Below are positions 1 through 56,469 of a DNA stretch of 56,469 nt, in pieces. The stretch covers positions 1 to 56,469 of the forward strand of contig SUUS01000008.1 in the NCBI GenBank assembly GCA_015062395.1, in the 5' to 3' direction. Under the pieces are notes generated by a model. The model did not search any database. It saw only the letters and a list, made by a program, of their open reading frames with translations, and was not told the origin of the DNA. The DNA is from Alphaproteobacteria bacterium. Its GTDB lineage: Bacteria > Pseudomonadota > Alphaproteobacteria > CAAHEQ01 > UBA3637. The position numbers and the translations under genes were made by a program. Numbering within the stretch: the stretch's first letter is position 1; each line of letters starts with the position of its first letter.

Positions 1-2228
1 AGCCTGCGACTTGTCCTTTAGCAACAACGGGTTGTTTAAGTGGTTGCTGTACTGAATATGCAGGAGGAGAAGTTTGTGGCTCTCCATGTAATTCTGGATA
101 CATTGACCACACGTCCAGCAAGCCGACGGGCGATTGTTGTGATGAAACCTCTGTTAATTGTTGTCCGTTGATTGAAGGCGATTGTGATTGCAATAAAGGT
201 CCGTCTTGTTCTTCTTCAAGTTCATCTAGTTCTTCGAGTAGTTCTTCAAGCAGTTCTTCGTCTTCTTCGAGTAGTTCGAGCTCGTCCTCTAGTTCTTCGT
301 CAAGTTCTAGCTCGTCAAGTTCATCTTCTTCCTCGAGCTCATCGTCGAGTAGTAGCTCTTCAAGTTCTAGCTCGAGCAGCTCGTCGTCTAGCTCATCAAG
401 TAGTTCTTCATCGAGCTCTTCGTCAAGTTCATCAAGTAGCTCTAGCTCGTCAAGCTCAAGCAGTAGTTCTAGTAGCTCGTCTTCGAGTTCATCATCTTCC
501 TCGAGCTCAAGTAGTTCTTCATCATCCAGTTCGAGTTCTTCGTCAAGTTCGAGTAGTAGTAGTTCTTCAAGTAGTAGTTCATCTTCGAGCAGTTCGTCGA
601 GCTCTTCGTCCTCTAGTTCTTCTTCTAGCAGTTCTTCTTCATCAAGTAGTAGTAGTTCTTCAAGTAGTAGTTCCTCGAGTTCTAGTAGCAGTAGCAGTAG
701 TAGTTCGTCGAGCAGTTCGTCTAGCTCATCTTCGAGTTCAAGCTCTTCAAGCTCGAGCAGTAGCTCAAGCTCTTCGTCCTCTAGTTCTTCGTCTTCAAGC
801 TCAAGCTCAAGTAGCTCGTCCTCGAGTTCTAGCAGTAGTTCGTCCTCGAGTTCTTCGTCAAGTTCAAGCTCATCAAGTTCCAGCAGTTCGAGTTCTTCAA
901 GTAGTTCTTCGAGTTCGAGCTCAAGCAGTTCTTCGTCATCTGGTGGGGGATGCGTAACGGATGAGGATTGTCAGACATGCGAAGAAGAAAATCCATGCTT
1001 ACGCTGTGTTGCTGATGAAACTGGAGAAAAATCCTGTCTGATGGTTGGTCAATTATGGCGTGATGGAAATGGTCCTTTACAATGTTGCTACGACGACAAT
1101 TCAAATGGAACACATAACCAAGCATATTATTCTAGTTTTAAAGTTAAATCAGGCTGTGATGATATGTGCCTTGACGACAACGATAACGCACATGTAACTA
1201 TTTGTGGAGAAAGATACTTTTTAGGAAATATGTGCTGTCCGTCAACAACTACAAGTGGTATCGGTCTTTGTGGTAATATCAGAATTACTGCTGAATCTGG
1301 TCACCCACAAATTGATACGGATGGAAATTGGAGTTGTTGCCCCTCATTTGCGTATGATGTCGTTCCTGTTCATGGTCAATCGGCTCGACCAGATAATTAT
1401 CGTCAAACTTTGTGTTGTCCTCAAAATGATAAAGCATATTATGATATTAATACTGGTTCGGCTCGTTGCTGTCCTGGCTCTAATCAAACGCTTTTACAAA
1501 ACAAAGTCGATGGTGTTCAAGGGTATAATCCTGCCGTTGCTGCTAAACATTGTTGCCCTGCCGATACCGATGCCTATTGGAATGGTTCTTCTGTCCAGTG
1601 TTGCGATGGAACAGCATATAAAAATAGCGAAAATACATACGCTTGTTGCGATACAAACAACGGTTATGCTGTTTCAGATGTTCAAGGTGCGACAATAAAT
1701 GGATTGCAATATTGTTGTCCTACAGGTTCCAACGCTTATTGGTATCGTTCAAGAGCTCAATGTTGCAAAGGAAATGTCGGTTGTACTACTTATGAAGGAG
1801 AGGAAGTTTGTACTTGCTGTCCTGAAGGTTACAATTTTTATGCTACGGTTGACGAAACTATCTCAACGGATTATCCTTACGGAGTTTGTTGTACAACTGA
1901 TCCCAATACTAGCCCATATCAAGCTTGGTTTAATGCAGATGGCACTTTTAGAGAGAACGTAGCGAACGGATTGGCATGTTGCCCCCTTGATCGCCCAATT
2001 CGTGGCCCTCTTTGGCGTACTTACGAACTTGACGGTAGCTATATACAGGAATTTAATTGTTATAAAAAAGGGGAAACTCCAGAGGCAGTATATCGTAGCG
2101 GCAACTATGAAACCTATGCCTACTGTCCTAATGGTTATAGTGAATGGTATGATGATGATACATATTCCTCCGAAGGAATAAAGGTTCCTTGCCGTCCTGG
2201 CTACGTCTGTCAGAGAGATTGTCTGTAA
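1..2228 (+). CDS. Cysteine-rich surface protein with 244-serine tract (5' partial)
   Basis: The reading frame is open from base 3, so the true start lies left of the window. A TTG at 168 is probably not the start, because cysteine-rich coding sequence continues upstream of it. The visible 741 residues are a short Cys-rich segment (about 1-69), an uninterrupted run of 244 serines (bases 210-941), and a Cys-rich C-terminal part with repeated units of the type CCP...AYW.GSS.QCC...Y...TYACCDTNNG. The same units occur in the protein at 54311-56469, and the complete relative at 41519-42739 has a prepilin-like N terminus. I infer an exported, disulfide-stabilised surface protein in which the serine run is a flexible stalk. 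Its function is unknown. A hairpin terminator follows at about 2273. Confidence 0.85.
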   Translation, partial: PATCPLATTGCLSGCCTEYAGGEVCGSPCNSGYIDHTSSKPTGDCCDETSVNCCPLIEGDCDCNKGPSCSSSSSSSSSSSSSSSSSSSSSSSSSSSSSSSSSSSSSSSSSSSSSSSSSSSSSSSSSSSSSSSSSSSSSSSSSSSSSSSSSSSSSSSSSSSSSSSSSSSSSSSSSSSSSSSSSSSSSSSSSSSSSSSSSSSSSSSSSSSSSSSSSSSSSSSSSSSSSSSSSSSSSSSSSSSSSSSSSSSSSSSSSSSSSSSSSSSSSSSSSSSSSSSSSSSSSSSSSSSSSSSSSSSSSSSSSSSSSSSSSSSSGGGCVTDEDCQTCEEENPCLRCVADETGEKSCLMVGQLWRDGNGPLQCCYDDNSNGTHNQAYYSSFKVKSGCDDMCLDDNDNAHVTICGERYFLGNMCCPSTTTSGIGLCGNIRITAESGHPQIDTDGNWSCCPSFAYDVVPVHGQSARPDNYRQTLCCPQNDKAYYDINTGSARCCPGSNQTLLQNKVDGVQGYNPAVAAKHCCPADTDAYWNGSSVQCCDGTAYKNSENTYACCDTNNGYAVSDVQGATINGLQYCCPTGSNAYWYRSRAQCCKGNVGCTTYEGEEVCTCCPEGYNFYATVDETISTDYPYGVCCTTDPNTSPYQAWFNADGTFRENVANGLACCPLDRPIRGPLWRTYELDGSYIQEFNCYKKGETPEAVYRSGNYETYAYCPNGYSEWYDDDTYSSEGIKVPCRPGYVCQRDCL
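210..941 (+). repeat. 244-codon polyserine tract
   Basis: Every in-frame codon from 210 to 941 encodes serine. All six serine codons are used (TCT, TCC, TCA, TCG, AGT, AGC), with no simple period visible. TCN and AGY codons cannot interconvert by one base change without leaving serine. The mixture therefore argues for selection on the amino acid, or old expansion of mixed units, rather than recent slippage of one triplet. Confidence 0.95.
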
Positions 2229-2272
2229 TAAACCTGCTCTGGCTCATGCAGATAGTTTTACGTTTCCCGTAT

Positions 2273-2301
2273 AAAAAAGGCGCATTATAAAGCGCCTTTT
2301 T
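2273..2301 (+). terminator. Rho-independent terminator after the polyserine gene
   Basis: A GGCGC/GCGCC stem (2279-2283 with 2292-2296) is extended by flanking A and T runs and followed by a T-rich stretch. It lies 45 bases after the stop at 2228. The A run on the other side means it could also terminate the minus-strand recG-HNH transcript. Confidence 0.8.
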
Positions 2302-2319
2302 CTTATCGCTAAAAGTATT

Positions 2320-2802
2320 TTACTTGTACCAATTTTTAAATTTTGCCAATTTGGTCAACGGTCTTAAAATCAAGCGTCTGAATGTTGTTTGTCTGTTTCG
2401 TTTAGACAATACGCTCTGAATAAATGGCATAAAATCACGATATAATGCAACTGGGGGTAAATCTGGAATATCTATTTCCACACATTCGCCTTCTTGTATA
2501 TTTTTCAGAGCGGGATCAAAACAGCGTCTGTTTAAAAATTTATGAAATGATTTTTCGATTAAACAAAGGTTTGAAAGGCTATTCGACCCTCCACCTGATA
2601 AAGGAATTATATGGTGTATATCAAATCCTTTAGGAACTTTTCCTTTGCGCACTTTTATCGGATTAAAGCGCCCTTTTAACCTGTCCATATAGCCATTATC
2701 CAATAAAAAATTTAAAAAGTATTTGGAAGTATCTTCCTGCTTAAATGCACGTCTTAATTCATGTGTTTTTTCTACTGACTGACGAATAAATATGATTGAC
2801 AT
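2320..2802 (-). CDS. HNH endonuclease domain protein
   Basis: A 160-residue protein with an HNH-type nuclease core: DIHHIIPL at residues 61-68 (His63, His64), a glycine/serine loop, Asn78 in LSNLCLI, and His87. This is the usual order of metal-binding and catalytic residues for HNH enzymes, but no target-recognition domain is obvious. A good Shine-Dalgarno (TAAGGAGT) overlaps the recG stop codon, so the gene is probably translated from the recG transcript. The role is unknown. A stand-alone nuclease, a restriction or defence enzyme, or a mobile-intron relic are all possible, but no intron or transposon boundaries are visible. Confidence 0.75.
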   Translation of the reverse strand: MSIIFIRQSVEKTHELRRAFKQEDTSKYFLNFLLDNGYMDRLKGRFNPIKVRKGKVPKGFDIHHIIPLSGGGSNSLSNLCLIEKSFHKFLNRRCFDPALKNIQEGECVEIDIPDLPPVALYRDFMPFIQSVLSKRNRQTTFRRLILRPLTKLAKFKNWYK

Positions 2803-2813
2803 AAAAAAACTCC

Positions 2814-4907
2814 TTATCCAGCTAAAATCATCGGAATATAAACATCTTTTTCAAAAAGATACATTAACATTTTGATGGCTTGACCTCTGGGTGTTTTCAA
2901 CTCTGGATCTGTTTGAATGATTTGTTGCGCATCTTTCCTTGCTGTCGCGATTAATTGACTTTGCAATTCATAATCACATAATTTTAAATTTTCCAATCCA
3001 CTTTGACGAGTTCCCAAAACTTCCCCAGCACCTCGCAATTTTAAATCCTCTTCTGCTATAACGAAACCATTGTCTGTTTGTCGCATAACCTCCAACCTTT
3101 TTTTGGCAACATCAGACAGAGGATAACTATACATCAATAAACAGGTGGATTTTTCTGCTCCTCGCCCGATTCGTCCCCTTAATTGATGCAGTTGAGCTAA
3201 ACCAAAACGTTCGGCTTGTTCTATAATCATAACCGTTGCCGATGGCACATCAACACCAACTTCAATAACGGTAGTCGCTACCAAAATAGAAATTTTTTTA
3301 TCTAAAAAATCTTGCATAACAGCATCTTTTTGCGCTCCATTCATTTTTCCATGAATTAAACCAACCTGATTTGGAAAATAAGATGATAATTCTTCATATC
3401 TGTCTGTCGCATTAGCCATATCAGACTTTTCACTTTCTTCAACCAAAGGACAAACCCAATATATTTGCTGATTTTTTTGCAATAAATTATTTAATTTTTG
3501 AATGGTTTCTTCTTTTGCTTTAGAGGGAATAACACATGTTTCTGTTTTTTGTCTCATCGAAGGTTTTTCATCAATAACAGAAACATCCATATCTCCATAA
3601 TATGTCAAAGCCAACGTTCGAGGAATCGGTGTTGCTGTCATAACCAACAAATCAGGATGACATCCTTTTTGTGTTAAAAACAGTCGTTGTTCCACGCCAA
3701 AGCGATGCTGTTCATCAATGACTACAAACTTTAAATTTTTAAATTCAACATCTTGCGTAAATAACGCATGTGTTCCAATTATCAGTTGTGCTGTTCCTTG
3801 CGCAATTTTTTGTAATAATTCAGTTCTTGTTTTGCCTTTTTCTCGCCCTGTAAGCAAAACAACATTGACACCTAAATCTTGAAGCAACGATGATATCTTC
3901 TTAAAATGCTGTCTGGATAAAATATCCGTTGGACACATTAATGCCGCTTGTGCAGAACTTTCGACTGCCTGAAGCATCGCAAATAAAGCAACTATCGTTT
4001 TTCCTGAACCAACATCGCCCTGTAAAAGCCGATTCATTCGATACTCTGATGATAAATCGGTCCGAATTTCCCCAATAACTCTTTTTTGTGCTTGCGTTAA
4101 TTCAAAGGGCAAAACCTGTTTTAATTTTTCGTTCAAAGAACCATTGCCAATAAGCGCATTGCCTTTTTGTTTTTTAAAACGTGTTCGCATAATAGATAAA
4201 GCCAACTGTCCAGCCAAAAGTTCATCATAAGCAAGCCGTTGTCTGGCTTTATTAAGTGCTGTTAAATCATCATAAGTTTTGGGATTATGCAACATTTCCA
4301 ATGCCGTTTTAAAGGAAGGCCAATTATTACTTTTTAATAATATCTCATCAATCCATTCATCCATATATGGAATTTCTTTTAATGCGTTTCGAACAACAAA
4401 TTCAACCATTTTATTTGTCAAACCTGCCGTTAATGGATAAACGGGTTCATATAGAGGTATTTTCCATTCATCCAAATCTTTTACAATATAATCTGGATGT
4501 GTCATTTGTAGTTTCCCATTGTACCATTCAACAGAACCACTAATCCAACGGATTTCACCTTCAGGCAACGAACTGACTAAATAATCTTTATGATAGTTAA
4601 AAAAAACTATTTCTAATTGACAGCCCTTAAAACTTTGTATCTGACACAAAATACGGTAGGGGTGTTTTTTTAACGCAGGTCGAACATGCTCCATAACTTT
4701 TATTTTAAATACAGGCAACATTCCGTCCTTGATTTCAGATGCATCTGTCATTCTGGGGCGATACTTTAATCCCGTTGGTTTGTGAAACAACACATCTATC
4801 AGCCGATTTTGTCCTAATAGATTTTTAAAAAAATAAGAAGCCTTAGGTCCTACCCCCTTTACGATTTCAACAGAAGAAAAAACAGGATATAAGCTAGTCG
4901 GCCTCAT
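2814..4907 (-). CDS. recG: ATP-dependent DNA helicase RecG
   Basis: A 697-residue RecG, the normal family length. This helicase reverses stalled forks and branch-migrates Holliday junctions. Visible parts are the N-terminal wedge/OB region (about 1-250), Walker A GDVGSGKT at 297-304, the Walker B variant DEQH at 398-401, motif III TATPIPRTLALT, and the C-terminal motifs VGVDVPSATVMII and QLRGRIGRG. The start ATG overlaps the stop codon of the upstream small exported-protein gene (TAATG), so the two are translationally coupled. The HNH gene follows immediately. Confidence 0.97.
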   Translation of the reverse strand: MRPTSLYPVFSSVEIVKGVGPKASYFFKNLLGQNRLIDVLFHKPTGLKYRPRMTDASEIKDGMLPVFKIKVMEHVRPALKKHPYRILCQIQSFKGCQLEIVFFNYHKDYLVSSLPEGEIRWISGSVEWYNGKLQMTHPDYIVKDLDEWKIPLYEPVYPLTAGLTNKMVEFVVRNALKEIPYMDEWIDEILLKSNNWPSFKTALEMLHNPKTYDDLTALNKARQRLAYDELLAGQLALSIMRTRFKKQKGNALIGNGSLNEKLKQVLPFELTQAQKRVIGEIRTDLSSEYRMNRLLQGDVGSGKTIVALFAMLQAVESSAQAALMCPTDILSRQHFKKISSLLQDLGVNVVLLTGREKGKTRTELLQKIAQGTAQLIIGTHALFTQDVEFKNLKFVVIDEQHRFGVEQRLFLTQKGCHPDLLVMTATPIPRTLALTYYGDMDVSVIDEKPSMRQKTETCVIPSKAKEETIQKLNNLLQKNQQIYWVCPLVEESEKSDMANATDRYEELSSYFPNQVGLIHGKMNGAQKDAVMQDFLDKKISILVATTVIEVGVDVPSATVMIIEQAERFGLAQLHQLRGRIGRGAEKSTCLLMYSYPLSDVAKKRLEVMRQTDNGFVIAEEDLKLRGAGEVLGTRQSGLENLKLCDYELQSQLIATARKDAQQIIQTDPELKTPRGQAIKMLMYLFEKDVYIPMILAG

Positions 4908-5395
4908 TAATAATGCGTCCCTTTCCTTGCTGGAATAATATAATTACGTTTTGGCTCTTTAGCTTTCTTTTTTTCAGCCACAACAGCTTTCTTTTTTTGT
5001 TCTTGAGTAGGTGCTTTTAAAATTTTTCCATCTGGGAATTTAACATCTCCATTTTTATAAATCGTACAATTAAACAAAGGCAATTTATAAAAGCGATTTA
5101 AAATATCAGCACAATCTTCTTTGGGAGCATCCTTTTGCATATTATAGGTTCTTAATTTTTCAGCAGCGAATGCTTTAAACGCCTTTGTTCTTTTTGCTTC
5201 CGTTGGATTTTCATTCGCAATAATATAGCTGGCTATTAACTGGAAATCATCCAAACGAGAACCTGCATTACAGGCTAATGCCAATCCAGCCATAGTTCCT
5301 AATTGTTGGGCGTCTGTCATACCACTCAATGTTTGAGCTCCAACTTTTAAAGGCAATAAACAAATTAAAATAAGAAATAAAATTTTTTTTTGCAT
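4907..5395 (-). CDS. Small exported protein of unknown function
   Basis: A 162-residue protein with a clear signal peptide: positive start, hydrophobic LFLILICLLPL core and probable cleavage after VGAQ. The mature part begins with a helical segment containing LALACNAGSRLDDFQLIASYI. It has three cysteines, a conserved-looking PDGKILKAP stretch and a Lys-rich C terminus. I do not recognise the family. It is the first gene of the operon with recG and the HNH gene and has a well-formed promoter at 5421-5449. Periplasmic location is inferred from the signal peptide. Confidence 0.75.
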   Translation of the reverse strand: MQKKILFLILICLLPLKVGAQTLSGMTDAQQLGTMAGLALACNAGSRLDDFQLIASYIIANENPTEAKRTKAFKAFAAEKLRTYNMQKDAPKEDCADILNRFYKLPLFNCTIYKNGDVKFPDGKILKAPTQEQKKKAVVAEKKKAKEPKRNYIIPARKGTHY

Positions 5396-5420
5396 TTGAC
5401 TCTCTTTTCTTTTTTTCTAT

Positions 5421-5449
5421 ATTATACAAGTAATCAATATGCTTGACAA
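5421..5449 (-). promoter_or_regulatory. Sigma-70-type promoter for the exported-protein-recG operon
   Basis: Read on the minus strand: -35 TTGTCA (5444-5449), a 17-base spacer and -10 TATAAT (5421-5426). It lies 26 bases upstream of the ATG at 5395. The match to consensus is close, but no transcript data are available. Confidence 0.7.
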
Positions 5450-5473
5450 GTTTTTTTAAAAAAGGAATGAAAA

Positions 5474-6148
5474 ATGTTATCAGATTCAATTTGTTATATA
5501 CCACCTAAAAAAGACAATATACAAAAAGCTGTTATAATGTTGCACGGCTTTGGGTCTAATGGTTATGATTTAATTTCAATGGCTCCATTTATATCAAATG
5601 ATTTACCAAATACAGTATTTTATTCTCCAAATGCGAATATGGAAATGCCTGAAACAGGTGGATTTAAATGGTTTGATTTACAAGAAAATGCTTCAACAGA
5701 CTTTTTTACGCATTTTGATTACTTACAAACATTGATGATGCGCGCGAAACAATCGCTTCCTTTAGTAAATGAATTTATTAATCACATATGTCAAAAACAT
5801 TCTTTAAATTCCAATCAAGTTATTTTAATGGGATTTTCCCAAGGTGGTTTGATGGCTTTAATGAGTGGATTAACAAATCCAGATAAATTAGGTGGTATTA
5901 TTGCATGTTCATCCATCCCCATCATGATAAACCAAATTTTAGAACTTGATGACATAAAAAATAAGCCTAACGTTCTGTTAACTCATGGAACAGATGACGA
6001 TATTGTTCCTTTCATAGGGATGCAAATTTCTGAAAATACGCTGACAAACATCGATTGCCCTGTCCAAAATCATACGGTTCCTGGCATGGGACATACAATC
6101 GATGAAAGCTGTATAGAAAAAATAATTTCATTCATTAAAACAAATTAA
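5474..6148 (+). CDS. Alpha/beta hydrolase, carboxylesterase/acyl-protein thioesterase family
   Basis: A 224-residue cytoplasmic serine hydrolase of the phospholipase/carboxylesterase family. The oxyanion loop LHGFGSNGYDL is near residue 24, the nucleophile elbow GFSQGG is near 118, the catalytic Asp is in HGTDDDIVP, and the catalytic His is in GMGHTI near the C terminus. There is no signal peptide. AAGGA precedes the ATG at a good distance. The stop overlaps the stop of the convergent ThpR gene. The natural substrate cannot be told from sequence. Confidence 0.88.
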   Translation: MLSDSICYIPPKKDNIQKAVIMLHGFGSNGYDLISMAPFISNDLPNTVFYSPNANMEMPETGGFKWFDLQENASTDFFTHFDYLQTLMMRAKQSLPLVNEFINHICQKHSLNSNQVILMGFSQGGLMALMSGLTNPDKLGGIIACSSIPIMINQILELDDIKNKPNVLLTHGTDDDIVPFIGMQISENTLTNIDCPVQNHTVPGMGHTIDESCIEKIISFIKTN

Positions 6149-6693
6149 GTTAAAACAAACGGATAACGTGCTTCTACACGATAATTTTTCCCATTTCCAT
6201 GCTCTCTGGCAAAGCTGGAAAAAAGTGTAAAATAATAAACTTGAAACTGCCTTGTTTTAAATAAGTTGTTTGCGCTGATAAACTGCATCACATCAACAAT
6301 AGATGTTCCTCGCAAACTTGCTAAATTTACATGGGCGTGAAACTTAAACCTATCTTTAGGCGCTCCACATTCATGTGCGATATTTGTTATTTTTGCAGAT
6401 AAATCATCCAAAGCTTGATAATAATCAACACCCAACCACAAATGATGCGGTAATCCAGATGTTTCAAAATAACCTAATTCCTTAAAACCTAGATTAAAAG
6501 AGGGAAATCTTAATTGACATAATTTATCATGGATGTTTTCACCGACATCTTCTTGAACATTGCCGATAAAGCACAAATTTAAGTGCAACTTATCTTTATC
6601 AACCCAATATGCAGAAGGAAGCCCCCCTCGCAAAGAGGCTATATGTTCTCGAATATCTTCTGGTAATTCTAATCCAACAAATAAACGAATCAT
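6145..6693 (-). CDS. thpR: RNA 2',3'-cyclic phosphodiesterase (2H family)
   Basis: A 182-residue member of the 2H phosphoesterase family (LigT/ThpR). The N terminus MIRLFVGLELPEDI is typical. The two catalytic motifs are HLNL at residues 37-40 and HVNL at 121-124. The family normally has HxTx or HxSx in both places, so the Thr/Ser is replaced by Asn twice while both histidines are kept. Length is normal. Family assignment is firm, but activity on 2',3'-cyclic phosphate is uncertain. It is convergent with the esterase gene and in line with the GDSL esterase gene upstream. Confidence 0.85.
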   Translation of the reverse strand: MIRLFVGLELPEDIREHIASLRGGLPSAYWVDKDKLHLNLCFIGNVQEDVGENIHDKLCQLRFPSFNLGFKELGYFETSGLPHHLWLGVDYYQALDDLSAKITNIAHECGAPKDRFKFHAHVNLASLRGTSIVDVMQFISANNLFKTRQFQVYYFTLFSSFAREHGNGKNYRVEARYPFVLT

Positions 6694-6710
6694 TCCCCCT
6701 CCTTAAAAAG

Positions 6711-7379
6711 CTATATACTCGTCAAAAATTTCTTTACACTGGGATATATTTTAGAAACGATAATTCTAATCCCTTCTTCGTTTGGATGAACATTGTCTGC
6801 CTGCATATGCTTTGCATTATATACACCGAATCGTTCTATAATCGCCCCATCCAAAAAATGAGGATAAAGGTGCAAGTCATACTTTTTTGATAAATTTTTG
6901 TATATTCGATCTAATGCATTGCGATTTGACGAATCCGAAAAAGAAGGTAGCTGCACGCCAATCAACATAACAGGAATATCTTGCTGTAAAAAAGCTGAAA
7001 CCATTGTTTCAAGGTTTTGCTGTGTTTGATTTAAATCTTCACCTTCTAAAATATCATTTGCCCCCAATTCAAGAAGCACTGCATGAGGTTTTAAATTCAA
7101 CACGCTATCCATTCGATCCACTGCATCAAATGTTGTATCACCTGCAACAGCAGCAGAAATGACTTCTACATTATCAAGGCCATCTTTCAACAAAGCTTGT
7201 TGTAATTGAGGCACAAAACCAGAACCATCAGGCAGTTTATACCCCGAAGACAAACTATCACCCAAAACAACTAAACGAAACGACTCGTACACTTGGGCTT
7301 TTGATAAAGACGAATAAAAGAAAAGACAAAGCCCAAAAACAACGAAAAACAGCAAACTCATCAGCTTTTTTAAATACAT
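6711..7379 (-). CDS. Exported GDSL esterase/lysophospholipase (TesA-like)
   Basis: A 222-residue SGNH hydrolase. The nucleophile block VVLGDSLSSGY is near residue 38, block III is GANDIL, and the catalytic Asp/His lie in DNVHPNEEG. An N-terminal hydrophobic stretch ending SSLSKAQV looks like a signal peptide, so the enzyme should act in the periplasm as a thioesterase or lysophospholipase. The ATG at 7379 is chosen because AAAGGGG lies about 8 bases before it. An in-frame ATG at 7397 has no ribosome site. Confidence 0.88.
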   Translation of the reverse strand: MYLKKLMSLLFFVVFGLCLFFYSSLSKAQVYESFRLVVLGDSLSSGYKLPDGSGFVPQLQQALLKDGLDNVEVISAAVAGDTTFDAVDRMDSVLNLKPHAVLLELGANDILEGEDLNQTQQNLETMVSAFLQQDIPVMLIGVQLPSFSDSSNRNALDRIYKNLSKKYDLHLYPHFLDGAIIERFGVYNAKHMQADNVHPNEEGIRIIVSKIYPSVKKFLTSI

Positions 7380-7413
7380 TTTTAAAACCCCTTTCATTTT
7401 TTTTATTTTACGC

Positions 7414-7419
7414 TATAAT
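7414..7419 (+). promoter_or_regulatory. Likely -10 element of the def promoter
   Basis: TATAAT lies 26 bases before the def ATG. The -35 position at 17-base spacing reads CTTTCA, a weak match. The opposite strand of the same spot reads TATTAT and could serve the divergent GDSL esterase gene. Confidence 0.45.
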
Positions 7420-7444
7420 AGAAAAAAAGAAAAGGAAAAAAAAC

Positions 7445-7966
7445 ATGAAAATGAAAATTTTACAATTACCCAACCCTGTATTAAGGGAAAAAAGCAAAAA
7501 AGTCGATGTTGTTGATGACAACATTCGTTCAGTATTAAATGATATGCTTGAAACAATGTATGACGCAAATGGTGTGGGATTAGCTGCGCCTCAAGTTGGA
7601 TTACTCCAACGAATCGTTGTCATTGACATAGCAGCAAAAGAAGAAGAAAAACAACCGTTAAAAATGGTCAATCCAAAAATTGTGTGGTCTTCAGAAGAAA
7701 AAGAATGTGGGTCCGAAGGATGCCTTTCCATTCCGAATCAATTTGCGCCCGTAGAACGTTCTGTTGAAGTACATGTTGAATTTTTAGATGAAAATGGAAC
7801 AGCTCAAAAATTAGAAGCAAAAGGATTTTTAGCCGTAGCCATTCAACATGAATTGGATCATCTTGATGGAATTATTTTCATTGATCACCTATCACAATTG
7901 CGAAAAAAAATGTTGCTCAAACGACATGAAAAAGCATTAAAACGGATGGCTTTGGAGGAAGAATAA
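7445..7966 (+). CDS. def: Peptide deformylase
   Basis: A 173-residue deformylase that removes the formyl group from nascent N-terminal methionine. All three metal/active-site motifs are present: GVGLAAPQVG, EGCLS and QHELDHLDG, the His and Cys residues being the metal ligands. The ATG at 7445 is preceded by AAAGGA and starts with the typical KILQLPNPVLR segment. Longer in-frame translation upstream would run into the promoter. It is followed after 1 base by fmt, the classic def-fmt pair. Confidence 0.96.
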   Translation: MKMKILQLPNPVLREKSKKVDVVDDNIRSVLNDMLETMYDANGVGLAAPQVGLLQRIVVIDIAAKEEEKQPLKMVNPKIVWSSEEKECGSEGCLSIPNQFAPVERSVEVHVEFLDENGTAQKLEAKGFLAVAIQHELDHLDGIIFIDHLSQLRKKMLLKRHEKALKRMALEEE

Positions 7967-7967
7967 A

Positions 7968-8873
7968 ATGAAAGTTGTATTTATGGGAACTCCAGATTTT
8001 TCAGTCGGAGTATTAAAGGCACTGATAAAAAAACATGATGTTGTTTGTGTTTATACACAACCACCTCGTCCTGCTGGTAGAGGGCAAAAACTAACCCCTT
8101 CTCCCGTTCAACAAGAAGCAGAAAAACATGGTATTTTAGTTCGATATCCTGTTTCTTTAAAAAGTGAAACTGAACAAAATTTGTTCAAAATGTTAGAAGC
8201 AGACGTCGCTGTTGTTTGCGCTTATGGATTGATTTTGCCTCAACCAATTTTAGATGCGTTTCCAATGGGATGCATTAATGTACATGCTTCCTTATTACCA
8301 AGGTGGCGAGGTGCTGCCCCAATTCAACGTGCGATAATGGCAGGCGATAAGCAGTCTGGTGTTACGATTATGCAAATGGAAGCCGGTTTAGATACTGGAG
8401 ATATGTTGTTAAGTCAAGCAACACCAATAACGAACGAAACGACGGCTGGACAACTGCATGACAGACTGGCTGAAATTGGTGCAGATTTAATTTTAAAAGT
8501 ATTGGATAAAAAACCGACACCTACACCACAACCATTTGATGGTGTCACATATGCTCACAAAATCACAAAGGAAGATTGTATTATTGACTGGACAAAAACA
8601 GCCGACGTTATCAGCTGTCAAATCAGAGGGCTTTCCCCCTTTCCAAAAGCGTTCTTTAACTATAATGGAGAAAATATAAAAGTTTTAAATGCAACAGTCC
8701 TTGATGCAAATGCAGATAAACCAGCTGGATATGTACTGAATGACGATTTATCCATCGTTTGTGGTTTGGGAACCGTTATTCGATTAGAAGAACTTCAACG
8801 TCCTGGAAAAAGCGTTGTTCCTCGCGCAGATTTTTTAAGAGGTTATTCCATCAAAGCAGGAGAAATTCTTTAA
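7968..8873 (+). CDS. fmt: Methionyl-tRNA formyltransferase
   Basis: A 301-residue Fmt that formylates Met-tRNA for initiation. The N-terminal Rossmann-type domain starts MKVVFMGTPDFSV. The catalytic signature HASLLPRWRGAAPIQRA and the AGLDTGDML segment are present, and the C-terminal OB-like tRNA-binding domain covers about 205-300. Length is normal. It is tightly packed between def and truA, and its stop TAA overlaps the truA ATG (TAATG). Confidence 0.97.
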   Translation: MKVVFMGTPDFSVGVLKALIKKHDVVCVYTQPPRPAGRGQKLTPSPVQQEAEKHGILVRYPVSLKSETEQNLFKMLEADVAVVCAYGLILPQPILDAFPMGCINVHASLLPRWRGAAPIQRAIMAGDKQSGVTIMQMEAGLDTGDMLLSQATPITNETTAGQLHDRLAEIGADLILKVLDKKPTPTPQPFDGVTYAHKITKEDCIIDWTKTADVISCQIRGLSPFPKAFFNYNGENIKVLNATVLDANADKPAGYVLNDDLSIVCGLGTVIRLEELQRPGKSVVPRADFLRGYSIKAGEIL

Positions 8874-9610
8874 TGCCTCGATATAAAATGATAATCGAAT
8901 ATGATGGAACTGATTTTTGTGGTTGGCAAAAACAAAAACATGGTACCTCTGTACAAGAAGAATTAGAAAAAGCGCTTTCAATTTTTACACATGAAAAAAC
9001 AGAAGTTTATGGTTCGGGACGTACTGATGCTGGGGTTCATGCATATGGTCAAGTTGCGCATTTCGATTTATCGGAAGAAATAAACGTTTTTTCTGCAAGA
9101 GCATCTTTTAATGCGCTGGTTCGTCCTCACGCTATCGGAGTTTTAGACATTCAACAAGTTCCAGATGATTTTCATGCACGCTTTAGTGCTAAAGAAAGAA
9201 CCTATATTTATAAAATTTTAAATCGAAGAACGCCTGCTATTTTAGATAAAAATCACGTCTGGCATGTCGGCTTACCATTAGATGTTTCGTCAATGCAAAA
9301 AGCTGCTTTGTTATTATTGGGCAAGCATGACTTTTCAACATTCAGAGATTCTGAATGCCAAGCGAAAAGCCCTATAAAAACACTAAATGAACTGACAATA
9401 ACTAAACGTGGCGATTATATTTTCTTTTTGGTCAAAGCGCGTTCATTTTTACATCATCAAGTCAGGAACATGGTTGGTTCGTTAGTTGAAGTCGGGCTAA
9501 ACCGTTGGAGTATTGATGATTTTAAATCGGCATTTGAAGCTTGCGACAGAACCAAAGGAGGACCAACAGCTCCTGCAGAAGGTTTATATTTCCAAAAAGT
9601 TGATTATTAA
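8873..9610 (+). CDS. truA: tRNA pseudouridine(38-40) synthase TruA
   Basis: A 245-residue TruA, which makes pseudouridine in the tRNA anticodon arm. The catalytic Asp sits in GSGRTDAGVHAYGQVAHF. The N terminus YKMIIEYDGTDFCGWQ and the C-terminal HHQVRNMVG are typical. The ATG at 8873 overlaps the fmt stop. A longer in-frame extension to 8759 lies wholly inside fmt and is rejected. A hairpin terminator follows directly. Confidence 0.96.
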   Translation: MPRYKMIIEYDGTDFCGWQKQKHGTSVQEELEKALSIFTHEKTEVYGSGRTDAGVHAYGQVAHFDLSEEINVFSARASFNALVRPHAIGVLDIQQVPDDFHARFSAKERTYIYKILNRRTPAILDKNHVWHVGLPLDVSSMQKAALLLLGKHDFSTFRDSECQAKSPIKTLNELTITKRGDYIFFLVKARSFLHHQVRNMVGSLVEVGLNRWSIDDFKSAFEACDRTKGGPTAPAEGLYFQKVDY

Positions 9611-9641
9611 AAAAAAGCCCCATTTAAAGGGGCTTTTTGAT
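9611..9641. terminator. Bidirectional terminator between truA and secB
   Basis: An AGCCCC/GGGGCT stem is flanked by an A run on the left and a T run on the right. It can therefore end both the plus-strand def-fmt-truA transcript and the minus-strand secB transcript. Confidence 0.85.
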
Positions 9642-9642
9642 T

Positions 9643-10146
9643 TTAGTTGATTTCGTGTTTACTCTCTTCTTGCGTTTCTTGCATCATTCTTTTTCTGTAT
9701 AACATTGCAAAATCTATTGGTGCCAATGTCAAAGGTATCATACCTGCTTCACGAGTGATATTGGCAACAATCGCACGAATATATGGGAATGTTAAATGAG
9801 GGACCTCGACTAACAACAACGGTTGAACATGCTCTTCTGGAACATTTAAAGCAACCAAAGCACCATAGGTTATCTCACAAATAAATGCTACTTTATCTGC
9901 TGTATTTGCAGTTATTTTCAATTCTGTTTCTACTGTGTATAAATTCTGTTCTTTACTAACACGACCTGCATTCAAATTAATTGCAATATCAATTTTGGGA
10001 GCTTCTTGCATATTCGCAAGCAAAAAAGGCATTCCTGGAGCTTCAAAAGATAAATCTTTAACATATTGCGCATTTATTTGCAATGCTGGCGCTGCATTTT
10101 CCATATTTTCATTTTGTTGTGTTTGTTTTTTTTCTTTTTTATCCAT
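9643..10146 (-). CDS. secB: Protein-export chaperone SecB
   Basis: A 167-residue SecB that keeps preproteins unfolded and delivers them to SecA. Recognisable segments are YVKDLSFEAPGMPF, the core LLVEVPHLTFPYIRAIVANIT and GMIPLTLAPIDFAMLY. An in-frame ATG at 10152 has its AGGA only 2 bases away, whereas the ATG at 10146 has 8-base spacing, so 10146 is preferred. The Lys/Gln-rich N terminus is longer than usual. It is divergent from the tim44-like gene, and secB next to tim44-like, mltA and smr is a known alphaproteobacterial arrangement. Confidence 0.95.
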   Translation of the reverse strand: MDKKEKKQTQQNENMENAAPALQINAQYVKDLSFEAPGMPFLLANMQEAPKIDIAINLNAGRVSKEQNLYTVETELKITANTADKVAFICEITYGALVALNVPEEHVQPLLLVEVPHLTFPYIRAIVANITREAGMIPLTLAPIDFAMLYRKRMMQETQEESKHEIN

Positions 10147-10251
10147 TTTCATTTTCCTTTTATTGATAAATTAATTATAATTCTATATATAAAGTGATTA
10201 TAGATAAAAAAAAGAGTTTGTCATCAAAAAAAGTAAAAAACTCTGTACTTT

Positions 10252-10270
10252 TTTAACAAAACTTGTTAAA
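10252..10270. repeat. Perfect inverted repeat in the secB/tim44 divergent region
   Basis: TTTAACAA-AAC-TTGTTAAA, with 8-base arms and a 3-base spacer, lies 30 bases before the tim44-like ATG. A related palindrome TAACAA-GT-TTGTTA is at 38348-38361. It could be an operator, but nothing identifies a regulator. Confidence 0.5.
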
Positions 10271-10299
10271 GTAATAAAAGTTGAAGAGAGGAATAAATT

Positions 10300-10893
10300 A
10301 TGAGTGCTGGTTGGATTTTTTTAGCAATTATTGTTTTTGTCATTTTATCAAAATTATTTTCTGTATTAGGAAAAGAAAATGTTCCTAGTGAAAAATTTCG
10401 TGGTGTTTTACCTGGAACAGGTCAAGTTTTTGAAATGACCATTGTCAAATCAAACTCGACAGAAAACCAAAAAAAAGAAAATACTTTTGATGAAAAAGAT
10501 TTTTTAATTGGTGCAAAAATTGCATTTAACACCATATCAGAAGCTTTTGCAATGGGAAATAAAGATGCTTTAAAACCGTTATTATCTCGAAAAGTTTTTG
10601 ATGCATTTTGTACTGCGATTGAAGAGCGCAATGAAAGAAAAGAAAAAATGGAATTTTCTTTGATTTCCATAAACTCTTCTAAAGTTTTATCAAAAGACGA
10701 TGATAAAAAACCAACAAAAATAACTGTTGAATTGATTACTGAACAAATGAATGTTCTACGCGATGAAAACGGAACTGTTTTAGAAGGAGATCCCATACAA
10801 CTTTCTTCAGTTAAAGATACTTGGACATTTCAAAAAAATACTGGTTTACGTTCAACGTGGATTGTTGTTTCAACAAAAAGTGAGGCTATATGA
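10300..10893 (+). CDS. Tim44-like domain inner-membrane protein
   Basis: A 197-residue protein with one N-terminal transmembrane segment (about 4-24). The rest is a Tim44-like C-terminal domain (about 65-195) beginning DFLIGAKIAFNTISEAFAMGNKDALKPLLSRKVFDAF in pattern. The homologous mitochondrial Tim44 tethers the import motor. The bacterial forms are membrane-bound and of less certain role. The start is supported by GAGAGGA upstream. Its stop overlaps the mltA start (ATGA). Location between secB and mltA supports the assignment. Confidence 0.85.
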   Translation: MSAGWIFLAIIVFVILSKLFSVLGKENVPSEKFRGVLPGTGQVFEMTIVKSNSTENQKKENTFDEKDFLIGAKIAFNTISEAFAMGNKDALKPLLSRKVFDAFCTAIEERNERKEKMEFSLISINSSKVLSKDDDKKPTKITVELITEQMNVLRDENGTVLEGDPIQLSSVKDTWTFQKNTGLRSTWIVVSTKSEAI

Positions 10894-12005
10894 GCCTTTT
10901 ATCAAAGTTTTTAACCATTCTTTCTGTTTGTTTGCTTTTTGGGTGCACTGTTCCACAAAACAAGTCGTTTGCCGTCAAAGCAGTTTCTTATTCATCACTA
11001 CCAAATTGGAAAAATGATAATTTTCAAGAAGTTTTACCTGCTTTACAAGCAAATTGTCAAGCTCTTGAAAACGATTCTGAATGGGACACTTTTTGCAGTG
11101 GAATAAAACGACTGGAAAACGCATCATCCAAGCAAATCAGAAAATTTATTGAAAATACAATGACACCATATGCTGTTTACACTTATGGAAAAAGACAAGG
11201 AACTTTTACAGGATATTACGAAGCATCTTTAAATGGTGCATTAAAACAAGATGATCGATATAAATATCCTATTTATGGTATTCCAAATGACTTAATTATT
11301 TTAGATACAAAAACTGTTTGTACTGCCAATGGCGATACAGGCACACAAGTCGGTCGTATAGAAAACAAAAAATTTATCCCCTACTTTACCAGAGAAGAAA
11401 TCAATAAAAAGGGATTGGATGCTCCAATTATTTTATGGGTTGATAATCCCGTTGATGCATTTATTTTACATATTCAAGGTTCTGGTCGTGTCGAAACGGA
11501 AGATGGCGTATTCCACATAGGTTATGCGGCAAATAACGGTCATCAATTTATTGGAATTGGTTCCGTTTTAAAAGAGGCTGGCGTATTAGAAAGTGGAAAA
11601 TCATCAATGCCAGAGATTCGTAAATGGTTGAATGAAAACCCTGAACAAGCAATGGAATATATGAATAAAAATCCACGTTATATTTTCTTTAAAATCACAG
11701 GACAGGCAGACGGACCATTGGGCGCTTTAGGAGTTCCATTAACAGCTAAACGTTCTATGGCAGTTGACAAAAAATATATTCCTTTAGGTACTCTTCTTTA
11801 TTTGGATACCTCTGATGCACAAGGAAATGAAATAAAAAAATTAGTCGTAGCGCAAGATGTTGGTGGCGCAATTAAAGGTGCTGTTCGTGGAGATTTCTTC
11901 TGGGGATATGGTGAAGAGGCGTTTCATTCAGCAGGAAAAATGAAAAGTCAAGGAACTTATTATATGCTTTTACCCAAAAGTAAAAAAGTTCCAAAGCCTT
12001 TTTAA
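10890..12005 (+). CDS. mltA: Membrane-bound lytic murein transglycosylase A
   Basis: A 371-residue lipoprotein: N-terminal hydrophobic segment and lipobox LLFGC with the acylated Cys near residue 19. The MltA barrel includes FTGYYEASLNG, the IQGSGR segment and a C-terminal 3D domain with catalytic aspartates in AQDVGGAIKGAVRGDFFWG. It cleaves peptidoglycan glycan strands with anhydromuramic acid formation, at the outer membrane. It overlaps the tim44-like gene by 4 bases. Confidence 0.95.
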   Translation: MSLLSKFLTILSVCLLFGCTVPQNKSFAVKAVSYSSLPNWKNDNFQEVLPALQANCQALENDSEWDTFCSGIKRLENASSKQIRKFIENTMTPYAVYTYGKRQGTFTGYYEASLNGALKQDDRYKYPIYGIPNDLIILDTKTVCTANGDTGTQVGRIENKKFIPYFTREEINKKGLDAPIILWVDNPVDAFILHIQGSGRVETEDGVFHIGYAANNGHQFIGIGSVLKEAGVLESGKSSMPEIRKWLNENPEQAMEYMNKNPRYIFFKITGQADGPLGALGVPLTAKRSMAVDKKYIPLGTLLYLDTSDAQGNEIKKLVVAQDVGGAIKGAVRGDFFWGYGEEAFHSAGKMKSQGTYYMLLPKSKKVPKPF

Positions 12006-12016
12006 AGGATAAAAAA

Positions 12017-12424
12017 ATGTTAAGCGAAGAAGATAAAGCTTTATGGGATGCTTACTGTAAAACGGTTGTACCATTAGAAAAAGCATCAAAATTTAAGGTT
12101 TTCAGCCATAAGCTATCAAAATGCATTCCTTTTGTTCGAAAAATTAAATCTTCCGTACCTGTTGTTTTAGACTTACATGGTTTTACAGTACAAGAAGCAT
12201 ACTCGATATTTATTCGTTTTTTCAATCACCATTTAGAACAAAATACAAAAACAATTATAATCATTACGGGCAAAGGAAAAAATGATAAAGGTATTTTAAA
12301 ATCAGAATTCCCCAAATGGATTGATAATCCTGAAATTCAAAAGAATATAATCCGTTCAACCCAACCTGTTTCATATGGTGGTGGAGCATTTGAGTTGACG
12401 TTAAAGAAAAAAAAGGAAAAATAA
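12017..12424 (+). CDS. Smr domain protein
   Basis: A 135-residue protein whose C-terminal two thirds is an Smr domain. The signature LDLHGFTVQEAY, the central ITGKGKNDKGILKSEFPKWI and the late GGGAFELTLKKKK are all present. Smr domains bind or nick nucleic acid (as in MutS2). The small stand-alone form next to mltA is common in Alphaproteobacteria and its exact job is unsettled. It is 1 base from tsaD. Confidence 0.9.
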   Translation: MLSEEDKALWDAYCKTVVPLEKASKFKVFSHKLSKCIPFVRKIKSSVPVVLDLHGFTVQEAYSIFIRFFNHHLEQNTKTIIIITGKGKNDKGILKSEFPKWIDNPEIQKNIIRSTQPVSYGGGAFELTLKKKKEK

Positions 12425-12425
12425 A

Positions 12426-13460
12426 ATGTTGGTTATGGGTATAGAATCTAGTTGTGATGAAACAGCTTGCGCTATTGTATCAGAGAAAAAAGAGCTTTTA
12501 TCTTCAATTGTATGGTCTCAATATGATGAACACCGCCGATTTGGCGGAGTAGTCCCTGAAATTGCGGCAAGAGCTCATTTAGAACAAGTTGATATTATAA
12601 TAAAAGAAGCAATGAAACAAGCTAATGTTGACTTTAAGGATTTATCAGCCATAGCTGTTGCTGGAGGCCCTGGTTTAATTGGAGGCGTTATGGTCGGTGT
12701 CGTCACAGCGAAAGCAATAGCTTTGGCTCATAATTTACCTTTTGTTGCAATTAATCATTTGGAAGGCCATGCATTAATGTCTCGTTTTACAAACGATATA
12801 GAATTTCCTTATTTGTTAATGCTCACATCAGGTGGTCATTGCCAAATTTTAATTGTTGAAGCGCCTGGCAAATACGAAAAACTCGGAGGAACAATTGACG
12901 ATTCAGCAGGAGAGGCTTTTGACAAAGTTGCTAAAATGTTAAATGTCGGATATCCTGGTGGTCCAAACATAGAAAGATGTGCTTTTTATGGTAATCCGAA
13001 ACGTTTTTGTTTACCAACACCAATGAAAGGCAGAGCTGGTTGCGATTTTTCATTTTCTGGATTAAAAACAGCCGTCAGACATCAAATTGAAGAATTAGAA
13101 AAAAACGCCCCACTCTCTGAACAAGATAAAGCAGACATGAGTGCGTCATTCCAAAAAACAGTTGTGGAAGTAATCTCTGACAGATTGAAAAACGCCATCT
13201 CTATATTTAAAGACAAATATCCAAACGCTAAACACTTGGTCGTTTCGGGAGGTGTTGCAGCTAACACATCTTTAAGGGATGCATTGCTATCTTTGGCTAC
13301 AAAAAATAACATGGAATTTGCAGCGCCCCCTTTAAAATTATGTACAGATAACGGTGTGATGATTGCTTGGGCTGGTGTTGAACGCTTCAGGTTAGGAAAA
13401 ACATCCTGTTTAGATTTCAAGGCAAAACCCAGATGGCCTCTTGACAATATGGATGAATAG
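12426..13460 (+). CDS. tsaD: tRNA N6-threonylcarbamoyladenosine synthase subunit TsaD
   Basis: A 344-residue TsaD/Kae1/Qri7 enzyme that transfers threonylcarbamoyl to A37 of ANN-decoding tRNAs. The N terminus GIESSCDETACAIV, the metal-binding NHLEGH motif and the ATP-site motifs SGGHCQ, GGTIDDSAGEAFDKVAK and VVSGGVAAN are all present. Length is normal. It starts 2 bases after the smr stop. Confidence 0.97.
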   Translation: MLVMGIESSCDETACAIVSEKKELLSSIVWSQYDEHRRFGGVVPEIAARAHLEQVDIIIKEAMKQANVDFKDLSAIAVAGGPGLIGGVMVGVVTAKAIALAHNLPFVAINHLEGHALMSRFTNDIEFPYLLMLTSGGHCQILIVEAPGKYEKLGGTIDDSAGEAFDKVAKMLNVGYPGGPNIERCAFYGNPKRFCLPTPMKGRAGCDFSFSGLKTAVRHQIEELEKNAPLSEQDKADMSASFQKTVVEVISDRLKNAISIFKDKYPNAKHLVVSGGVAANTSLRDALLSLATKNNMEFAAPPLKLCTDNGVMIAWAGVERFRLGKTSCLDFKAKPRWPLDNMDE

Positions 13461-13503
13461 TTTTATTTTTTACATGTTAAACATTTTATAGAAAGGGAAA
13501 AAT

Positions 13504-13818
13504 ATGCAAGTTATTTTAGATGATGCTTTTGAAAGCGAAGTTTTACAAAGTAAAGAACCTGTTTTAGTTGATTTTTTTGCTGAATGGTGTGGCCCTTGCC
13601 GTCAAATGCTACCATTAGTTGGTGATTTGGCAGCAGAAATGAGTGGAAAATTAAAAGTCGTTAAAATGAATGTTGATGACGCGCCTAAAACACCTGCTCA
13701 ATTTGAAATTCAAACAATTCCAACATTGATGATTTTCAAAAATGGTCAATTAGTTGATAAAAAAATTGGTGCAATGACAAAATCTCAATTAACTGATTGG
13801 GTTAACTCAAAGTTATAA
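13504..13818 (+). CDS. trxA: Thioredoxin
   Basis: A 104-residue thioredoxin with the active site WCGPC near residues 29-33 and the cis-proline region TIPTLMIFKNGQ. It is a cytoplasmic disulfide reductant. GAAAGGGA precedes the ATG. It follows tsaD after 43 bases and ends before a bidirectional terminator. Confidence 0.97.
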   Translation: MQVILDDAFESEVLQSKEPVLVDFFAEWCGPCRQMLPLVGDLAAEMSGKLKVVKMNVDDAPKTPAQFEIQTIPTLMIFKNGQLVDKKIGAMTKSQLTDWVNSKL

Positions 13819-13831
13819 ATTTAATTACTCA

Positions 13832-13866
13832 AAAAAAAGCTCTTCTATTCGAAGAGCTTTTTTATT
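13832..13866. terminator. Bidirectional terminator between trxA and ackA
   Basis: An AAAGCTCTTC/GAAGAGCTTT stem with a 5-base loop, an A run before and a T run after. It serves trxA on the plus strand and ackA on the minus strand. Confidence 0.9.
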
Positions 13867-13881
13867 TACTATTGCTTCATA

Positions 13882-15087
13882 TTACAACAAAGCAAGTGTT
13901 TCGTTGGCAATTTCTAATTCTTCATTTGTTCTGATAACGAAAATTTTAAATTTCGAATCAGGCGAACTGATTACAGCATATTCCCCTGCGCGTTTATCGT
14001 TTTCAGTTTCATCCAATTTAAAGCCCAAACCTGTTAAACCATCCAAAACATTTTTACGAACGATTTCATCATTTTCACCCACACCAGCAGTCCAAACCAA
14101 TGCGTCTAGTTGTCCATTTAGTTGCGCAAAATAAGCCCCTATATACGTACGAATGCGATATGTTAACATATTTAATGCCAACTTTGCTTTCTCATCTCCT
14201 TCGGCTATTTTTGCATGAACGTCACGCATATCATTCACACCACAAATACCGATTAAACCACTTTGTTTAGTCATCATCTTATCGACTTGTTCAATATCCA
14301 TTCCTGCATTGCGCATTAAAAAACCAACTGTAGCAGGATCAATAGAACCACAGCGAGTTCCCATCATCAAACCATCCAAAGGTGTTAACCCCATTGATGT
14401 ATCGATACAACGACCTTCCTTAATAACAGAAACAGAAGAACCACTACCAATATGGCAAGTAATCAAATTGGTATGAGTTAAAGGTTTACCCAATAATTCA
14501 GCAGCTTTACGAGCTACGTATTTATGGCTTGTTCCATGCGCACCATACTTACGAACTGAATACTTTTCAAAAATTTCATAAGGCAATGGATACATATAAG
14601 CATAATCAGGCATTGTTTGATGAAAGGCTGTATCAAAAACAACAACATGTTTTGCTTTTGGAAAAATTTCTTGAGCAACATTAATTCCAATTAAATGCGC
14701 TGGATTATGTAATGGAGCCAAAGGAATAACCTTTTCCAAATTGATTTTAACCTCATCAGTCACAACCATTGGCTTTACATAAGAACCACCATGAACGACA
14801 CGATGACCGACTCCTTGAATTTCTGAAATATCAGTAATAACTGCTGTATCACCATTCATCATCATGTCAACAGCTTTATGCATACCTTCTGCATGGGTTG
14901 GATAACGCTCTTCGATAACCGTCTTGGTTGCTTGATCTGTATCAGGAAATTTTTTATGTGTAATTCGGCTGGTAGATTCGCCAATTTTTTCGACTAAACC
15001 CGAACATAAAACCTCTGTTGAATCCATATTAATTAATTGATATTTAATTGTGGAAGAACCACAGTTGATTACTAAAATTTTTGTCAT
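13882..15087 (-). CDS. ackA: Acetate kinase
   Basis: A 401-residue AckA that converts acetyl phosphate and ADP to acetate and ATP. Visible blocks are INCGSSTIKYQL, RVVHGGSYV, VFDTAFHQTMP, YGAHGTSHKYV, the phosphate/nucleotide block CHIGSGSSVSVIK and MGTRCGSIDP. The ATG at 15087 begins the family-typical MTKILVINCG. An in-frame extension to 15174 lies inside pta and is rejected. It starts 1 base after the pta stop, the normal fermentation operon. Confidence 0.97.
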   Translation of the reverse strand: MTKILVINCGSSTIKYQLINMDSTEVLCSGLVEKIGESTSRITHKKFPDTDQATKTVIEERYPTHAEGMHKAVDMMMNGDTAVITDISEIQGVGHRVVHGGSYVKPMVVTDEVKINLEKVIPLAPLHNPAHLIGINVAQEIFPKAKHVVVFDTAFHQTMPDYAYMYPLPYEIFEKYSVRKYGAHGTSHKYVARKAAELLGKPLTHTNLITCHIGSGSSVSVIKEGRCIDTSMGLTPLDGLMMGTRCGSIDPATVGFLMRNAGMDIEQVDKMMTKQSGLIGICGVNDMRDVHAKIAEGDEKAKLALNMLTYRIRTYIGAYFAQLNGQLDALVWTAGVGENDEIVRKNVLDGLTGLGFKLDETENDKRAGEYAVISSPDSKFKIFVIRTNEELEIANETLALL

Positions 15088-15088
15088 T

Positions 15089-16579
15089 TTAATTACTTTC
15101 TTTCTGTGCAAAAAGGGCTGTAAAAGCCACTGTATTAATAATATCATGAACTGTCGCACCACGAGACAAATCATTTACTGGTTTATTTAATCCTTGCAAA
15201 ATTGGTCCTACGGCTAAACATTCATCCCCCAAAGCTCTTTGAATCGCTTTATAACAACAATTACCAGTATTTAAATCTGGGAAAATAAACACATTTGCAT
15301 GACCAGCGACATCACTGTTTGGCAATTTTGTTTTTGCAACGACAGGATCAATCGCAGCATCAAATTGTATAGGTCCTTCAAAAGCAAAATCAACATTTTT
15401 TTCTTTTGTTAAACGAACAGCTTCTTTTACAATATCGACATCTGGACCTTTTCCTGATTCGCCTGTTCCATAAGATAAAAATGCCACCTTAGGATCCAAA
15501 CCAAAAATCCGTGCAGTTTGAGCCGTTGTCACAGCCATTTCTGACAATTGTTCTGATGAAGGATTTGGAGTCACTGCACAATCAGCGAACACATATAACT
15601 GACCATTTAAACACATCAAAAATGCGCCAGAAACAAGGCTGGTTCCTGGTTTTGTTTTAACAAACTGTAATGCAGGTCTGATAGTATTTGCTGTTGTATG
15701 TTCTGCTCCAGAAACCATGCCGTCAGCATCGCCTTTATAAACCATCATGGTTCCAAAATATGCACCATCTTTCATCAATTCTCTGGCTTCTTCAATTGTC
15801 ATGCCTTTTGCCTTACGAAGTTCACATAACGTCGATGCATAATCTTCAAATTTATCCGATTCTTCTGGATTTATGACAGTAATTCCATCAAAAGACAAAC
15901 CCAATTCAGAAACTTTACTTAAAATATCTTCAGACTTTCCTAAAACTATCAAATCTGCGATTTCCAAGCGATTTAAATCATCTGCGGCACGTAAAATACG
16001 TTCACATTCACCTTCTGGTAAAACAATACGTTGCTTATTCGATTTGGCTTTGTCCAACAAAGACCATTCAAACATTTTTGTTGACAATTTTGTTTCTGTA
16101 CATTTTTGAGCTTCTTCCAGCAAAAAATCCAATCCTTTTTCGCCTGAAATCATACCTAACACATCTATCTGATGCTTTTTTAAAATACGTGTAATAAAAT
16201 CAGATGATTCCAGAGTATCTGTATCTTCACGCATAACCAAAACAACTGGTAAACATAAATGTTTTGCCATTATTGTATTTAAACGAAATTCAACGACTGT
16301 ATCTCTGGTCATCAAATTGGTTCCTTCGACAACGACAAAATCATTTTCCCTTTCCAAAGCTTTATATGTATCGATTACATGATTAATCAATTTATCTGCA
16401 TCGTCATCAACAATCATATGCTTTGCCACAGATAACGAATAAAGCGCTGCAGGTTCATTTCCTACAGGTTTAAAATAGGCAACTTTTTTACCTTTTTCTT
16501 TCAAAGAATTTAAAGCTTTTTCTGCTAGCTCGCTTTTATTTGTTTCGCTTTCACCAGCAACAAAAAATATACCTTTCAT
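15089..16579 (-). CDS. pta: Phosphate acetyltransferase, short N-terminal form
   Basis: A 496-residue Pta (acetyl-CoA + phosphate to acetyl phosphate). The catalytic PTA_PTB domain covers about 168-496: RIVLPEGECERILRAAD, SGAEHTTANTIRPAL, YGTGESGKGPDVD and the C-terminal NDLSRGATVHDI. The first 165 residues resemble the dethiobiotin-synthetase-like P-loop domain of long Pta proteins, but the P-loop reads AGESETNKSE rather than GxxxxGKT. The DRTGG domain of the roughly 714-residue enterobacterial enzyme is absent. Operon with ackA. Confidence 0.95.
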   Translation of the reverse strand: MKGIFFVAGESETNKSELAEKALNSLKEKGKKVAYFKPVGNEPAALYSLSVAKHMIVDDDADKLINHVIDTYKALERENDFVVVEGTNLMTRDTVVEFRLNTIMAKHLCLPVVLVMREDTDTLESSDFITRILKKHQIDVLGMISGEKGLDFLLEEAQKCTETKLSTKMFEWSLLDKAKSNKQRIVLPEGECERILRAADDLNRLEIADLIVLGKSEDILSKVSELGLSFDGITVINPEESDKFEDYASTLCELRKAKGMTIEEARELMKDGAYFGTMMVYKGDADGMVSGAEHTTANTIRPALQFVKTKPGTSLVSGAFLMCLNGQLYVFADCAVTPNPSSEQLSEMAVTTAQTARIFGLDPKVAFLSYGTGESGKGPDVDIVKEAVRLTKEKNVDFAFEGPIQFDAAIDPVVAKTKLPNSDVAGHANVFIFPDLNTGNCCYKAIQRALGDECLAVGPILQGLNKPVNDLSRGATVHDIINTVAFTALFAQKESN

Positions 16580-16607
16580 TTTAATCCTTTCATAAAATAC
16601 ACTAACC

Positions 16608-16625
16608 AGTCCTTTTAAAAGGACT
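16608..16625. repeat. 18-base perfect palindrome before pta
   Basis: AGTCCTTTTAAAAGGACT lies between popZ and pta, 29 bases before the pta ATG. It has no T run on the minus strand, so it is a poor terminator for popZ. It could be an mRNA hairpin or an operator for pta-ackA. Confidence 0.6.
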
Positions 16626-16647
16626 TTCTTACTTTTCCTGCGCTATA

Positions 16648-17133
16648 TTAAGACAAATCGACCTTATTTGTCAAGCGCTCTATTTCTTTTTGAACAATTT
16701 GTTCAACCAAACTTGGCAAATGCATATCCAACCATTCTTTTAAATATGGTCGCAACAAAGAACTAACAAGTTCTTCTAGTACTGTGTTTGTGTTATCTTG
16801 TTTAACACCATATGTTTTTGATACAGATTCGACAAAATGCGTTAATTTATCTCGAGACGCTTGAACGGCAGCTTCAGACAACAAAACCATATCATCTGAC
16901 AAAGACGGCACGTCGGTTTCATTTGTTTGAATTTGATTGTTTTCAACTTGTACTGGTGAAACACGCATATCTTCTGTTAATTCCATCACATCTGATGAAG
17001 TATCTGTTTCAACGTCATTTGATACATCTTTATTTTCATCCTCTGCGTTAGACACAGACGTTTCTTCTTCATGAGATAGAATACGACGAATCGATGATAA
17101 AATCTCCTCCATCGAAGGTTCTTGTTGTTCCAT
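16648..17133 (-). CDS. popZ: PopZ-family (DUF2497) polar organising protein
   Basis: A 161-residue protein with the two hallmark ends of the family: N-terminal QEPSMEEILSSIRRILS (residues about 4-20) and C-terminal helices LRPYLKEWLDMHLPSLVEQIVQKEIERL. They are separated by an acidic, low-complexity linker. PopZ forms polar assemblies that anchor the chromosome in Caulobacter; function here is by homology. The ATG at 17133 has AAAGGA 8 bases upstream. A longer frame to 17163 would overlap tolC without a ribosome site. Confidence 0.85.
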   Translation of the reverse strand: MEQQEPSMEEILSSIRRILSHEEETSVSNAEDENKDVSNDVETDTSSDVMELTEDMRVSPVQVENNQIQTNETDVPSLSDDMVLLSEAAVQASRDKLTHFVESVSKTYGVKQDNTNTVLEELVSSLLRPYLKEWLDMHLPSLVEQIVQKEIERLTNKVDLS

Positions 17134-17146
17134 AGTAAGTCCTTTC

Positions 17147-18520
17147 TTAAATACCAGAACCAATTAATTTATTATCTACTTCATTATAATATGCTGTCAC
17201 ATCGTATTGGTCAACATTTAATTTCAAACTGTCTGCAGTCATATTTCCCATTGAAACCAACAAATTGAGTGCAGCAACCGTCATATTCCGTTCTGCAGAT
17301 ACTAAATTAACACGATAATTTAAGTATTCTTGTTCGGCATCCAAGACATCTAACACTGTTCTGGAACCAACATCAGCTTCACGAATTACACCATCCAAAG
17401 CCATTTTAGAAGCCGTTATTTGCGCTTTTATCGCTTCCATAGATGCTTTTGTTGCTTGATATATTTCCCAAGCTTGTGTTGTGGACTTTGTCAGCTCTCG
17501 TTCTGTTTGAACCAACAAAATACGAGCTTGATTTTCCAATTGTTTAGCTTCTCTTAATTTAGCATATTCGCCCCCACCCTGATATAAAGGAACAGAAAGC
17601 TTTGCACCAACTTGCCAATAATTTCCATCATAATCATCATCGATGTTTGGGATTGGCTGACCCCACTGATAACCGACTCCAGCTGAAACATTCAAAGATG
17701 GCAACAAATCAGACCTTTGCAGGGATATATTGGAATGAGCAACTTGAACTGCATATTCAGCAGCCTTTAGTGCTGGATTCTTTTCTTTCATTATTTGAAT
17801 TGTATCTTGTATTTTTTTAGGTAAATACACACTCAATTCGTTGACCGTTATCTCTTTTGCAGGTTTTTCCCCAACAACACTTACATAATTAGCGATTGCA
17901 GTTTCTAAATTCCCCTCTGCAGCGATTCTGGCAGCGACAGCGCCCTCTAATCTAGCTTCTGCTTGTGCGACATCTGTTTTTGTCAACTCGCCAACCTGAA
18001 AACGTTTTTGATAACTTTTATAATGACGTCTTAAAACTTGTTCTTGATTCTTTTGCAAATCCAATAAAGCTCTTGTTTGGATTACGTCAACAGCCGCAAC
18101 AGCAGCAGATAACAAAACATTCTGTTCCGTTTGACGAAGTTTTTCTCTTTCAGCTAATACATTTGTTTCTGCCAATTCAACAGCAGAGACAGTTTTAAAT
18201 CCTGAAAAAACAGATTGCTGAATAACGGCACTGGCATCATACATATCATTATCATAGTCAAATTCACCAACATTTGGATAATTTTTAAATTTTTGGTCCA
18301 TGTAAGATGCATTTCCTTCCAAACCGACATATGGTCTCCACGAAGATTTTGCTTGTCCGACTCGTTCATCTACGGCCCTTAAGTAAGCTTGATTTGCTTG
18401 CAGCGTTGGATTCGTTTGATATGTTCGAGCTAAAATATCAAATAAATTTTCTGCTTGGCAGATAGATGACGCAAAAAAAAGCACAACAGTACACAAACTA
18501 ATTTTTAAATACTTTTTCAT
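17147..18520 (-). CDS. tolC: TolC-family outer membrane channel
   Basis: A 457-residue outer membrane efflux protein with a signal peptide (first 23 residues, ending CQAE). Two long helical repeats are typical of TolC: N-terminal ILARTYQTNPTLQANQAYLRA and C-terminal VRSREADVGSRTVLDVLDAEQEYLNYR-like pattern. It should form the trimeric exit duct for type I secretion or drug efflux. No inner-membrane partner is nearby. It is followed by popZ after 13 bases, probably the same transcript. Confidence 0.93.
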   Translation of the reverse strand: MKKYLKISLCTVVLFFASSICQAENLFDILARTYQTNPTLQANQAYLRAVDERVGQAKSSWRPYVGLEGNASYMDQKFKNYPNVGEFDYDNDMYDASAVIQQSVFSGFKTVSAVELAETNVLAEREKLRQTEQNVLLSAAVAAVDVIQTRALLDLQKNQEQVLRRHYKSYQKRFQVGELTKTDVAQAEARLEGAVAARIAAEGNLETAIANYVSVVGEKPAKEITVNELSVYLPKKIQDTIQIMKEKNPALKAAEYAVQVAHSNISLQRSDLLPSLNVSAGVGYQWGQPIPNIDDDYDGNYWQVGAKLSVPLYQGGGEYAKLREAKQLENQARILLVQTERELTKSTTQAWEIYQATKASMEAIKAQITASKMALDGVIREADVGSRTVLDVLDAEQEYLNYRVNLVSAERNMTVAALNLLVSMGNMTADSLKLNVDQYDVTAYYNEVDNKLIGSGI

Positions 18521-18563
18521 TTTTTTCCTTTTCTTTTATTTTTTTTAATAACTTATCAAATAT

Positions 18564-18591
18564 TCTATACAAAAAAAATATAAAATGTAAA
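18564..18591 (-). promoter_or_regulatory. Candidate tolC promoter
   Basis: On the minus strand: -35 TTTACA (18586-18591), 16-base spacer, -10 TATAGA (18564-18569), 43 bases upstream of the tolC ATG. The surroundings are very AT-rich, so chance matches are possible. Confidence 0.45.
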
Positions 18592-18666
18592 CTTTTTTTT
18601 GACTTTTTTAATTTTTTTCTTGACGAATAAAAAAAATGTGATAAAAATATACTGTCTTTTAAAAAA

Positions 18667-18741
18667 GGTCGGTTGGCAGAGTGGCTCATGCAGAGGACTG
18701 CAAATCCTTTTACACTGGTTCGATTCCGGTACCGACCTCCA
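18667..18741 (+). tRNA. tRNA-Cys (GCA)
   Basis: The acceptor stem GGTCGGT pairs with ACCGACC. The anticodon loop CTGCAAA gives GCA, the T-arm has GGTTCGATTCC, the discriminator is T as usual for tRNA-Cys, and CCA is encoded. Confidence 0.96.
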
Positions 18742-18810
18742 AAAAAAAGAAAAAAGTGAAAAAAGTACTTGCAAAAAGAATTTATTTGTTGTATTTATTT
18801 CATTATCGAT

Positions 18811-18885
18811 TCTGGCGTAGCTCAGCGGTAGAGCTATCGGCTGTTAACCGATCGGTCGTAGGTTCGAATCCTACCGCCAGAGCCA
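18811..18885 (+). tRNA. tRNA-Asn (GTT)
   Basis: The acceptor stem TCTGGCG pairs with CGCCAGA. The anticodon stem-loop has GTT in CTGTTAA, the T-arm is GGTTCGAATCC, the discriminator is G, and CCA is encoded. It lies 69 bases after tRNA-Cys and is probably cotranscribed. Confidence 0.96.
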
Positions 18886-18891
18886 ATTAAG

Positions 18892-18922
18892 AAAATCACT
18901 GTTTTTTACAGTGATTTTTTTA
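18892..18922 (+). terminator. Terminator after tRNA-Cys/tRNA-Asn
   Basis: AAAATCACTG pairs with CAGTGATTTT around a 7-base loop. A T run follows directly, 7 bases after the tRNA-Asn CCA. Confidence 0.9.
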
Positions 18923-18950
18923 TTATTAACATTTATTCAAGTAAAATAAA

Positions 18951-18981
18951 AAAAATGCTCGGAATTACCACCGAGCATTTA
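18951..18981 (-). terminator. Terminator of the minus-strand membrane-protein gene
   Basis: AAATGCTCGG pairs with CCGAGCATTT around an 8-base loop, with a T run on the minus strand. It lies 20 bases beyond the stop at 19001. Confidence 0.85.
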
Positions 18982-19000
18982 GCTTAAAAAAATATCCTAT

Positions 19001-19576
19001 CTAATCAAATGACGGCATATCATCCATAGAAACGACATTTGGCTTATCCGAAAGCGTTTCATTACAATCGCATAAAGGATGGTAAACCAACACTAAATTA
19101 ATTAAAGCCAATAATGCAATAGGAACAACCACTTTTTCAAATGGAAAATGAGCATGTCCACCATTTTTTGCTTTCATCCAAGCGTAAAAATTAACACCAA
19201 AAATCAAAACAAACGCCCCTAACAAACCAGTGAATAAAAAACAATCCATATATAAAAATCCCAAAATAACATTAGGTGTATATGTCAAATCTTTTACATA
19301 AACGGCCAACAACATAGAAAGACACAGAATCATTGAAAATAATTTATAGCCTTTAAATGTCCACTTTCTCTTATCTAAAAATCGAATCATCCAATAACCC
19401 AACATTGCCAACATAGCACCAGCCCACAAAGCAACGATACAAGCATCGACACCCAATTTTTGAGCAATTGTCAAACCACTTACAATAGCAACAGTACATA
19501 CTGGACAGGCCGGATTTGCAAAAACTTTTACAGATGCAATTAAAAACAAAAATAACGATATCAATAAAACTTTCAT
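19001..19576 (-). CDS. Multi-pass membrane protein with N-terminal CPVC motif
   Basis: A 191-residue protein. The first 20 residues look like a signal peptide ending VFAN, directly followed by PACPVC, a CxxC pair that would sit on the periplasmic side. Four further hydrophobic segments follow, with a C-terminal CDCN and an acidic tail. I do not recognise the family. It lies 46 bases downstream of the Fe-S/flavodoxin-like gene on the same strand, so a redox or metal partnership is possible. That is inference only. Confidence 0.7.
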   Translation of the reverse strand: MKVLLISLFLFLIASVKVFANPACPVCTVAIVSGLTIAQKLGVDACIVALWAGAMLAMLGYWMIRFLDKRKWTFKGYKLFSMILCLSMLLAVYVKDLTYTPNVILGFLYMDCFLFTGLLGAFVLIFGVNFYAWMKAKNGGHAHFPFEKVVVPIALLALINLVLVYHPLCDCNETLSDKPNVVSMDDMPSFD

Positions 19577-19622
19577 TTTTTACTCCTTTAAATTTGCTAC
19601 ATATTAAACGATGTAAAAAAAA

Positions 19623-20573
19623 TTACAAGTTTTTTTCTTCATCAGAAAACCACACACGCTGTTTATTTTTAAAACATCCATCGGCATTTGCATACTTTTT
19701 TGAAAAAAACTTTTGGAAAACATAACATCCAGCAAACCAACCTGTAAACAAACCTGCAATTTTAGCAAGAATCCCTAACGGCAATAAAATTGGTAAAATA
19801 AACCAACCTAACAGAGCAAAAATACCCCCAAAAATCAAAGCATACTTTGAATAATCTATTGCACCTACTGGACAAGCATTAACACAACGAAAACAGCCAA
19901 CGCATCCAGTTTTAAAAACAGGTTTATTCGTTCCATCAAAATAAATGGCATGAGAAGGACAATTTTGCGCACACCATCCACATTTTGAACATACGTCACT
20001 CACAACAAAAGACAGGCCGATTGTATGACGGAATAAAACATAATAAAGTCCATAAACAATAGTAAATGCAAAATTCTTAAATTTATTATAGGTGGGAACA
20101 GGAGGTAAAATCTCTAAAGCATTTAAACTTTCATCCAACTGTTTTAAAGAAGCCTGTAATGTTTCTTTTCTTTCTTCAGACGTTTTTTGAGACTCTTTCA
20201 AAAACAAAAATGTATCAGGCATTTTTACATCTGAAGAAGCGATTACGTCATATCCTCTATCTTTCAGCAAGTTTGCAACAAGCCATTTAGATGCACCACT
20301 TACTCCACCGTTGACACTGATAAAGATAGCTTTTTTGGATGCAACCATCGGTATTCGTTTTAAATAAGAAACAAAATTAGGTGCTGGACCAAAAAAATAA
20401 GTAGGAGCCATAAAAATATCCAAATCTGTTTGAGGAATTTCATTCGGAAAAGGCTGTTCTATATTTTGTAAAAAAACAATTTCATGCCCTTTCTGAAGCA
20501 AATTCTGCTGTGCTTTTGCAATCAACCAGGCAGTATTTCCACAACCTGAAAAATAATGTATTGCTATTTTCAT
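19623..20573 (-). CDS. EFR1-type flavodoxin-ferredoxin fusion, membrane anchored
   Basis: A 316-residue protein. The N-terminal flavodoxin-like domain (about 1-160) has the FMN-loop-like start IHYFSGCGNTAWLI. A 2x[4Fe-4S] ferredoxin domain (about 195-245) has CSKCGWCAQNCP and CVGCFRCVNACP. Two hydrophobic segments and a short tail follow. This matches EFR1-family electron-transfer proteins, here with a membrane anchor. The electron donor and acceptor are unknown. The next gene downstream is the CPVC membrane protein. Confidence 0.85.
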   Translation of the reverse strand: MKIAIHYFSGCGNTAWLIAKAQQNLLQKGHEIVFLQNIEQPFPNEIPQTDLDIFMAPTYFFGPAPNFVSYLKRIPMVASKKAIFISVNGGVSGASKWLVANLLKDRGYDVIASSDVKMPDTFLFLKESQKTSEERKETLQASLKQLDESLNALEILPPVPTYNKFKNFAFTIVYGLYYVLFRHTIGLSFVVSDVCSKCGWCAQNCPSHAIYFDGTNKPVFKTGCVGCFRCVNACPVGAIDYSKYALIFGGIFALLGWFILPILLPLGILAKIAGLFTGWFAGCYVFQKFFSKKYANADGCFKNKQRVWFSDEEKNL

Positions 20574-20585
20574 TTTTATAATCCT

Positions 20586-22358
20586 CTAATAAAATTTTAA
20601 CAAGTCTTCAATAGACAAAGGTGATGACTGCATCATATTATTGCAAGCTGGTATATGCAAATTTTTTAAATCACCATTATTTTTTAACAACTGATAATTT
20701 TCTAATGCTGGCAAATAAGGCGTTTGAGAAAATTCATCAGCTAACTTAAACAATTCCATCGCTTTTTGAGTATCCGTTTCTGTACCCAAGCCAACGGCAT
20801 ATAAAACACCCAATAAATTGACACTGAAAGGATAACCTTCATCAGCCCCCATTTTTGTCCACTTAAAAAGGTCAGAGTAATCTTCAGAAGGCGTATTCAA
20901 ATACGATTTTGCAAGCAAACAAAAAGCTTCTTGTCTTTTTATTTCCGAAAGTTCATCGGATGGTTTTTCCTTTAAAATAAAATCCATCAAATTATTCGCT
21001 TGAGCCAAAGCTTCTTCGCCTCCCAACTGTAAAAAAGCGTCTAACTCAACAACTTTAGAAGGGATATAGAACGATTCTTCATAATTAGCCAGTAAGAACA
21101 AATGTTTATTTCTTTTTTCTGCTAAAGCTTGTTCTCCCCATTTTTGCCAATCTTGTAATTGACATTCTGGCAAGCCTTTAAAAGGTTTCATTGGATTATT
21201 TAAATGTTCGATACTACGTGCTAAATTTAAACATTCTTCTGGTGTATAAAGCAAATTGTATGGAGGCAAATCTTTCACAAAACGTTTTGGAATAACATCT
21301 GGATTTTGACATAAATCAACACAGATTTCATCATCTCTAAACAAAAGGATATATCTATCAGCCATTTTTCGAACAATGACTGCTGTTGGTCGAACATCTT
21401 CAACAACAAAACCATTTGTCACTTTATCGCCTTTCGCGACTGTATATTCTTCGTTATTTTCATCAACTAAAACAGCCATATCCTGTAAAATTTCTTTGAC
21501 AAGGAAAGGTTTGTCTTTTTGCGCATCATACCAAGATAAAACAGCAGGACAATCACAATCTTTTGCAGACAAAAATAATCTGCGTTCTGATGGTTCGGAT
21601 GGTTTACAAGTAAACATACGATTTTGGATTTCCGAAAAAGCATTTTCCTTATACAATCGCTGTTGCACCAATGAATTTATCAGACCTAAATTTTCTTCTG
21701 CAGCAGAACAACCAGCTAAAATAGCTTTCCACAAATAAGTAAACGAATCAGACTGTATTGTTGGATCTTCCAACAGAACAGAAAGAACACCTAAACTATG
21801 GGCAGCTGTTAAACTGCCTGCATCAGCCGCAATTTTCAAATTATTTACTATAGTTTCTTTAGATGCATTTTTTGATCGTTCATAATAAAATCTAGCCAAA
21901 TCTTCATACGCCTGACGAGCCGCAAAATCAGATTCGCTAGTTAATATATTTTTATTCTTAATATCGTTAAGAGATATAACCCTTTTTAAATGGGCTTCAT
22001 AAAGATTCATTTGACCTTTGCTCTTTGCTTCTTTTGCAAGCCGATAATAAGCTGGGGCATAATCTAAATCAGCAGATTTTTGACAATATAAAGCAGCGTA
22101 TTCATGCTCTGGATGACGACGACAAAGCTCATATAACGCTTTTTTATGATTTCCTGCTGATGCAAATGGTGCCCATTCATACCAAGCAATCATTTTATCA
22201 TCAAAACCACAAACATCATATACATAATCAATTTGCTTTTTTTCAGCAATCTGAATTAACTTTTGACAATCCTCTTGTTCCTTTAGCGTTAAACTAAACG
22301 CCTGTGAATGAAAGCTTATTGCCCCTAAAAACAAAAGAAAAAATAGTATTTTTTTCAT
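20586..22358 (-). CDS. Exported Sel1-repeat protein with a beta-rich insert
   Basis: A 590-residue protein with a signal peptide (MKKILFFLLFLGAISFHSQAFS). Helical Sel1/TPR-like repeats flank a central region (about 295-345) with DKVTNGFVVEDVRPTAVIV. That region resembles the small beta domains of GspC/PilP-type secretion or pilus proteins. The C-terminal Sel1 copy LLGVLYAVGLGTETDTQKAMELFKLAD is the clearest. Twelve bases separate it from the Fe-S protein gene, so they are likely cotranscribed. Likely a periplasmic scaffold; function unknown. Confidence 0.75.
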   Translation of the reverse strand: MKKILFFLLFLGAISFHSQAFSLTLKEQEDCQKLIQIAEKKQIDYVYDVCGFDDKMIAWYEWAPFASAGNHKKALYELCRRHPEHEYAALYCQKSADLDYAPAYYRLAKEAKSKGQMNLYEAHLKRVISLNDIKNKNILTSESDFAARQAYEDLARFYYERSKNASKETIVNNLKIAADAGSLTAAHSLGVLSVLLEDPTIQSDSFTYLWKAILAGCSAAEENLGLINSLVQQRLYKENAFSEIQNRMFTCKPSEPSERRLFLSAKDCDCPAVLSWYDAQKDKPFLVKEILQDMAVLVDENNEEYTVAKGDKVTNGFVVEDVRPTAVIVRKMADRYILLFRDDEICVDLCQNPDVIPKRFVKDLPPYNLLYTPEECLNLARSIEHLNNPMKPFKGLPECQLQDWQKWGEQALAEKRNKHLFLLANYEESFYIPSKVVELDAFLQLGGEEALAQANNLMDFILKEKPSDELSEIKRQEAFCLLAKSYLNTPSEDYSDLFKWTKMGADEGYPFSVNLLGVLYAVGLGTETDTQKAMELFKLADEFSQTPYLPALENYQLLKNNGDLKNLHIPACNNMMQSSPLSIEDLLKFY

Positions 22359-22503
22359 ATAAAACTCCCTTTATTTCTTTTATTTTACTCTGAAAAAACA
22401 GGATGAGCAATAAAAAAATGATTTTCTCTTTATTTTTTTCTTGATTTTCAAAATAAAGACGATTAACCTAAAAATATAGTTTTAATTATTAAAGAGAAAC
22501 AAT

Positions 22504-23424
22504 ATGATGCTAGAACAAGAATTATCAAAGATTTTAGGTGGTTATTTCCTGCAAATAACCGATACTGCAATTATAACAATTGAAAATCAAAAAATCACGT
22601 ACTTAAACGAAGCAGCTGTAAAGTTGTTCGGAAGACCTGCGAATGTTTTATTTGGCGCAGACATTGCATCATTAATTTCAGAAGAAAATCGAAATCCGTT
22701 TGTTGAAAAATTAAACAACACCCATGAAAGAACCGATTATTTCCAAATCAAAGTGTTGGATGAAAAAAATAATATCATAGAACTGCGTGCACGACTTGTT
22801 CCTTTGATTTTAAATGACAGACGTATTGTCATGATGGAAGCTTATAATGAAGAAGTTGTCATTACTTTAAAGAAAAAAAATCAGGCATTAGAAGACAAGA
22901 TTATGCATTTATCCCCGTTGGATTTGGAAACGCATTTACCGTCTTTAATTTTGCTCAATGACCGAATCGAACAGGCGATTTTAAGAGCTTTGCGAGAAGC
23001 AAGGGGCAATTTGGATAACATCCAATCTTATTTAACTGTGGTTGTTGGAAACATTGACGGTTTGAATGAAATATATCAACAATGTGGCTCTGAAGGACGT
23101 CGTTATGCTTTGGATGTTCTTATTTCTCGCTTTAAATCCAGTATCAGAAGCGTTGATACATTGGCAAAAACACCTGACGATTCGTTTTATTTCTTGTTTG
23201 AAAACATTCGCGACAAGCAAAACATTCAAATCATTACAAACAGATTGCAAAATTGCGTAAACGTTCCAATTTTATATAAAAATCAGTCTTTAAATTTGAA
23301 AATGTCTTTGGGTGTTTCCATTTATCCAGACAATGGAACCAGTGCCGTTTCTTTGATTAAATGGGCTCGATTAAATCCAATTGCAGGACAACCAGAAACT
23401 ACGTCAAACACAGTATCTCAATAA
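22504..23424 (+). CDS. PAS domain protein with degenerate GGDEF domain
   Basis: A 306-residue cytoplasmic protein. The PAS-like sensor domain (about 10-115) contains ITDTAIITIENQKITYLNEAA. A helical linker follows, then a diguanylate-cyclase-like fold (about 138-290). In the place of the GG[D/E]EF signature the sequence reads TPDDSFYFLF, so the catalytic loop is lost. The late LKMSLGVSIYPDNGTSAVSLIKWA pattern keeps the fold recognisable. It is probably not an active cyclase. It could bind c-di-GMP/GTP or act as a protein-interaction module. Confidence 0.8.
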   Translation: MMLEQELSKILGGYFLQITDTAIITIENQKITYLNEAAVKLFGRPANVLFGADIASLISEENRNPFVEKLNNTHERTDYFQIKVLDEKNNIIELRARLVPLILNDRRIVMMEAYNEEVVITLKKKNQALEDKIMHLSPLDLETHLPSLILLNDRIEQAILRALREARGNLDNIQSYLTVVVGNIDGLNEIYQQCGSEGRRYALDVLISRFKSSIRSVDTLAKTPDDSFYFLFENIRDKQNIQIITNRLQNCVNVPILYKNQSLNLKMSLGVSIYPDNGTSAVSLIKWARLNPIAGQPETTSNTVSQ

Positions 23425-23534
23425 TACGTTCTGGGAAAGACAGAATCTTCTGGTCTGACAGGATTGCTCATACGCCCACAACAAGAAAGTAAAAGACAAG
23501 AAAAAATTAAACTCAAAATAAGTATTTTACGCAT
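23418..23534 (-). CDS. Small LptM/YifL-like lipoprotein
   Basis: A 38-residue ORF. Its N-terminal hydrophobic signal ends in lipobox LLSC, followed by CGRMSNPVRPEDSVFPRTYY. The CG..NPV.P...FPR.Y tail is like the small lipoproteins of the YifL/LptM group, which assist LptD maturation in E. coli. AGAGG lies 7 bases before the ATG. The stop overlaps the PAS-protein stop by convergent overlap. Only 27 bases separate its start from the divergent tlpA-like start. Confidence 0.7.
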   Translation of the reverse strand: MRKILILSLIFSCLLLSCCGRMSNPVRPEDSVFPRTYY

Positions 23535-23561
23535 AGGAACCTCTCGTTTAAAGGATTGTAT

Positions 23562-24086
23562 ATGTTAAAAAAAATTTTTATATTATCTCTTTTAGCTCTT
23601 TTTATTGTTTTTAGCAAGTCTTATGCTCAAAATAATTTTTCTGATGAATTTAAGAGTATCTTCAACCCTCAAAAAATTTCAAAATCTGCTGTTTTTTATG
23701 ATAAAGAAGGAAACCAAGTAGAACTATCTGATTTTGAAGGAAAAGTCATTGTTTTAAACTTTTGGAAAGCAACCTGCAGAACTTGCTTAATTGAACTGCC
23801 CTCATTGAATCGTTTAGCTGAAAAATACCCTGAAATTATTGTTTTAGCGATTTCTCAAGGAGATGAAAATGCAGACATAATTGAACGAGTCCTACACGAA
23901 GAACGAAACCTAACAAACATCCCTGTTTCCTTGGATGATAATCAAAAATTGTTTAAATTATTGGGAGGCGATAAAGTTCCTCAAACACGATTGATAGATA
24001 AAAAAGGTATTGTGAAAAAAACAATAAAAGGTGGGGCTGATTTCGATTCTGAAAAAATTCACAAACAAATTGAAGAATTGCTATAA
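23562..24086 (+). CDS. TlpA-like thiol-disulfide oxidoreductase
   Basis: A 174-residue exported thioredoxin-fold protein. Signal peptide ends KSYAQ. The active site NFWKATCRTCLIELPSL has a CRTC pair and the cis-Pro loop is in KVPQTRLIDKKG. It should act in the periplasm as a reductant in disulfide or cytochrome maturation. The ATG at 23562 is preceded by AAAGGA; an in-frame TTG at 23556 is too close to it. The stop overlaps rodA by 6 bases on the opposite strand. Confidence 0.88.
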   Translation: MLKKIFILSLLALFIVFSKSYAQNNFSDEFKSIFNPQKISKSAVFYDKEGNQVELSDFEGKVIVLNFWKATCRTCLIELPSLNRLAEKYPEIIVLAISQGDENADIIERVLHEERNLTNIPVSLDDNQKLFKLLGGDKVPQTRLIDKKGIVKKTIKGGADFDSEKIHKQIEELL

Positions 24087-25262
24087 TTCATCTTTATCAA
24101 CACCCAGTCTTCCAATAACCATCTCTTCATTGACATGAACGCATTCAATTAAACCAAATCCAGCCATCAAAACCAGCATTGCAGATCCTCCATAAGAAAC
24201 TAAAGGCAATGGAATCCCTACAACAGGCATCAAGCCCATAACCATTGCGATATTAATGAATACATACAAAGAAAAATTTACGGTTAATCCAATTCCTAAA
24301 ATTTTACCAAAAAAATTACAACTCTTTAAAGACATTCTTATCCCATAAAAAATAATAATCATATACAACAGTAATAAAAAGGCTGCACCAACCAAACCAA
24401 ATTCCTCTGACAAAACCGTAAAAATAAAATCGGTATGTTTTTCTGGAATAAAATTCAAATGACTTTGCGTTCCTTCTAAAAATCCTTTGCCAAAGACGCC
24501 TCCTGACCCCAGAGTAATTTTAGATTGCATAATATGATAGCCCTGTCCTAAAGGATCTGTTTCTGGATTTAAAAAAGTCAATACACGTTTTTTTTGATAA
24601 TCATGTAAAAAGTGCCATGCCACAGGAATACAAATCAAACCACCCAAACCAACCAAAGCAAACTTCCACCACTGAACGCCCACAATCCAAAAAATAGCAA
24701 CCGTCACAAAAACCAACATCAAAGCAGTTCCCAAATCGGGCTGTAATAAAATCAAACCAACAGGCAATGCCATTAAAATTGACGGTATAATCAAATGCGT
24801 TGTTTTTTCAACATCCTCATCAGAACTGGCATGAAAATATCGAGCCAACGCCATAACAAGCGTTATTTTCATTAATTCAGATGGTTGTATTCGTATAAAG
24901 CCTAAATTTAACCATCTTTGAGCACCCATTCCGACATGCCCAAAAATATCAACAGCCAACAACATCAGTAATGATATTGCATAAAGTACATAGGCATATT
25001 TCATCCAAATTCTTAAATCAGATAAAGATATAAAAAAGAAAACACTGCACCCCATCAAAAAGCGCATAATTTGACGCTCTGCTAACGGAGAAAATGAACC
25101 ACCAGAAACAGAATACAGCAATAAAATTCCAATAGATACAACCAACAATATGAAAAATAAAAAAGACCAACTCATATTTAAAAGTCTATCTTTAAAGGAT
25201 AAATCAAAGTCTTTAAAATAATTATTTTTATCTAAAAACAGGCTCAACTTCGTCCTCCACAT
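24081..25262 (-). CDS. rodA: Rod-shape peptidoglycan glycosyltransferase RodA
   Basis: A SEDS-family polytopic membrane protein (about 388-393 residues) that polymerises glycan strands with PBP2 in the elongasome. Typical motifs are LGMGAQRWLNLGFIRIQPSELMKI-like sequence, QPDLGTAL, and the C-terminal VGIPLPLVSYGGSAML. ATG at 25262 is reported. A TTG at 25247 has a perfect GGAGG 6 bases before it, encoded within the last PBP2 codons, and may be the real start. Either way the gene overlaps mrdA, implying coupled translation. Confidence 0.95.
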   Translation of the reverse strand: MWRTKLSLFLDKNNYFKDFDLSFKDRLLNMSWSFLFFILLVVSIGILLLYSVSGGSFSPLAERQIMRFLMGCSVFFFISLSDLRIWMKYAYVLYAISLLMLLAVDIFGHVGMGAQRWLNLGFIRIQPSELMKITLVMALARYFHASSDEDVEKTTHLIIPSILMALPVGLILLQPDLGTALMLVFVTVAIFWIVGVQWWKFALVGLGGLICIPVAWHFLHDYQKKRVLTFLNPETDPLGQGYHIMQSKITLGSGGVFGKGFLEGTQSHLNFIPEKHTDFIFTVLSEEFGLVGAAFLLLLYMIIIFYGIRMSLKSCNFFGKILGIGLTVNFSLYVFINIAMVMGLMPVVGIPLPLVSYGGSAMLVLMAGFGLIECVHVNEEMVIGRLGVDKDEL

Positions 25263-27168
25263 CAACTGGTTGATAAATTGGTTTTACAAATTTTGGTTTT
25301 TTCTTCAAATCCAACTTTGAAATACTGAACTGTGTTTTGAGGTGGGCGTTTTTTTTATCTTCTTGTTCCAAAAGTAAAACTTGACGTATGATGTTTGAAG
25401 CAATCGGTGCGGCAACAGAACCACCACCACCACCATGTTCAACGGCAACAACTAAAGCATAACGTGGTTTATCCAATGGTGCATAAGCAACAAAGAAAGC
25501 ATGATCTCTGTCTCGCCAAGCTAACTCGTGTTGTTGTTTCAAACCTTCTTCTCGTTCAGCTAAAGAAATATGACGTATCTGTGTTGATGCTGTTTTTCCA
25601 GCCATTTTTTGCCCATTGACATCTAATCTGGTATGATAAGCTGTACCACCATATTTATTTACAACAGCATCTAATCCACGCATAACATGTTTCAAATGAG
25701 AAGGAGAAAATCTCAAACTTTTTTTATCTTCTCCGTTTTCATCTGTTTTAAGTAATGTCGGAGAAACCTCATATCCTCCGTTAGCTACTCTTGCCATCAT
25801 TTGGACCATTTGTATAGGCGTTGAAAGCAAAAAGCCTTGCCCAATACCCAAATTCATTGTATCACCTAATCTCCATGCATCATTATAGCGCGCATATTTC
25901 CATTCCCTTGTCGGTAATAATCCTGTACGTTCTGCATTCAGCTCGATACCTGTCTTTTGACCAAACCCCAATCGACTAGCAACTTCTATAATTTTATCCA
26001 CCCCAACTTGTCTGGCTAATTCATAAAAATAAATATCGCAAGAATGTTGCAAAGCTTCAATCAAATTCATTGGACCATGACCACCTTTTTTCCAACAGTG
26101 GAATGGATGAGACCCTACATATAACCGTCCTTCGCAATCAATTTTAGTATCTAATTTAATAACACCTGCTTCCAAACCTGCCAAAGCAACAACTATTTTA
26201 AAAACAGAACCAGGTGAATATGCCCCTGCAACGGCTTTATTAAGCATTGGATGCCGTTCATTTGAATTTAATTGAGACCATACTTTATGGCTAACAGGTC
26301 CATTGAATATATTTGTATCAAAAGAAGGGGTTGAAACTAATAACAAAATTTCACCCGTATGTATATCCATTAAAACTGCAGAACCTGCTTCGTCTTTCAT
26401 AGCTTCAATGGCTATTTTCTGTAATCTTTTATCTATAGAAAGCAATATATCATTTCCAGAGATAGGTTCTTGACGTTCTAGCTCTCTGACCTCTCGCCCA
26501 ATAGAATTAATTTCCATTTTTTTGGAGCCTGCAACACCAGCCAAATCCACTTCAAAAGAATTTTCCAATCCCATACGCCCCACACGAACATCTGGTAAAT
26601 TATGCAGACGTTCATTCTTTTTTAAATCTGCCTCTGTCAAAAAAGAAACATATCCAACAACATGCGCTGTATTTTCTTTTTCTGGGTAAATTCTCATCAA
26701 ACTTTCTTCTATCGCAATACCTGGTAATTGTGGTATATTCAGTTGAATTGCTGACATCTGTTCAAATGTTAAATCTTCCTTTACTCGTACAGGAACAAAA
26801 GACTTTTTACGCTTAATTTCCTTTACAATCCGTTCCAATTCAAAATCTTCCAAAGGAACTAATTGTTGAAATTTTTCCAATACTTTTTGAACATTTCCTT
26901 GAGTATCTTCGGCTGTAATAATTGCTCTAAAAGTTTTTCGATTTTGGGCCAATAACTGTTCATTTCTGTCAAAAATCAAACCTCTTTCTGGTATAATTTG
27001 CCTGATACCAATGCGATTTTTTTCAGCCAACATTTTATATTTTTCAGCATCCAAAACTTGTAAATAAAACATACGTCCAAATAATATAAAGGAAAACAGA
27101 AGCATACCTGCCGCGAGCATATACGTTCTTTTTTTTATTTTACGAACTCCATCAGATTGCCATGGCAT
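25228..27168 (-). CDS. mrdA: Penicillin-binding protein 2
   Basis: A 646-residue elongasome transpeptidase: N-terminal membrane anchor (about 15-36), pedestal domain, and catalytic domain. Active-site motifs are SVFK at 321-324 and SCD at 376-378. Residues 525-528 read KTAS, where the family usually has KTG. The ATG at 27168 has GGAGGA 8 bases upstream; a longer frame to 27207 overlaps mreD and is rejected. It forms one cluster with mreBCD and rodA. Confidence 0.95.
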   Translation of the reverse strand: MPWQSDGVRKIKKRTYMLAAGMLLFSFILFGRMFYLQVLDAEKYKMLAEKNRIGIRQIIPERGLIFDRNEQLLAQNRKTFRAIITAEDTQGNVQKVLEKFQQLVPLEDFELERIVKEIKRKKSFVPVRVKEDLTFEQMSAIQLNIPQLPGIAIEESLMRIYPEKENTAHVVGYVSFLTEADLKKNERLHNLPDVRVGRMGLENSFEVDLAGVAGSKKMEINSIGREVRELERQEPISGNDILLSIDKRLQKIAIEAMKDEAGSAVLMDIHTGEILLLVSTPSFDTNIFNGPVSHKVWSQLNSNERHPMLNKAVAGAYSPGSVFKIVVALAGLEAGVIKLDTKIDCEGRLYVGSHPFHCWKKGGHGPMNLIEALQHSCDIYFYELARQVGVDKIIEVASRLGFGQKTGIELNAERTGLLPTREWKYARYNDAWRLGDTMNLGIGQGFLLSTPIQMVQMMARVANGGYEVSPTLLKTDENGEDKKSLRFSPSHLKHVMRGLDAVVNKYGGTAYHTRLDVNGQKMAGKTASTQIRHISLAEREEGLKQQHELAWRDRDHAFFVAYAPLDKPRYALVVAVEHGGGGGSVAAPIASNIIRQVLLLEQEDKKNAHLKTQFSISKLDLKKKPKFVKPIYQPVDVEDEVEPVFR

Positions 27169-27172
27169 TTTA

Positions 27173-27685
27173 TTAATCCTCCAAATACCTATCGTATAAA
27201 AAGGCACATAAAATCGAAATCAAAGGATAACTTGCCATTAATAAAGCACCTTGTCCCATAAAGAACAATAAAGACAATAATTTCAAGTTTAATAAAGATG
27301 CTAACATCCATTGACATAAAACCAAAGGACAAACAAAAGCACTAAAAGCACCCCACAAAAAAATAAATGGACGTTTAATTAAAAAGCGTCGTTCCAACAA
27401 AACAGCCCAATAAAAAATTAAAAATAAAAATGTGTAGTATCCCAGTGGAGATATTGTTAATAAATCTGCCGATAATCCCAATAAAAAAACGGCAGGAGCG
27501 CTTATCAAATCAGGACGAAATACAGTCCAAAAAAATAAACTTGCATAAACAAATGGTATGGCAAAATGCGACAAGAATGCAACACGCCAAGGCAACATAC
27601 CAAAAAGCAATAAAAGAAACGAAAACCAAAAAGGAATATGAGAACGCAAAAAATATCTGATTGCCACAAAAGAAGACGTTGTCAT
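27173..27685 (-). CDS. mreD: Rod shape-determining protein MreD
   Basis: A 170-residue polytopic inner-membrane protein of normal MreD length, with about five hydrophobic segments and little else conserved. Identity rests mainly on the position between mreC and mrdA. The start codon overlaps the mreC stop (ATGA). Confidence 0.85.
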   Translation of the reverse strand: MTTSSFVAIRYFLRSHIPFWFSFLLLLFGMLPWRVAFLSHFAIPFVYASLFFWTVFRPDLISAPAVFLLGLSADLLTISPLGYYTFLFLIFYWAVLLERRFLIKRPFIFLWGAFSAFVCPLVLCQWMLASLLNLKLLSLLFFMGQGALLMASYPLISILCAFLYDRYLED

Positions 27686-28557
27686 TTTCCTTCAACCTTT
27701 ACACTCTTATCTTCGCAAGAAGGAATGTCAATTAATCCACTTAAACCATAATCTACCACCTTAACAAAAGACGTATCTTCTCTGGAAACAAATGGCTTTA
27801 CATAAATATCATTATTTTCAATTCTAACAACAGTTCCCACTGCCAATCCTGGAGGAAAAACGCCACTGTGTCCAGATGTTGTAATGTAATCCCCAACAAA
27901 TACTTCAGCATCTTCTGGTAAAGCTATTAACTTTAATAATGGTGCATTATCACCAACGACAACTCCTAGAATTTTTTTATTTCCAACCAATACAGGAACT
28001 CTTGATGCATAATCCGTCAGTAATAAAACTTGTGAAGTAGAAGTTCCAACAGCTTCGATTCGACCAAGCAACCCTTCGTTATATTGAATCACAAATCCAC
28101 GTTTCATCCCATGTTTTTCCCCTAATCTTAATAAAACAGATCTGGAAAAAACACCTCCATTATCGGCTGCAATATATCCTGTCCAATAACGTTCGTGATC
28201 GTCTGTTAAAAAATTCATTTCTTTTTTCAACAGCTTATTTTCATGTGATAAAACTTCAGAACGATGTTTCCAATATAAAAGTTTTTTATTTTCTGCTTTT
28301 AAAATCACATTTTCATCCCGAACAGCGATATACTCTGACAGATATTCCATAAAATAACCAATACCTTCTAATGGTTTATAAATAAGATTTACCAAAGAAG
28401 AAGATATGTCTGCGATTTCAACACGAACTTTACTTATTAAGGGATGCTTTGATGTACCTAACAAAATCAAAACAGCTGCTAAACAAATGTATAAATACAG
28501 CCCAAACTGTCGATATAATTGTTTCAATAATCGATAACGACTTGGACGATTTTTCAA
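27682..28557 (-). CDS. mreC: Rod shape-determining protein MreC
   Basis: A 291-residue MreC: a transmembrane segment near residues 17-33, a coiled-coil (about 75-110), and a periplasmic beta-domain. The beta-domain contains the pattern LLRLGEKHGMKRGFVI, GLLGRIEAVG and TSGHSGVFPPGLAVG. It scaffolds PBP2-RodA with MreB. It lies 15 bases after mreB. Confidence 0.95.
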   Translation of the reverse strand: MKNRPSRYRLLKQLYRQFGLYLYICLAAVLILLGTSKHPLISKVRVEIADISSSLVNLIYKPLEGIGYFMEYLSEYIAVRDENVILKAENKKLLYWKHRSEVLSHENKLLKKEMNFLTDDHERYWTGYIAADNGGVFSRSVLLRLGEKHGMKRGFVIQYNEGLLGRIEAVGTSTSQVLLLTDYASRVPVLVGNKKILGVVVGDNAPLLKLIALPEDAEVFVGDYITTSGHSGVFPPGLAVGTVVRIENNDIYVKPFVSREDTSFVKVVDYGLSGLIDIPSCEDKSVKVEGK

Positions 28558-28572
28558 AATACCAACTCCTGC

Positions 28573-29631
<1,059 letters not shown>

Positions 29632-29775
29632 TTACAAGTTTTATGATTACCTTTATTTTTACACCAAAAAAAATACAATTACAACGAAAAAAGAAAACTT
29701 TTTTTATTTTTTTATATTTCCCCTCTTCCATTTTACAAAAATGAATGCTAGTATCAAAAAAAACAGGAGGCTTTT

Positions 29776-30705
29776 ATGCAAAAAAACAAAAAAGAAAAAA
29801 TCCAAAAAGAAAAACCAGCAGAATTGGTTATCGAACAACCTAAAGAACAAGACAGAAGTATTTTAAAACCGTTTGCTGTATTTGCTGTGTTTGTCGCATG
29901 CATAGGTGGGGCAGTCTTATATCCATATTTTAATAAAAAAGATATTATTTTTCCACCAGTAAAAAAAGTACAAGCGTCAAATACGACGTCCCTACAACAG
30001 CCTCCTTCTGATGCTTTAATTCTGTACGATGTTCAGGAAAAACAAATGGATAATTCTGTACCTCAAATCATTCATTCAATGGAAGAAAGTTGTGCGACAA
30101 AAGATAAACTTATTTTAAATCAAAAACAAACTATTGATGGATTAAATGAAAAACTTCATCGTTTAGAGATGGAAAACTTTAATCTTTCTGAAAAAATGAC
30201 AAATTGGGATAAAATCGTTCCGTTGACTGCGCAATTATTAAATGAAATCAGTACTGGAAAACCATTTTTAACAACGTTAAATTTATTACTGACACACGAT
30301 AAAACAAATGTTTTAGCCTTGAATGTACAAGAAAAATTGTCTGATTTGGCGACATCAGGCATCCCAACACAAGAAGATTTAAAAAACGATTTTTTAAAAA
30401 TAATGGATATAGCCAAAAAGTCTTTCTATATAAGCAAAGAAAATACATCTTGGAATAAAAAAACAACGGCATACTTTAAATCTTTGTTTTTCATTTATCC
30501 TGAAAAGATAGATGCTCAAAAAGCTCATGGAATTGATTTACTCTTTTTAGCAAAAGAACAAGTTATGGACAATCAATTTGCTTTGGCTATAAAAACAATC
30601 GAAAAATTACCATCAAATGTACAAAACTTATTCAACGGCTTTGTTAAAAATGCCAAAAGTTATTTATTGGCACAACAAATAATTAATGCTTATTTAAAAA
30701 TATAG
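29776..30705 (+). CDS. Mitofilin/Mic60-like membrane protein
   Basis: A 309-residue protein. A lysine-rich cytoplasmic N terminus is followed by a transmembrane segment at about 34-52, then a coiled-coil near 95-140 and a helical C-terminal domain. This layout, directly upstream of hemY, is the alphaproteobacterial mitofilin (COG4223-like) arrangement; sequence similarity itself is weak. The AGGAGG ribosome site lies 6 bases before the ATG. Likely role: inner-membrane organisation or contact sites; inferred from family and neighbours. Confidence 0.7.
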   Translation: MQKNKKEKIQKEKPAELVIEQPKEQDRSILKPFAVFAVFVACIGGAVLYPYFNKKDIIFPPVKKVQASNTTSLQQPPSDALILYDVQEKQMDNSVPQIIHSMEESCATKDKLILNQKQTIDGLNEKLHRLEMENFNLSEKMTNWDKIVPLTAQLLNEISTGKPFLTTLNLLLTHDKTNVLALNVQEKLSDLATSGIPTQEDLKNDFLKIMDIAKKSFYISKENTSWNKKTTAYFKSLFFIYPEKIDAQKAHGIDLLFLAKEQVMDNQFALAIKTIEKLPSNVQNLFNGFVKNAKSYLLAQQIINAYLKI

Positions 30706-30717
30706 AGGAAGGGGAAA

Positions 30718-31908
30718 ATGACAAAATTTATATTATGGCTATGCTGTGCAGTTTTACTGATTTTTGGTGTTAATGTATTAATAGATAATCCTGGATTTGT
30801 TTCTATTTCATGGTTTGGATATATTATTGAAACCTCGGTTGCTTTTTGTATTGGCTTAGTCTTTACATTTATTTTTGTTTTCTACTTAATAGCATTTCCA
30901 AAACGTTGGTTGATTTGGATTCGCCAAAACCTAGAAAAAAAGCGTTTAAAAAAATCAAATGAACTACTTGTCCAAATTTTAACCAATTTACTCTGTGGTC
31001 AAACGAATGGAAATGATAAACTGATTAAAGGGTTTCAAAAAAATTCAAAAGATGAAAATGTTTCATTAATTTTAAAAGCGCTTTCAAAAACAGATGAAGA
31101 TATTTATAAACAACTGATAAAAAAACCAATAACAGAACAAGTTGGATATAAAATTTTAATAGATAAGCATCTAAAGCGTGGAGAAATTACTTTAGCATGT
31201 GAAAAAATAGAAGAATTACAACAAAAAAATCCTAAAAAAGAATGGGTTTTAAAAGAAGCTTTTAATTTGTTTGTCATAAACGAAGAATGGGAAAAAGCGT
31301 TAAATTGTTTAGAAACATTAAATAAGTTAAAGTTGATTGATAAATTGCAATATAATAATCAAAAAGCAGTATTATTAGTTAAATTAAACAAAGGAACTGA
31401 AGCATTTAGATTATGCCCTGCCTTACCTGCTGCTGCTGTATTAGCAGCAAAAGAAAATCCCAAAAAAGCAGAAAAGATATATCAAACATCATGGGAAATA
31501 AAACCCAGTTTTGAAATTTATAAAGCGTATGTTCGTTTATTTGCAAAAGAAAACTACTTGGCTCAATATAAACATGTTCTAAATTTATGTGAACATAATA
31601 AAAATGCAAGAATTAATGCATTAGTCATTGCTGATGCTGCGATTAAAGCAAATTTGTGGAGTGAAGCCAAAAAAGAATTGAATGGATATATAGCTCAATA
31701 TCCGTTAACAACAGATGTTATTACATTGATGATGCAAATCGAAGTGGATGCCAATCATAATGTTAGAGAAGCTCAAAAATGGCTTGAAAAAATGAATAAA
31801 TCTGAAACTTCATCGGCTTATATTTGTACACAATGCAACCATAAAACAGATAATTGGGAAGCATCGTGTCCTGTATGCAACTGTTTTAACGGATTACAAT
31901 TACTATGA
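30718..31908 (+). CDS. HemY-like TPR membrane protein with C-terminal zinc ribbon
   Basis: A 396-residue protein: two N-terminal transmembrane segments (about 3-22 and 41-60) and the HemY N-terminal pattern VLIDNPGFVSISWFGYIIETS. A TPR solenoid follows. The C-terminal four-cysteine ribbon YICTQC...WEASCPVC also occurs in alphaproteobacterial HemY, and a comparable module ends LapB. The link to heme synthesis is historical; an envelope role is as likely. It follows the mitofilin-like gene by 12 bases and overlaps trmL (ATGA). Confidence 0.82.
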   Translation: MTKFILWLCCAVLLIFGVNVLIDNPGFVSISWFGYIIETSVAFCIGLVFTFIFVFYLIAFPKRWLIWIRQNLEKKRLKKSNELLVQILTNLLCGQTNGNDKLIKGFQKNSKDENVSLILKALSKTDEDIYKQLIKKPITEQVGYKILIDKHLKRGEITLACEKIEELQQKNPKKEWVLKEAFNLFVINEEWEKALNCLETLNKLKLIDKLQYNNQKAVLLVKLNKGTEAFRLCPALPAAAVLAAKENPKKAEKIYQTSWEIKPSFEIYKAYVRLFAKENYLAQYKHVLNLCEHNKNARINALVIADAAIKANLWSEAKKELNGYIAQYPLTTDVITLMMQIEVDANHNVREAQKWLEKMNKSETSSAYICTQCNHKTDNWEASCPVCNCFNGLQLL

Positions 31909-32363
31909 GAATTGCCTTATACCAACCAGACATTGCTCAAAATACAGGGACTATCATAAGAATGGCAGTTTGCTTTGGTTTACCTGTTGATATTATAGAA
32001 CCTTGTGGTTTTGTTTGGGACAGTAAAGAACTTAAACGGGCTGGAATGGATTATTTAGAAAAAGCAGATGTTAGCAGACATATGTCATGGGAAACATTCT
32101 TGCAAAAAAATCCAAATAAACGTATTGTATTGTTAACAACAAAGTCTTCTGAACCGTATAATCAATTTAAATTTGACAGGGATGATATTCTTCTTTTCGG
32201 AAGAGAAAGCGCTGGTGTTCCAGATGAAGTTCATAATTATGTCCAAGGCAGAATTCGAATCCCGATGAAAAAAGAAGAGCGTTCTTTAAATTTGGCCGTT
32301 TCGTGTGCAATCGCAACAGCAGAAGCATTAAGACAAACAACATTTTTTGAAGGTTTGGAATAA
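31905..32363 (+). CDS. trmL: tRNA (cytidine/uridine-34-2'-O)-methyltransferase TrmL
   Basis: A 152-residue SPOUT methyltransferase of normal TrmL size. N-terminal IALYQPDIAQNTGTIIR, the SAM-knot motifs LLFGRESAGVPDEV and IRIPM, and SLNLAVSCAIATAEALRQ are present. It methylates the wobble ribose of tRNA-Leu. Its ATG overlaps the hemY stop. Confidence 0.93.
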   Translation: MRIALYQPDIAQNTGTIIRMAVCFGLPVDIIEPCGFVWDSKELKRAGMDYLEKADVSRHMSWETFLQKNPNKRIVLLTTKSSEPYNQFKFDRDDILLFGRESAGVPDEVHNYVQGRIRIPMKKEERSLNLAVSCAIATAEALRQTTFFEGLE

Positions 32364-32430
32364 AAAGCTTGATTTTAAAATGAAAGATGCTCATAATAAG
32401 CACATCAAAAAAAACAAAAGGAGATAAATT

Positions 32431-32940
32431 ATGATAAAAGCTGTTTTACACATCGCAACATCCGTTGATGGTTTTATTGCAAACAAAGAAGGAAGCAGTG
32501 AATTTGCTTTGGCTGCACAAAAAGCAGATAAAAATTTTAAAAAATTCTATGATTCTGTTGGTTCTGTTGTTATGGGACGCAAAACATATGATTATTTAAA
32601 AGTCAAAACTCCAGAATTATTCAAAGAAAAAGAAGTTTATGTTATTACTCATTATCTGCGCCAAAAAGAAGATAATATCACATTTGTCCATGAAAATATA
32701 AAAGGATGTCTTCAAAATTTAAAAGAAACAAAGGAAAAAGACATTTGGATTCTTGGTGGTGCCGAAATCATCAATATATTGATAAAAGAAAATATGATTG
32801 ATGAAATGGTTTTAACAACAGTTCCCGTTATTTTAGGAACTGGAACTCGTTTATTTAAAGATGACAATCCTCAAAAATTACTAACAGTCAAAGAATGCTT
32901 GAATTTTGATGGATTTGTTCAAACACACTATACAGCATAA
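32431..32940 (+). CDS. Dihydrofolate reductase-like (RibD C-terminal domain) oxidoreductase
   Basis: A 169-residue single-domain protein of the RibD_C/DHFR-like family: N-terminal HIATSVDGFIAN, SVVMGRKTYDYL, the nucleotide-binding WILGGAEIINILI, and the C-terminal TVPVILGTGTRLFK. Such proteins bind NADPH, but the substrate is usually unknown. True FolA features are incomplete, so it should not be called FolA. AAAGGAG precedes the ATG. Confidence 0.85.
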   Translation: MIKAVLHIATSVDGFIANKEGSSEFALAAQKADKNFKKFYDSVGSVVMGRKTYDYLKVKTPELFKEKEVYVITHYLRQKEDNITFVHENIKGCLQNLKETKEKDIWILGGAEIINILIKENMIDEMVLTTVPVILGTGTRLFKDDNPQKLLTVKECLNFDGFVQTHYTA

Positions 32941-32944
32941 TAAA

Positions 32945-32978
32945 GATACCACCGATAAAAACGGTGGTATTTTTTTAT
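32945..32978 (+). terminator. Terminator after the DHFR-like gene
   Basis: An ATACCACCG/CGGTGGTAT stem with a 7-base loop and a following T run, a few bases after the stop at 32940. Confidence 0.9.
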
Positions 32979-32994
32979 GTAAAAAAAGATATAT

Positions 32995-33025
32995 AAAAAG
33001 CCGTCCTATAAAAGAACGGCTTTTC
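32995..33025 (-). terminator. Terminator after groEL
   Basis: AAAAGCCGT pairs with ACGGCTTTT around a 12-base loop. On the minus strand it lies about 20 bases beyond the groEL stop. Confidence 0.75.
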
Positions 33026-33044
33026 AGTAATTATTTGGTTTGAA

Positions 33045-34700
<1,656 letters not shown>

Positions 34701-34720
34701 TTATTTTTCCTTTCCTTTTC

Positions 34721-35011
34721 TTAAGCTTCAATAATTCCCAAAATATCAGCTTCACGCATAATCAATAATTCTTCGCCATCAAGTTTAATTTCAGTACCTG
34801 ACCACTTACCAAATAAAACTCTATCACCTTCTTTTAATGTCATAACGACTGGACGACCTTCTTCATCACGTCCACCAGGACCAACAGCCACAACAATTCC
34901 TTGAGATGGTTTTTCTTTTGCTGTATCTGGGATAATTAATCCACCTGCTGTTTTTTTCTCTTCTTCTACGCGACGAATAACAACTCTGTCCAACAAAGGT
35001 TTAAATTTCAT
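34721..35011 (-). CDS. groES: Co-chaperonin GroES
   Basis: A 96-residue 10-kDa lid protein: [16 protein letters not shown], the mobile loop [18 protein letters not shown], and [14 protein letters not shown]. The ATG at 35011 has AAGGAAG upstream. A longer frame to 35077 covers the promoter region and is rejected. Confidence 0.98.
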
Positions 35012-35074
35012 TTTCTTTCTTCCTTCTTTATTATTAACACAAACTTTTAGCCTATACAAAAGGCTTTGATTTAT

Positions 35075-35104
35075 CAAATAGTATGGAAATGAACTTTCGT
35101 CAAG
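35075..35104 (-). promoter_or_regulatory. RpoH-like heat-shock promoter of groES-groEL
   Basis: On the minus strand: CTTGAC (35099-35104), 16 bases, then ACTATTTG (35075-35082), resembling the alphaproteobacterial RpoH consensus CTTGAC-N17-CYTATNTNNG. It lies about 64 bases upstream of the groES ATG. No CIRCE inverted repeat is visible. A small AGCCT/AGGCT hairpin sits in the presumed leader at 35049-35065. Confidence 0.55.
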
Positions 35105-35190
35105 TCTTAAAGTAAAAAAAATACATATTTTTTTATTTTATTGACTTTTTTGTTCTTTCAGATAAATATATCATTAAAGAGAGGGAAAAA

Positions 35191-35898
35191 ATGAAATTTT
35201 TATTGTTGTTATTATTCTTTGTTTTTCCATTACATGCATCAACTTTGGAAGAAGATTATATTCAATTAAAGCCGTATGAACAATTGATTGTATTTCCCAA
35301 CACTGCCACCATAAATTTACTTACCCCTTATGTGGAAAAAGGCAATGCTGTTGCTGCGTACATTTTAGCCGCCATTTACGAAGAAGGAAAAGCTGTTCCA
35401 AAAGATGAAAATAAAGCATTTGAACTATATCTTTTAAGCGCTCAAAAAAATCCATTGGCTCAAATGGCTGTTGCTAACATGTATGTTTCAGGCAGAGGAA
35501 CCCAAATTAACCTTGAAGAGGCCATCCATTTTTATGATATGGTTATTGCATCTAATAACGAAAAGATAAAAGAAGAAGCCCTAATAAACAAAACAAAACT
35601 ACAACAAATTATTAAAACTCAAAACCAAGTAAACGAATTGGAAAAAAATGCACTGCTTGCCAATCCTATCGCAATGATGCAAATGGCTGAACTTTGTTTA
35701 GCCAGTGAAAACACCGTTTGTGGCTATATATGGCTTTCTTTATGCCGTCAAAACGCTTTATTCGAACAAAGTTTTGAGCGAATCGATGACGCTATCGAAG
35801 AATTAATTCCGATGATGACGATGGAAGAATTAACAACAGCAGAGGAAGAAATTTTACTCATCCAAAAAGCTTTTGACAAACTTAATAAAAATAATTAA
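35191..35898 (+). CDS. Exported Sel1-repeat protein
   Basis: A 235-residue protein with a signal peptide (MKFLLLLLFFVFPLHAS). Sel1-like repeats include AAYILAAIYEEGKAVPKDENKAFELYLLSAQKNP and the next copy MAVANMYVSGRGTQINLEEAI in pattern. The C-terminal part is more diverged, with an acidic end. Likely periplasmic and protein-binding; partner unknown. GAGAGGG precedes the ATG. It is divergent from groES. A possible promoter TTGACT-N16-TAAATA lies at 35141-35168. Confidence 0.8.
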   Translation: MKFLLLLLFFVFPLHASTLEEDYIQLKPYEQLIVFPNTATINLLTPYVEKGNAVAAYILAAIYEEGKAVPKDENKAFELYLLSAQKNPLAQMAVANMYVSGRGTQINLEEAIHFYDMVIASNNEKIKEEALINKTKLQQIIKTQNQVNELEKNALLANPIAMMQMAELCLASENTVCGYIWLSLCRQNALFEQSFERIDDAIEELIPMMTMEELTTAEEEILLIQKAFDKLNKNN

Positions 35899-35914
35899 AA
35901 ACAGTTTTTAACTG

Positions 35915-36379
35915 TCACATAAGTTTAAACCATTGTCTTTCAATGAAATGTTGATGCACATCTTCTGCTTGATAAAAACACCCTGCTTTACAAATTTGAC
36001 TGACAGCTTTCTTACGCATCGGATTAAAAAAGGTATATAAAAATTTTGCCCGTTGAGCTATTTGCTTTTCTTCTTCAGTTTGATAAAATAAAATTGAACG
36101 AAACGCAGTTCCTTCATCTGGTCCTTGTTTGTTTAAAGTTGTTGGATCGTGAATTTCAAAAAAACAATTAACCAAATCCAAATAAGATACAATATCTTCA
36201 TCATACAAAACTTTTACAGTTTGAGCATGTCCAGTTTTTCCACTGATAACATCTTTATAGTTAGGATATGGAATAAATCCTCCCATATAACCAACAGTTG
36301 TAGAAATAACACCGATTATCGCATCTAATGATAATTGTGCCTCCCAAAAAGAACCTGCAGCAAAATAAGCTTCTTTCAT
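35915..36379 (-). CDS. MsrA-like protein lacking the catalytic cysteine
   Basis: A 154-residue homologue of peptide methionine sulfoxide reductase A. Family landmarks are the opening EAYFAAG.FW, TTVGYMGG, HAQTVKVLYDE, FFEIHDPTTLNKQGPDEGTAFRS and AEDVHQHF. The nucleophile position reads GSFW (Ser10, codon TCT) where active MsrA has GCFW. Cysteines remain near residues 92 and 129-135. It is therefore predicted to be inactive as a standard MsrA, or to use different chemistry. Otherwise the frame is intact and full length. Confidence 0.85.
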   Translation of the reverse strand: MKEAYFAAGSFWEAQLSLDAIIGVISTTVGYMGGFIPYPNYKDVISGKTGHAQTVKVLYDEDIVSYLDLVNCFFEIHDPTTLNKQGPDEGTAFRSILFYQTEEEKQIAQRAKFLYTFFNPMRKKAVSQICKAGCFYQAEDVHQHFIERQWFKLM

Positions 36380-36480
36380 ATTAAAACTCCTGTATTATTA
36401 TTGGCGCAAAAAAATTGCCACACTTACAAAAAAAATGCAATAAATATGGCAAAAAAGAATAATTTAATATGTTTTTTATA

Positions 36481-37830
36481 CTATTTTTGTATGTTATTTT
36501 TCAAAAAATGTTGCAACCAATGGATATTATATTGCCCATCAATAAATTCTGATTCATAAACCAAACGTTGGTGCAAAGGTATTGTTGTTTCGATTCCATC
36601 AATAACAAATTCCCCCAAAGCCCTGCGTAAACGCATCAATGTTGCATTACGTGTCCGTCCAAAAACAATCAATTTAGCAACTAAACTATCGTATTGTGCA
36701 GGCACTTTATAACCGGAAAACATGGCTGAATCAACACGAACCCAAAGTCCACCTGGAACATGCCAAGTTCCAATTTTCCCAGGAGATGGAATAAACGTTT
36801 GAGGATTTTCTGCATTAATTCGACATTCAATAGCGCAACCTTCTATGCGAACGTCTTTTTGAGAATATCCCAAAGGAGCCCCTGATGCTAATCTGATTTG
36901 TTCGCGAACAATATCAATACCTGTCACCATTTCTGTAATTGGATGTTCTACTTGAAGACGTGTATTCATTTCCAAAAAGTAAAAATGCCCATCTTCAAAT
37001 AAAAATTCCAAAGTTCCTGCATTTGAATATCCGATTTTTTCAATCGCATTTCTGACAACATTCATCAATTCTTCTCGTTGTTGTCTGTTCAAAGCAGGCG
37101 ATGGTGTTTCTTCAACAATTTTTTGGTTATTTCTTTGTAAAGAACAATCTCGTTCCCCTAAACAAACGACATGGCCATAATTATCAGCTAAAACTTGAAC
37201 TTCTATATGACGTGGATTTTGCAAATATTTTTCAATAAAAACAGTATCATCACCAAAGGCGGCTTTGGCTTCTTTTTGAGCCAAAACAAAAGCACTTTCT
37301 AGCTCTTCTTTGCAAAAGGCAACTTTCATACCTTTTCCACCACCACCATTGGCTGCTTTTATCAAAACAGGATAACCTATTTTTTGAGCAATAATTTCTG
37401 CTGCATCATAATTTGCAATAGCACCATCAGAACCTGGTAAGATAGGCAGTCCTGCATTTTTAGCAGCTTCTCTGGCCAAAACCTTATTCCCCATTTTGCG
37501 TATCATAGAAGATGACGGACCAATAAAAGTCAAACCATGCATTTCAACCATTTCTGCAAAATCGGCATTTTCAGATAAAAACCCATAGCCTGGATGAATG
37601 GCATCTGCGCCAGAAATCAAGGCCGCACTGATAATAGCGGCTTTATTTAAATAAGAATCTCTTGCCAACGCTGGACCAATACAAATAGCCTCATCTGCTA
37701 AACGCACATGCATTGCATCTGCATCAACAGTTGAATGAACCGCGACAGTTTTAATTCCCATTTCTTTACAAGCTCGATGAATTCGCAAAGCAACTTCACC
37801 ACGGTTAGCTATTAATACTTTTTCAAACAT
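36481..37830 (-). CDS. accC: Acetyl-CoA carboxylase, biotin carboxylase subunit
   Basis: A 449-residue ATP-grasp biotin carboxylase: KVLIANRGEVALRIHRACKE, DAIHPGYGFLSEN, the glycine-rich loop KAANGGGGKGMK, the catalytic EMNTRLQVEHPITE and the lid-region RRALGEF. It carboxylates biotin on AccB in the first step of fatty acid synthesis. It starts 2 bases after the accB stop. Confidence 0.98.
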   Translation of the reverse strand: MFEKVLIANRGEVALRIHRACKEMGIKTVAVHSTVDADAMHVRLADEAICIGPALARDSYLNKAAIISAALISGADAIHPGYGFLSENADFAEMVEMHGLTFIGPSSSMIRKMGNKVLAREAAKNAGLPILPGSDGAIANYDAAEIIAQKIGYPVLIKAANGGGGKGMKVAFCKEELESAFVLAQKEAKAAFGDDTVFIEKYLQNPRHIEVQVLADNYGHVVCLGERDCSLQRNNQKIVEETPSPALNRQQREELMNVVRNAIEKIGYSNAGTLEFLFEDGHFYFLEMNTRLQVEHPITEMVTGIDIVREQIRLASGAPLGYSQKDVRIEGCAIECRINAENPQTFIPSPGKIGTWHVPGGLWVRVDSAMFSGYKVPAQYDSLVAKLIVFGRTRNATLMRLRRALGEFVIDGIETTIPLHQRLVYESEFIDGQYNIHWLQHFLKNNIQK

Positions 37831-37832
37831 TT

Positions 37833-38273
37833 TTATTCAATCACAAATAAAGGTTCATTAAATTCGACAGGCATTCCTGACTGTACCAAAACTTTTTTAA
37901 CACAACCAGCCTTTTCAGCTTTGACTGGATTAAATGTCTTCATTGCTTCAATCAAGCAAAGTGTTTGACCAACACCGACCAAGTCACCTTCTTTAACAAA
38001 ATTTGCTGCAGATGGATCCGAAGCTAAATAAACAACGCCCACCATCGGAGATTTAACATAATTTGCCTTATCTTTGTCTTCTGCGACATTTGATGGAACT
38101 GTAGCTGATACTTGAGGTGCTGCAACCACTGGTGCAGCGACAACAGGCTGTTCAGCATAATTTGCGACAACACGAATACGAACATTTTCCGCTTCGTATT
38201 CTATTTCGCGTAAACCATTTAGTTTTAAAAGTTCTGATAAATCAGAGACGGCTTTTTTATTAATATCTTCCAT
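37833..38273 (-). CDS. accB: Acetyl-CoA carboxylase, biotin carboxyl carrier protein
   Basis: A 146-residue BCCP. The N-terminal region (VSDLSELLKLNGLREIEYE), an Ala/Pro/Val linker, and the C-terminal biotinyl domain with the target lysine in EAMKTFNP are present. The ATG at 38273 has AAAGGTG upstream. An in-frame ATG at 38291 lacks a ribosome site. Operon with accC. Confidence 0.96.
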   Translation of the reverse strand: MEDINKKAVSDLSELLKLNGLREIEYEAENVRIRVVANYAEQPVVAAPVVAAPQVSATVPSNVAEDKDKANYVKSPMVGVVYLASDPSAANFVKEGDLVGVGQTLCLIEAMKTFNPVKAEKAGCVKKVLVQSGMPVEFNEPLFVIE

Positions 38274-38308
38274 AATAACACCTTTAGACATAATTTAACT
38301 TATTTTGT

Positions 38309-38336
38309 AATATATCAAAAACGAATGAAAAGACAA
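38309..38336 (-). promoter_or_regulatory. Candidate accB-accC promoter
   Basis: On the minus strand: -35 TTGTCT (38331-38336), 16-base spacer, -10 TATATT (38309-38314), 36 bases upstream of the accB ATG. Confidence 0.55.
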
Positions 38337-38347
38337 TTCAACTTTTA

Positions 38348-38400
38348 TAACAAGTTTGTTAGATTTAACTTGATATTTTACATAAAAAAGATATTATAAT
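38348..38400 (+). promoter_or_regulatory. Promoter with upstream palindrome for the TPR-methyltransferase gene
   Basis: A -10 TATAAT at 38395-38400 lies 20 bases before the ATG. A TTGATA at 38370 is at a long 19-base spacing. Just upstream is a palindrome TAACAA-GT-TTGTTA (38348-38361), similar to the one before the tim44-like gene. Operator function is a guess. Confidence 0.4.
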
Positions 38401-38420
38401 CTAAAAAAACAGGAGTTTTT

Positions 38421-40190
38421 ATGAATCAACAAACTTTGCTTTCCTCTGCTATCCAATTTTACGCGACTGGACAAATTAACGAAGCAGAAAAATTATTTCG
38501 GCAAATTTTAAAAAACGAACCATATCTACCACAAGCTAATTACTTTTTAGGTCTTATAGCTTTGGATAAAGGAATTTATGATGAAGCATGCCAATTATTT
38601 TACCAAGCAACGTTGGTTGCTCCTAAAAATAACGACTATCAATACTCTTTAGCTGTTGCATTACAAGAATGTGGTAAAACCAACGAAGCAATTAATATCT
38701 ATGAAAAATTAGAAGATATGCCTGAAAGCTTGAATAATCTAGGAAATATCTTTCGTGCAAAAGGCGATTTAAAAAGTGCGCGCACTTACTTCGATAAAGC
38801 TTTGGAAAAAGATAAAAACATGCTTTGGGCTTACCTGAATAAAGCTTTACTTGAAAGAGAGGAAAAAAATTACAAAAAAGCAAAAGAATTGTTGTACCAA
38901 GCACTTTCAATCAATGAAAATTTTATACAAGCGCTTTATCAGCTATCCGTTCAAAACAGAATTGAAAATGATTTAACTAATGCATTAGATAATATCGAAA
39001 AAGCAATTCAAATAAATCAAACTACAGACTTTTTATGGGTTGAGTATGGTAAAGTTTTATCAAAATTAAATCGCATAAAAGAAGCTTTAAATGCTTTTGA
39101 TAACGCCATTCAAATTAACCATTTTTGCACAGATGCTCTTTTTGAAAAAGCACTATTAACAGAAGAAACGAACCCAGATATAGCAGAGCAAGCATATCGA
39201 ACGATCATCAACATTGATACGAAAAATACAGCAGTCTTTAATAATTTAGGAGCTCTGCTATACAAGCAAAACAGAAAATTAGAAGCTCTTGAAATGTATA
39301 GGAATGTATTTTTAATTAAACCTGATGATACAAATGCTGCGTTTAATTTAGCAATTGCTTTAGAAGACAATAATGACTATCAGGAAGCTGCTGGACTTTA
39401 TTTTAAAATTTTAGGACAAAATCAACTTCAACAACAAGTCCATATTCGTTTAGCAAATATGCTTCCAATATGGTTTGAAAAAGATGAAAAAACAGCTTTA
39501 CTCTATGCTGAAGGATGGCAAAAAAACTTTCCAGATAATCCACTAGCTGTTCATACATTAAAAGCGCTCAAAGGTGAAAAGACATCATCTGATAACGATT
39601 TTGCATATACTCAAACATATTACAATGCTTTTGCAGAAACTTATGATGAAAAAATGATACAGCTTGATTGTCAAATTCCAAAAGCAATTCAAAATCGATT
39701 AAATAATGAACATTATGAAACTATATTGGATTTAGGTTGTGGCACTGGCGCTTGTGGAGCATTTTTAAAAGATTTTTCATCTGAACTTATCGGTATTGAT
39801 GCTTCCCCAAAAATGATTGAAATCGCAAAAAATAAAAATTGCTATACCAAACTTTATACACAAGACATACTGGATTATTTAACCCATACGAAAAAAACAT
39901 TCGACTTAATTATCGCAGCCGATGTTTTTTGTTATATTGAAAACATTACGCCAATAATCGATTTGGTACATAATCATTTAACAAAAACTGGACGCTTTAT
40001 ATTTACTGTAGAAAAAAATCAAAATGATAATCAAACAACATTACAATACAACGGCCGATATCAACATGGTTTAAATATAATCAAAAATACTTTAATTCAT
40101 TTTAAACAAATTGACCATAATCAAATAGTTCTGCGCCAGGAAAAGAAACAAGACTGTATAGGCTATTTATTTGACTTAAAAAAAGGATAA
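38421..40190 (+). CDS. TPR-repeat protein fused to a SAM methyltransferase
   Basis: A 589-residue protein. About ten TPR repeats (residues 1-390) have patterns such as AYLNKALLEREEKNYKKAKEL. A class I methyltransferase domain (about 415-580) follows, with motif I ILDLGCGTGACGAFL, LIGIDASPKMIEIAK and FDLIIAADVFCYIE. Such fusions occur in Alphaproteobacteria; the methylated substrate is unknown and could be a protein held by the TPR part. AGGAG precedes the ATG. It is followed after 3 bases by the GNAT gene. Confidence 0.88.
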   Translation: MNQQTLLSSAIQFYATGQINEAEKLFRQILKNEPYLPQANYFLGLIALDKGIYDEACQLFYQATLVAPKNNDYQYSLAVALQECGKTNEAINIYEKLEDMPESLNNLGNIFRAKGDLKSARTYFDKALEKDKNMLWAYLNKALLEREEKNYKKAKELLYQALSINENFIQALYQLSVQNRIENDLTNALDNIEKAIQINQTTDFLWVEYGKVLSKLNRIKEALNAFDNAIQINHFCTDALFEKALLTEETNPDIAEQAYRTIINIDTKNTAVFNNLGALLYKQNRKLEALEMYRNVFLIKPDDTNAAFNLAIALEDNNDYQEAAGLYFKILGQNQLQQQVHIRLANMLPIWFEKDEKTALLYAEGWQKNFPDNPLAVHTLKALKGEKTSSDNDFAYTQTYYNAFAETYDEKMIQLDCQIPKAIQNRLNNEHYETILDLGCGTGACGAFLKDFSSELIGIDASPKMIEIAKNKNCYTKLYTQDILDYLTHTKKTFDLIIAADVFCYIENITPIIDLVHNHLTKTGRFIFTVEKNQNDNQTTLQYNGRYQHGLNIIKNTLIHFKQIDHNQIVLRQEKKQDCIGYLFDLKKG

Positions 40191-40193
40191 ACA

Positions 40194-40799
40194 ATGTTTA
40201 AAACAAAACGATTAATTTTAGATGAGCTTTCTACACGTGATGCTTTAGCTTTATTTAACATTGCAACACGAATAAATGAAAGTGCACGAAATGATGAAAA
40301 TTATCAACCATATTATGCATTTCAATTAAACGAAGGAGAAAGGCTTCACGATAAGATTGTTAATTTTATTTTTAAAGCAAAAAAAGAACAAAAAGAAAGT
40401 CCTCGAAAAACATATCGATATGCAATCAGAAAAGATGGGACTTTAATAGGATCCATTGCTATAGACATGAAACCAACAATTGAAAATGGTCAAGTTATTT
40501 TGGGTGATTTAGGTTATTTTATCGATCCACTTTATGGCAATCAAAATTACGCTCATGAAGCATGTGTTGCTGTATTACATCAATTTTTTGCACAATATGA
40601 ACAACTAGATATAACTGCACATCCTCAAAATACTTATTCTATTCGCTTGATTGAAAAATTAGGGGGCGAAAAAACAGAATATATTGAAAAATCAAATTAC
40701 TCAAATGAACCCAGACAAAAATTTATCATATCTCGTTCAAACTTTATAAAAAAACTTTATTATCGTCCAATGTTAACAGGAGGAAAAGAACATGTTTGA
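40194..40799 (+). CDS. GNAT-family N-acetyltransferase (RimJ/RimL-like)
   Basis: A 201-residue acetyltransferase. It has FKTKRLILDELSTRDALALFNIATR at the start, a central beta-sheet RYAIRKDGTLIGSIAI, LGDLGYFIDPLYGNQNYAHEA and the acetyl-CoA-side NTYSIRLIEKLGGEK. The substrate, whether protein or small molecule, is unknown. The stop overlaps the next gene by 8 bases, so it is cotranscribed with the TPR-methyltransferase and dipeptidase genes. Confidence 0.85.
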   Translation: MFKTKRLILDELSTRDALALFNIATRINESARNDENYQPYYAFQLNEGERLHDKIVNFIFKAKKEQKESPRKTYRYAIRKDGTLIGSIAIDMKPTIENGQVILGDLGYFIDPLYGNQNYAHEACVAVLHQFFAQYEQLDITAHPQNTYSIRLIEKLGGEKTEYIEKSNYSNEPRQKFIISRSNFIKKLYYRPMLTGGKEHV

Positions 40800-41421
40800 T
40801 GACAGTATTTTAAAAGAAGCCAATTTGATTTTTGAAATTGAAAATCCTGTTCATTTGGTCAATATAAATAAAAAAGATGATTTTTTCTTTAATAATCGTT
40901 TTACACAAGAACGTCGTATTCGAAGTTATACCTACGAACTTTTAAAAAAAGCTCAAAAACAATTGCCGAACAATTATTATTTTATGATTTATGAAGCATT
41001 AAGACCAAAAGAAAAACAAATTCAATTGTGGAATGACGTGGTTGAAAAAATGAAAAAACGATATCCAGAACTAGACATAAACAGTGAAGAATTTATTGCA
41101 AAATGTGATGTTTATGCTGCAAATCCTTATCGACAAGGAAGTGGCCATCAGTCTGGCGCAGCCGTAGATATAACATTGTGTAATCGCGATGGGATAGAAT
41201 ATGATATGGGTTCTTTTGTGCGAGACTTTTCCAACAACGCATCTTCCGAAAATGAAAACCTATCAGAAGAGGCAAAGAAAAACAGAGACATTTTAGATAA
41301 AGCTCTAACATCAGTCGGTTTTGTCAATTACCCACCAGAATGGTGGCATTATTCGTTTGGAGATAGGCTCTGGGCTCGTTTAACGAAAAGTGAAATAGCC
41401 ATATTTTCAAATATAGAATAA
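40792..41421 (+). CDS. D-alanyl-D-alanine dipeptidase (VanX/DdpX-like, M15D)
   Basis: A 209-residue zinc peptidase of family M15D. The substrate-binding Arg is in YEALRPKEKQ. The zinc ligands lie in GSGHQSGAAVDITL (His, Asp) and the final His with the catalytic Glu in PPEWWHYSFGD. It cleaves D-Ala-D-Ala. No signal peptide is present, so it is probably cytoplasmic, salvaging wall dipeptide rather than giving vancomycin resistance. AGGAGG lies before the ATG inside the GNAT gene. Confidence 0.88.
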   Translation: MFDDSILKEANLIFEIENPVHLVNINKKDDFFFNNRFTQERRIRSYTYELLKKAQKQLPNNYYFMIYEALRPKEKQIQLWNDVVEKMKKRYPELDINSEEFIAKCDVYAANPYRQGSGHQSGAAVDITLCNRDGIEYDMGSFVRDFSNNASSENENLSEEAKKNRDILDKALTSVGFVNYPPEWWHYSFGDRLWARLTKSEIAIFSNIE

Positions 41422-41451
41422 TATATTTATATTATATCTAATATAAAAGAT

Positions 41452-41476
41452 CCCTCCAACATTTAATGTTGGAGGG
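41452..41476 (-). terminator. Strong hairpin between the convergent dipeptidase and prepilin-like genes
   Basis: A near-perfect inverted repeat with 12-base arms (CCCTCCAACATT and its complement) and a 1-base centre, between two convergent stops. On the minus strand it is followed by ATCTTTTATATT. A clean T run is missing, so termination strength is uncertain. Confidence 0.6.
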
Positions 41477-41518
41477 GAGATGTATGTTTTAAAATTCAAA
41501 CATATTAATGATATTTTA

Positions 41519-42739
41519 TTATAATTTTGCCCCCTTACACATAGTACCACTATAACATTGAAAACCTTCTTTATATGCGTTTTCTATACCATTTGGACAG
41601 CATTCGGAATACCCCCATGAATTAATGCCAGTATATCCACTTTTGCAACAGGCTTTTCCACCGCCTAAAGCATCAGAAACTTGATCAGGACTTTTACAAC
41701 ACCCCTGCTCATAATCTGAAATATCATAAACTACCCCATCATCACAACAAACGCTTTCACCATAATCAGAAGCGCCCTCCCATGGTTCATAGACATCTCC
41801 ATCGCAACATTTTTTACTATTTTCAGAACCGTACACTTTTTCATTTTCGCAACAAGTACCCAAAGGCATACAAGTTGTTCCTTCAGGACAATAAGTAGGA
41901 CCACAAACCAACTCACCATCAGCACCTCTGATAGGATTAGCGCATTCGCATTTGTTTTCATCATAATCAGGATGTCCTGCCTGCCCTTTACAATTTAAAT
42001 CTTCTGCTGTCACATCTACACAAACATTTTCTGTACATCTTTGGCAAGTCTTATCACATATCTTTACCCATTCATGTCCTAAACAGGTATAACATGCTGG
42101 ATAGGTTGGCGCTTCTTGACAATAACCTGCAACGCAGCAACCACTAGCGCATTCGGTATCTTTTGTACATGCATCAGGAACAGGAGGATTATTACAATTA
42201 TCGCATTCTCCAAAATAAAAAGCCATAGTTTTATTTTCTTCTATACAATCGCGTTCTGAAGCATTTTCAGTATTTGAGTCAGGATGATTGTTTTCAAAAT
42301 AAGACGCATTAGTCCCTACCATAATTAAATCAATATCGGTTGGTTTCATACTGATAATGCGTTTACATACAGCTTCAGGAACATCCGATACCACAACGCG
42401 ATACAAAAAAGCATATCCATCAGGTTCAGATTTAGTTTCTACAGCATAATTAATGGAGTTTTTGTTTCCTAAATCCACAAAGTTATATTCATCAGGACGA
42501 TTAGGAGTATTATAAGTTTCATACACCATAGGAACATTAGAAGCACGCAACATGACATCATGAATAGTTTGATTAGCTCTGTAATAAGTCATAGCAATAG
42601 CATAAGCAGCCAATCCAGCCAAAGACAAAATACCAACGATTGCTAATATACCCAGCATTTCAACCATAGAACGTCCCGATTGAATAAGTTGTTTTAACGC
42701 TTTTTTGAAATGAAATAGTTTAAAAAAAAGCCTCTGCAT
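41519..42739 (-). CDS. Prepilin-like cysteine-rich surface protein
   Basis: A 406-residue protein. A type III (prepilin-type) signal is present: basic leader, predicted cleavage after Gly22, then RSMVEM with the conserved Glu at +5 and a hydrophobic helix to about residue 50. A pilin-like region follows (about 55-175), containing PTDIDLIMVGTNASYFENNHP. Then come many Cys-rich short modules (ECASGCC, ACYTCLGHEW, KTCQRC, several CC pairs). The same ENNHPNSN and Cys modules recur in the protein at the right edge. Likely a pseudopilin-anchored surface protein. The only usable start codon lies in the loop of a terminator hairpin. Confidence 0.85.
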   Translation of the reverse strand: MQRLFFKLFHFKKALKQLIQSGRSMVEMLGILAIVGILSLAGLAAYAIAMTYYRANQTIHDVMLRASNVPMVYETYNTPNRPDEYNFVDLGNKNSINYAVETKSEPDGYAFLYRVVVSDVPEAVCKRIISMKPTDIDLIMVGTNASYFENNHPDSNTENASERDCIEENKTMAFYFGECDNCNNPPVPDACTKDTECASGCCVAGYCQEAPTYPACYTCLGHEWVKICDKTCQRCTENVCVDVTAEDLNCKGQAGHPDYDENKCECANPIRGADGELVCGPTYCPEGTTCMPLGTCCENEKVYGSENSKKCCDGDVYEPWEGASDYGESVCCDDGVVYDISDYEQGCCKSPDQVSDALGGGKACCKSGYTGINSWGYSECCPNGIENAYKEGFQCYSGTMCKGAKL

Positions 42740-42753
42740 TAACAGAGGCTTTT
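42726..42753 (-). terminator. secDF terminator whose loop contains the next gene's start codon
   Basis: GCCTCTG (42730-42736) pairs with CAGAGGC (42743-42749), flanked by A and T runs. On the minus strand an 8-T run follows, so it looks like the rho-independent terminator of secF. The 6-base loop holds the ATG (42737-42739) of the prepilin-like gene. Confidence 0.8.
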
Positions 42754-42780
42754 ATATGTTTTTATCTAGAACAACGTCCA
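42751..42780 (-). promoter_or_regulatory. Candidate near-leaderless promoter for the prepilin-like gene
   Basis: On the minus strand: TGGACG (42775-42780), 18 bases, TATAAA (42751-42756). Transcription would begin within the first arm of the terminator hairpin, only a few bases before the ATG at 42739. This is a hypothesis from spacing and sequence only. Confidence 0.35.
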
Positions 42781-43760
42781 GAACACTTTGAATAATGACC
42801 CAAAGGCATTTTTTTAGCTTCCATTTCATACTTTGCTGTTTCTGCATATGGACCTAAATCTTCGGTTTTTGTAGCAACTGCCCTTAAATCAAAGAAGCGC
42901 AACATTGGAACTGCTAAATACAACGAAGAATACGTTCCAATTACAATACCAAATAATAGGCAAATAGAAAATCCATACAATGTTTCTCCACCTAAGAAAA
43001 TTAAAATAACTAACATCAACATTGTTGTCACAGATGTCAATAATGTTCTGGATAATGTATCGTTCAAGCTTTTATTCAGTAATTCATCCGTCGGCATTTT
43101 ATGATATAATTTCAAATTCTCACGAATACGGTCAAAGTTCACGACCTTATCGTTTGTCACATAACCAGCCATAGACAATAAACCTGCCACAACAGTCATA
43201 TTAAAATCCAAACCTGTCCACGCGAACAAACCAACAGTCACTAATAAATCATGCGCCAAAGCAATTAAACACGCAAAAGCAAATTGCCATTCAAATCTGA
43301 ACCAAATGTAAACAGCAATCGCGACTAACGCCAAAACAGCAGCCCAAATACTTTTTTGTAATAATTCTGCCCCCACTTTAGGCCCAACGACTTCTATACG
43401 TTGATATTCAACATCAGAACCAAGTGTCGTTTTGATTTGAGAAATTACAGCATCTTGTTCGGCTTTATCAGATGTATCCACAACAACATGTATCAACATT
43501 TGCGTTCCAGAAGCACCTATTGATTGCAAATTTGTTTCACCTAAATTTAATGCTCCAACCTTATCACGCATTTTTGCCATATCGATTTTTTCGGTAGATT
43601 GAATTTCGACTAATACACCTCCGACAAAATCAATTCCTTTTTCCAACCCTTTATAATAAATACCAAAGATTGATAATGCGACACAAATCAAAGAAATAAT
43701 AAAGGCATATTTACTTTGAGCCATAAAATTAATTTGCTTTTTTAAATTTACTTTCACCAT
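42762..43760 (-). CDS. secF: Protein translocase subunit SecF
   Basis: A 332-residue inner-membrane protein, six transmembrane segments, which with SecD uses the proton gradient to pull exported proteins. The pattern KGLEKGIDFVGGVLVEIQ and the C-terminal TM block with TTMLMLVILIFLGGETLYGFSICLLFGIVIGTYSS are typical. The C-terminal end GHYSKCSGRCSR has two cysteines. It lies 18 bases after secD. Confidence 0.96.
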   Translation of the reverse strand: MVKVNLKKQINFMAQSKYAFIISLICVALSIFGIYYKGLEKGIDFVGGVLVEIQSTEKIDMAKMRDKVGALNLGETNLQSIGASGTQMLIHVVVDTSDKAEQDAVISQIKTTLGSDVEYQRIEVVGPKVGAELLQKSIWAAVLALVAIAVYIWFRFEWQFAFACLIALAHDLLVTVGLFAWTGLDFNMTVVAGLLSMAGYVTNDKVVNFDRIRENLKLYHKMPTDELLNKSLNDTLSRTLLTSVTTMLMLVILIFLGGETLYGFSICLLFGIVIGTYSSLYLAVPMLRFFDLRAVATKTEDLGPYAETAKYEMEAKKMPLGHYSKCSGRCSR

Positions 43761-43778
43761 TTTTTTATTCCTTTCGGA

Positions 43779-45347
43779 TTATAATTTTATTTTTATTGCT
43801 TTTGGCTTTTTCAAAGAATACCAAATCATAATCAAAAATTTGGTAATCATAATTGCCGTAAATAAAGATGTAAAGACACCTATAGCCAATGTAACACTGA
43901 AACCTTTAATCGGACCAGCCCCCATAAAGAACAAGACAATAGCAGCAAACAATGTCGTAATTTGACTGTCAAAAATAGCAGTAAAAGCATTTTCAAAACC
44001 ACTGTTTATAACATGTATTGGAGTAGTATGTCCTGCGGCTATTTCATCACGCATACGCGCATAAATCAAAACATTTGAATCAACAGCCATACCGATTGTC
44101 AATGCAATACCTGCTAAACCAGGCAATGTCAAGGTAGCCCCCAAAGCACTTAATATGGCAAAAATCAAACAAACATTTACAACCAATGCAACATTTGCAA
44201 AAATGCCAAACCAACCATAAACCAAGAACATAAAGGCAAAAACCAATACCGAACCCAATACACAAGCAAAGGCTCCTTTTCGAATAGAATCTTCACCCAA
44301 ACCAGCTCCAACTGTTCTTTCTTCCACGACTTCCAATGGCGCAGGTAAAGCACCTGAACGCAACATCATTGCCAAATCCGTAGCTTCTTCCATAGTGAAA
44401 TTTCCAGAAATACTGCCCCTGCTTTTAATTTCACTGTTAATCACTGGAGCTGAAATAAGCTTATTATCTAAAACGATTGCCAAACGACGTCCTTTATTTT
44501 CTCTGGTTGCTTTGGCAAATTTATTTGCCCCTGCTGATTTTAATGAAAAATTCACAACAACATTTCCCGTTTCATCATAACCAGGCATAGCACCATCCAA
44601 TTGATCGCCACCGATAACAACAGCTCTTTTCAAAATAAGCGTTTCTGCGCCAGAAACAATCATAGAACCAACGGGTAATTTTCCCCTTTGAGCATCTGCT
44701 AAAGAAACGGTTTCATCAACCAAATGGAAAGTCATTTTTGCTGTTTTACCCAACAAAGCCTTAACTTCTGCAGGATTTTGAACACCTGGCAACTGTAAAG
44801 CAATTCTGTCCACTCCTTGACGTTGAATGGATGGTTCCTTTGTTCCTAATTCGTCAATTCGTCTGCGAACAATTTCAATTGACTGCGAAACTGCTGCTGC
44901 TTTAATTCTGTCCAAAGCTTCTTGAGAATAAGAAATAATCAGTTCGTTATCCTGATAATCCACATCCATCATTTCTTCTTCTTGTTTTAATATCAAATTT
45001 TGAGCAGTCATTAAATTTCCAGCATCTAAAATCTTGATACGCAAAACACCATTTTCAACGACAGGTTTTACAGCCTTAATTTTATTTTCAATTAAAACAC
45101 CACGAGCTGCATCAGCCAAAGAATTTAAGCGTTCATCGACCAATTCATCAATTTTAACTTCCAATAACAAGCTAGATCCACCTTGTAAATCCAAGCCCAA
45201 CGTCATTGGACGCCACCATTCTTGCATCTGCTTTGGTACGTGCATTTCATAGTAGTCTTTTGACATGAAATTCGGAATAGAAAAGAATATCCCTAACACT
45301 GAAACTGCTATTACGGTCCAAGCCCGCCATTTCGGATAACCAAACAT
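43779..45347 (-). CDS. secD: Protein translocase subunit SecD
   Basis: A 522-residue SecD: first TM segment near 10-25, GLDLQGGSSLLLEV, a periplasmic P1 head region (RRRIDELGTKEPSIQRQG, RIALQLPGV), and a C-terminal five-TM block with LTIGMAVDSNVLIYARMRDE. It works with SecF and YajC. Gene order yajC-secD-secF on the minus strand is standard. Confidence 0.97.
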   Translation of the reverse strand: MFGYPKWRAWTVIAVSVLGIFFSIPNFMSKDYYEMHVPKQMQEWWRPMTLGLDLQGGSSLLLEVKIDELVDERLNSLADAARGVLIENKIKAVKPVVENGVLRIKILDAGNLMTAQNLILKQEEEMMDVDYQDNELIISYSQEALDRIKAAAVSQSIEIVRRRIDELGTKEPSIQRQGVDRIALQLPGVQNPAEVKALLGKTAKMTFHLVDETVSLADAQRGKLPVGSMIVSGAETLILKRAVVIGGDQLDGAMPGYDETGNVVVNFSLKSAGANKFAKATRENKGRRLAIVLDNKLISAPVINSEIKSRGSISGNFTMEEATDLAMMLRSGALPAPLEVVEERTVGAGLGEDSIRKGAFACVLGSVLVFAFMFLVYGWFGIFANVALVVNVCLIFAILSALGATLTLPGLAGIALTIGMAVDSNVLIYARMRDEIAAGHTTPIHVINSGFENAFTAIFDSQITTLFAAIVLFFMGAGPIKGFSVTLAIGVFTSLFTAIMITKFLIMIWYSLKKPKAIKIKL

Positions 45348-45358
45348 TTTTACTTCCT

Positions 45359-45715
45359 TTACTTCTTATTATTTTCTTTTTTAATATCTTCGCTTTCAAA
45401 TAAAACATTTGATACAAAAGAACGCAAAACTTTTATTTCTACACCGTCGGCAAACGCCACTAAAATTTCACCATCATTGATAATTTTTGTTATTTTACCA
45501 ACCATTCCAGAAACAACGATTTCATCGCCCTTTTTCAAATTGTTTAGCATATTGATTTGTTCTTTTGCGCGCTTTTGTTGTGGACGAATAAAGAACAAAT
45601 AGAATATAACAACGATTGCAAGCAACTGAATTAAAGCCCTTGGCAAATCCGAAGAGGCCCCTTGAAAAACAGGCGCTGTCGTTGCTGTTGCAGCTAATGT
45701 AAAAAATGAAAGCAT
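45359..45715 (-). CDS. yajC: Preprotein translocase auxiliary subunit YajC
   Basis: A 118-residue single-pass membrane protein: N-terminal Ala-rich region, TM segment (about 29-45) and the signature FFIRPQQKRAKEQINMLNNLKKGDEIVVSGMVGKI in pattern. It associates with SecDF. AGAGG precedes the ATG by about 10 bases. First gene of the yajC-secD-secF operon. Confidence 0.95.
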   Translation of the reverse strand: MLSFFTLAATATTAPVFQGASSDLPRALIQLLAIVVIFYLFFIRPQQKRAKEQINMLNNLKKGDEIVVSGMVGKITKIINDGEILVAFADGVEIKVLRSFVSNVLFESEDIKKENNKK

Positions 45716-45828
45716 TTTATAATACCTCTTAACATATTATTAACGAATCAAAATAACTATAAGCAAATTTGAAAAAAATGCAAACTTTTTTTACCTTTTT
45801 TAACTGTATTTTCTATAAAACAGAACAA

Positions 45829-45865
45829 AACGGCACATTTTATTAAAAATATAAAATATGCCGTT
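45829..45865 (-). terminator. Hairpin downstream of the HAD phosphatase gene
   Basis: AACGGCA...TGCCGTT with the inner arms ATTTTAT/ATAAAAT form a long stem with one mismatch. It lies about 30 bases after the stop at 45895 on the minus strand, followed by a T-rich stretch. Confidence 0.65.
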
Positions 45866-45894
45866 TCTTTATTATCGTTCAAAAGTATTGTTTA

Positions 45895-46560
45895 TTAGAG
45901 TCTTCCCTCTAATTGTTTATAGTTATTAATTACAAACATTCTAGGAGCGTGATTAACGACAATACGAGGCATATGCTCTACTCGACCAGCTTTAATTAAA
46001 GAACCAACGATTGCAAGCGTTTCAAATTCCACCGTTAAATCGGATAATTCTTTTGCTGAATCATGAGGTGCCCTTTTAATTATTTTCCCTTTTTCATTTA
46101 CGACTCGACTTGTCTGATAGTAAATTACACTACCTACACCAGCTCTTAATGCAGCTTCTGCATCTTTTTTCCGATCCCCTATCGCTAATGACATAAACAT
46201 ATCTAATTCTGTCAATTCATATTTTTCTTTTGCTAAACGAAACATGCCTGGACTCGGCTTTCTGTTGGGCGATGTTGGATATTTTGTATAAAAGATATCT
46301 GTAATTTTAATGTCCTGTTCTTTAAAAACTTTTTTCATATATTCGTGAACATCTTCCATATCTTTTTCAGTATAGTCCCCTTTACCAATTCCTGTTTGAT
46401 TCGTTATCACGATTATTTTATAATCTTTTGATAAAGCTTCGTGACATACGTCAAAAATCCCATCTGTAAAATGAAAATAATCTGGTCTATGTATAAAACC
46501 TTTTGAACCAACGATATTAATCGGTCCATCTCTATCCAAAAATAATACCTTGTTAGGCAT
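45895..46560 (-). CDS. HAD-IIIA hydrolase, GmhB-like phosphatase without zinc cysteines
   Basis: A 221-residue protein. HAD motif I FLDRDGPIN, motif II VITNQTGIGKG, motif III Lys in NRKPSPGMF, and motif IV AIGDRKKDAEAALRAG match D-glycero-D-manno-heptose 1,7-bisphosphate phosphatase GmhB and histidinol-phosphatase. The Cys-His zinc loop usual before RKP..GM is replaced by YTKYPTSPN. The C-terminal 60 residues are extra. Substrate uncertain; sugar bisphosphate is likely. GGAGAT lies upstream of the ATG. Confidence 0.8.
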   Translation of the reverse strand: MPNKVLFLDRDGPINIVGSKGFIHRPDYFHFTDGIFDVCHEALSKDYKIIVITNQTGIGKGDYTEKDMEDVHEYMKKVFKEQDIKITDIFYTKYPTSPNRKPSPGMFRLAKEKYELTELDMFMSLAIGDRKKDAEAALRAGVGSVIYYQTSRVVNEKGKIIKRAPHDSAKELSDLTVEFETLAIVGSLIKAGRVEHMPRIVVNHAPRMFVINNYKQLEGRL

Positions 46561-46589
46561 TTTTATCTCCTATATTAAATTAAAATAAA

Positions 46590-46617
46590 AAAATTCCCTT
46601 TAATAAAAAGGGAATTT
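46590..46617 (-). terminator. Terminator after the 22-codon ORF
   Basis: AAATTCCCTTT (46591-46601) pairs with AAAGGGAATTT (46607-46617) around a short loop. On the minus strand a T run follows. It separates the small-ORF unit from the HAD phosphatase gene. Confidence 0.85.
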
Positions 46618-46684
46618 ACACCAGACAAAGAAATATCGGATACTTCTGTATCACAGAGCGTTTTCGAAAAACAACTGTCAACAT
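46616..46684 (-). CDS. Possible 22-residue small protein or leader peptide
   Basis: A short ORF beginning MLTVVFRKRSVIQ and ending FLCLV. It has a perfect AGGAGG six bases before its ATG and ends at the base of a terminator hairpin. The combination of strong ribosome site, ORF and terminator between two minus-strand genes suggests a real small gene or a regulatory leader. The composition (basic centre, hydrophobic end) does not identify a family. It could be fortuitous. Confidence 0.4.
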   Translation of the reverse strand: MLTVVFRKRSVIQKYPIFLCLV

Positions 46685-46760
46685 AAAAAGCCTCCTAATC
46701 TTTATCTTGTCACAAAACTTAACAAATTATTAATTAAGAGTCAACTCTATTTTTTAAAAT

Positions 46761-47435
46761 TTACATATTGTAAATGCACTTTCCTTCTCCGTATTGAGCA
46801 TTCCAGTCTTTTGTAAATTGTTCTACGCTCATATCTGTTAAAGGATGTCTTGCTAATTTCCATAAAATATCTGCACCGACCGTCACAGAATGCGTCCCAG
46901 CCAAAGCAACTTCATGTACTTGTTGAACGTTTTTAAATGACGCAGCTAAAACACGCGTTGATAAACCATGTAAATTAAACAAATCTGTAATCATTGAAAC
47001 GACATTTACGCCCATTCCACTGATATTGTCAATTCGATTAACGTACGGAGCCGTAAAATCTGCACCACAGTTTGCTGCAATCAGTGCTTGTTGAGGAGTA
47101 TAAATAGCTGTTGCTGTAATACCGAAGCCATCTTTTTTCAAAATTTGCATAGCTTTATATCCTGCATCTGAAACTGGAATTTTAATAAAAAGAGAACCAT
47201 CCACTTTTTCCCGAATGGAGGCTGCATCTTTTAACATATCTTCAGTTGTTGTACCTAATACCTGTACATGCATCATTTTATTACCTATGACAGAACGAAT
47301 TTCTTTTAACAACGAAAAGAAATCCTTTTTCTCCCTTGTAATAATAGATGGATTCGTTGTGACCCCTGCAAGAGGAAAAACATCACAAGCCTTACGAATT
47401 TCTTCGATATTGGCACTGTCTAACATATAAAGCAT
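46761..47435 (-). CDS. Transaldolase/fructose-6-phosphate aldolase family protein
   Basis: A 224-residue small-type transaldolase: MLYMLDSANIEEIRK, GVTTNPSIITRE, the Schiff-base lysine in FIKIPVSDAG, TAIYTPQQALIAANCGADFTAPYVNRID and the C-terminal helix. This length fits FSA/TalC proteins, and sequence alone does not separate aldolase from transaldolase activity. The ATG at 47435 has AAAGGAA upstream; an in-frame TTG 15 bases earlier overlaps that site. Confidence 0.92.
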   Translation of the reverse strand: MLYMLDSANIEEIRKACDVFPLAGVTTNPSIITREKKDFFSLLKEIRSVIGNKMMHVQVLGTTTEDMLKDAASIREKVDGSLFIKIPVSDAGYKAMQILKKDGFGITATAIYTPQQALIAANCGADFTAPYVNRIDNISGMGVNVVSMITDLFNLHGLSTRVLAASFKNVQQVHEVALAGTHSVTVGADILWKLARHPLTDMSVEQFTKDWNAQYGEGKCIYNM

Positions 47436-47528
47436 TTTATTTCCTTTCAAAAAATCAATATGAACCAGTTTACCTGATTTCTAACATAAAAAAATCTCTT
47501 TATAAAGATATTCCATTACAGTCTAAAA

Positions 47529-47553
47529 AGAAAAAAGCCCCTAACAGAGACTT
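47529..47553 (-). terminator. Terminator after tRNA-Ala
   Basis: On the minus strand AAGTCTC pairs with GGGGCTT (with G-U pairs) around a 5-base loop, followed by a T run, 9 bases after the tRNA 3' end. Confidence 0.7.
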
Positions 47554-47561
47554 AAAAAAAC

Positions 47562-47637
47562 TGGTGGAGATAAGCGGGATCGAACCGCTGACCTCTTGAA
47601 TGCCATTCAAGCGCTCTACCAACTGAGCTATATCCCC
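47562..47637 (-). tRNA. tRNA-Ala (GGC)
   Basis: On the minus strand: acceptor GGGGATA with TATCTCC (one G-U pair), anticodon stem CTTGA/TCAAG with loop ATGGCAT giving GGC, T-arm GGTTCGATCCC, discriminator A and encoded CCA. Confidence 0.96.
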
Positions 47638-47685
47638 AAGATTACCTTTAATATATTCTGATTCGTTTTTTTTTGCAAGATATTT

Positions 47686-47721
47686 TAAAAAAGGAGATAT
47701 AAAAAAATATCTCCTTTTTTG
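47686..47721 (-). terminator. Hairpin terminator between tRNA-Ala and the membrane coiled-coil gene
   Basis: AAAAAAGGAGATAT pairs with ATATCTCCTTTTTT around an A-rich loop, giving T runs on both strands. It lies immediately past the stop at 47727 on the minus strand. Confidence 0.85.
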
Positions 47722-47726
47722 TTTCA

Positions 47727-48620
47727 TTACTGTCTAAACATCTTTAATAAATTGAACTTTCCAGCTTTCGATAAAAAAACTTTTTTACAATAAGGACACT
47801 CTGTAAAATTTGATGACAACTTTTTGGCTATCCACCAAACAATTAAAACTGGAATAAGCAAAATTACAAAAAGCAAAACACTAATACCATAAACAAGGAA
47901 TTTAAAGTATTTATTTGTCAGCGAAAAAAACTCTCTGACTACAGAAAAAGAACTTTTTGATAATTCAGAATAAATCAAACTTGTTGAAGAACGACCTTTT
48001 TGCGTTAATATGCCAAAGCGTCCATTCGAAAAAAGATTATAGACATCAGCATTTAACCCCAGTTGTTTTTGAACTTGTGTTGATGCCACATTACCAACTT
48101 CTTTTTTTAAGGCGTCTTGAATATCTGTCTGCAGTGTAGCCTTTAATTTTTTTACAGTTGTTTGAATTTGCTCATTTACTTTATCAACTTGTTTTTGAAC
48201 AACACTCGATGTATCTTGAATTTTATCCATTCCTTTTATTCCTAATTTAGATAAAGCCCCAGTTGCTTTTTCGACCTGCTGCGTTGTTTGAGAAATTTTA
48301 TCCAATTTTATTTCTGGAATGTCGATTTGTGAAGTGTATTTTGAAATGTCTACAGTATCTAAAATACGTTTAGAAAAATTATCATATTGCGTCATCAGAA
48401 CCGTATTTGTTTCGTAAATACCTTTAACGATTATATATTCCTTTATTGAATTTGATTTTGTTAAACAAATATACATAGCTGGAAGAATAACAAAAAAAGT
48501 CCAAAAACAAATTAAAATTTTTGCTATTTTTTTAGGTGTTGATTTCTGCTTCAACAACAAATACTCTGAATGTTCCGTTATTTTATTCTCATTACTTTTT
48601 TCAATTTTATTTTTTTTCAT
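47727..48620 (-). CDS. Two-TM coiled-coil protein with C-terminal zinc-finger-like CxxC
   Basis: A 297-residue unrecognised protein. Basic N terminus, TM segment (about 34-54), a long extracytoplasmic helical/coiled region with repeated Gln/Lys/Val heptads (about 95-190), a second TM (about 240-265), and a cytoplasmic tail with ECPYCKKVF. The ATG at 48620 has AAGGAG upstream and its own promoter (TTGAAA-N16-TATACT). It follows the 700-residue unknown gene by 68 bases. The topology suggests a scaffold or sensor across the inner membrane. Confidence 0.75.
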   Translation of the reverse strand: MKKNKIEKSNENKITEHSEYLLLKQKSTPKKIAKILICFWTFFVILPAMYICLTKSNSIKEYIIVKGIYETNTVLMTQYDNFSKRILDTVDISKYTSQIDIPEIKLDKISQTTQQVEKATGALSKLGIKGMDKIQDTSSVVQKQVDKVNEQIQTTVKKLKATLQTDIQDALKKEVGNVASTQVQKQLGLNADVYNLFSNGRFGILTQKGRSSTSLIYSELSKSSFSVVREFFSLTNKYFKFLVYGISVLLFVILLIPVLIVWWIAKKLSSNFTECPYCKKVFLSKAGKFNLLKMFRQ

Positions 48621-48649
48621 TTTATACTCCTTATATACCAACCAATAAG

Positions 48650-48677
48650 AGTATAAGTCATAAAAAAAATTTTTCAA
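48650..48677 (-). promoter_or_regulatory. Candidate promoter of the coiled-coil membrane gene
   Basis: On the minus strand: TTGAAA (48672-48677), 16-base spacer, TATACT (48650-48655), 30 bases before the ATG at 48620. Confidence 0.55.
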
Positions 48678-48688
48678 GATTTTATTAT

Positions 48689-50791
48689 TTATTCTTTTTT
48701 ATGTTGTCTATCATCGTTCACAGCTTTAGCGCAAGGATTTGATAGAAATTCATTTGCTTCTTGCATTAATTGACGATAAACAGGTCCTGTCATTTGATCA
48801 TAAAAATCACGACGAGGTCCAACCTTTAGAAACATCATTTTATCATTTTTCACAAGATAAGCGACACGATAAGGCGTCCCTTGTGAATCAAACAAATCAA
48901 AACAAGCTAAATCCAAAGAATAAGCTTTCCATTCATCAGATAAAATTTGGCTCATTTCTTCTCTTGAAGCCGTAGAGCGTTCATATATTTTTTCATTAAT
49001 TTGTTCGAACAGAAGTTTTTCCCTTAAATCTGTCGAATTTTCCAAATGTTTCAATTCACGTTTAAATAATTTTGAAAAAGCATACAAGCGACAAACTCTT
49101 GGCGTTTCAACTTGTTGAATTTCAGCCGTTTCTTTTGGTGTGTTTTTCTTTTTTATTTTCTTTGTTTTTGTCGGCAATTGCTCTATTGGCTCATTGTATC
49201 CAGAAAGTTCTTCACGCAAAACATCAAATTCTTCAGATAACCATCTGCGAAAAGCAGGCGTGGCAAAATTGAAACAATTTTCTAACAATCCTTCAGATTT
49301 TAAAAGTAAATAATCATCGTGTGTCAAACGTCTGAAAAAAGTTTTATCAGCTTTTTCACTCGCCATTGCTAAAATACTTTCACCTTTTTCGTCCTTGATA
49401 TTTAAAACTTTTATAAAGTTTTGAGATGATAACTTTAAGGCATCTCGAATATCGAATAACACAGATGTTTTTTTCGTTTTTAAAGCTTTTAATGCAACGG
49501 TATTTTCTCGCATCAAAAAAGCAGCCTCCAGAGGTGAATTAGCTAAAAATGCAATAAAATCTTGAGGATAAGAAAGAATAAAATCTGCTCCTTTTTCTCT
49601 GCTTGGAAAAGACCATAAAAATTGCAACAAATCGACAGGTATTTTTTCTTCTGGCTTTCTGTTTGCATGAATACAGTTTGAAATTTCTAAAACTTGCTCC
49701 TTTGACAAAAGGTCCTTTTTGTTTAAAAGTGGCAAAACACGATAATCTTTTCCATCTTTTGTCACTTCTAACCCTCTTAAAAAAGAGATATTTTCTTTTG
49801 TCTGTGGAGATTTTAAAAATAAATTGCAAAAATTCTTTAATTCCCATTCATAAAAAGAAGACAATACTTTTTTTAAAAAAGCTTTGTCCATATGTACTCG
49901 AAAGAAGTTTTGAAAAATCGATGCATCTTTTTGTTGTGTGGCATAATTTATCAATTCTTTTATGACACAATAACGGCTTTTATCATCATCATAAAAGGAC
50001 AATCTGCGTTCATGAGCCATTGTTTCTGCAATGGATTTTCCATTTTCTGCGAATAAAAATGAAAAAAACCATTTTTTTTGTTCAGGCTCGAGTTCTTCTG
50101 TTTTTTTCAGATATTCGGGAAATGCAGAACCATCTTTCCCCCCCATTATCATCGTTGTAAAAATACGAGGAAGCATTTTTACGTTCATAAAAATTGTTTC
50201 TGCACTAACAGATTTTAAAAAGACTGATGACAAAGAAGTATCGTATAAGTAAGAAAACAATTTTTTAGAACTTTCATCAGGAGAATCTTTTGAACCTAAT
50301 AAAATTTCTAATTCGTTTGGATGATTTTTATAAAGAACAAATATCTGACGCATTAAAGAATACTCTTTTAAATCTGCCAATCGTGAGTATGTGTAAGTTT
50401 TCATCATCATCTGATGGAAACCTGTAAAATCGAAACTATAAGCGTCTAAAATATCTTTCATAACCTCTCGACCTCGTCGTGTCAGTCGAGTTTCTTTACA
50501 AATACTCATTAAAATATCATCTAAAGAATTTTTATATTTATCTATTAAATAAATAACATTTAAATAATGAATACTTATACCAGCCTTTAAAAAAAATGGA
50601 AAATTAGACAAGGTCAATTTTTTATTCGAAGCTTTCATCAACGCATGAACTTCATGTTGATTCTTGGTTAATTCAGCTTTGAAAGAATCCAGTTGCCACA
50701 AAAACATAACACGATTAGGATCTACCAAATCGCATACAAACGCCCCATTTAAAACAGGTGGCATTGCAAAATCTTCGACTGAATTATCCAA
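48689..50791 (-). CDS. Large unrecognised helical protein with RelE-like C-terminal segment
   Basis: A 700-residue protein without signal peptide or membrane segments. Most of it is predicted helical solenoid-like sequence, including one ankyrin-like stretch NIKDEKGESILAMASEKAD (about 455-475). A Lys-rich linker (about 545-560) follows. Near residues 650-675, PYRVAYLVKNDKMMFLKVGPRRDFYD resembles the last strands of RelE/ParE-type ribonuclease toxins. The start is TTG with AAGGA 8 bases upstream. Function unknown; the RelE resemblance is by eye. Confidence 0.7.
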   Translation of the reverse strand: MDNSVEDFAMPPVLNGAFVCDLVDPNRVMFLWQLDSFKAELTKNQHEVHALMKASNKKLTLSNFPFFLKAGISIHYLNVIYLIDKYKNSLDDILMSICKETRLTRRGREVMKDILDAYSFDFTGFHQMMMKTYTYSRLADLKEYSLMRQIFVLYKNHPNELEILLGSKDSPDESSKKLFSYLYDTSLSSVFLKSVSAETIFMNVKMLPRIFTTMIMGGKDGSAFPEYLKKTEELEPEQKKWFFSFLFAENGKSIAETMAHERRLSFYDDDKSRYCVIKELINYATQQKDASIFQNFFRVHMDKAFLKKVLSSFYEWELKNFCNLFLKSPQTKENISFLRGLEVTKDGKDYRVLPLLNKKDLLSKEQVLEISNCIHANRKPEEKIPVDLLQFLWSFPSREKGADFILSYPQDFIAFLANSPLEAAFLMRENTVALKALKTKKTSVLFDIRDALKLSSQNFIKVLNIKDEKGESILAMASEKADKTFFRRLTHDDYLLLKSEGLLENCFNFATPAFRRWLSEEFDVLREELSGYNEPIEQLPTKTKKIKKKNTPKETAEIQQVETPRVCRLYAFSKLFKRELKHLENSTDLREKLLFEQINEKIYERSTASREEMSQILSDEWKAYSLDLACFDLFDSQGTPYRVAYLVKNDKMMFLKVGPRRDFYDQMTGPVYRQLMQEANEFLSNPCAKAVNDDRQHKKE

Positions 50792-50869
50792 AGCTGTTTT
50801 CCTTTTTGTTTTTGTTTAGTTTTTTGTATAATATATTAAAAATAAAAAAAAGTCAAGCAATTTTGACTT

Positions 50870-51469
50870 TTAATTTTTCAACAACAAAAAATGACTAATT
50901 AAATTTTCATAATGAACAGAAACGTTGGGGGGAACTTTTAAAACGCTTTGAGTAAAATTCCAAATATAATGGATGTTAGATTTAACCAAAAAATCCGTCA
51001 CTTCTTGAGCCTTTGACCTGGGGACTGTTAAAATAACGGTCTCAACCCCCATTTGTTCAGATAATTTTGGTAATTTTTGAATATCATAAACTTCTTTATT
51101 ATTTACTTTCATACCAAATTTTAAAGGATCATTATCAAATAAAGCAACGACATCCAACCCATAATCTTTAAAATCGTCGTACTTTGATAAAGCAAAACCC
51201 AGATTTCCTGCGCCAACGATAAAAATACGCTTATTATTTTTAAAACCCAATAAATGTTCAATAGCTAACTTCAAATCTAAAGCGTTATATCCTATTTTTG
51301 CTCGCCCCTGAACAGCACAAAGTGCAATATCTTTGCGAACTTGGGAATCATCGACTTTTAATAATAAAGCAATTTGAGCGCTTGATATAAATTCTTCACC
51401 AGCGTTTAAACAATCTTGTAAAATACAATGATAAAGACTCAAACGCTCAATTACCTTATCCGAAAGCAT
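50870..51469 (-). CDS. rex: Redox-sensing transcriptional repressor Rex
   Basis: A 199-residue Rex: N-terminal winged helix (about 1-75) with the recognition region LLLKVDDSQVRKDIAL, then an NADH-binding Rossmann domain with GAGNLG (86-91) and FDNDPLKFG. Rex leaves DNA when the NADH/NAD+ ratio rises. It starts 4 bases after adhE, so the two form an operon and Rex probably controls itself through the operator upstream of adhE. Rex is best known from Gram-positive bacteria. Confidence 0.93.
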   Translation of the reverse strand: MLSDKVIERLSLYHCILQDCLNAGEEFISSAQIALLLKVDDSQVRKDIALCAVQGRAKIGYNALDLKLAIEHLLGFKNNKRIFIVGAGNLGFALSKYDDFKDYGLDVVALFDNDPLKFGMKVNNKEVYDIQKLPKLSEQMGVETVILTVPRSKAQEVTDFLVKSNIHYIWNFTQSVLKVPPNVSVHYENLISHFLLLKN

Positions 51470-51473
51470 TTAT

Positions 51474-54095
51474 TTAAAACTTTCCTTCAAATGCATCTAA
51501 ATAAATTTGTTTGATTTCGCTCATCAATGGATAAACTGGGTTAGCCCCCGTACATTGATCATCAAAAGCCAAACGAACCAATTTATCTAAATTATCCATA
51601 AATGTTTTTTCATCAATACCATATTCTCTGATAGAAGCAGGGATTTCCAATTCTTTTTTCAAATCAGAAACAGCCTTTAACAACAAATCGACTTTTTCAT
51701 CATCGGTTGAATTTTCATTTCCTAAATACAAAACGTGTGCAATTTGAGCATAACGTTTTTTAGCTTCTGGAGCTTTATATTGAGGGAAAATCCCTTGTTT
51801 TTTAGGACAATCATTTGCGTTGTAGCGAATGACTTGGCAAATCAACAAAGCATTTGCAATACCATGAGGAATGTTATACATAGCACCTAATTTATGAGCC
51901 ATCGAATGACAAATTCCCAAGAATGAATTTGCAAAAGCCATACCAGAAATTGTTGCAGCATAATGCATTTTTTCACGAGCGTAAGGATCTTTTGCGCCTT
52001 CTTTATAAGAACGAGGCAAATAACGGAAAATCTGCTTAATAGCTTCCAATGCTGATGAATTTGTAAAATTCGTTGCCATAACAGAAACATATGCTTCCAA
52101 TGCGTGAACCAAAGCATCGATACCACCTGCTGCAGTTAATCCTTTTGGCATACCATCAACAAAATTTGGATCGATAATTGCCATTGTTGGCGTTAATGCA
52201 TAATCTGCAATAGCGTATTTAACATGCGTTTCATCGTCTGTAATAATAGAGAACGGAGTCACTTCTGAACCAGTTCCAGAAGTTGTCGGGATACAAACTA
52301 ATTTAGCTTTTTCCCCTAATTCTGGAACAGAACAAATACGTTTTCTGATATCCAAAAAGCGCATTGAAATGTCTTCAAAGTTTGTTTCAGGATGTTCATA
52401 CATCAACCAAATGATTTTCGATACGTCCATCGGAGAACCACCACCTAAAGCAATAATCAAATCTGGTTGATACGGGCGAACCATCGCCAAAGCTTGTTCA
52501 ACTGTTGAAAGAGTTGGATCAGGTTTAACATCAAAGAAAATTTGATAATCGACATCGATTTCTTCTAATACATCTGTAATTGAACGAACTGCACCAGAAT
52601 CGAATAAAAATCTGTCTGTGATGATAAAGGCTCTTTTTTTACCTTCAAACTCACGCAAAGCTAAATCCGTTGAACCACGTTTAAAATAAATTTTTGGAGG
52701 CACTTTATACCACAACATATTTTCTCTCCTTTCTGCAACTGTTTTATAATTCAACAAGTGTTTTACCCCTACGTTTTCACTGACAGAATTTCCGCCCCAA
52801 GAACCACATCCCAATGTTAAAGATGGTTCCAAACGGAAATTATATAAATCTCCAATGCCACCTTGAGATGCCGGAGAGTTAATTAAAATACGGCCTGTTG
52901 GCATTTTTTGAGCATATGCATCAATTCTGTCTTGGAAGCGCTCATCTGTGTATAAAACAGAAGTATGTCCTAAACCACCCAATGTCACCAAAGCCAAAGC
53001 CATATCTGAAGCTTGTTCAAAATCAGAAGCTTTATACAATGTCAAAATTGGAGACAACTTTTCGTGAGCATAAGGATTATCAACAGTGTATGAAGTTTGT
53101 TCTGCTAATAAAACTTTCGCATCTTCAGGAACTTCAAAACCTGCTAACTGCGCAATTTTATAAGCTGGTTGCCCAACGATAGCTGCGTTAACACCTTTTG
53201 GAGTTAAGATAATTTTTCCTAACTTTTCCATTTCTTCTTCGTTTAGCAAATAAGCCCCACGATAAGCGAACTCTGCTTTTACATCTTCATAAACTTCATC
53301 AACAACAATGACGGATTGTTCTGAAGCACAAATCATCCCGTTATCGAAAGTCTTTGACATCAAAATTGAAGATACTGCCATTTTGATATTTGCTGTTTCA
53401 TCAATAATTGCAGGTGTATTACCCGAACCAACACCCAAAGCTGGCTTTCCAGAAGAATATGCTGACTTAACCATTCCAGGACCACCTGTTGCTAAAATTG
53501 CTTGAATTTTAGGGTGCGTCATCAATGTTTGTGTCATTTCCAAAGATGGTTCGTCAATCCAACCGATAATGTCTTTTGGTGCGCCTGCTTTAACTGCAGC
53601 ATCTAGCACAACTTTTGCCGCTTCAATAGTGCATTTTTTTGCTCTTGGATGTGGCGAAAAAATAATTCCGTTACGCGTCTTTAAACAAATCAATGATTTA
53701 AAAATTGCCGTAGATGTTGGGTTTGTTGTAGGAATAACACCTGCAATAACACCCAAAGGAGCTGCGACAATTTTGGTTCCATTTGCTTTATCACGAGAAA
53801 TAATTCCACACGTTTTCTTATCTTTATGTTTATTATAAATATATTCTGCAGCAAAATGGTTCTTGATGATTTTATCTTCTAAAACACCCATTCCTGTTTC
53901 TTCAACAGCCATTTCTGCCAAATCAATGCGCATTTTATCTGCAGCTGTTGCAGCAGCCTTAAAAATCGCATTTACTTTTTCTTCTGAAAATGTAGCAAAT
54001 TGATTTTGTGCGATATGAACACGTTCAATCAATTTTTCTAAATCTTCAATACTAGCCACTGTTTGTGGTTGAATATCATTATTATTTTCTGTCAT
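51474..54095 (-). CDS. adhE: Bifunctional acetaldehyde-CoA/alcohol dehydrogenase AdhE
   Basis: An 873-residue AdhE converting acetyl-CoA to ethanol with two NADH. The N-terminal aldehyde dehydrogenase domain (about 1-440) has the catalytic Cys in GMICASEQS. The C-terminal Fe-alcohol dehydrogenase domain (about 450-870) has GGGSPMDVSK, PTTSGTGSEVTPF and the iron-site HSMAHKLGAMYNIPHG. The ATG at 54095 has AGAGG upstream; an in-frame GTG at 54131 lies inside the Rex operator and is rejected. Length is normal. Confidence 0.98.
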   Translation of the reverse strand: MTENNNDIQPQTVASIEDLEKLIERVHIAQNQFATFSEEKVNAIFKAAATAADKMRIDLAEMAVEETGMGVLEDKIIKNHFAAEYIYNKHKDKKTCGIISRDKANGTKIVAAPLGVIAGVIPTTNPTSTAIFKSLICLKTRNGIIFSPHPRAKKCTIEAAKVVLDAAVKAGAPKDIIGWIDEPSLEMTQTLMTHPKIQAILATGGPGMVKSAYSSGKPALGVGSGNTPAIIDETANIKMAVSSILMSKTFDNGMICASEQSVIVVDEVYEDVKAEFAYRGAYLLNEEEMEKLGKIILTPKGVNAAIVGQPAYKIAQLAGFEVPEDAKVLLAEQTSYTVDNPYAHEKLSPILTLYKASDFEQASDMALALVTLGGLGHTSVLYTDERFQDRIDAYAQKMPTGRILINSPASQGGIGDLYNFRLEPSLTLGCGSWGGNSVSENVGVKHLLNYKTVAERRENMLWYKVPPKIYFKRGSTDLALREFEGKKRAFIITDRFLFDSGAVRSITDVLEEIDVDYQIFFDVKPDPTLSTVEQALAMVRPYQPDLIIALGGGSPMDVSKIIWLMYEHPETNFEDISMRFLDIRKRICSVPELGEKAKLVCIPTTSGTGSEVTPFSIITDDETHVKYAIADYALTPTMAIIDPNFVDGMPKGLTAAGGIDALVHALEAYVSVMATNFTNSSALEAIKQIFRYLPRSYKEGAKDPYAREKMHYAATISGMAFANSFLGICHSMAHKLGAMYNIPHGIANALLICQVIRYNANDCPKKQGIFPQYKAPEAKKRYAQIAHVLYLGNENSTDDEKVDLLLKAVSDLKKELEIPASIREYGIDEKTFMDNLDKLVRLAFDDQCTGANPVYPLMSEIKQIYLDAFEGKF

Positions 54096-54115
54096 TTTAA
54101 CCTCTTTTGTTTCAA

Positions 54116-54133
54116 TCGTGATTTTTTTCACAA
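54116..54133. promoter_or_regulatory. Rex operator upstream of adhE-rex
   Basis: Minus-strand sequence TTGTGAAAAAAATCACGA matches the Rex consensus TTGTGA-N6-TCACAA with one mismatch. It lies 3 bases downstream of a -10 element, covering the expected transcription start, which suits simple repression. Confidence 0.85.
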
Positions 54134-54136
54134 AAG

Positions 54137-54165
54137 AATATATCAGATTCGCATAAAAAGAGCAA
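54137..54165 (-). promoter_or_regulatory. Promoter of adhE-rex
   Basis: On the minus strand: -35 TTGCTC (54160-54165), exactly 17 bases, -10 TATATT (54137-54142), followed directly by the Rex operator. Confidence 0.7.
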
Positions 54166-54228
54166 GAATTATTTACAAAAAATTAACACGACGATACTTG
54201 AAGAAAATCAAAACAAGAAAAAGTAAAA

Positions 54229-54257
54229 TAAAAGGCACTTTTAAGTGCCTTTTATTT
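54229..54257 (-). terminator. Terminator between the right-edge surface gene and adhE
   Basis: AAAGGCACTT pairs with AAGTGCCTTT around a 2-base loop, with A and T runs on either side. It lies about 55 bases after the stop at 54311 and before the adhE promoter. Confidence 0.85.
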
Positions 54258-54310
54258 TGTTTATTCAAAAACTGTGTCATGTCATGAATTTCTGATTGTC
54301 CAACAATCAA

Positions 54311-56469
54311 TCAGTATGAACTAACTGGTCTAGCTGTTACGACACAAGTATCGGGTCGTTCTGCCGTATAACATGCCTTGACATTATCTTTATTACAATT
54401 TTCAGGACATGCTGGCCAACTACCACCACCACCAGCATAGGAACACTCTCCAGCAAGCGTTTTGACAGGACCAACACAATCAACACGGAATTGGTAAACA
54501 AGATAATTAGGATAATGAAGATTAATGTCCACAAATGTTTTTCCTGGTTTTTCTATACTGCAATCACCCATGTTTCCACAAGCACCTGGACAGCAATAAT
54601 TGTCGCAATTATCAGCAGTAGCCCCAGTTTTGCAAGCATCATAATCATTACCATAACAAGCATGCCCTTCTGCAGGGATAAAGTGATCATAGCTGAAACA
54701 ACCACCATTCGATACAAAACCACACCTGCAACAATCATTTCCCATTTCTAGAGTGTTATAAAAAACCTCTCCTCCACCGTCACAACATTTCCATTCACCA
54801 CCATCAGAACACGCACCGAATCCTTCAAAATACGGATAACCTGTACAATAAATTTCACCATCGCAACACATACAATGCTCACTTCCATCGATTTTGTCTG
54901 TGACGCATTTGTATTCACCTTTGCAACAATGAGCTTGTTCATCATCCCAATAAGAATTTGGCGTTTCACTTGGACAACAATGTTGTAAACCTGATGTCGG
55001 TGCATTCTGAACATATGCAACAACGTTTCCATTGTTCGTATCGCAACAAGCATAAGAAGTTTCCCTATTATTTTCCCCATATTTATATACCGTTCCAGAA
55101 CAGCATTGAGCACTGGAACCATCCCAATATGCAGTTTGCCCCGATGGACAGCATTTTTGTAAACCAGAAATTTCAGCACCTAAAACTTCTACGACGGATT
55201 TGCCATTGTTTGTATCGCAACAAGTGTATAAGCCTTCCCCCTCTTTATATACCGTTCCTGCGCAACATTGAGCAGAAGAACCATCCCAATACGCAGATTG
55301 CCCCGATGGACAACATTTTTGTAGTCCTGAAATTTCAGCTCCGTTAACTTCTACTAGGGATTTATCTTTATCAGTTTCGCAACAAAGATCTTTTTGGGTT
55401 TCATCTTGATAAAGCGTTCCTGAGCAACATAATGCAGCAGAACCATCCCAATAAGCAGATTGCCCCGATGGACAGCATTTTTGTAAATCAGCTATGGAAC
55501 TTCCTGCGACATTTACAACTGTATTTTCTTCAGTAATTTTACAGCAATCATATGTTTCTTCAGAATTTTTGTAAACTTGATTTTCTTCCTCACAACACAA
55601 CGCTGCCGCTCCGTTCCAATAAGCTGCTTGACCTGATAAACAACAAACTTGAGCATTGGAATTTCCCTGCGCACTTAAAAGCTTTTCATCCTCACTAGTA
55701 TTGCAGCAACCATATGCCGTTTCAGATATTTGGTAAATTCTGTTTTTACTATCACAACACAGGACTGAAGAACCATCCCAGTAAGGCATAGAATCAAAAA
55801 GATTTCCTGGACAACAAGCATCCTGTTCACTTCCGATAGGTAATCCTTGAATGGCGTTATACTTAGTCGTTCCTTCTGGACATCCATCTCCTCCAGAGCT
55901 ACTGCTAGAACCTGAAGAACTGGAAGAGGAACCACTACTAGAACTTGAGGATGAGCTACCTGACGACCCCGAACTACCACTGGAACCCGAAGAGCCAGAA
56001 GAACTGGATGAAGAAGAACAACCTTCTTGGGTATAATCTATTTCACACCCCGTTTCAGTACATTTTTGACAATATCCACCACACATATAATTCCATCTGT
56101 GGTTGGAACATGTGTAGCATGCAGCATTTCCTGGAGGCGCTGTACATTGACCTGCAACGCAACATTTGTCTCGTCCACAAGATAGACACCATCCATCAAG
56201 ACCACAACAGCCACTTTCGCAGTCAGAATCTTTTGAACATTTTTGTTCTTCACAAGATTTACACATATTATTTACACAACAAAAACCATCGACACAATCA
56301 TCATCAACGTCACACTCGCCAATAGAACCTACATCATCAAAGTAAAAAGCCATAGCTTTATTGGTTTCGGTACAATCGTTTTTGGTTGCATTTGGCGTAT
56401 TGCTGTTAGGATGATTATTTTCAAAATAAGTCGCATTTTGACCAATCATAATTAAATCTATATCTGTGG
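54311..56469 (-). CDS. Cysteine-repeat surface protein with Ser/Gly linker (5' partial)
   Basis: The frame is open to the right edge; upstream codons read TDIDLIM, matching the pilin-like region of the protein at 41519-42739. The prepilin N terminus is therefore probably beyond the window. In order the visible part has the ENNHPNSN pilin-like end, Cys modules (DCESGCC, CCVAGQC, ACYTCSNHRW), and a Ser/Gly-rich linker of about 45 residues. Tandem CCPSGQ.AYWDGSSAQCC...CCDTNNG repeats follow (about 54 residues each), then a different Cys-rich C-terminal domain. Likely exported, disulfide-rich surface protein; function unknown. Confidence 0.85.
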   Translation of the reverse strand, partial: TDIDLIMIGQNATYFENNHPNSNTPNATKNDCTETNKAMAFYFDDVGSIGECDVDDDCVDGFCCVNNMCKSCEEQKCSKDSDCESGCCGLDGWCLSCGRDKCCVAGQCTAPPGNAACYTCSNHRWNYMCGGYCQKCTETGCEIDYTQEGCSSSSSSSGSSGSSGSSGSSGSSSSSSSSGSSSSSSGSSSSSGGDGCPEGTTKYNAIQGLPIGSEQDACCPGNLFDSMPYWDGSSVLCCDSKNRIYQISETAYGCCNTSEDEKLLSAQGNSNAQVCCLSGQAAYWNGAAALCCEEENQVYKNSEETYDCCKITEENTVVNVAGSSIADLQKCCPSGQSAYWDGSAALCCSGTLYQDETQKDLCCETDKDKSLVEVNGAEISGLQKCCPSGQSAYWDGSSAQCCAGTVYKEGEGLYTCCDTNNGKSVVEVLGAEISGLQKCCPSGQTAYWDGSSAQCCSGTVYKYGENNRETSYACCDTNNGNVVAYVQNAPTSGLQHCCPSETPNSYWDDEQAHCCKGEYKCVTDKIDGSEHCMCCDGEIYCTGYPYFEGFGACSDGGEWKCCDGGGEVFYNTLEMGNDCCRCGFVSNGGCFSYDHFIPAEGHACYGNDYDACKTGATADNCDNYCCPGACGNMGDCSIEKPGKTFVDINLHYPNYLVYQFRVDCVGPVKTLAGECSYAGGGGSWPACPENCNKDNVKACYTAERPDTCVVTARPVSSY
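54965..55835 (-). repeat. Tandem 54-residue cysteine repeats
   Basis: The CCPSGQ coding motif recurs at 54972, 55146, 55308 and 55470. Spacings are 174, 162 and 162 bases, and further diverged copies follow to the right. The last two intervals are exactly 54 codons, and local DNA identity is high, which suggests recent tandem duplication or conversion. Confidence 0.85.

Follow-up and report, generated by a model that had tools for sequence, protein, structure and literature searches.

The 406-aa gene described here probably belongs to a phase-variable, mosaic repertoire of modular type IVb pilins. It lies in a window of 56,469 nucleotides, which is the entire contig C4 of a genome of 1.36 Mb in 40 contigs (G000 below; G001, G017 and so on denote the related genomes with which it was compared). 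In the mechanism we propose, each protein would be made as a prepilin and then cut by the single prepilin peptidase, and its N-terminal pilin domain would let it enter or cap a type IVb pilus. The Cys-rich C-terminal head would be the displayed part, held out in many members on a Ser or Ser/Gly stalk, and the heads would probably bind host, diet or bacterial surfaces. Most members are preceded by a repeated 5′ cassette containing a slippable G/C tract; leaders, pilin domains and heads would be swapped by recombination between near-identical paralogue segments. We see about an even chance for a broader proposal: that a bacterial family of uncultured gut Alphaproteobacteria runs a dedicated pilin-repertoire system, comprising tens of modular type IVb pilins that are switched independently through two portable slippage cassettes and reshuffled by recombination. 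In that case, a clonal population would use a single pilus machine to display disulfide-rich heads in many combinations. The relevant features of the window are:

3..2228, plus strand: left-edge member, open reading frame of 741 aa, truncated on its 5′ side where the contig ends
210..941, plus strand: polyserine stalk of the left-edge member, 244 consecutive Ser
1407..2039, plus strand: CCP repeats of the left-edge member, common to the right-edge member (43–48% identity)
41519..42739, minus strand: complete family member, open reading frame of a predicted modular pilin of 406 aa, with 25 matches within G000
41522..42208, minus strand: Cys-rich head of the 406-aa member, read from the translation, with low model confidence
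42209..42673, minus strand: predicted mature type IVb pilin domain, residues 23–177 (mature 1–155), from the AlphaFold2 model and PDB matches
42726..42753, no strand assigned: terminator-like hairpin 3′ of secF (z −5.9), containing the ATG (42737–42739) of the 406-aa frame
54311..56467, minus strand: right-edge member, open reading frame of 718 aa, truncated on its 5′ side where the contig ends
55073..55491, minus strand: tandem CCP repeats of 162 bp (54 aa), CCPSGQSAYWDGSSAQCC..CCDTNNG, found with TRF
55889..56017, minus strand: 43-residue Ser/Gly linker of the right-edge member
56333..56467, minus strand: C-terminal part of the pilin domain of the right-edge member (TDIDLIM...AMAFYF), from DNA identity to paralogues

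The first-pass annotation had recognised three family members in the window. All three are there, but they form only one corner of a family that we put at about 20 members in G000. The complete gene is an open frame from its ATG, and its translation contains the prepilin-type GRSMVEM, the pilin-like middle with a TDIDLIM...ENNHPDSN segment and the Cys-rich C-terminus that had been described. The edge genes also read as annotated: the right-edge frame runs from TDIDLIM...ENNHPNSN through the Ser/Gly linker to the CCP repeats, and the left-edge frame contains a Cys-rich stretch, the polyserine and CCP repeats of the right-edge kind. The N-termini are absent from both edge frames only because contig C4 ends there. 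The pilin part of the right-edge member is 96–98% identical in DNA to its counterparts on C40, C32, C19 and C12a over 132–141 nt.

The 406-aa protein was modelled with AlphaFold2 on an alignment with 46 relatives. The pLDDT was mostly >90 over mature residues 1–155, and the Cys-rich part was modelled poorly. The mature protein begins with R-S-M-V-E5, directly after the cleavage-site Gly, and the modelled pilin domain consists of a 53-residue N-terminal helix followed by a small alpha/beta head. The top VIA-align match in the PDB was the ETEC type IVb pilus 9iuf (Z 11.5, 154 residues, 3.7 Å); further matches were TcpA 8uhf (Z 10.3), CofA 3vor (9.8), PilS 3fhu (9.4) and C. difficile PilA1 (9.1). 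The top PDB entries were all pilins, mostly type IVb, and the first clearly unrelated chains appeared at Z ~ 4. Residues R1, E5, Cys103 and Cys143 (mature numbering) were invariant in 47 sequences, and the two Cys residues presumably form a disulfide in the pilin domain. One relative also matched, weakly, the Pfam family PilS. By sequence and model, the protein is a modular type IVb pilin with a Cys-rich non-pilin head grafted C-terminally.

The heads themselves resembled no known adhesin family or fold, as judged from Pfam and the model of the CCP repeats, and Pfam and NCBIfam searches of all three window proteins returned nothing relevant. The model of the CCP repeats had a mean pLDDT of 70 and no PDB match at VIA-align Z ≥ 2. 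Weak top Foldseek matches to CD40-like disulfide-rich receptors were not counted as evidence. The six Ser codons are mixed without periodicity in the 244-Ser stalk, with a codon mix that differs from that of housekeeping genes; a slippage origin of the polyserine was rejected on the mixing and the lack of codon periodicity. Related Cys-rich proteins occur elsewhere. On C14 (L067 4782–6329), a CCP-repeat protein starts with an ordinary Sec-type signal peptide instead of a prepilin signal, and shares its repeats with a member on C33 (88% DNA identity over 706 nt); it appears to be a secreted, unanchored relative of the heads. The head of the 406-aa gene shows 80% DNA similarity to the C14 head over 200 nt. 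C33 (L064 3268–9000) also carries two further prepilin genes, arranged divergently beside an integrase-like frame; their products, of 369 aa and ≥1447 aa, have EGF-like Cys repeats. By eye, the terminal domain of the pilins of some relatives (WW..A...C..LG) resembles a lectin, but Pfam gave no match for it.

A profile of the 48-residue prepilin start detected 11–103 prepilin genes in every one of the 33 genomes examined from this bacterial family; elsewhere in the class, only 3 of 24 genomes gave matches. The named relatives are uncultured Alphaproteobacteria, many from herbivore gut or rumen, and no relative of the pilin alignment was found among viral contigs. Family genes also lie on contigs labelled Butyrivibrio and Akkermansia (L093, L140), which are probably misbinned. 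The dN/dS ratio was 0.12–0.30 in the pilin domain, which is under purifying selection; together with the 25 matches of the 406-aa protein within G000, this speaks against a chance resemblance.

Runs of at least nine C or G number 20 in G000, against 0.34 expected, and 18 of them fall within the family: 15 belong to repeated 5′ cassettes of two designs, and 3 lie within the genes themselves. Once copies whose tracts are shorter or interrupted are included, the cassettes number 19, at 19 separate places, each beside a different neighbouring gene and all outside the window. The two designs are:

Class A (translational), ten loci: RBS, ATGTCCATTAATTTATTCAAATTTA or a close variant, C6 to C14, leader to GRSMxEM
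Class B (transcriptional), nine loci: TTGACA, G8 to G19, TATGTTATAAC, strong hairpin, RBS, ATG

In class A, the poly-C lies ~ 25 nt after the ATG in G000 and is interrupted by T in some copies; at this position, slippage would alter the reading frame. The paralogues vary in tract length and frame, and none of the five genes readable through the tract in G000 is intact from its ATG. The genes on C2, C38 and C11 are out of frame, that on C29 is in frame but stopped by TAG, and that on C12a is in frame and carries a later 1-nt frameshift. These broken genes may represent OFF states or decay. In class B, the poly-G forms the spacer between TTGACA (−35) and TATAAC (−10), where slippage would alter promoter strength; the spacer to TATAAC measures 13, 19, 23 or 24 nt where readable, and the 97-nt leader hairpin has a z of −4.2. 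We infer that the tracts act as on/off switches, so that a cell could keep changing the heads it displays, much as some pathogens vary their surface proteins. Since one assembly was compared per species, differences in tract length are known between paralogues only, and no tract was observed at two lengths at the same locus. A missing mismatch-repair gene was rejected as the cause of the tracts, MutS being present in 22 of 23 genomes checked, including G000. At C2:33861–33871 (L193), a G11 tract splits a non-pilin frame into overlapping frames of 253 and 275 aa; this is probably a phase-variable gene of another type.

We must also consider the assembly, which is fragmented and metagenome-like, so that junctions at contig ends call for caution and some could be assembly chimaeras. 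Many G000 contigs break within pilin-family genes, as expected from near-identical paralogues, and several terminate exactly within a tract; the family thus accounts for the assembly breaks in its genes. C2 and C12a sit within long contigs, which frees the class A structure there from junction doubt.

Among the related genomes, G006, G009, G015, G017 and G022 have many G10 or G12 runs, which are absent in G001, G003, G004, G007 and others. G017 belongs to a different genus, and its proteins are ~ 40% identical to the 406-aa query. A prepilin lies within 500 nt downstream of 22 of its 44 tracts, compared with ~ 1 expected; some tracts lack a linked prepilin, so the switches may serve other genes too. 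Both designs occur in G017: class A as RBS-ATG followed by poly-C at ~ 28 nt, and class B as TTGACA-polyG with −10-like hexamers mostly at 18–21 nt. Across 19 class A genes from four genomes, the distance from ATG to tract is mostly 25–31 nt. Both cassette designs are found again in distant genera. G005 was left out of this comparison because the tract contexts inspected there are mostly unrelated to prepilins.

The paralogues in G000 also combine two leaders (A and B) with two pilin types (I and II), and all four combinations are present:

A-I: C19, C12a, C29
A-II: C2, C38
B-I: C6
B-II: C31, C8

The existence of all four argues that the paralogues recombine. C8 and C38 are 97–100% identical at the pilin start and only 44% identical upstream of it, whereas C8 and C6 share 90% identity over 414 nt, upstream cassette included. 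Similar blocks link C40 with C32 (98.6% over 210 nt) and C19 with C12a (95% over 816 nt).

Among copies with a readable 5′ end, the window copy is alone in having no switch cassette, and the only G/C run ≥7 in the window (50138–50144) is far from it. Its ATG lies in the terminator-like hairpin, 22 nt after secF, and a search of the 42726–42753 region for a sigma-70-like promoter found none. The gene may be transcribed by read-through or expressed at a low level, or it may serve as a silent partner in recombination. The last option could extend to the other broken copies, all of them silent donors for gene conversion into a few expression sites, as in Neisseria pilE/pilS. The start of the window gene in a terminator and the mosaic identity blocks are compatible with such a scheme, which we nonetheless judge unlikely. 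Most copies are 5′-truncated only by contig ends, and 19 copies at separate loci have their own cassette with an ATG or promoter, which leaves no single expression site. Neisseria pilE/pilS, by comparison, has one expression locus and 5′-truncated silent copies, an arrangement that the 19 cassette-bearing loci do not share.

The search for machinery covered the components shared with pili. An operon on C22 encodes matches to TcpQ, Secretin, PAP_PilO, T2SSE (ATPase) and T2SSF (inner-membrane protein), and a single prepilin peptidase gene lies on C1, so the peptidase, assembly ATPase and secretin genes that the first-pass annotation proposed as a check are all present, and its reading is not refuted by a lack of pilus machinery. 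Given this operon and the single peptidase, the display machine is likely a type IVb pilus and not the type II pseudopilus that had been suggested. The rest of that reading, prepilin-anchored and disulfide-rich proteins with exchangeable modules, agrees with the pilin fold, the machinery genes and the mosaic recombination. Display on the pilus and binding by the heads are our interpretation of these sequences, and on it the family proteins are probably adhesins. Two small tandem pilins of 136–138 aa on C33 (L065 5441–6739) are likely the major pilin, judging from their size and recurrence in relatives; similar small pilins in three relatives (L218, L225, L280) have G13–15 tracts 336–386 nt upstream. 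C18 (L061, 3383 bases) carries a different prepilin (AFTLAEVLITLAIIGVVAAMT) and a PilT-like ATPase, and looks like a contaminant from another phylum. Next to the pilus operon, on the other strand of C22, are VirB4- and VirB3-like genes (L059 2–1860).

It is also conceivable that the pilins serve mating or phage interplay, the heads choosing recipients or being switched off against pilus-using phages. The VirB-like neighbours of the operon, with a VirB4-type family match, point in this direction, as does the choice of recipients by PilV adhesins in TP114 (PMC9045228). The head repertoire, however, exceeds the shufflons described there (PMC9045228), and we consider this function doubtful. Another alternative is an expanded family of constitutively expressed modular pilins, in which the tracts would be neutral leftovers or assembly trouble spots. 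It would agree with the presence of MutS in G000 and with an expansion that is family-wide, yet accompanied by no G10 tract in many genomes; the nearest relative, G001 of the same genus, and several genera have prepilins and no such tract. Against it, nearly all of the long tracts in G000 lie in cassettes or genes of the pilin family, and a distant genus has tracts at the same two functional positions, after the ATG and between the −35 and the −10. Constitutive expression thus seems quite improbable to us. That the pilins are type II secretion pseudopilins is very improbable: the prepilin signal is common to all type 4 filament proteins, whereas the machinery genes, sought among components shared with pili, match type IVb families (TcpQ, PAP_PilO) and the pilin domain matches major type IVb pilins.

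For the phase-variable pilin repertoire that we favour, searches on prepilins, polyserine, and homopolymeric or modular-pilin phase variation in Alphaproteobacteria found no such system described in the open-licence literature. The earlier statement that nothing described could be matched was too strong, as modular pilins (PMC10191384), the tip pilin TcpB (PMC5207764) and PilV (PMC9045228) are clear precedents. In modular pilins, domains are grafted onto a pilin for adhesion, and PilB and PilC of Streptococcus sanguinis likewise join a pilin domain to extra domains (PMC10191384). The present family differs in its ~ 20 paralogues per genome, its type IVb character, its slippage tracts and its Cys-rich heads on polyserine stalks. 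TcpB and CofB are large minor pilins of type IVb systems, like the family here (PMC5207764). In TP114, a shufflon varies the type IVb adhesin PilV, and PilV of R64/TP114 has, as here, a constant N-terminus and a variable C-terminal part, the adhesin (PMC9045228). It varies at one locus by site-specific inversion, whereas variation here would be spread over many loci and arise through G/C tracts and homologous recombination.

In Saccharophagus degradans, polyserine linkers occur in polysaccharide-degrading enzymes. Long polyserine separates domains of exported proteins in that species (PMC2386152); here it reaches 244 Ser, in a pilin-family protein. In the present uncultured gut Alphaproteobacteria, whose genomes are very small, the sequence signs of slippage and recombination cluster in a single pilin family. 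Pilin variation driven by these two processes is known mainly from pathogens such as Neisseria, whose porA has a poly-G promoter spacer. The family is a testable case of what drives commensal contingency loci: host antibodies, phages or changing binding targets. Phase-variable genes average 54 per genome in gonococci and 39 in meningococci, N. lactamica averages 19.4 poly-G tracts, and phase-variable pilC was found only in the pathogens (PMC5953494). Like the present loci, Neisseria contingency loci have homopolymer tracts in the coding sequence or the promoter spacer of genes for surface proteins, and the numbers of tracts are similar (PMC5953494). In Neisseria, however, the tracts are spread over many gene types, whereas here 18 of 20 belong to one pilin family.
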